Shown: piece after piece, positions 1-20,686 of the stretch
Numbering within the stretch: position 1 is the first letter of the stretch
Layout of the letters: every line of letters starts with the position of its first letter
Virus record (IMG/VR): IMGVR_UViG_3300011126_000077
Location: 1-20,686 of that record
Origin: a virus
Reading direction: 5' to 3' (one strand)
Length of the DNA: 20,686 nucleotides
Program-made: the position numbers and the translations under genes
Notes under the pieces: generated by a model
Database searches by the model: none
What the model saw: only the letters and a program-made list of their open reading frames with translations
Told to the model about the DNA's origin: nothing

Positions 1-148
1 TAAACAACATCGTGTCCGCTTCCTTCTCGGCGATACCAATGGTATCAAGATTGCGCCCGTAGCCAATGGTAGCTTTACCTGCTGTGCACTTGTACGGATT
101 AGACCTCAACCCTTCGTGACGCTTAACCTGCTCGATAAGCTTATTCAT
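1..148 (-). CDS. Phage endolysin, GH24 T4-type lysozyme (partial, 3' end outside window)
   Basis: Cleaves the peptidoglycan glycan backbone at lysis. The visible N-terminal part reads MNKLIEQVKRHEGLRSNPYK and continues to a TIGYGRN motif, typical of GH24 muramidases. The catalytic pattern is E12, then eight residues, C21, then five residues, T27. The T4 aspartate (D20) is therefore a cysteine, a variant known in natural phage lysozymes and tolerated in T4 lysozyme. ATG at 148 is preferred because AGAGA lies 9 nt upstream; an in-frame ATG at 157 lacks room for a ribosome binding site. It overlaps the end of the RMF-like gene by 8 nt, so translation is probably coupled. No signal peptide or SAR-type membrane segment is seen, so a holin would be needed for export. 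The gene runs off the window, so its full length is unknown. Confidence 0.88.
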   Translation of the reverse strand, partial: MNKLIEQVKRHEGLRSNPYKCTAGKATIGYGRNLDTIGIAEKEADTMLF

Positions 149-296
149 CTTCTTCATTCTCTTTGTAGTTAAAACCTTCCAACCAAGCATCGCGCTTTGC
201 CCCATAACTTTTGTAAGGGCAGTCTTGAACAGAAAACCCCTTATCAAAAGCCTCGATACCTGCAAAGTAACACTTATCAATAACACTTCCACACAT
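141..296 (-). CDS. Ribosome modulation factor-like small protein (51 aa)
   Basis: Encodes 51 residues beginning MCGSVIDKCYFAGIEAFDKG, followed by DCPYKS, then RDAWLEGF. The pattern of a small helical G-x2-A-x3-G segment, a CPY motif and a C-terminal W-x2-G is that of the RMF family, whose E. coli member dimerises and hibernates 100S ribosomes. Start ATG has GGAG 7 nt upstream, lying over the end of the preceding gene, and the stop overlaps the endolysin start. What it does in a phage is unknown; it could tune host ribosomes late in infection or be a related fold with another use. The family assignment rests on motif spacing only. Confidence 0.68.
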   Translation of the reverse strand: MCGSVIDKCYFAGIEAFDKGFSVQDCPYKSYGAKRDAWLEGFNYKENEEDE

Positions 297-298
297 GG

Positions 299-568
299 CT
301 ATTCTCCAATGTAACGGTATTTAATATCATTAACAGCTCTTGCATTGCCAAACTTACTTTTAGCGCTTAGTCGCTTAGTTAGCTTTTCAATCCTAATGTT
401 ACCAGCCTTTTTATCTGCAACCATAAGCGCAGTTATCGCTTTTGCGAGGTCTAGCTCATTAAGTCTTATTTTGGCTGATAGCTCTGCGCGATTTACCCAC
501 TCACCACCAGCAGCCTTGATAATTTGTAGCGCTTGCTCTCTTGCCTCCATTGGCGTTGCAATCTTCAT
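299..568 (-). CDS. Small helical phage protein, possible winged-helix (89 aa)
   Basis: Translates to 89 residues starting MKIATPMEAREQALQIIKAA. ATG at 568 has a strong GGAGGG ribosome binding site just upstream; a longer frame to 625 is the shadow of the 35-aa gene read in another frame. The order helix (EAREQALQIIKAAGG), W, NRAELSAKI helix, LDLAKAITALMVADK helix, then a basic IRIEKLTKRL segment resembles a winged-helix or HTH fold, but no family is recognised. It overlaps the upstream microprotein by ATGA and its stop falls inside the ribosome binding site of the RMF-like gene, so the group is probably one transcript from the promoter at 1006-1045. Confidence 0.72.
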   Translation of the reverse strand: MKIATPMEAREQALQIIKAAGGEWVNRAELSAKIRLNELDLAKAITALMVADKKAGNIRIEKLTKRLSAKSKFGNARAVNDIKYRYIGE

Positions 569-672
569 AATGCCCTCCAAAGCAAAAATAAACCCAACAA
601 TACCCCAGCAACAACAAGCGAACAAAACGACGACTGGCCGCGCTTTAACTCATCTTCATTTAACTTGCTCAT
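565..672 (-). CDS. 35-aa single-pass membrane microprotein
   Basis: Reads MSKLNEDELKRGQSSFCSLV and then a hydrophobic run ending LLWRAL. Residues about 17-33 form one transmembrane helix with a charged N-terminal tail. The start is preceded by GGGGTG, overlaps the end of the upstream gene by 17 nt, and its TGA overlaps the next ATG (ATGA). These couplings support translation despite the small size. Four genes before the endolysin, it could be an accessory lysis or inner-membrane protein, but no holin family is recognised and function is unknown. Confidence 0.6.
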   Translation of the reverse strand: MSKLNEDELKRGQSSFCSLVVAGVLLGLFLLWRAL

Positions 673-979
673 GCTCACCCCTACACTCAGCCAGTAGATT
701 TATAATTTCATCGTGCAACGTCTTGCTGTAGCTAGACTCGCCAATCATAGCGCCAAGGTATTGCTCAACCTCCTTCAGCTTATAGTAAGCCTTTGGCGCT
801 GCTGCGATTAGGTTGGCGTTGGCTCTCGTCTTCTTGTTGTTTGTGCATTCTTTACCTTCAGTTGCTATACCTATGCATAGGTATCCGCATTCACTCCACC
901 CGTTTACACCTGAAACCACCTCTATAGATCCAGCAGAATTTTTCTCGACAACCCAATCACCCTTGCTAAACTTTTCCAT
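656..979 (-). CDS. Conserved phage protein with NANLIAAAP motif (107 aa)
   Basis: Contains the segment ANANLIAAAPKAYYKLKEVE, a form of the NARLIAAAPELLEAL motif widespread in small phage proteins of unknown function. Before it is a beta-rich half (GDWVVEKN, SIEVVSGV, YLCIGIATEG). The start is preceded by GGAGGG at good spacing and lies about 20 nt downstream of the predicted start of the promoter at 1006-1045. It is the first gene of the accessory cluster ending with the RMF-like protein and endolysin. Confidence 0.82.
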   Translation of the reverse strand: MEKFSKGDWVVEKNSAGSIEVVSGVNGWSECGYLCIGIATEGKECTNNKKTRANANLIAAAPKAYYKLKEVEQYLGAMIGESSYSKTLHDEIINLLAECRGEHEQVK

Positions 980-1005
980 TACTTACCCTCCCTTAAATTT
1001 ACCTA

Positions 1006-1045
1006 ACAATACACCATAAAATAATCAAATGTGGTCTGACCAGTT
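1006..1045 (-). promoter_or_regulatory. Accessory-cassette promoter copy 1 (dyad + -10)
   Basis: On the minus strand AACTGGTCAGACCACAT begins inside the TAA stop of the DUF1367 gene. The dyad TGGTC-N-GACCA is at 1032-1042. Exactly 17 bp after CCACAT is TATTGT (1006-1011) as a -10. The predicted start, near 999, is about 20 nt from the ATG at 979. There is no normal TTGACA at -35; the dyad sits there instead, which suggests activator dependence or repression by occlusion. Confidence 0.7.
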
Positions 1046-1499
1046 AGAAAAATGACCGCAACTTATTCAAAGTATTCTCATCCGTAGTATTGGCGAAAAC
1101 GTGCTGTATTGCTGCATTGATTATCGCGTTAAAAAAGCTCTCGAACTCCTCCTGGCTCACTGAGTCATAAGCAAGCGATCTAACTTCAATCATCGTATTA
1201 CCTTGCAGGTCGGTTACAAAGTCATAATAACCAGCTAGCTTTGTTAGCGACTTTCTGAAGTAATCAAACTGCGCTTGCTCAGTGCAAAACTTGGCGTCCG
1301 TGTTTTCTGATGACCAATGTTGAAAACACCAAGTCATGAAGGCAAAGACTTTACCGTGAAAGCCTCTGTTACGCTTCTCACCAGCTTTTAGCTCTACTTC
1401 GTATGCAACACCATTCTTTAACCGTGCAAGCCTGTCTGCTTCAATGTCAGACGCAGGAGTCAAAACGCCACCTGGCAGCTTAATAAACATGACTTTCAT
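1044..1499 (-). CDS. DUF1367 family phage protein (151 aa)
   Basis: The N-terminus FIKLPGGVLTPASDIEADRL followed by GEKRNRGFHGKVFAFMTWCFQHW matches the layout of DUF1367 proteins: K-x3-G-x-L-x-PA, then an R-x2-xFH basic motif and an aromatic-rich helix. These proteins commonly sit among recombination and replication genes of lambdoid-type phages and have no settled biochemical role. The start overlaps the upstream zinc-ribbon gene by ATGA. The stop codon overlaps the promoter-like repeat at 1006-1045, so the gene ends a unit. Confidence 0.85.
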   Translation of the reverse strand: MKVMFIKLPGGVLTPASDIEADRLARLKNGVAYEVELKAGEKRNRGFHGKVFAFMTWCFQHWSSENTDAKFCTEQAQFDYFRKSLTKLAGYYDFVTDLQGNTMIEVRSLAYDSVSQEEFESFFNAIINAAIQHVFANTTDENTLNKLRSFF

Positions 1500-1732
1500 C
1501 GCGCCACCAAGTTAAACGCTCTATGAGCAATCAATCCAAGGCCGATAGGCGCTTCACTTTCCTTATGCGCTCGCACTGGTGCATGTGCTCCACGGCAATT
1601 AACACACTTGCCAGTAGTAACTTTCTTTGTAGTGTGACCGCAACCGCAGCGCTTACCCTCGAATGTTTCTTTGCCTAGCTCTCTTGCTATCATGCGCAGT
1701 GACTTGCCTCGCTTACTTCCGTGACCTTTCAT
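1496..1732 (-). CDS. Basic zinc-ribbon protein (78 aa)
   Basis: Has CGCGH (about residues 29-33) and CVNC (about 43-46), which together could hold one zinc ion, with a lysine/arginine-rich N-terminus (MKGHGSKRGKSLRMIARELG). Likely a small nucleic-acid binding protein. It overlaps its neighbours by ATGA on both sides and has the same general build as the next upstream gene, suggesting they diverged from one ancestor or serve the same process. Function unknown. Confidence 0.78.
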   Translation of the reverse strand: MKGHGSKRGKSLRMIARELGKETFEGKRCGCGHTTKKVTTGKCVNCRGAHAPVRAHKESEAPIGLGLIAHRAFNLVAR

Positions 1733-2025
1733 AAATACCTCAACCCTTCCGATTCTTGTTTCTGGCGCAAGTAACGCGCCTTTTGATAACTGCTGTAATA
1801 CTGTCTATTTTCTTCTCGCCACTTAGCAGCACGCTCCCTAGCTTTCTTCTTGGCTTCATCGCCATAAGACCTGTAGGCGTTAATAGCCCTACCTCTGTGG
1901 CAGTCAACACAGGTTGTTGATGATGAATACCGGGTATTACAGCCGCAAACCCTGCACGGCTTTGGGTGGTAGAATGTAGGCTCACCAGCTAGTTGAGCCT
2001 TCACCGCTGCATCCTTGATTCTCAC
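1729..2025 (-). CDS. Zinc-ribbon protein with basic helical tail (98 aa)
   Basis: Carries C-x2-CGCN (CRVCGCN, about residues 24-30) and CVDC (about 39-42) followed by a long charged helix (AKKKARERAAKWREENRQYY and on). This resembles the zinc-ribbon plus basic helix seen at the front of phage HNH or endonuclease VII-like proteins, but no nuclease residues follow. The start codon is GTG, overlapping the upstream TGA. Inferred to bind nucleic acid; the partner is unknown. Confidence 0.78.
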   Translation of the reverse strand: MRIKDAAVKAQLAGEPTFYHPKPCRVCGCNTRYSSSTTCVDCHRGRAINAYRSYGDEAKKKARERAAKWREENRQYYSSYQKARYLRQKQESEGLRYL

Positions 2026-2192
2026 AGGAATGCTCCGCTGTCGTATTCATACCCATTGGCCTTGTCAACAACACCAGCGTTAAACAGGTAAAACTTCTCT
2101 CTGTCGGTTGGCGAGTGTGGATTGTGCGGATTAACACCATCTATCGACATAAAGCCCATGCAATAATAATTCTGCTGTGATTGTTTGCTCAT
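2022..2192 (-). CDS. Small phage protein (56 aa)
   Basis: Reads MSKQSQQNYYCMGFMSIDGV, then NPHNPHSPTDREKFYLFNAG, ending YDSGAFL. The ATG has GGAG about 6 nt upstream, overlaps the preceding stop (TGATG) and its own stop overlaps the following GTG. Translational coupling on both sides is good support for a real gene. No family is recognised; the conserved-looking NPHSPTDREKFYLFNAG segment would be the part to search. Confidence 0.72.
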   Translation of the reverse strand: MSKQSQQNYYCMGFMSIDGVNPHNPHSPTDREKFYLFNAGVVDKANGYEYDSGAFL

Positions 2193-2377
2193 CACTTTCT
2201 CCTATAATTTTTATCAACATCATCTAAAAGGCAATCTAAGAACGATTTACCCTTAACTGGCGTACTTATATCAATCTTAGATTTAAATTCAACCTCGCTT
2301 GATTTATGCCGCTTAGATTCCATTTCTACACGTTCAATAACATCATCTTTCACACATGATGCATTTTTGTATTTCAA
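2192..2377 (-). CDS. Continuation frame after UGA; basic protein (about 61 aa)
   Basis: An open frame of about 61 codons, rich in K and D/E (for example EMESKRHKSSEVEFKSKIDI), ending KNYRRK. It is in exactly the same frame as the gene ending at 2393, separated only by a UGA and six sense codons. The best internal start is TTG at 2377, whose GAGG is only 2 nt away, so independent initiation looks poor. It may be the second half of a protein interrupted by UGA, or be reached by readthrough or reinitiation. The downstream TGATG coupling shows it lies in the operon. Confidence 0.55.
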   Translation of the reverse strand: MKYKNASCVKDDVIERVEMESKRHKSSEVEFKSKIDISTPVKGKSFLDCLLDDVDKNYRRK

Positions 2378-2392
2378 CGCCTCTTCATTCAG

Positions 2393-2566
2393 TCAGGTGT
2401 TAGCGATTTTCCTAGCCTCTCCGCCATCAACAGGCTTAAAGCTCATGTACTTCTCGCTAACCTCTTCCTTGAGATGCTCTGGTATAACTCTCATACGCTG
2501 CAAGATAAACTTTAAATCGCTTTCCTTTCCGCGCTGAAAGTATTGATTTGGGTATCCGTGGAACAC
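2393..2566 (-). CDS. Small phage protein, ends at in-frame UGA (57 aa)
   Basis: GTG at 2566 is chosen as start because AAGGAGG lies 5 nt upstream; the more distal TTG at 2593 falls in the -10 box of the promoter at 2593-2632. The protein reads FHGYPNQYFQRGKESDLKFI and ends EARKIANT. The next codon is UGA followed by LNEEALKYKN in the same frame. The sequence ANT-stop-LNEEAL looks like a TGG (Trp) changed to TGA. Function unknown; it may be truncated. Confidence 0.62.
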   Translation of the reverse strand: MFHGYPNQYFQRGKESDLKFILQRMRVIPEHLKEEVSEKYMSFKPVDGGEARKIANT

Positions 2567-2592
2567 TTGAGCCTCCTTAATCAACTGAGCCA

Positions 2593-2632
2593 ACTGTACT
2601 ACAAATCTTTACCTGTAGTGGTCTGACCAGAT
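2593..2632 (-). promoter_or_regulatory. Accessory-cassette promoter copy 2
   Basis: On the minus strand the dyad TGGTC-N-GACCA (2619-2629) is followed, 17 bp after CCACTA, by TACAGT (2593-2598). The predicted transcript start near 2586 gives a leader of about 20 nt to the GTG at 2566 and includes its AAGGAGG. The site lies between the end of the DnaB gene and the accessory genes downstream. Confidence 0.7.
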
Positions 2633-2649
2633 AGCTGCCATTTTTCGTG

Positions 2650-4014
2650 TTAGCCCCATAATGGATCGTTACTTCGCCAATCTTCTTGGCCATTATCTTG
2701 ATCTAAGTCTGGTATCATTGCCGCAGGATTCCAGTTTTCAGTAAGTCCCTTGAATTTTAAGCATCTAGCTATCCACTCAACGCGAATGCATCCTGTGGCG
2801 CCATGTCTATTTTTCTTTACATCTATCTCTGCAATGCCTCGTGAGTCTGTATCCTCAAAATAAACTTCATCTCTGTACAGTGTAAGGATTTGATCCGCTT
2901 CCTGCTCGACAACTCCAGAGTCTTTAATATCACCTGTTCCAGGTCTTTTATCTGGCCTACTTTCAACACTTCGATTTACCTGAGCTAGCGCTATGATTGG
3001 TATATCAAGCGTTCTTGCTAATTCTTTTAGCGTCATAGCTATTTCAGCAACTTGCTCATGCTTTGGAACTGCAGTGTTCGTTGCCTTTATTCGCTGAAGG
3101 TAATCAATGTAAATTGCATCAATTTTATATTTATACTTCCACTCCCTAGCTTTTGTGCATACATCTTGAATTGTTGGCGCTGGCTTTTCGTAGATGCGCC
3201 CTCCTCTGTCTGCTAGCTTTGCTGCAGCATCTGAAAGTTGCATGTAATTTTGTTCGGTCATCTCTTTACGTAAATCACCGATGGCAAGACCTGACTCAAT
3301 AGCAAAAGCTCTATAGCCTATTTGAACCTTAGGCTGCTCCCCTGACATTATGCCGACTTTTTTACCATCTCCTGCACCCATAGCCATGTTAATCATCAAC
3401 GCAGTTTTACCCATTGCTGGTCTGGCGGCCAAAATAATCAAATCCCCGTTGTGAAAGCCGCCTATCTGCGAATCAATATCATAAATACCAGTGCTTATCT
3501 TTCCTTGCTCATTCCCTTCCATCTGATTTAGCGCATCTTCAATTGTGTCTCTAAACATTTCATCAAAAGAGAAATCATAGTTTTTTGTTTCACTGCCAAG
3601 GTTCATTATTTTGTCGCAAGCTTCCTGCATCGCCATGACGTCGCCACGCTCTGCAGCCTCAACAAGAAGTGCTGACACCTCATACCCTTTTTTACATGCA
3701 TCAGCGGTTCGTATGCGAGCTTCAAGTGCGCCAATATCGCCTGAAACGCTTCCGTTAACCTTTTTTAGCGTGAGTTCAAGCAGGTAAACATAGTTAACCT
3801 CAACACCAATTTTTGTTAGGTGATCATCAACTGCATCAACTGAAACGCCATTTCCTTGCTGATCAAGTAGCAAAACAGCCTTAAATATTTCTTTTAAAAT
3901 GTGGTTGTGGATCAACTCTGGATTTATTGTTACGTCCATTATCTTTTCTGGCTTATCAAGCAGCCACCCAACTAGTGAAGCTGCAGCGTCTCTGCTCTGG
4001 TCTAAATATCTCAT
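2650..4014 (-). CDS. dnaB: Replicative DNA helicase, DnaB family (454 aa)
   Basis: Hexameric 5'-3' helicase that unwinds DNA at the phage fork. Residues 1-100 are the N-terminal helical domain. The RecA-like motor has Walker A ARPAMGKT (197-204), a glutamate in IMSGEQ (E226) at the place of the FSLEM motif, Walker B IYIDYLQ (301-307), sensor ALAQVNR (342-348) and the GTGDIKDSGVVEQEAD motif. KKNRHG near residue 403 is the arginine-finger hairpin. Length is normal for phage DnaB. ATG overlaps the stop of the initiator gene by 4 nt, so the two are made together, fitting recruitment of helicase by initiator. Confidence 0.97.
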   Translation of the reverse strand: MRYLDQSRDAAASLVGWLLDKPEKIMDVTINPELIHNHILKEIFKAVLLLDQQGNGVSVDAVDDHLTKIGVEVNYVYLLELTLKKVNGSVSGDIGALEARIRTADACKKGYEVSALLVEAAERGDVMAMQEACDKIMNLGSETKNYDFSFDEMFRDTIEDALNQMEGNEQGKISTGIYDIDSQIGGFHNGDLIILAARPAMGKTALMINMAMGAGDGKKVGIMSGEQPKVQIGYRAFAIESGLAIGDLRKEMTEQNYMQLSDAAAKLADRGGRIYEKPAPTIQDVCTKAREWKYKYKIDAIYIDYLQRIKATNTAVPKHEQVAEIAMTLKELARTLDIPIIALAQVNRSVESRPDKRPGTGDIKDSGVVEQEADQILTLYRDEVYFEDTDSRGIAEIDVKKNRHGATGCIRVEWIARCLKFKGLTENWNPAAMIPDLDQDNGQEDWRSNDPLWG

Positions 4015-4679
4015 TCCCCGAACCCTCTAGGCTTTTTACGTTCTTGTGGCGCTTGCTGTGCAGGATTAGGTGCTTTCAATTCAAAGAAACCTTTCCACTC
4101 ATTATTTATTGACTGGTTAACTATCAACTGTTGAATTTGATGATCACCTTTTGAAAGGTTTACAAGTTGAACGGCTTTTGCAGTTTCACCATTTTCTGTT
4201 TTGTACTTATCCCTGATCTTAACCTTGTAGTCCAACCATGCCTGCCAAGCATCTTGATTTAGGTTTTCAGGTGGACAAGTCATTAACGAGTGTTTCCTTT
4301 CCCTTCCTTCCTTTCCTTTCCTTCCTTCCGCTTTCACGCGTGGTTTACGCGTCGGCACGCGTGCAGGTAATTCACTCTCGCGCTCCCTGTTGTTTATAAC
4401 TTGGTGCGTCTTGAACCCTGGAATGCTGCAGTATTCATCACCATCTATGGAATAGACTTCTATCATCCCCTCTTGCTTAAGCTCTTCACATAAGTCATTT
4501 ATTTCAACGCTATCAGATGGAAGGTATCTAAACTTTAACGTTTTAGGTTTCCACTTCATTCTCCCCTCCCTATCAGCTTCACACCACAAACCTATAAATA
4601 GTAGCCTTGCAAGTGGTGACACAGATAGTACGGATTCGCTAGTAAAGAACTCTGGTTTGATTGTTCTTATCCTTGCCAT
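4011..4679 (-). CDS. Phage replication initiator / replisome organiser, O- or DnaT-like (222 aa)
   Basis: Begins MARIRTIKPEFFTSESVLSV followed by LLFIGLWCEADREGR, the N-terminal domain shared by many phage replication proteins annotated as O-like or DnaT-like; it is a winged-helix-like DNA-binding region. A charged linker (EGRKGKEGRERK, about residues 117-128) follows. The C-terminal part (DAWQAWLDYKVKIRD, SINNEWKGFFELKAP) resembles the DnaT C-terminal helical domain, which binds single-stranded DNA and helps load helicase. It is directly upstream of and overlapping dnaB. The linker is encoded by a repetitive purine-rich tract that may contain the origin, as in lambda O. The ribosome binding site is GAGGT. 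Confidence 0.85.
   Translation of the reverse strand: MARIRTIKPEFFTSESVLSVSPLARLLFIGLWCEADREGRMKWKPKTLKFRYLPSDSVEINDLCEELKQEGMIEVYSIDGDEYCSIPGFKTHQVINNRERESELPARVPTRKPRVKAEGRKGKEGRERKHSLMTCPPENLNQDAWQAWLDYKVKIRDKYKTENGETAKAVQLVNLSKGDHQIQQLIVNQSINNEWKGFFELKAPNPAQQAPQERKKPRGFGE
4293..4362. other. Candidate replication origin: homopyrimidine tract plus three ACGCGT motifs
   Basis: Inside the initiator gene, an uninterrupted pyrimidine run (4293-4329, plus strand) is followed by ACGCGT at 4336-4341, 4347-4352 and 4357-4362, spaced 11 and 10 bp, about one helical turn. Each ACGCGT is a palindrome. Phage origins are often placed inside the initiator gene with phased iterons beside an easily melted tract. 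The iterons here are short, and the linker they encode is low complexity, so codon bias could also explain them. Confidence 0.4.
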
Positions 4680-4710
4680 TATAATTACCTCTTGATGTGC
4701 CGATTAAACT

Positions 4711-4732
4711 GGCCAGCAGCAACTGGCCTTTT
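4711..4732 (+). terminator. Intrinsic terminator-like hairpin, plus-strand orientation
   Basis: GGCCAG (4711-4716), loop CAGCAA, CTGGCC (4723-4728) followed by TTTT then ATTT on the plus strand. The genes around it are on the minus strand, where the hairpin is followed only by AGTTTAATC. It may block antisense transcription or act as an RNA hairpin between the RHH and initiator genes. Confidence 0.5.
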
Positions 4733-4979
4733 ATTTACCTGTGTCAAAATTGCTTTCCAACATCTCATCAATAGCTTCTTGATCCCCTCCAAACATCACC
4801 CTTAGCTTGGCTATATTGATTTTCGCAAAAACCTCCTTGTCTGTAGACTCGCTCAAAGCTCTAAGCCCAATCTGCATTGCCGCCCTAGCTATATCAGACT
4901 TAGAAGCGCCACTGCGATCACTTATTTCAATAATTGAATCAAAAACGGTTTCGTCAAATCTTACGTTAAGCGGTTTCAT
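4731..4979 (-). CDS. Ribbon-helix-helix DNA-binding protein (82 aa)
   Basis: The N-terminus KPLNVRFDETVFDSIIEISD followed by SGASKSDIARAAMQIGLRAL has the layout of the MetJ/Arc/CopG ribbon-helix-helix fold: a short beta strand (about residues 3-8), helix A, a turn at GASKS and helix B. Such proteins bind DNA as dimers of dimers on tandem sites. The tail (about residues 47-82) is acidic. Two abutting 12-bp repeats lie in its own promoter at 5020-5043, so it probably regulates itself and the replication genes just downstream. The ribosome binding site is GAGGGT. Confidence 0.82.
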   Translation of the reverse strand: MKPLNVRFDETVFDSIIEISDRSGASKSDIARAAMQIGLRALSESTDKEVFAKINIAKLRVMFGGDQEAIDEMLESNFDTGK

Positions 4980-5007
4980 AATTTACCCTCATTTTAGTGT
5001 AGTACAG

Positions 5008-5043
5008 ATTGTAATACGAGATTAACTACAAGGTCAACTACAA
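5008..5043 (-). promoter_or_regulatory. Leftward promoter of the RHH-replication operon with tandem 12-bp operator
   Basis: Minus strand: TTGACC (plus 5032-5037) and TACAAT (plus 5008-5013), 18 bp apart. Overlapping the -35 and spacer are two abutting direct repeats, TTGTAGTTGACC (5032-5043) and TTGTAGTTAATC (5020-5031), matching in 10 of 12 positions. Tandem repeats of this length are the usual target of RHH dimers, and the next gene encodes one. The 11-mer ACAAGGTCAAC here is repeated in the promoter at 7363-7368. Confidence 0.65.
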
Positions 5044-5096
5044 AAATATATTTCTTTCTGTGGTTTTATAGGTTAAAAGGTGAAGTCAAACCCAAT

Positions 5097-5118
5097 AAAA
5101 AACCCTCACGATGGAGGG
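5097..5118 (-). terminator. Intrinsic terminator after the lipoprotein gene
   Basis: Minus strand: CCCTC (5118-5114), loop CATCGT, GAGGG (5107-5103), then six T residues (5102-5097). It lies 7 nt beyond the lipoprotein stop codon and separates the early leftward unit from the RHH promoter. Confidence 0.8.
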
Positions 5119-5124
5119 CTTTGT

Positions 5125-5568
5125 TTAATTGCAAAGTTGGTTTATGCCGTCAAACCTGTCCTTATATGTGACGCTTACGCCTGTGGTATTCCATTGATTG
5201 CCGTTTATCGTCTCAACCTCAACAACCGCAACAACATCATTTAGTGAGTATGCCAGGGTCTTTGATGAGTGATAGCTTCCGAACATGAACACGTCAAGAT
5301 TAAACGCTGGCGAAAAGCTAGATACTTTGTATCGCTTATAACTGACTCCAGGGTGATCGCCAAGGTGAGCTGACGAAAACCCGTCTGGATAAGCAACAGC
5401 GTATAAATCAGATATTGGTGTCCTGTCGTAAATATCTTGGTTAAAATATCTGACCCTTAACTCAACGCAGTATTCACGCGACTCTGGTTCTATTGTGATT
5501 GGCGGCTCGGTTGTTTCTGCGCCACCGCACCCGGTCAAAAGCAGTGCGGCAAGTAATAATTTTTTCAT
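5125..5568 (-). CDS. Predicted outer- or inner-membrane lipoprotein (147 aa)
   Basis: ATG at 5568 has GGAG 7 nt upstream and opens a lipoprotein signal: MKKLLLAALLLTGCGG, with lipobox LLTG-C, so C14 would be lipidated. A longer frame upstream is a shadow of the MazG-like gene. The mature part is beta-rich (YCVELRVRYF, DVVAVVEVETING, GVSVTYKDRF) with cysteines near residues 34 and 146 that could pair. Phage lipoproteins of this kind often block superinfection by binding a receptor, but no such family is recognised here. A terminator follows, making it the last gene of its unit and a likely accessory gene. Confidence 0.8.
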   Translation of the reverse strand: MKKLLLAALLLTGCGGAETTEPPITIEPESREYCVELRVRYFNQDIYDRTPISDLYAVAYPDGFSSAHLGDHPGVSYKRYKVSSFSPAFNLDVFMFGSYHSSKTLAYSLNDVVAVVEVETINGNQWNTTGVSVTYKDRFDGINQLCN

Positions 5569-5578
5569 TTGAATCTCC

Positions 5579-6010
5579 TTAAATAAACTTATCCAGTTTA
5601 GGTGCGCGGTAGTTTTTACCCTTGCTAATCTTGCCTTGCTCATTAAATACAGCTTTACCATCTTCAAACTTTGAATGGTTGGAGTCGTTAACCTCTTTTA
5701 GCGCACCTTCGATATCCATACCAAGCATGTGAGCAACACCGATAGCTGTAACTATTTGGTCGCACAAATCATCAAGCAACTTGATTTTGTCAGCATCGCT
5801 CATTTTTTGCAGTACGTCTAAGTAGTAATAGCTCGATCTCTTGTATTCCGCTGCTATTCTTTCCAGCTCTTCGGCGGCATGAGAATCTGTTAGTGTTGTC
5901 GCCATCTCCCCGCACTCCTCGTAATGGCAACCAACTTGAATGCAAGCCTGCTCAATTGTCGGATCTGGTATTGCCACTTCAAACCAGCTCTTAATGTCTT
6001 TAATTTTCAT
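5579..6010 (-). CDS. MazG-like nucleotide pyrophosphohydrolase (143 aa)
   Basis: All-alpha NTP pyrophosphatase type. The segments HYEECGEM (about residues 29-36), DDLCDQIVTAIGVA (about 80-93) and ALKEVNDSNHSKFEDGKAVF followed by GKISKGKNYRAPKL match the order E-x2-E, D-x3-D and EVN-x-SN-x-SK found in phage MazG/HisE-like enzymes, which hydrolyse (d)NTPs to monophosphates, and possibly alarmones. Located among nucleotide and recombination genes. The start overlaps the upstream stop by ATGA. Confidence 0.85.
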   Translation of the reverse strand: MKIKDIKSWFEVAIPDPTIEQACIQVGCHYEECGEMATTLTDSHAAEELERIAAEYKRSSYYYLDVLQKMSDADKIKLLDDLCDQIVTAIGVAHMLGMDIEGALKEVNDSNHSKFEDGKAVFNEQGKISKGKNYRAPKLDKFI

Positions 6011-6186
6011 TTTGCTAATCTCACTCTGATAGTTTTATTGTTGGTTACTGTGTAATTGCATGTTGAGCCTTCCCATGTGTGCCGCTTAACGTGTGGAAAG
6101 TCTCGCTGGTGCTTCTCAGCCCATAGATAAGCCTCACGCCTCTGGTTAAGGCTCAGGCCATCAGGGATAACGGTTATTGATTTCAT
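6007..6186 (-). CDS. Small phage protein (59 aa)
   Basis: Reads MKSITVIPDGLSLNQRREAY, then LWAEKHQRDFPHVKRHTWEG, ending TIRVRLAK. The frame overlaps the preceding gene by 26 nt and its TGA overlaps the MazG-like ATG (ATGA). The ribosome binding site is weak (GATAGAAG), consistent with coupled translation. Basic (rich in K, R and H) with no recognised family. Confidence 0.65.
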   Translation of the reverse strand: MKSITVIPDGLSLNQRREAYLWAEKHQRDFPHVKRHTWEGSTCNYTVTNNKTIRVRLAK

Positions 6187-6418
6187 TACTTCTATCCCTT
6201 ACACAAATTGAGGCGCAACCGCCTTTTGTTTTCTTGGCTGACGCAGCATAAAATTTATTGGAATATACGCATCCATCAGTGCTTACGTCGCCGCTTTGTA
6301 TCTCTTTGTTGTACCGATTGAATACAGACCACCCGAACTGCATCATATCTGGAGTCATTGGCTGTCTTGACCATATCTTCACTGATTGACATGGTTTTTC
6401 TTTGTTAAAGTAGCTCAT
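6161..6418 (-). CDS. Hypothetical phage protein (85 aa)
   Basis: Begins MSYFNKEKPCQSVKIWSRQP and ends ICVRDRSNEINNRYP. It overlaps the rusA stop by ATGA and the downstream 59-aa gene by 26 nt, so it sits in a continuous translational chain. Four cysteines (including KPC, DGCVY, GGCASIC) could hold a metal but do not form a clear ribbon. Function not recognised. Confidence 0.7.
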   Translation of the reverse strand: MSYFNKEKPCQSVKIWSRQPMTPDMMQFGWSVFNRYNKEIQSGDVSTDGCVYSNKFYAASAKKTKGGCASICVRDRSNEINNRYP

Positions 6419-6789
6419 TCCATCACCTCGATTTTAACTAGAACATTTCCGCCCTTAACCTTTTCACCTTTTACGATCGTAAGCTTGTGAACCTGGTTGT
6501 CGTCGGCGTAAAAATTAGCATTAGATAGCGCGTCCATAATTCCCTTAGTGCGATTATCTACATCGTATCTTGCAAGTGTTGGCGGGTTTAACGTTAGGTG
6601 CATATAGAGCTTTACGCCTTCTGGTATTCTCTCGTCGTAGATTCCGATCTCTTTTAGGTAATACTCCATATTTTTGGCGTACTCGCGAGCCTTTGCGCCT
6701 TTGATAATTCGAACACATTTACCCATTTTTATCGGCTGATGATAATGATTTAAAGTCGGAGGCCACGGCATTGTGAATTCATAAGTCAT
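6415..6789 (-). CDS. rusA: RusA family Holliday junction resolvase (124 aa)
   Basis: Cuts four-way DNA junctions during phage recombination. It has the RusA opening MPWPPTLNHYHQ and the catalytic block DVDNRTKGIMDALSNANFYADD. D76, D78 and D97 keep the spacing of the E. coli RusA aspartates (70, 72 and 91), and K82 matches its K76. Length is normal for the family. It overlaps the Ref-like gene by 11 nt. It works on intermediates that the ERF and SSB proteins of the opposite arm would create. Confidence 0.95.
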   Translation of the reverse strand: MTYEFTMPWPPTLNHYHQPIKMGKCVRIIKGAKAREYAKNMEYYLKEIGIYDERIPEGVKLYMHLTLNPPTLARYDVDNRTKGIMDALSNANFYADDNQVHKLTIVKGEKVKGGNVLVKIEVME

Positions 6790-7072
6790 TTACTAACTCC
6801 AAAGTAAGTTTTAGTAATTCTTTCTCAGTGCCAAAATTGGCCTCCCAGGTTTTGCGGCCAGCATGTACAGCTACACCGTGACCACCTGTTCTGTGGTGAA
6901 TGTGGCAAAGCGGTATAACCTCATAGTTACTAGCGCGCTTCCCCATTGCTCCATTACCTATGTGGTGAATCTCTGGCGCTGACTCCAGGCCAGCCATTCG
7001 GCAAACTATGCAGCCTAGTGATGCAACCTTGCTCATGTGAAACCTTTCTTTTGCGGTACTTTTGTTTTTCAT
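6779..7072 (-). CDS. Ref-like HNH endonuclease (97 aa)
   Basis: C21 and C24 (GCIVC), then IHHIGNGAMGKRASNYEVIP, CHIHH and FEANFG-like WEANFG near residue 80. This is the pattern of the P1 Ref / RecA-dependent nuclease group of HNH proteins: a zinc pair, an H-H motif, a GMGxRA turn and IPLCxxHH. P1 Ref cuts DNA at sites where RecA has formed a displacement loop. Whether RecA dependence applies here cannot be told from sequence; an ordinary HNH nuclease is the alternative. Overlaps both neighbours. Confidence 0.82.
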   Translation of the reverse strand: MKNKSTAKERFHMSKVASLGCIVCRMAGLESAPEIHHIGNGAMGKRASNYEVIPLCHIHHRTGGHGVAVHAGRKTWEANFGTEKELLKLTLELVNDL

Positions 7073-7308
7073 AAGTCTGCATCATCCATTTTCTTAGTTA
7101 TAGCCGCCCTTCTTCTAGCTGCTAACGCTCTCTTTTCCTTTGTACTAGGAATCAAGAAAGACATCTCGCCGTTTTCATACATCTTGCTTCTAACGTACTC
7201 AAGGTCTTCATACTCTTGCTTTCCTAGTTGTGGGTATTCGATTGGCTCCCTGCCATAGCGCTCTGCTATAAGCTGTTTAAAAAACTTTGATGGTTGATAA
7301 AATGCCAT
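7069..7308 (-). CDS. First gene of the leftward operon, unknown (79 aa)
   Basis: Starts MAFYQPSKFFKQLIAERYGR and ends with a basic tail (STKEKRALAARRRAAITKKM). ATG at 7308 has AGGAG and a leader of about 25 nt from the strong promoter TTGACC-17-TATATT. The stop overlaps the Ref-like start by ATGA. No family recognised. Its position as the first early gene and its basic C-terminus would fit a DNA- or RNA-binding regulator, but this is inference only. Confidence 0.75.
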   Translation of the reverse strand: MAFYQPSKFFKQLIAERYGREPIEYPQLGKQEYEDLEYVRSKMYENGEMSFLIPSTKEKRALAARRRAAITKKMDDADL

Positions 7309-7325
7309 TTATTTTCTCCTGGGTA

Positions 7326-7368
7326 TTTACTATTTATTAAATATACGTATACTTAGTCACAAGGTCAA
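7326..7368. promoter_or_regulatory. Overlapping face-to-face early promoters, left and right
   Basis: Leftward: TTGACC (plus GGTCAA 7363-7368), 17 bp, TATATT (plus 7340-7345). Rightward: TTTACT (7326-7331), 16 bp, TATACT (7348-7353). The two -10 boxes are separated by CG and form a near-palindrome around ATACGTAT (7343-7350). Each promoter's -35 lies in the other's initial transcribed region, so both cannot be used at once. This is the only divergent control point between the two arms. Confidence 0.72.
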
Positions 7369-7385
7369 CAAATAAAGGTGTTTTA

Positions 7386-7613
7386 ATGAAAAAGAAAAAC
7401 AAAGTTCCTCTAACCATGGTTATGAGTCCAGAAGGTAAAAAGCGCGCGCAGAAGACAGCTAAAAAGCTTGATGTTTCTTTGAGCGTTCTATCTGAGGCGG
7501 CTCTGAAAAGGCTAAGTGATGAGCACGACTTCATCAAGGAGAGTGCAGAACTGCAAGGCAAGACGCCTGAAGAGTTGGAGATTGAGTTTATAAAATTTTG
7601 GGGGTTAGAATGA
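7386..7613 (+). CDS. Putative ribbon-helix-helix-type protein (75 aa)
   Basis: Opens KKKNKVPLTMVMSPEGKKRA and continues QKTAKKLDVSLSVLSEAALKRL: a strand with basic residues, a helix, the turn DVSLS and a second helix, in the RHH layout. The C-terminal 25 residues are acidic (ELQGKTPEELEIEFIKFWGLE). It is the first gene of the rightward operon beside the divergent promoter, where a regulator such as Arc or Mnt would sit. Its stop overlaps the ERF start (ATGA). RHH membership is likely but less clear than for the gene at 4731. Confidence 0.7.
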   Translation: MKKKNKVPLTMVMSPEGKKRAQKTAKKLDVSLSVLSEAALKRLSDEHDFIKESAELQGKTPEELEIEFIKFWGLE

Positions 7614-8167
7614 GCGACTTGCAAAAAGCTTTGTCTGTTATCCAGCAAAGCCTTAACGCACCAAAGAATCAATACAATAGCTTTGGTAAATACAATTACA
7701 GGAACTGTGAAGACATACTTATGGCGCTAAAACCGCTACTTGGTGAATGTGTTCTAGTGATTAATGACGAGGTTGTGGCTGTTGGTGATCGCATCTATGT
7801 GAAAGCCACTGCAACAATCAAGCTTGGCAGCGATTCAGAATCTGCCACGGCATACGCTAGGGAGTCGCTAACAAAGAAAGGTATGGATGACGGGCAGATA
7901 ACAGGATCAACAAGCTCGTACGCCAGAAAGTACGCGCTAAACGGATTGCTTCTTATTGACGACAATAAAGACGCTGATTCGCAAAAGCCACCTATAAGCA
8001 GTGCCGCGTCAGCCAAAACAAATCCAGACGTCGATTTGATACTTGACGCGATAAAGCGCAATGATGACGGGTTTGTTAAGCAAAACTGGACTGGAGTTAT
8101 TGCGGCTCAGTGGGGTAACCTGCCACCAGCAAGCACAGAAACACTAAACAAAATGTATAACCATTAA
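7610..8167 (+). CDS. erf: ERF family single-strand annealing recombinase (185 aa)
   Basis: Anneals complementary single strands for phage recombination and genome circularisation. Typical ERF blocks are visible: NSFGKYNYRNCEDILMALKPLL near residues 23-44, then GQITGSTSSYARKYALNGLL and DDNKDAD near residues 95-125. ATG at 7610 follows GGGGG and overlaps the previous stop; upstream in-frame codons to 7598 are not needed. A variable linker and a short C-terminal helical domain follow. Its neighbours SSB, RusA and Ref-like nuclease form a complete recombination set. Confidence 0.93.
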   Translation: MSDLQKALSVIQQSLNAPKNQYNSFGKYNYRNCEDILMALKPLLGECVLVINDEVVAVGDRIYVKATATIKLGSDSESATAYARESLTKKGMDDGQITGSTSSYARKYALNGLLLIDDNKDADSQKPPISSAASAKTNPDVDLILDAIKRNDDGFVKQNWTGVIAAQWGNLPPASTETLNKMYNH

Positions 8168-8180
8168 TCGGAGATAAAAA

Positions 8181-8654
8181 ATGTCACACACTATCGTAGG
8201 TAAGCTAAACAAAGACGCTCGCCAGTTCCAGGCTGGAGAATCAACTGGTTTCGGCGTTCGACTTGGAGTTAAGTTTCGCGACCCAAAGACAAAGCAAGAC
8301 GAGTGGACAAATTACCAAGCTGTAATTTTTGCCAAGTCACTAGGGCAGATTCAGTTTTATCAAAATGTACTTGTAGCTGGATCAATTATCGAGGTCTCAG
8401 CAGAGCAGTTGAAGATCGACCAATTCAACGGAGACAATGGCACAGTGCTTTCAATCGACATGCTTAACGCAAGACTTGGTTTTGTTCATAGCACTAATGA
8501 CGTCCAGCAACAGCAGGGCGGATATAACAGCCAGCCTCAGCAGGTGCCACAGCAACAGCATCAGGTGCCACAGCAACAAGGTGGCTACCATAGCCAACCA
8601 CAGCAAGGTTACAACCAGCCACAACAAGGCGGATACAACCAAGGCCGAGGCTAG
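8181..8654 (+). CDS. ssb: Single-stranded DNA-binding protein with Q/G/Y-rich tail (157 aa)
   Basis: Residues 1-105 form an OB-fold SSB domain (GKLNKDARQFQAG, VRLGVKFRDPKTK, NYQAVIFAKSLG, VAGSIIEVSAEQLKIDQFNG). From about residue 109 the tail is almost only Q, G, P, Y, N and H with repeats such as VPQQQ and QGGYN, and ends GYNQGRG. The conserved acidic tip (DDDIPF type), through which most SSBs recruit partners, is missing. No frameshift restoring such a tip is evident. The ribosome binding site is CGGAG. Last gene of the rightward early unit before an accessory promoter. Confidence 0.93.
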   Translation: MSHTIVGKLNKDARQFQAGESTGFGVRLGVKFRDPKTKQDEWTNYQAVIFAKSLGQIQFYQNVLVAGSIIEVSAEQLKIDQFNGDNGTVLSIDMLNARLGFVHSTNDVQQQQGGYNSQPQQVPQQQHQVPQQQGGYHSQPQQGYNQPQQGGYNQGRG

Positions 8655-8659
8655 TTACT

Positions 8660-8699
8660 AACTGGTCAGACCACACCCACCATCTGATAGTGCTAACAT
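8660..8699 (+). promoter_or_regulatory. Accessory-cassette promoter copy 3
   Basis: AACTGGTCAGACCACAC begins 5 nt after the ssb stop; the dyad is at 8663-8673. TAACAT (8694-8699) lies 17 bp after CCACAC and is preceded by TGC, an extended -10. Predicted start near 8706, about 19 nt before the ATG at 8725. An inverted repeat CTGATAG (8684-8690) / CTATCAG (8703-8709) spans the -10. Confidence 0.7.
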
Positions 8700-8724
8700 A
8701 GGCTATCAGTTGATGGAGATGAAT

Positions 8725-8904
8725 ATGAAACCGTTATACCAAAGCGAAGTTGCAGCAATAATGAAAAAAGAAGTCCCAATGTTGCTGCATAAGAGAATAG
8801 CAGAGCTTGAGAGCGCAATCGAAAAGGCGTTATTTCATGGTGACCTGCCATGTGACACCTATCAAGATTTGACCGAAACACTAAATAAAGGCATTGAGTT
8901 ATGA
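8725..8904 (+). CDS. Small phage protein (59 aa)
   Basis: Reads MKPLYQSEVAAIMKKEVPML and ends TETLNKGIEL; mostly helical with a charged middle (HKRIAELESAIEKALFHG). ATG at 8725 has GGAG 7 nt upstream. It follows promoter copy 3 with a leader of about 19 nt, and its TGA overlaps the next ATG. No family recognised. Confidence 0.7.
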   Translation: MKPLYQSEVAAIMKKEVPMLLHKRIAELESAIEKALFHGDLPCDTYQDLTETLNKGIEL

Positions 8905-9005
8905 AGGATCACATTAAATCAAACGCAGACATTTACTGGCTTATCACGGCTATCGCTGTTGGCTGTGGTGTTATCGATGCGACTCTAGGAGGGTTAGGGC
9001 TATGA
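8901..9005 (+). CDS. 34-aa single-pass membrane microprotein
   Basis: Reads MKDHIKSNADIYWLITAIAV and continues GCGVIDATLGGLGL. Residues about 11-30 make one hydrophobic helix after a charged N-terminus. Start and stop overlap both neighbours (ATGA type), which supports translation. No holin family recognised; function unknown. Confidence 0.6.
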   Translation: MKDHIKSNADIYWLITAIAVGCGVIDATLGGLGL

Positions 9006-9292
9006 TCCCAGATGGAGCAACTCACAAACTAAAGCCTGAGCACTTATACGGAGCCTTCCCTGAGTACATTAAGATTGTTGATGACAGGGTTTACAGCTTT
9101 AACTCGATTTCAGGCGAGTGGTGGCGAGACATTAATATTGAAAACTTTTTAGATTATTACGATGAGATTGAGGATTTAACAGAGACGCCAGAAGAAAAGG
9201 AAATCTTCGACAACTGGCCAAGCGAGAGAAGGATAGACATCATCGCAACGAACGGTAACACTGGAGAGCACTATTGCGATAGTAAAGAATAG
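9002..9292 (+). CDS. Acidic phage protein (96 aa)
   Basis: Begins MIPDGATHKLKPEHLYGAFP; beta-strand-like YIKIVDDRVYSFNSISGEWW, then a strongly acidic part (DYYDEIEDLTETPEEKEIFD). A ribosome binding site GGAGGG is inside the preceding microprotein. The IPDGATH opening and WW motif resemble small hypothetical phage proteins without known role. Last gene before a terminator. Confidence 0.75.
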   Translation: MIPDGATHKLKPEHLYGAFPEYIKIVDDRVYSFNSISGEWWRDINIENFLDYYDEIEDLTETPEEKEIFDNWPSERRIDIIATNGNTGEHYCDSKE

Positions 9293-9332
9293 CTGCGATA
9301 ATCATGTCGCAATCATCTCTCCAATCTCCTTT

Positions 9333-9358
9333 ACCTCCTTAACAGGGGGTATTTTTTT
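9333..9358 (+). terminator. Intrinsic terminator
   Basis: ACCTCC (9333-9338), loop TTAACA, GGGGGT (9345-9350), one G-T pair, then A and seven T (9352-9358). It ends the unit from promoter copy 3, 11 bp before promoter copy 6. Between 9293 and the hairpin only a short inverted repeat (TGCGA 9294-9298 / TCGCA 9307-9311) is seen. Confidence 0.78.
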
Positions 9359-9368
9359 ACCTACACAT

Positions 9369-9408
9369 AACTGGTCGTACCACATAGCAGCGATTTAACT
9401 GATACCAT
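9369..9408 (+). promoter_or_regulatory. Accessory-cassette promoter copy 6 (diverged)
   Basis: AACTGGTCGTACCACAT differs from the other copies at two bases in the centre, breaking the dyad slightly. TACCAT (9403-9408) lies at the same 17-bp spacing and is preceded by TGA (extended -10). Unlike copies 1, 2, 3 and 5, no well-formed gene starts about 20 nt downstream; the first supported frame is at 9541. It would transcribe the structured region at 9697-9966. Confidence 0.55.
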
Positions 9409-9488
9409 TAGATTGTCAGGTGAGAGCTAAAAGGCAGATAAAGGCACTGCTCAATGTAAACGCTAATTAAACAGGTGTTTTTAAATTA

Positions 9489-9518
9489 TTGACTGTAAGT
9501 AAGTAATTGATGTATTTT
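9489..9518 (+). promoter_or_regulatory. Possible sigma-70-type promoter upstream of the 46-aa gene
   Basis: TTGACT (9489-9494) with TGTATT (9511-9516, 16 bp) or TATTTT (9513-9518, 18 bp). It lies in an AT-rich gap (9409-9540) in which no convincing gene is seen, only a 16-codon GTG frame at 9420 without a ribosome binding site. Confidence 0.35.
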
Positions 9519-9540
9519 TGGCTTAAGGGGGTGGCGAACA

Positions 9541-9681
9541 ATGTTTATATCGCTTATCGTCCTAATTTACTTCCTTTACGGCTTGAAGGAAGTTATAGAG
9601 AAAATGTCGCATGGGACACGACCATGCATCGTGCTACATTCGCAAAAAGGCGAAATTAGCGCAGAGGTTTGGACTCTGTAG
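9541..9681 (+). CDS. 46-aa membrane microprotein
   Basis: Reads MFISLIVLIYFLYGLKEVIE, then KMSHGTRPCIVLHSQKGEIS and AEVWTL. Residues 2-14 are hydrophobic and would insert in the membrane; the rest is soluble with a CIVL beta segment. GGGGGTGG lies about 7 nt upstream. No family recognised; stands alone before the structured non-coding region. Confidence 0.5.
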   Translation: MFISLIVLIYFLYGLKEVIEKMSHGTRPCIVLHSQKGEISAEVWTL

Positions 9682-9696
9682 GTGCTGAATCAAGCC

Positions 9697-9966
9697 ATGA
9701 AAAGTGCCTCTCACATGAGAGGACATATTTTTAAGGTGTTTGAACAGTCGCCCGATGAGAACGAAGTGTTGTGCACGACACGGATACTGTATAGCGGTTA
9801 TGGCTGCGCCGCTTGAGACACCTTAACAATGTGATAATTGCAACGCTCTACATGGTTGCTCACATTTGCGGTAAAACCAACCGAAAGCGAGGTGGTCCGT
9901 TCTTGACTCCAGAATAGATGGGGCAGCAATCAGACCATAGATTGCAAGCTAAGCAACCCTGAGAAG
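9697..9966 (+). ncRNA. Candidate structured non-coding RNA
   Basis: Dense with paired segments and more GC-rich than its surroundings. Hairpin 9707-9722 (CCTCTC/GAGAGG). Helix A 9731-9739 with 9818-9826 (nine pairs) closes a three-way arrangement: helix B 9744-9748/9786-9790 with hairpin C 9766-9771/9776-9781 inside, and hairpin D 9793-9797/9809-9813. Next, helix E 9828-9834/9860-9866 stacked on F 9840-9844/9855-9859; then G 9876-9882/9891-9896 and H 9926-9931/9940-9945. A 39-codon frame (9697-9816) overlaps but lacks a good ribosome binding site. Strand is chosen from the flanking promoter and genes; no known RNA family is recognised. The stretch 9967-10002 holds only the ribosome binding site of the next gene. 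Confidence 0.5.
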
Positions 9967-10002
9967 CGTAGCGAGGCATTCACTTTAACTAACGAGGTAT
10001 TT

Positions 10003-10092
10003 ATGACAGACCCAGTAACTTTGCCAGACGAGCCAATTGCAGAAACTCAAGGTGGCGCATCTAAGCCACCTAAAGAGCAAGACGAGAAATAA
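10003..10092 (+). CDS. 29-aa acidic, proline-rich peptide
   Basis: Reads MTDPVTLPDEPIAETQGGAS and ends KPPKEQDEK. GAGG lies 5 nt upstream, and the stop is 2 nt before the next gene. Likely disordered. The good ribosome binding site and the tight spacing suggest a translated leader or small partner of the membrane protein that follows. Confidence 0.55.
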   Translation: MTDPVTLPDEPIAETQGGASKPPKEQDEK

Positions 10093-10094
10093 AG

Positions 10095-10589
10095 ATGCTT
10101 GAGTTTAGTGCTAGCCAAAACGTTAGCCTAAGCATGATTTTTATGGCTGCCTATCTGGCGGCCTTTTTATTTTCATCAGGCAAGGATATTGTATATGCGT
10201 TTGGCGCTAGCATCGCGTGTCAATGCTATGGGTTGTCACCACTGTATAACTACACTCTAGAAGTGAACCCATCCCTAGTGTTCTTAATTTATGCATCGAT
10301 CTACTTTACAGCAATCAGATTCCTATCAACCTATAAAGTTATAGCGGCTTGTTTTATAATGGCATTATTCGAGGGGTTAATGTACAAGGCTTATCTAAAT
10401 GAACTCGGCAACAAAGGGATTGAGGATGGCTTGTACTACAATTACGAATACATTGTTACACTGCTTCATCTTGCTATTCTGTTTTCGCTGGTTCGCTGGA
10501 ATGTCGTACGATCCGCTAATCGGTTTTTTCGTGACAATATACTGCTCCCTTTCCTGCATCAACGCCTTCTTTTGCCTTTTAGAGGCTAG
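10095..10589 (+). CDS. Multi-pass membrane protein (164 aa)
   Basis: At least four hydrophobic helices: about residues 12-28 (MIFMAAYLAAFLFSS), 34-46, 60-75 (LVFLIYASIYFTAIRFL), 79-95 (VIAACFIMALFEGLMY) and 119-133 (YIVTLLHLAILFSLV), with a basic C-terminus. No family recognised. With a 48-aa membrane frame nested in its end and a coiled-coil membrane protein next, it may be part of a lysis or membrane-remodelling cassette, though the endolysin is encoded elsewhere (1-148). Confidence 0.65.
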   Translation: MLEFSASQNVSLSMIFMAAYLAAFLFSSGKDIVYAFGASIACQCYGLSPLYNYTLEVNPSLVFLIYASIYFTAIRFLSTYKVIAACFIMALFEGLMYKAYLNELGNKGIEDGLYYNYEYIVTLLHLAILFSLVRWNVVRSANRFFRDNILLPFLHQRLLLPFRG

Positions 10590-10647
10590 ACGGGCTACAA
10601 TAAAAAAAGAAAAGATAGTTTCCAGGATTAAAAATGGCAGAAAGTGA
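10501..10647 (+). CDS. Overlapping small membrane protein (48 aa)
   Basis: In a different frame from the preceding gene, sharing 89 nt with it: MSYDPLIGFFVTIYCSLSCI, then NAFFCLLEAR and a basic tail KKEKIVSRIKNGRK. One transmembrane helix (about residues 6-28) followed by positive charges, a single-pass membrane layout. Its end overlaps the next gene by 14 nt. The ribosome binding site is weak (CTGGA), so coupling to the upstream gene would be needed. Confidence 0.5.
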   Translation: MSYDPLIGFFVTIYCSLSCINAFFCLLEARRATIKKEKIVSRIKNGRK

Positions 10648-10957
10648 CTATAGAATCTTAATTACAGAGATGCGGGCCGACCAAAAGGCAAACTTTGAGT
10701 CTAACACTAGGGTCGCAAAAGAGCTTTCAAGCGTTGCAAAAGAGCTTCACGCAATAGGCAAGGCATTCTCTGCTCAGACTGTAATAGTTGAGAACCTATC
10801 GACACGAGTTGCAGACCACGAAAAGAGAATCAGAGCTGCAGAAGACGCGGTCATTGCCGACAGGCCGTTCAAAGAGATAAGAGGCTGGATATTAAAGGGC
10901 GCTATAACATTTATGGTTGCCGGAATACTTGGCGCAGCGTTTATCGTAAACAAGTAA
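10634..10957 (+). CDS. Coiled-coil protein with C-terminal membrane anchor, XhlA-like layout (107 aa)
   Basis: Residues about 5-75 are predicted coiled coil (RVAKELSSVAKELHAIGKAF, VENLSTRVADHEKRIRAAED), then one transmembrane helix (about 89-104, AITFMVAGILGAAFIV). This is the layout of XhlA-type lysis accessory proteins and of small phage membrane proteins upstream of endolysins. Membership is by layout only. Its TAA stop is immediately followed by promoter copy 4, with which the stop shares bases. Confidence 0.7.
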   Translation: MAESDYRILITEMRADQKANFESNTRVAKELSSVAKELHAIGKAFSAQTVIVENLSTRVADHEKRIRAAEDAVIADRPFKEIRGWILKGAITFMVAGILGAAFIVNK

Positions 10958-10995
10958 CTGGTCAGACCACATTAACAACAAAAGCCTGATACTAT
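10956..10995 (+). promoter_or_regulatory. Accessory-cassette promoter copy 4
   Basis: AACTGGTCAGACCACAT starts within the TAA stop of the preceding gene; the dyad is at 10959-10969. TACTAT (10990-10995) is 17 bp after CCACAT and preceded by TGA (extended -10). Predicted start near 11002, about 31 nt before the GTG at 11033. The -10 is inside the stem of the terminator at 10985-11013. Confidence 0.7.
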
Positions 10996-11013
10996 CACTG
11001 TATCGGGTTTTTT
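10985..11013 (+). terminator. Intrinsic terminator overlapping a promoter
   Basis: CCTGATAC (10985-10992), loop TATCACT, GTATCGGG (11000-11007), eight pairs with one wobble, then six T (11008-11013). It ends transcripts from upstream. RNA started by promoter copy 4 would begin inside the 3' arm and so would not form the hairpin. Confidence 0.85.
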
Positions 11014-11032
11014 CGTTTAAGGAGATGTATAG

Positions 11033-11263
11033 GTGAATTACGATAATATTATGCTTATTATTATGGTAGCAGGGATATTTATTTTCTTAATGTCTATTTT
11101 TAGCAGTGTAATCAAGATTTTTATTGTCAACCCATTACTGTGCGCGATTATAGGCCACAAGTTTGAAGAGGCGGCATCCCTTGATGATGGAGATGTATTG
11201 ATGCAATGTAGCAGATGTTACAAATGCAAGTTTGAAAAGGATATTAGCAATGTACGAGGATGA
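11033..11263 (+). CDS. Membrane protein with CxxC tail (76 aa)
   Basis: GTG start with GGAG 8 nt upstream. Residues about 6-35 are hydrophobic (IMLIIMVAGIFIFLMSIFSS and on), followed by GHKFEEAASLDDGDVLMQCS and CYKCKFEK. CSRCYKC could hold zinc with H42. The GHK...C-x2-C pattern resembles small DUF-type proteins found with prophages. First gene of the cassette driven by promoter copy 4. Confidence 0.75.
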   Translation: MNYDNIMLIIMVAGIFIFLMSIFSSVIKIFIVNPLLCAIIGHKFEEAASLDDGDVLMQCSRCYKCKFEKDISNVRG

Positions 11264-11294
11264 GACTGAGTATTTTGGCGAAGATTATAAATAG
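11250..11294 (+). CDS. Possible 14-aa acidic peptide
   Basis: MYEDETEYFGEDYK, start preceded by AAAAGGATATT at usable spacing and overlapping the end of the previous gene. It fills the gap to the next gene, whose GGAG follows its stop. Short length means it could easily be chance. Confidence 0.3.
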   Translation: MYEDETEYFGEDYK

Positions 11295-11302
11295 GAGCTG
11301 GA

Positions 11303-11491
11303 ATGGATAAGATTGCGATTTTAGCGTGCACATTTGCTTTGGCGGTAGTTACCTTCATAGAGGTATCAGAGATTAACCAGCGCCTAGTCAAGCTAGAGCA
11401 ACAACCAAAACTAGAGTTAACATGCTCTATTCCAGATAACAAAAAGCGGTATGTATGCAGATACGTGGAGATAGTGAGATGGGTAAATTGA
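11303..11491 (+). CDS. Small single-pass membrane protein (62 aa)
   Basis: Begins MDKIAILACTFALAVVTFIE, a transmembrane helix (about residues 4-19), then a coiled segment (VSEINQRLVKLEQQPKLEL) and a periplasmic-type tail with two cysteines (TCSIPDNKKRYVCRYVEIVR) that could form a disulphide. GGAG lies 5 nt upstream. The layout is compatible with an i-spanin-like or other accessory envelope protein, but no family is recognised. Confidence 0.7.
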   Translation: MDKIAILACTFALAVVTFIEVSEINQRLVKLEQQPKLELTCSIPDNKKRYVCRYVEIVRWVN

Positions 11492-11931
11492 AGAATTGCC
11501 GTAAATGCGGGGCGATCCCCGAGCTGGTAGACGGCCGAACAAAATGGTTTGCTAGGTGCAAATGCCCAGCAGGTGACAATGTAGTTTATGGTCAATCAGT
11601 TTCGTTTCTAGACCATATTAACATTGACGACGACGATCTAACAGACAGAGTGATGAGTATTGTTTTTGATTCGGTGCCGTGGGATGAACTGAGGCAGTCA
11701 GCTATTGACGCTTGGAACACCCGCGCACCACAAAGCGAGTGGATTAGTGTTGATGATAGATTGCCGGAATACAACAAGCCTTTCCTTGTGATTGATACTT
11801 TTGGCTACATGTTTGTGTGCCAATATAGCTCGATAGGATGGCTCCCATCGATAGACGGGGACCACCCGAACTTTTGCAGCGACACCATCACCCACTGGCA
11901 ACCACTACCAGAGCCACCAAAAGGAGAGTGA
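11479..11931 (+). CDS. Lar-like zinc domain fused to DUF551 (150 aa)
   Basis: ATG at 11479 (GGAG 8 nt upstream) opens GKLKNCRKCGAIPELVDGRT, with RCKC further on and AIDAWNTRAPQ near residue 80: the pattern of Lar-family restriction-alleviation proteins (cysteine pairs then WN-x-R). The second half, EWISVDDRLPEYNKPFLVID to THWQPLPEPPK, is DUF551, common in phages and of unknown role. Lar of the Rac prophage modulates type I restriction; whether this protein does is unknown. The first cysteine pair is CRKC, and the second is close-set. Confidence 0.82.
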   Translation: MGKLKNCRKCGAIPELVDGRTKWFARCKCPAGDNVVYGQSVSFLDHINIDDDDLTDRVMSIVFDSVPWDELRQSAIDAWNTRAPQSEWISVDDRLPEYNKPFLVIDTFGYMFVCQYSSIGWLPSIDGDHPNFCSDTITHWQPLPEPPKGE

Positions 11932-11932
11932 T

Positions 11933-12247
11933 ATGAGCGATGTAAAGATGAGTGATGATAACATTTTATATTTATTAGAAACGCTATCACAGTTCGAGCC
12001 TGAAGATATTGAGTGTGATGATTTTGAGGTAGCGGTTAACGATGACCAGTTTGCACAAATGAGCATTGTTAGAACAGCGGAGCTGGCCAAAGAGCAAATA
12101 GCCAAGCTGCAAGCGGATAATGAATTGTTGCGCGAGGCTTTAATTGATGCTGACAAGTGGTTGAACATTGATAAGGATTACGACCAGTCACCGTTATGCA
12201 ATAAGGTTTACGAAGCACTAGCGGCAACCAAAAAGGATAAGGAATAA
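11933..12247 (+). CDS. Acidic coiled-coil phage protein (104 aa)
   Basis: Begins MSDVKMSDDNILYLLETLSQ; acidic segment EPEDIECDDFEVAVNDDQF, then coiled coil AELAKEQIAKLQADNELLRE followed by ALIDADKWLNI, a helix common in phage accessory proteins. The ribosome binding site GGAGAG overlaps the upstream stop. Possibly a DNA-mimic-like or scaffolding small protein judging from its acidity, but this is not supported by any family match. Confidence 0.7.
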   Translation: MSDVKMSDDNILYLLETLSQFEPEDIECDDFEVAVNDDQFAQMSIVRTAELAKEQIAKLQADNELLREALIDADKWLNIDKDYDQSPLCNKVYEALAATKKDKE

Positions 12248-12250
12248 TCA

Positions 12251-12511
12251 ATGAGTAATTCAAAATCAGATATAGCAAATTCAACAATAGAGCTATTAAC
12301 TTTAATGAAGCTGGCAAAGCTTGATAGGTTCGGTATAAGTCGAGTGCAAAGGATTCATAGGTGCGGCTATAACTTCAGTGCTCAGATGCTTACACGCTGG
12401 GCGGAAGAGGGATTCGTTAAGCAGCAAGAAAAAGGCTGGGTGTTTACTCCTGTAGTCAGCGCCATTAATGATGCAGCGCTTAAAGCTGGGTTGCTGGAAG
12501 AGCAGTGGTAG
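12251..12511 (+). CDS. Putative winged-helix protein, FtsK-gamma-like (86 aa)
   Basis: The core ISRVQRIHRCGYNFSAQMLT followed by RWAEEGFVKQQEKGW resembles the FtsK gamma winged helix (I-S-x2-QR-x3-IGYNRAA-x4-LE-x2-G). A helix-turn-helix with GYN at the turn and a G-V beta wing are visible; the C-terminus is a short helix. Last gene of the copy-4 cassette. A role in DNA binding is likely; similarity to FtsK may be only of fold. Confidence 0.6.
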   Translation: MSNSKSDIANSTIELLTLMKLAKLDRFGISRVQRIHRCGYNFSAQMLTRWAEEGFVKQQEKGWVFTPVVSAINDAALKAGLLEEQW

Positions 12512-12578
12512 GTCATGAATAGGATAGCATTGGGTTTTGGCAAATAAGACTTCACTACGTTTCACCAATCAACTTATC

Positions 12579-12610
12579 GGTGGCAACCGCCATCAATAGA
12601 GGGCTTTTTT
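12579..12610 (+). terminator. Terminator with competing hairpin
   Basis: GCCATC (12589-12594), loop AATA, GAGGGC (12599-12604, one A-G mismatch), then six T (12605-12610). Upstream GGTGGC (12579-12584) can instead pair with the same GCCATC. The two pairings exclude each other, which resembles an attenuator, but no leader peptide or ligand site is recognised. Confidence 0.6.
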
Positions 12611-12626
12611 ATATCCGCAGCAATAA

Positions 12627-12635
12627 TGTTATACT
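12627..12635 (+). promoter_or_regulatory. Extended -10 promoter of the packaging/head operon
   Basis: TGTTATACT is a good extended -10 (TGn-TATACT), about 52 nt before the terminase small-subunit ATG; the -35 region is only T-rich. An 11-bp palindrome GCTCTAAGAGC (12651-12661) lies just downstream of the predicted start and could be an operator or an RNA hairpin. Confidence 0.5.
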
Positions 12636-12686
12636 TACCCCATCATTAACGCTCTAAGAGCAAGCATTTAAACCTAAGGGGTGAGA

Positions 12687-13133
12687 ATGTCTAGACCAAC
12701 GAAATACACCAATAAAATTGATGAAGAGATATGCCTAAGGCTAGCTGAAGGTGAAAGCCTAAATAGGATATGCAAGGACCCGCACCTGCCTCATCGTTCA
12801 AACGTCATGAGATGGCTGCTTTCTGACTCTGATGTCTACAAAAAGTTTCGCGACAACTACGCAAACGCAAGGGAGATTCAGTATCAATTCATGGCTGATG
12901 ACATCCTTGATATTGCCGATAACGGAACCAATGATTACATGGAGTCAACAGACCCTGATAACGCTGGCTACAAGCTTAACGGTGAGAACGTAGGAAGAAG
13001 TAGGTTAAGGGTTGATAGCCGAAAGTGGTTTATGTCTAAGGTGCTGCCAAAGTTTGCAGACAAGCCAGTTGAAGATGCAAGGGACTCTGTTATTCAAAAG
13101 GTTCAAATAGAGGTTGTGAATGGTAAGCCTTAA
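12687..13133 (+). CDS. terS: Terminase small subunit (148 aa)
   Basis: Recognises the packaging site and regulates the large subunit. Begins SRPTKYTNKIDEEICLRLAE, then GESLNRICKDPHLPHRSNVM with RWLLSD: the N-terminal HTH that occurs in many phage small terminases, followed by YANAREIQYQFMADDILDIA and SRLRVDSRKWFMSKVLPKF. ATG at 12687 follows AAGGGGTG; the GTG at 12681 is less likely. Overlaps terL by 14 nt. Confidence 0.9.
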   Translation: MSRPTKYTNKIDEEICLRLAEGESLNRICKDPHLPHRSNVMRWLLSDSDVYKKFRDNYANAREIQYQFMADDILDIADNGTNDYMESTDPDNAGYKLNGENVGRSRLRVDSRKWFMSKVLPKFADKPVEDARDSVIQKVQIEVVNGKP

Positions 13134-14406
13134 AGTTACGCCGCCTCAGTCAGAGTTTCTTAATCTTGATTGCAAGTTTCCTGCCTTCGTCGCTGGATTC
13201 GGAACTGGCAAATCAGAGATTATGTGCACATCTGCATTACTTGACTCTTTAGAAGGTGGCGCAGATTCATTGATTGCAATGTATGAGCCTACCTATGATT
13301 TGGTTAGATTGATTCTTGCACCAAGAATGGAAGAAAAGCTCCAGGATTGGGGTGTGCGGTATCGCTACAACAAGTCAGAAAACATCATCTATACATCTAA
13401 CGGGCAAATGGGCGACTTCGTATTAAGAACGCTAGACAACCCGTCAAGAATCGTTGGTTACGAATCATTTAGGGCGAAGATAGACGAGCTTGATACTCTA
13501 AAAGAAGATAATGCGCGCGAGGCATGGACAAAGATAATTGCGCGTAATAGACAAAGCCCGTCAACTTACATGAAGAATTCTAGCAAGCCAATGAACACCG
13601 TCTCCGTGTTTACAACTCCAGAGGGATTTAGATTCGTTTATGATAAGTGGAAGAAGAACCCAAGGCAAGGCTATGGAATGGTTCAAGCGTCAACAATGTC
13701 TAACCCGTTCTTGCCAGAAGATTACGTCCAGACACTAAGAGACTCTTATCCGCCCCAACTAATCGAGGCTTATCTTAATGGTGACTTCGTCAACCTAACT
13801 AGCGGCGCTGTTTACACGAACTTCGACAGAAAGAGAAATCACAGCTCAAGAGTAATCGATCCAAAAGACCACCTGCATATAGGGATGGACTTTAACGTTG
13901 GCAAGATGAGTGCGATTGTTCATGTTGAGGACCAAAACGATAAAGGCGAACGGATAGGTACTGCTGTTGGTGAATTGATGGGCTTACTTGATACGCCAGC
14001 AATGATTGAAGCGATTAATTCAAAGTATCCAGGACATAGAGTAACGGTGTATCCAGATGCATCAGGAAATAACAGAAAGACAGGCAATGCATCAGAAACC
14101 GATATCAGCCAGCTTAAGAAGCATTTTAGCGTTGTTAACAAGGCTAAGAACCCATTCGTTAAGGATAGAATTAACTCTGTTCAGGCCGCACTACTGAATG
14201 CTAATGGCGATATTCACTATTACGTAAACACGACTTTATGCCCTGAAACAACTGAATCGCTAGAACAGCAGGTTTACAACAAGCAAGGCGAGCCTGACAA
14301 GTCGCATGACAATGACCACCCAAATGACGCGCTAGGCTATTATGTTAATGCTAGAATGCCTATAATTAAGCCAGTTGCACAAATCAAATCACGGAGTCTT
14401 TACTAA
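13120..14406 (+). CDS. terL: Terminase large subunit (428 aa)
   Basis: ATP-driven packaging motor and nuclease. Walker A GFGTGKS (residues 26-32), Walker B with D122-E123 in KIDELD, then coupling motif SVFTTPEGF (about 162-170). The RNase H-like nuclease has GMDFNV (D257), YPDAS (D313) and HPNDAL (D403), the three metal-binding acids. Length is typical. The frame starts inside terS and its TAA overlaps the portal ATG by one base. Confidence 0.97.
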   Translation: MVSLKVTPPQSEFLNLDCKFPAFVAGFGTGKSEIMCTSALLDSLEGGADSLIAMYEPTYDLVRLILAPRMEEKLQDWGVRYRYNKSENIIYTSNGQMGDFVLRTLDNPSRIVGYESFRAKIDELDTLKEDNAREAWTKIIARNRQSPSTYMKNSSKPMNTVSVFTTPEGFRFVYDKWKKNPRQGYGMVQASTMSNPFLPEDYVQTLRDSYPPQLIEAYLNGDFVNLTSGAVYTNFDRKRNHSSRVIDPKDHLHIGMDFNVGKMSAIVHVEDQNDKGERIGTAVGELMGLLDTPAMIEAINSKYPGHRVTVYPDASGNNRKTGNASETDISQLKKHFSVVNKAKNPFVKDRINSVQAALLNANGDIHYYVNTTLCPETTESLEQQVYNKQGEPDKSHDNDHPNDALGYYVNARMPIIKPVAQIKSRSLY

Positions 14407-15860
14407 TGTACAAATACACTAACGCTAATAATCTGGCTTCCGCTGATTACTGCGAGATGTACCCACAAGTGCAAAAAACTATTATTTGCTCGCTTGGTGG
14501 CTATGCTATGAAAATGGGCTGGCGCTCTGATAACTTAATCAAAACTAACGGCTACACATACGAAGGCGATACAGAGCTATTGCCAATGCCAAACGCTATG
14601 GATTGCTCGACTGGTAACGCCAAGAAGTATGATATGTACAAGCAAAGAGCCTGTATTCTTGAGTTCACATCGAGAACTAAAAAAGCTTTCCTTGGCTTTG
14701 CTGGTTTCAAGCCGCATCAAATCGATTTGCCTCAATCGGTTAAATACCTGGAGGATAACGCAGACAACGCAGGGACAACGCTTGCACAGCAAATCAAGCT
14801 AGTCACGTCTGATATGATGGACCAAGGCACGGGATTGTTATTCGTTGACATTCCAAGCGCAACAAGTGTGTCACAAGCTGATATTGACGCAGGAATCAGG
14901 GCTAACATAAAGACTTATGACTTTTTGAATGTCATCAAGTCGGCTTACTCTGTGATTGGTGCGAGAAAGGTTTTGTCTTATGTATTGCTGCGCGAGTCAG
15001 TATCGACTATCGACCCAGAAACCAATGCAGAGGAGTTTAGCTATCAATACAGGAGGCTGACTCTTGAGGAGCAGGACAACGGTAAATACATCTACAAGCA
15101 CGAGCTGCTAGATGATACAGCTAGAACGTTAATCGAGGACCCTGTTTATCCAACTGACTACAGCGGTCGCAATCTTCAGTATATCCCGGCATTTCCGATT
15201 GGTTCGCTGAATAACTCGCTTGAGACGCTAGACCCTCCATTGCTGCTTCCGATCGCAGAGTTAAACATAGGTCAATACAGAAACTCAGCAGACGTTGAGG
15301 AGAACGCTTATCAAGCATCGCAATCGACTGTTAACATATTCACCTCAGGCGTAAGTGACGACTTCACATATTACCAAGGCGCTAACGCTGTAAACACTTT
15401 CGGTGAGAGTGATAGCGTTGAGCTTCTACAGGCTCAAGAGAGCAATCTATCAAACGCCCTACAGATGCAGAAGATAAAAGACGCGGCAAGTATCGGGGCT
15501 AGCCTTATTATTGAAGGCGGGCCCGAACAAAAGGTTGAAGTTGTTAAGATTGAGCAAGGCGCTAACACGGCTTCACTGTATGGATTGATTCACAATATCC
15601 AAATGTCATACGTCCAGGCTATCGACTCTTGTCAGCAACTAATGAGCAATTCGATTCAAGACTATGAACTTGAACTTAATGTCGAATTCTTCCCGTTCAC
15701 AATGACGCCTGAAAAAATAGCCAAGTGGATGGAGATGGTACAGCTCGGTATGGCTCCGATGGACTATTTCATCAAGCAGATGGTAAAGGCTGGCGAGTTC
15801 CCAGAAGATGCGACGGAGGCAGATGTGATAGACCTTATAGGTACTCAAGCGCCAGCATAA
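14406..15860 (+). CDS. Portal protein, DUF4055-type (484 aa)
   Basis: Forms the dodecameric ring through which DNA enters the head. Blocks typical of DUF4055 portals include RACILEFTSRTKKAFLGFAG, DNADNAGTTLAQQIKLVTSD, GTGLLFVDIP, and the later PLLLPIAELNIGQYRNSADV and LIEGGP-like segments, with a C-terminal helix region FFPFTMTPEKIAKWMEMVQL. It directly follows terL and is followed by a terminator, not by the next head gene, because an accessory cassette separates them. Confidence 0.9.
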   Translation: MYKYTNANNLASADYCEMYPQVQKTIICSLGGYAMKMGWRSDNLIKTNGYTYEGDTELLPMPNAMDCSTGNAKKYDMYKQRACILEFTSRTKKAFLGFAGFKPHQIDLPQSVKYLEDNADNAGTTLAQQIKLVTSDMMDQGTGLLFVDIPSATSVSQADIDAGIRANIKTYDFLNVIKSAYSVIGARKVLSYVLLRESVSTIDPETNAEEFSYQYRRLTLEEQDNGKYIYKHELLDDTARTLIEDPVYPTDYSGRNLQYIPAFPIGSLNNSLETLDPPLLLPIAELNIGQYRNSADVEENAYQASQSTVNIFTSGVSDDFTYYQGANAVNTFGESDSVELLQAQESNLSNALQMQKIKDAASIGASLIIEGGPEQKVEVVKIEQGANTASLYGLIHNIQMSYVQAIDSCQQLMSNSIQDYELELNVEFFPFTMTPEKIAKWMEMVQLGMAPMDYFIKQMVKAGEFPEDATEADVIDLIGTQAPA

Positions 15861-15864
15861 AGAA

Positions 15865-15890
15865 AAGCCCCTTAATTGGGGCTTGTTTTT
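15865..15890 (+). terminator. Intrinsic terminator after portal
   Basis: AAGCCCC (15865-15871), loop TTAATT, GGGGCTT (15878-15884), then GTTTTT. It starts 4 nt after the portal stop. Nearly identical in stem and loop to the terminator at 18769-18790. Confidence 0.85.
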
Positions 15891-15963
15891 AGGTTGGTTG
15901 TTTCGCATCTTGATATGCCCTATAAATAATTGATGGGTCGTTAATGCATGGCTGCTCGAAATT

Positions 15964-15996
15964 AAAAAACCCACGGTTAAGTGGGCTTTGTTTTTA
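15964..15996. terminator. Bidirectional terminator at the end of the minus-strand cassette
   Basis: CCCAC (15970-15974), loop GGTTAA, GTGGG (15981-15985). On the minus strand it is followed by six T (15969-15964), and on the plus strand by CTTTGTTTTT. It ends the minus cassette. The 75 bases between it and the portal terminator hold no supported gene. Confidence 0.78.
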
Positions 15997-16170
15997 CTTG
16001 CCAATTGGTATCAGGCTTTTCATATGAACCGTATCACCAGCCATTACCCATTTATCATTTTTAACATCAAGTCTTGCTATTTGACCATTTGATACATGAT
16101 AAAATCTAGCCTTCCCTAACCAGCAACACCTTTTTGAATAGTGAGTAGCTTGTGACTTTTTATCACTCAT
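15994..16170 (-). CDS. Small basic phage protein (58 aa)
   Basis: ATG at 16170 has GGAG 8 nt upstream; a GTG 6 nt earlier would be too close. Reads MSDKKSQATHYSKRCCWLGK, then ARFYHVSNGQIARLDVKNDK and ends MKSLIPIGK. Beta-rich, basic, with CC near residue 16. Not recognised. Last gene of the inserted minus cassette. Confidence 0.7.
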   Translation of the reverse strand: MSDKKSQATHYSKRCCWLGKARFYHVSNGQIARLDVKNDKWVMAGDTVHMKSLIPIGK

Positions 16171-16181
16171 CTTCACATCTC

Positions 16182-16268
16182 CTATAAATTTTCATCGTTA
16201 ACCGCCTGCATTATCTCAACAGCTATTTGCTGCTGAGATTCGCAGTGGGTTGGTGGTAGATCTAGCAT
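16182..16268 (-). CDS. 28-aa peptide within the minus cassette
   Basis: MLDLPPTHCESQQQIAVEIM followed by QAVNDENL. The ATG overlaps the preceding stop (ATGCTAG) and the stop is 11 nt before the next ATG, filling the gap exactly. No independent ribosome binding site, so coupled translation is assumed. The amphipathic helix QQIAVEIMQAV is the only visible element. Confidence 0.42.
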   Translation of the reverse strand: MLDLPPTHCESQQQIAVEIMQAVNDENL

Positions 16269-16975
16269 TTGCGGTAGCCAGCACTGACCAGTTTTACGCA
16301 AGCCTCATAGATTATTGATTTTGCAATGTCATCACTACTATCAATTGCAATTGAAACCATCTCATCAACCGCCTTTTGCTTTGGTGTGCGAGTGTCGATA
16401 GGCTTGCAAATTGGGTAAGCCATATCCTCCTTACTCACAAAACCTCTAACTCCGCTTTTACCCTTGAAAAACATACAGTCATCATCTGTATATTTAGATT
16501 CAACTTCGCGCCAGTCGCTTGCTTTTGGATTTCTCAGGTTACAGTAGAGGAATACACTGCCAGCAGGAGGAAGCTCGCCCGCATCAGCCATCTCTTGCGT
16601 GAATACTGGCTTAACCTTCTCGCCGCTAACGTGCGCGTCAACGTCATAGGGAGATCGCTTTGGTTGATTTAGACTTGGCCGCCATTTTTTAACTATCGCC
16701 CAGTTTATGTTGTTTGCATTCCTTACCTCTTGCATTTCACAGCCTTCACCGTTGAATGTAAACTCAATTAACCCCTTAAACTCAGGGTTAACCCCTGCGT
16801 TTTCTCGCCAAGCGAATGACTCAATTGGCGAGCAATCAAAATAATTATTTTTATTGAAACTACCGTCATAATCAAAATCAATATAATCTTTGCTGCTAGA
16901 TCCATCGCTTTCAATGGTGTTATCACCTTTTACAAACACCAATCCAGCCTTTTTAAAATCACCTACTGTTTTCAT
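16262..16975 (-). CDS. Hypothetical accessory (moron) protein (237 aa)
   Basis: The segment PVFTQEMADAGELPPAGSVF is a recurring phage motif (MAD-x-GELP-x-G) found in variable accessory proteins. The N-terminal part is acidic and beta-rich (DYIDFDYDGSFNKNNYFDCS). The C-terminus has a helix with RTPKQKAVDEMVSIAIDSSD, a KQKAVDEM motif also frequent in small phage proteins. AGGAG upstream of ATG at 16975, about 20 nt from the predicted start of promoter copy 5. Opposite in strand to all the head genes around it, hence inserted. Confidence 0.8.
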   Translation of the reverse strand: MKTVGDFKKAGLVFVKGDNTIESDGSSSKDYIDFDYDGSFNKNNYFDCSPIESFAWRENAGVNPEFKGLIEFTFNGEGCEMQEVRNANNINWAIVKKWRPSLNQPKRSPYDVDAHVSGEKVKPVFTQEMADAGELPPAGSVFLYCNLRNPKASDWREVESKYTDDDCMFFKGKSGVRGFVSKEDMAYPICKPIDTRTPKQKAVDEMVSIAIDSSDDIAKSIIYEACVKLVSAGYRKC

Positions 16976-17001
16976 ATCCGTCTCCTTTTTAAGTTGAATA
17001 C

Positions 17002-17041
17002 ATTGTATGCTAAAATTAATAAATTAGTGGTCTGACCAGTT
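17002..17041 (-). promoter_or_regulatory. Accessory-cassette promoter copy 5
   Basis: Minus strand AACTGGTCAGACCACTA with dyad at 17028-17038, then 17 bp and TACAAT (17002-17007), the best -10 of the family. Leader of about 20 nt to the ATG at 16975. The other end of the element is 6 bp from the ATG of the MuF-like gene, where its ribosome binding site should be. Confidence 0.75.
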
Positions 17042-17047
17042 GCGAAT

Positions 17048-18124
17048 ATGCCTATATCAGAGAAATCAATCACACAGCAAGCGAGCCACCAGCTTTATGT
17101 TATTAGGCTGTCAGCAATGACGGCTAACAAGCCTAAAGAGTGGTTCGACTCTTACGAGAAGCTGGCATTAGAAATCACATCAAAGCTGAAGCCTGGCAGT
17201 GTGAAAACTTACACTGAGGTGTTAAAAGATTTACTTGAAACATCTGGATACTTTAGCGAGTACCAGAAAGAGGTTAACGCCGATATTTCTGAATTTGCCG
17301 CTTATGAGGCTGCTTATCAGGCTGCGCTGCTTGAGGATTTGTTTGTCAATCCTATTCCTGTAGTAGTTCCTAAGAAATCTGATGTAATAGACAGGATTAA
17401 AAACACGCCAATGATATTGGGCCAGCGCGACAAGGACGTTATAACCTGGAAGCAGATGATTGCCTCAATAGATGAGTCTGCGAGAAAAGGAGTTGAATCA
17501 GCAGTTACCAGGGCATACTTTAGTGGTGATATATCAGGACTGCGTAAACTTGTGTCTCAAGCTGTCGAGACGGCACGTAATGGCGTTAGAGCTACAGTTA
17601 AGACCATGTATCAGCAGGCGGCATCGCAAAGCAAGCAAGCGCTATACAGGGCCAATGATGATTTGATTATCGGCTATCAAATTGTGGCAACGCTTGACTC
17701 AAGAACGACGCAAATATGTAGACTTAGAGATCAGAAAAAATACTATTACAAAGACAACTTTAATCCGATGCTGCCTTTTCACTATGGCGAGCGCTCTACT
17801 GATGTGCCGGTGTTAAGCTCTGAGTATGAGATTGATAGAAGCGGCGATACTCGACCAGCAAGGGGCGCTGATGGTGGTCAAACTGTAAGAGACTCAACAT
17901 CTCAAATGGCGTTCATTAAGTCTCAACCTAAGTTTTGGCAAGATGACGCACTAGGAAAGGTGCGAGCTGACCTGTTAAGAAACTCTGGTTTAACTCCTGA
18001 ACAATTCAAGAAAGCGATGTCTGACCAATTCGACCAGCCGCTAACGCTTAAGCAGATGGCTGCTAAGGATAAGGCTATACGTGATTACATGGCTAAAAAG
18101 CCTGAGTATGAGCGTTATCTATAA
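17048..18124 (+). CDS. Head morphogenesis protein, SPP1 gp7 / Mu gpF-like (358 aa)
   Basis: Minor head protein that binds the portal and is thought to help early DNA injection or assembly. The opening EKSITQQASHQLYVIRLSA is usual for this family, and ATLDSRTTQICRLRDQKKYY (about residues 214-233) followed by PMLPFHYGERS (240-250) is the signature MuF core; the usual terminal HxxCRS is here HYGERS, so the cysteine is absent. Start is kept at 17048 because the family N-terminus begins there, although no ribosome binding site is seen: the promoter repeat occupies that place. Confidence 0.88.
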   Translation: MPISEKSITQQASHQLYVIRLSAMTANKPKEWFDSYEKLALEITSKLKPGSVKTYTEVLKDLLETSGYFSEYQKEVNADISEFAAYEAAYQAALLEDLFVNPIPVVVPKKSDVIDRIKNTPMILGQRDKDVITWKQMIASIDESARKGVESAVTRAYFSGDISGLRKLVSQAVETARNGVRATVKTMYQQAASQSKQALYRANDDLIIGYQIVATLDSRTTQICRLRDQKKYYYKDNFNPMLPFHYGERSTDVPVLSSEYEIDRSGDTRPARGADGGQTVRDSTSQMAFIKSQPKFWQDDALGKVRADLLRNSGLTPEQFKKAMSDQFDQPLTLKQMAAKDKAIRDYMAKKPEYERYL

Positions 18125-18179
18125 ATTAATGTTATTATTCAGGTGTCAATTTTGACTTAATATGAGTAGGGTTAACAAT

Positions 18180-18506
18180 ATGAATGACCATAATATCGAG
18201 CAAGAAATCAAAGATAAAGGGTTAACTGCGCCACGAGTAACTCCTGAGCATATCGAATCTGTTATTGTTTCTGAACAGTTTCACGTGTTCGAAGGTTCAA
18301 CATTTACATCGTGCCTGCTAACCCTTAAAAACGGCTTCACCGTTCATGGTGAGTCTGCATGCGCATCTCCTGAAAACTTCGATGCAGAGTTAGGAAGAAA
18401 GATTGCGAGAGATAACGCTAAAAACAAGATATGGATGCTTGAAGGGTATTTGCTTAGAGAGTCGTTGTCGGCACTAAAAAGAAACACAATTGTTTATGAA
18501 AAATAA
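18180..18506 (+). CDS. N4 gp49 / Sf6 gp66-like protein (108 aa)
   Basis: RVTPEHIESVIVSEQFHVFE, GSTFTSCLLTLKNGFTVHGE and NFDAELGRKIARDNAKNKIW followed by MLEGYLL are the hallmark blocks of the gp49-like family, widely present in phages between head genes and of unknown function. ATG at 18180 has TAGGG at 8 nt; the ATG at 18162 has no ribosome binding site. The bases from 18125 to 18179 hold no clear element. Confidence 0.85.
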   Translation: MNDHNIEQEIKDKGLTAPRVTPEHIESVIVSEQFHVFEGSTFTSCLLTLKNGFTVHGESACASPENFDAELGRKIARDNAKNKIWMLEGYLLRESLSALKRNTIVYEK

Positions 18507-18762
18507 ATTATGGCGATGGCTACTGTCAAAATCATTTGTACGGGCGTACCCAGATTTGCAGGTTTTTATTGATGAGGTTAACGCTGAGACATGGCTTTGC
18601 GCTCAGGCTCAAACAGGTGGTTACGCGCTATCTGTTTTAAAGCCTATTGGATGCGTTGAGGCTGTATCTGTGAAGTGCGTACTTCTTGGTAATAAGTCGA
18701 TGCAAGATGGGGCAATTAAAACCGAAGATATAGACTACTACTCGAAATCTTGGTTATGTTGA
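18496..18762 (+). CDS. Hypothetical protein (88 aa)
   Basis: Begins MKNKLWRWLLSKSFVRAYPD, then LQVFIDEVNAETWLCAQAQT and GCVEAVSVKCVLLGN, ending YYSKSWLC. The start overlaps the preceding gene by 11 nt, with no separate ribosome binding site, suggesting coupling. Beta-rich with four cysteines; not recognised. Followed by a terminator. Confidence 0.65.
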   Translation: MKNKLWRWLLSKSFVRAYPDLQVFIDEVNAETWLCAQAQTGGYALSVLKPIGCVEAVSVKCVLLGNKSMQDGAIKTEDIDYYSKSWLC

Positions 18763-18768
18763 TAACTA

Positions 18769-18790
18769 GCCCCTTAACTGGGGCATTTTT
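18769..18790 (+). terminator. Intrinsic terminator
   Basis: GCCCC (18769-18773), loop TTAACT, GGGGC (18780-18784), then ATTTTT. It closes the unit holding the MuF-like and gp49-like genes. Confidence 0.85.
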
Positions 18791-18798
18791 ATGGGTGA

Positions 18799-18828
18799 TT
18801 GCCTTATGTAAAGTAAATAACTTATAAT
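18799..18828 (+). promoter_or_regulatory. Promoter of the scaffold-capsid unit
   Basis: TTGCCT (18799-18804), 18 bp, TATAAT (18823-18828), a perfect -10. Just after it lies the 9-bp palindrome TCACTGTGA at about 18830-18839, near the predicted start, a possible operator. The scaffold gene ATG is 44 nt further on. A separate promoter here would supply the large amounts of capsid protein. Confidence 0.65.
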
Positions 18829-18871
18829 GTCACTGTGATTAGGTCACATAACAAAACCCAAGGGGTGCAAG

Positions 18872-19516
18872 ATGGATTTAGAAACCGTGTTTGAAGGCGT
18901 TGAGCTAAGTGATGATGCTAAGGCTATTCTAGCTGAAAAGTTCCAGGGCGCTTTAGGTGCTGAAGTTGAAGGTTTAAAGGGTAAGAATACCGAGCTATTG
19001 GGTAAGCTATCTGAAACTAAAACAGCGGCTCAAAAGTTATCTGAAGAAAAGGCTTTAGCTGAAGAAGAAAAGCAGAAGGCTCTAGGTAACTATGAAGAAG
19101 CGCAGAGATTAGCCGATGAGCGAATCAAAAAGGAGCGTGAGCAATTTAGCGCTACTAATGAAGCGCTGGAAGGCCAGCTTCGTGAGCTTTACGTGACAAA
19201 TGCAAACCATTCTTTAGCGAGTGAGCTAGCAAACACTCCGGAAGATATTGAAATTTTAAGTATGTTTTTGCAAAAGCATATTAGCATGCAGAAAGGCGAT
19301 GATGGCAAGTTTCAGACTACATACGGCGATGCTGGTAGTCGTGAAGCGCTAATCGAGCAAATGAAATCAAATGCTACCTATGCCCGTTTTATAAAAGGCA
19401 CTGGTGCGACAGGTGTAGGCGCTAAGGGCGCAAATGGTAGCGGCAAAGCCTCTATTAGTGATAAAAAGTATAGCGAGATGTCGCTAGATGAGCAGATAGC
19501 TTTTAATTCTAAATAA
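18872..19516 (+). CDS. Capsid scaffolding protein (214 aa)
   Basis: Long coiled coil (about residues 32-110, including EVEGLKGKNTELLGKLSETK and KQKALGNYEEAQRLADERIK) of the kind found in scaffolds, then a globular part (NHSLASELANTPEDIEILSM) and a Gly/Ala linker (GATGVGAKGANGSGKA) before a short C-terminal helix (KKYSEMSLDEQIAFNSK) that would touch the capsid protein. Sits directly before the major capsid gene, as usual. AAGGGGTG ribosome binding site. Confidence 0.88.
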   Translation: MDLETVFEGVELSDDAKAILAEKFQGALGAEVEGLKGKNTELLGKLSETKTAAQKLSEEKALAEEEKQKALGNYEEAQRLADERIKKEREQFSATNEALEGQLRELYVTNANHSLASELANTPEDIEILSMFLQKHISMQKGDDGKFQTTYGDAGSREALIEQMKSNATYARFIKGTGATGVGAKGANGSGKASISDKKYSEMSLDEQIAFNSK

Positions 19517-19527
19517 GGGGCATAACA

Positions 19528-20490
19528 ATGTCATTAAATAATTTCCAAGTTTTTAACGAGTATGGCTACAAGGCGTTTGTTAATACTTTGCAGCAAAACA
19601 TTAACCTATGGAACCAGGCCACTCAGGGCGCTCTAATGCTTGAGTCCATGGCTTTCTCTGGTGACGTTTACGAGAAAGCAGCGTTTGAAAACCTATCTTC
19701 ATTGATTGGCGATCGAGACCCCGCATCTACTGCTGCAAACACTGAGCACGCGCTATCTGAGCTTTTGCAGATTGAAGTTAAAATGGCGTGGGGTATGCCT
19801 AACATATCTTACACAAATACATCTTTCGATTGGACTAAGCGAGATCCTCGTGAAGCAGGCACATTGTTTGGTAACGCTGTAGCTGAAGGTGCTATGCAGT
19901 ACATGCTTAACAACCTTATCGGCGCAGCGGTTGCTGCCGTAAATGATGGCGCTCATGGCACAGTTGTTTATGATGGCACTGCGGCTGTGGCATCGCCAGA
20001 GTCTTTAAACAAGGCTTCAGGATTGTTCGGTGATCGTCGAGGGGCCATTACATGTTGGATCATGCATAGCAAGTCACAGACTGACATTTTCGGTTACGCG
20101 CTAGCAAACTCTAACGACCTATTTGATTGGGCTGGCGTTCGAGTTTTAACCGATGGTCATGGCCGACCTCTAATCGAGACTGATTCAGACGCGCTATTCT
20201 TTGATAACGCTGGAACTGACAACTACATTCAGCTTGGATTGGTTGCTGGTGGCGCTACGGTTAAAGAGCAGGGCGATATGCGCTCTTATGAAGTAACCGA
20301 TCTTTCAGAGGTTAACGCTAAGCAGTTGATGAAGGCTGAAGGCTCTTTCGGTATCGGCATCAAAGGTTACACATGGGACAAGTCTGTCACTAAGCCAACC
20401 TCAGCTCAGGTTCGCACTGTAGCCAATTGGTCGCCAATCACAGATGTTGGCCTAAAAGACACAGCTGGCGTTAAGTGTATCACTCTATAG
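19528..20490 (+). CDS. Major capsid protein, HK97-fold (320 aa)
   Basis: The N-terminal arm (NNFQVFNEYGYKAFVNTLQQ) leads into an E-loop-like region (KAAFENLSSLIGDRDPAST), then the P-domain helix (REAGTLFGNAVAEGAMQYML), and a fold with WIMHSKSQTDIFGYALANSN and DWAGVRVLTDGHGRPLIETD, features of the phage capsid group exemplified by major capsid protein 13. The C-terminal strand ends ANWSPITDVGLKDTAGVKCI. AAGGGGC ribosome binding site 6 nt upstream. Length fits. Confidence 0.93.
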   Translation: MSLNNFQVFNEYGYKAFVNTLQQNINLWNQATQGALMLESMAFSGDVYEKAAFENLSSLIGDRDPASTAANTEHALSELLQIEVKMAWGMPNISYTNTSFDWTKRDPREAGTLFGNAVAEGAMQYMLNNLIGAAVAAVNDGAHGTVVYDGTAAVASPESLNKASGLFGDRRGAITCWIMHSKSQTDIFGYALANSNDLFDWAGVRVLTDGHGRPLIETDSDALFFDNAGTDNYIQLGLVAGGATVKEQGDMRSYEVTDLSEVNAKQLMKAEGSFGIGIKGYTWDKSVTKPTSAQVRTVANWSPITDVGLKDTAGVKCITL

Positions 20491-20679
20491 ATGGCGATTA
20501 TGAGCGCAGTTCTTAAGTACCTATCCGCTAGCGGTGAAGAGAAAGAGGTCTGCGCCTACTCGTTCAAGTGGGTTGACTTTGAAGGCGCTAAGATAGTTAG
20601 CGGCGATAAGTATTATGTAGACAAAGCTTGCGAGCTTGGCGCAGAAAAGCCTAAGAGAAAGCGAAAAACTAAAGAGTAA
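20491..20679 (+). CDS. Small protein after capsid, basic tail (62 aa)
   Basis: Reads MAIMSAVLKYLSASGEEKEV, then CAYSFKWVDFEGAKIVSGDK and ends EKPKRKRKTKE. The start is directly after the capsid stop; M4 is an alternative start. Beta-rich core with a highly basic tail, as in small head-completion or capsid-decorating proteins that contact DNA. No family recognised. Confidence 0.7.
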   Translation: MAIMSAVLKYLSASGEEKEVCAYSFKWVDFEGAKIVSGDKYYVDKACELGAEKPKRKRKTKE

Positions 20680-20686
20680 GCAAAAG

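Follow-up and report, generated by a model that had tools for sequence, protein, structure and literature searches.

The window analysed here, 20,686 nucleotides of virus DNA (IMG/VR record IMGVR_UViG_3300011126_000077), is a fragment of the genome of a marine tailed phage, whose terminase shares about 65% identity with the terminases of Escherichia phage Sa179lw and related Salmonella phages. Between its SSB/accessory genes and a small gene at position 10003 lies a locus with no convincing coding signal, at which a first-pass annotation had proposed a novel structured RNA (9697-9966). The RNA is found to span approximately 9707-9980 on the plus strand, where all window features given below also lie unless stated otherwise. 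Its true 3' end is at about 9980 rather than 9966, and its start is possibly upstream, near 9385-9520. No tRNA or tmRNA domain was detected in the window by ARAGORN, which also gave no support to an anticodon-arm-like CAGAG/CTCTG at about 9660 considered as a tRNA remnant.

The GC content of the region is indeed raised compared with its immediate flanks (0.47-0.48 versus 0.37-0.43) but it is no higher than in other parts of the window. Folding against shuffled controls gave moderate evidence when taken alone, with an energy of -82.1 kcal/mol versus a shuffled mean of -68.8 (z -2.85, 2 of 200 shuffles equally good). In a scan of the whole window, values of z at or below -2.8 fall in the lowest 5% of 410 windows of 200 nt on both strands, several coding stretches being lower still, and fold energy alone is weak evidence because many windows are equally low. 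Low-scoring stretches elsewhere include 11801-12000 on the minus strand (-4.8), 17101-17300 (-4.4) and 10001-10200 (-4.2) on the plus strand. In the minimum-energy fold of the window sequence by itself, some of the 3' half takes other partners than in the conserved structure. The reality of the RNA is settled by the existence of homologues in which its helices are conserved.

Upstream of the RNA, a block at 9369-9495 is 88-89% identical to its counterparts in two relatives, L082 and L083. It comprises the palindromic AACTGGTCGTACCACA (9369-9384), a hairpin CTGATA/TGTCAG (9399-9419), a hairpin P0 (9459-9463/9475-9479) and the sequence GGTGTTTTTAAATTATTGAC, which recurs in the 5' part of other members, and it represents either a promoter or a 5' module of the RNA. 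The best promoter candidate of the window, a weak sigma-70-like TTGACT-18-TATTTT at 9489-9518, is a match to the consensus only. Promoter-like sequences are also present upstream in other members, namely TTGACA-17-TATTAT (L108), TTGACA-17-TAAATT (L102) and TTGACA-17-CATTAT (L123), as well as TTGACG-17-TACATT in L106 and L111, in which the boxes are kept and the spacers have diverged. Read from the sequence, hairpin P1 (CCUCUC/GAGAGG, 9707-9722) has equivalents in CACUCA[CGUAA]UGAGUG of L082 and L083 and CACUGC[CGUAA]GCAGUG of L106.

The palindromic AACTGGTCNGACCACA, which we take to resemble a FadR/PdhR-type GntR operator, has 7 matches in the window versus 1.35 expected. Copies are located at 1030, 2617 and 17026 on the minus strand and at 8660, 9369 and 10956 on the plus strand, those at 8660 and 9369 being followed by a CTGATA...TRTCAG hairpin. 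Between the block and the RNA, a 46-aa frame, MFISLIVLIYFLYGLKEVIEKMSHGTRPCIVLHSQKGEISAEVWTL, occupies 9541-9681 behind an SD-like site at 9521 that is the second strongest of the window; the equivalent place in L082 and L083 is taken by a membrane-like frame of about 84 aa that is unrelated to it.

A family of homologous RNAs in Shewanella and Vibrio phages

The RNA almost certainly belongs to a real structured RNA family in phages. With near-identical contigs counted once, 14 members are known (the window and about 13 other phage contigs), which are not all independent since they include the clades window/L082/L083, L106/L111, L108/L112 and L123/L150/L184/L186/L197. The family occurs in phages of Shewanella and Vibrio, and the isolated phages carrying the RNA are Shewanella phages 1/4, 1/40, 3/49 and ZP9 and Vibrio phages 1.076.O and 1.210.O.

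L082 and L083 were fetched through the downstream gene at 10095-10589, and sequence searches with their copies reached Vibrio phage 1.076.O (E 6e-10) and its relative 1.210.O, Shewanella phage ZP9 (L107, E 1e-4) and, as weak matches confirmed by reading, Shewanella phages 1/4, 1/40 and 3/49. L102 was added by a motif scan of viral contigs. A 5' block, AAAT-N-TTGAC-N-GGAAAGAC, is common to L082, L083, L102 and L123. When it was used alone to scan viral contigs, mostly chance matches were obtained, plus L150, L158/L186, L184 and L197/L205. In all of these the unrelated 3' domain follows on the same strand, at a distance of 100-400 nt. In searches with covariance models, for whose inputs loops and an optional hairpin were trimmed by hand, L150 was recovered at E 0.004 in 0.9 Mb though absent from both models. 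A model built without the window and L082 found L150, L102 and, with 22.0 bits and E 7e-4 in 70 kb, segment 9891-9981 of the window.

Among 80 loci related by their terminase, no sequence recognisably in common with the RNA region was seen, and model R1, run on a subset of these loci, gave nothing convincing (L023, E 0.0057, looks like chance). An exact-motif scan of 84,980 bacterial genomes returned only 10 chance matches, apparently in coding sequence, and model R1 gave one marginal match in 369 genomes from the class to which a Paraburkholderia belongs; there are no host copies of the RNA in the genomes searched.

Conserved helices and covariation

The helices proposed at 9731-9739/9818-9826, 9828-9834/9860-9866 and 9840-9844/9855-9859 are present at those coordinates, the latter two exactly, while the first forms part of a longer, 11-pair helix P2 (9731-9741/9816-9826). 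The first two of the three are retained by the homologues. In the homologue comparison, 98% of P2 cells are paired and 4 pairs show double changes, all contributed by L184 or L197. P2 of L184 reads UAAAGGUG/CACCUUUA, and that of L197 is an almost wholly different helix, UUAUGGGCUUU/AGAGUCCAUCA. P2 encloses an insert, in the window the three-way junction of 9742-9815, whose sequence and length differ between lineages. In L083, for instance, the strands of the nine-pair helix are kept as TATTTTTAAGGTGTTTG and AGACACCTTGACAATGTGATA around a replaced, shorter insert. The proposed three-way junction is this variable insert, and the 3' domain matters more than it does. The 39-codon frame 9697-9816 is not preserved in relatives, since L082 and L083 have different sequence throughout the interval that P2 encloses. 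Of note, the P2 insert of L197 (minus strand) measures about 140 nt and includes UAGGGUUCGAAUCCCUA, which resembles a tRNA T-arm; ARAGORN calls no tRNA in it.

P3 (9828-9834/9860-9866) is continued by the inner helix 9840-9844/9855-9859. The 5' strand of P3, AAUGUGAUA, hardly changes, and variation in the 3' strand takes the form of G-U wobble pairs, so that the helix has no double changes of its own; its outermost pair is lost in four members. Taken together, P2 and P3 have 96.7% of their cells paired versus 32-56% when the partners are slid.

The 3' domain (9891-9981, limits from the covariance models) is the best-supported part of the RNA. Within these limits lies an optional hairpin P5 (CUCCA/UGGGG, 9907-9923), common to the window and Shewanella phage ZP9 and absent from L083 and most other members. 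P6 (GCAAUC/GAUUGC, 9926-9945) is replaced by GCAAGG/CCUUGC in L083, GUAACG/CGUUGC in L106, GCUA/UAGC in L123 and GCAUG/CAUGC in L108. P8 (9948-9977), with outer pairs GCU/GGC (9948-9950/9975-9977) and inner pairs GC/GC (9953-9954/9971-9972), closes on P7, a 5-bp hairpin ACCCU/AGCGU (9956-9969) with one C-C mismatch in the window. The GNRA tetraloop of P7 is GAGA in the window and GUGA or GCGA in relatives; an extended loop takes its place in L108, L111, L150 and one L102 copy.

Alignment A5 (12 members) is composed of natural sequences, although these were fitted to the structure. In it, the 3' domain has 32 cells with double-sided, compensatory changes versus 13.5 in shuffles (0 of 500), and 88.2% of cells are paired versus 19-34% with the partners slid. 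The structure was drawn from the same sequences on which it was tested, and related lineages are not independent samples for these counts; a hand-trimmed version of the 3'-domain alignment comprises 9 members. Between the window and L082, substitutions are too few for a pairing test (5 of 13 in helices, p 0.58). The covariation among homologues that the first-pass annotation had suggested looking for is thus found, and the compensatory changes across phage lineages support its reading of the locus as a structured RNA, one for which Rfam 15 holds no family.

Hairpin P4 and its complementarity to the 16S rRNA tail

A conserved GGUGR core recurs between P3 and P6. In the window it belongs to P4 (9876-9893), a hairpin of 3 bp (ACC/GGU) whose 3' arm bears an SD-like sequence. 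P4 is longer elsewhere, with arms that differ yet pair: CAUCUUC/GGAGGUG in L106, UACUUC/GGGGUG in L184 and CAUUC/GGAUG in L186. The segment GAGGUGGUCC (9889-9898) is complementary, with one G-U pair, to the 16S rRNA 3' tail GGAUCACCUCCUUA, a sequence which we take to be as in E. coli and its relatives.

This complementarity is significant. For 12 of 13 RNAs, duplex predictions on the whole molecule put the best site for the 16S tail at the conserved GGUGR, with energies of -12 to -23.5 kcal/mol. The window RNA reaches -21.3, and none of 60 shuffles is as strong. Site 9889-9898 is also the strongest of the whole 20.7 kb on both strands (-21.0 kcal/mol versus -16.2 for the next, at 9521). Among nine homologous loci scanned, the site ranks first in seven, narrowly so in L123 (-12.4 versus -12.2), and second in L184 and L108. 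When the flanks were shuffled with the core fixed, they were found to add complementarity beyond the core in 9 of 11 members (p<0.02), the exceptions being L150, which is weak (-9.7, p 0.42), and L123, which is marginal (p 0.06).

The SD-like sequence sits in a hairpin arm and is probably partly paired in the free RNA. Since the site is the 3' arm of P4, it may stay closed until the RNA meets the ribosome. No consistent reading frame follows the GGUGR site. A TTG lies about 10 nt downstream in the window, L082 and L107, where translation of a tiny leader is therefore possible, the frames having 4, 17 and 11 codons, respectively.

Genomic context, related RNAs and possible roles

Across the family, the RNA usually adjoins tRNA genes. 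A tRNA-Trp in L106 and a tRNA-Gly in L150 start 6-7 nt after it. Further downstream are found a tRNA-Pro in L111, a tRNA-Gly in L107, a tRNA-Gly and a tRNA-Trp in L158/L186, and, accompanied by a pseudo-tRNA, a tRNA-Gly and a tRNA-Arg in L108/L112. In Shewanella phages 1/4 and 1/40, the 122-nt pseudo-tRNA (L108:2187-2308, L112:1769-1890) lies directly after the RNA and has acceptor- and T-arm-like ends around a long central insert. Instead of a tRNA, an intrinsic terminator is present in L123 and L197. L102 has one behind its second 3'-domain copy, and in the clade of the window the RNA is followed by a small gene. The class of downstream gene is therefore not constant among the members, comprising tRNAs, terminators or unrelated genes, and this variable 3' neighbour makes the RNA look like a stand-alone, tRNA-linked phage ncRNA.

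Searches of Rfam 15 with the window RNA and its homologues returned no family for the RNA, even at E 10 on short inputs, and no group I or II intron, known self-cleaving ribozyme or other Rfam intron or ribozyme family. Its description was not found in the literature searched, which covered few subscription journals, so that an earlier description is possible. The family appears not to have been filed before and is of the GOLLD/ROOL kind by context, not by sequence model. GOLLD is likewise phage-encoded and often beside tRNAs, with a conserved 3' region and a less conserved 5' region; its linker sometimes contains a tRNA or tRNA-like sequence, and ribosomes were recovered in GOLLD pull-downs (PMC12286853). 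ROOL, an RNA of phages and prophages, lies close to tRNA islands and has a variable linker (PMC12286853). The Rfam covariance models of both fail to match the window RNA or its homologues, and both measure some 600-800 nt, whereas the core of the window RNA is about 275 nt; from promoter to 3' end, the RNA measures 183-478 nt in L123/L150/L184/L186/L197.

OLE RNA binds bS21 through a mimic of the SD:anti-SD duplex, which links it to the 30S platform (PMC12054373). It is likewise a structured RNA with its SD-like strand paired in a hairpin. The present RNA has no match to the OLE model of Rfam, and it differs in being phage-borne, with a far more extended SD-like strand and a poorer anti-SD mimic. 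The Vibrio phage ICP1 makes an 800-nt, long orf-less ncRNA that is its most abundant transcript (PMC7567579). When considered as a relative, it showed no significant 3' domain with model R1 and filters off.

The favoured explanation is that of a phage-encoded, independently structured and modular ncRNA, made of a 5' hairpin module, P2 clamping a replaceable insert, P3, P4 with its extended SD-like sequence and a conserved 3' domain comprising P6, P8 and the GNRA-capped P7. It would most likely be a transcript of its own, often produced together with phage tRNAs, and would act in trans. The P4 arm would open and pair over 10-14 nt with the 16S rRNA 3' tail, the anti-SD, and as the sequence suggests, the GGUGR site would dock the RNA on the 30S subunit. 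There it could act as a competitor of mRNA initiation, or it could keep the phage RNA or its tRNAs at the ribosome. We infer that the RNA is expressed and processed, binds ribosomes and affects translation, and we give the whole statement, ribosome docking included, a probability of about 0.4. The GOLLD and OLE precedents make docking plausible by analogy and are not tests of it.

The main rivals are a GOLLD-like architectural RNA, bS21 mimicry and a cis-acting leader. An architectural RNA would fold or oligomerise so as to surround the variable insert or the phage tRNAs with a particle or scaffold, and the SD-like sequence would belong to its fold instead of contacting the ribosome. The conserved 3' region, the variable clamped insert, the tRNA neighbourhood and the T-arm-like sequence within P2 of L197 parallel GOLLD, and the pairing of differing P4 arms in three lineages agrees with such a role, which we regard as unlikely but worth serious consideration. 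The RNA is shorter than GOLLD and ROOL and matches neither in Rfam, and P4 pairing alone does not account for flanks that are complementary to the 16S tail. A cis-acting leader or processing element of a tRNA or late operon, serving for example in antitermination or in protection of tRNA precursor 5' ends, would suit the many members that precede tRNAs or lie between the genes for minor-head and scaffold/capsid proteins. It seems improbable given that L123 and L197 have their own intrinsic terminator and no tRNA, that the downstream gene differs between lineages and that small accessory genes follow in the window.

Binding of bS21 or the 30S platform by a P4 that mimics the SD:anti-SD duplex, as P6 of OLE does (PMC12054373), would dispense with rRNA pairing. 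Read from the sequence, P4 does pair the SD-like arm with a pyrimidine-rich arm, but the latter (AUCUUC, ACUUC, CAUUC) imitates CCUCCU poorly and the window's P4 has only 3 bp, which leaves this mimicry rather doubtful. That GGUGR is the Shine-Dalgarno sequence of short leader peptides is quite improbable: the suitably spaced TTG of the window, L082 and L107 opens only the very short frames mentioned above, and no suitably spaced start codon exists in L106, L111, L102, L184, L186 or L123. An explanation by chance folding, by a DNA-level element or by an unannotated coding region could draw on a fold z that is unexceptional for the window and on the 46-aa frame with a strong SD just upstream; the compensatory changes in P2 and P6-P8 and the lack of frame 9697-9816 in relatives make this the least credible account.

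If ribosome docking is true, a phage would target the ribosome with an RNA instead of a protein. A phage RNA family capturing the host small ribosomal subunit by extended pairing with the 16S 3' tail can be put forward only tentatively. Phages have repeatedly been found to carry large structured RNAs beside tRNA genes, and the role of these RNAs is a standing question. The present family is smaller than GOLLD and ROOL, occurs in isolated phages and comes with a conserved, specific and easily mutated pairing prediction; should it bind ribosomes, it would offer a simple testable system for the role of such RNAs in infection.

Parts of the RNA are also encountered in other settings. In Shewanella phage 1/41 (L247:1890-2150), the 5' module is found without the 3' domain, flanked by the capsid gene and the genes after it. 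It is accompanied by a promoter-like sequence and a terminator and may from its sequence be a second, shorter ncRNA built from the same parts. Streptococcus phage Javan11 (L109:1480-1600) and some 50 related phages have 26 nt identical to the L102 5' block (ATCTTGACTGGTAGGAAAGACTACTG), beside GGAGGTGGTC at a gene end and before a terminator; this identity may reflect chance or a common element. Finally, int-alpA RNA (RF02996), a separate element without a match to the window RNA, lies inside or beside the RNA in L102 and L107. Followed by an endonuclease-like gene, it is inserted in the RNA at L102:8635-9455 (minus strand) and L107:2391-3082, and L102 has one 3'-domain copy on either side of this cassette. 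The gene matches HNH_3 in L107 and shows a weak, below-cutoff AP2 match in L102, which suggests that int-alpA RNA travels with homing endonucleases.
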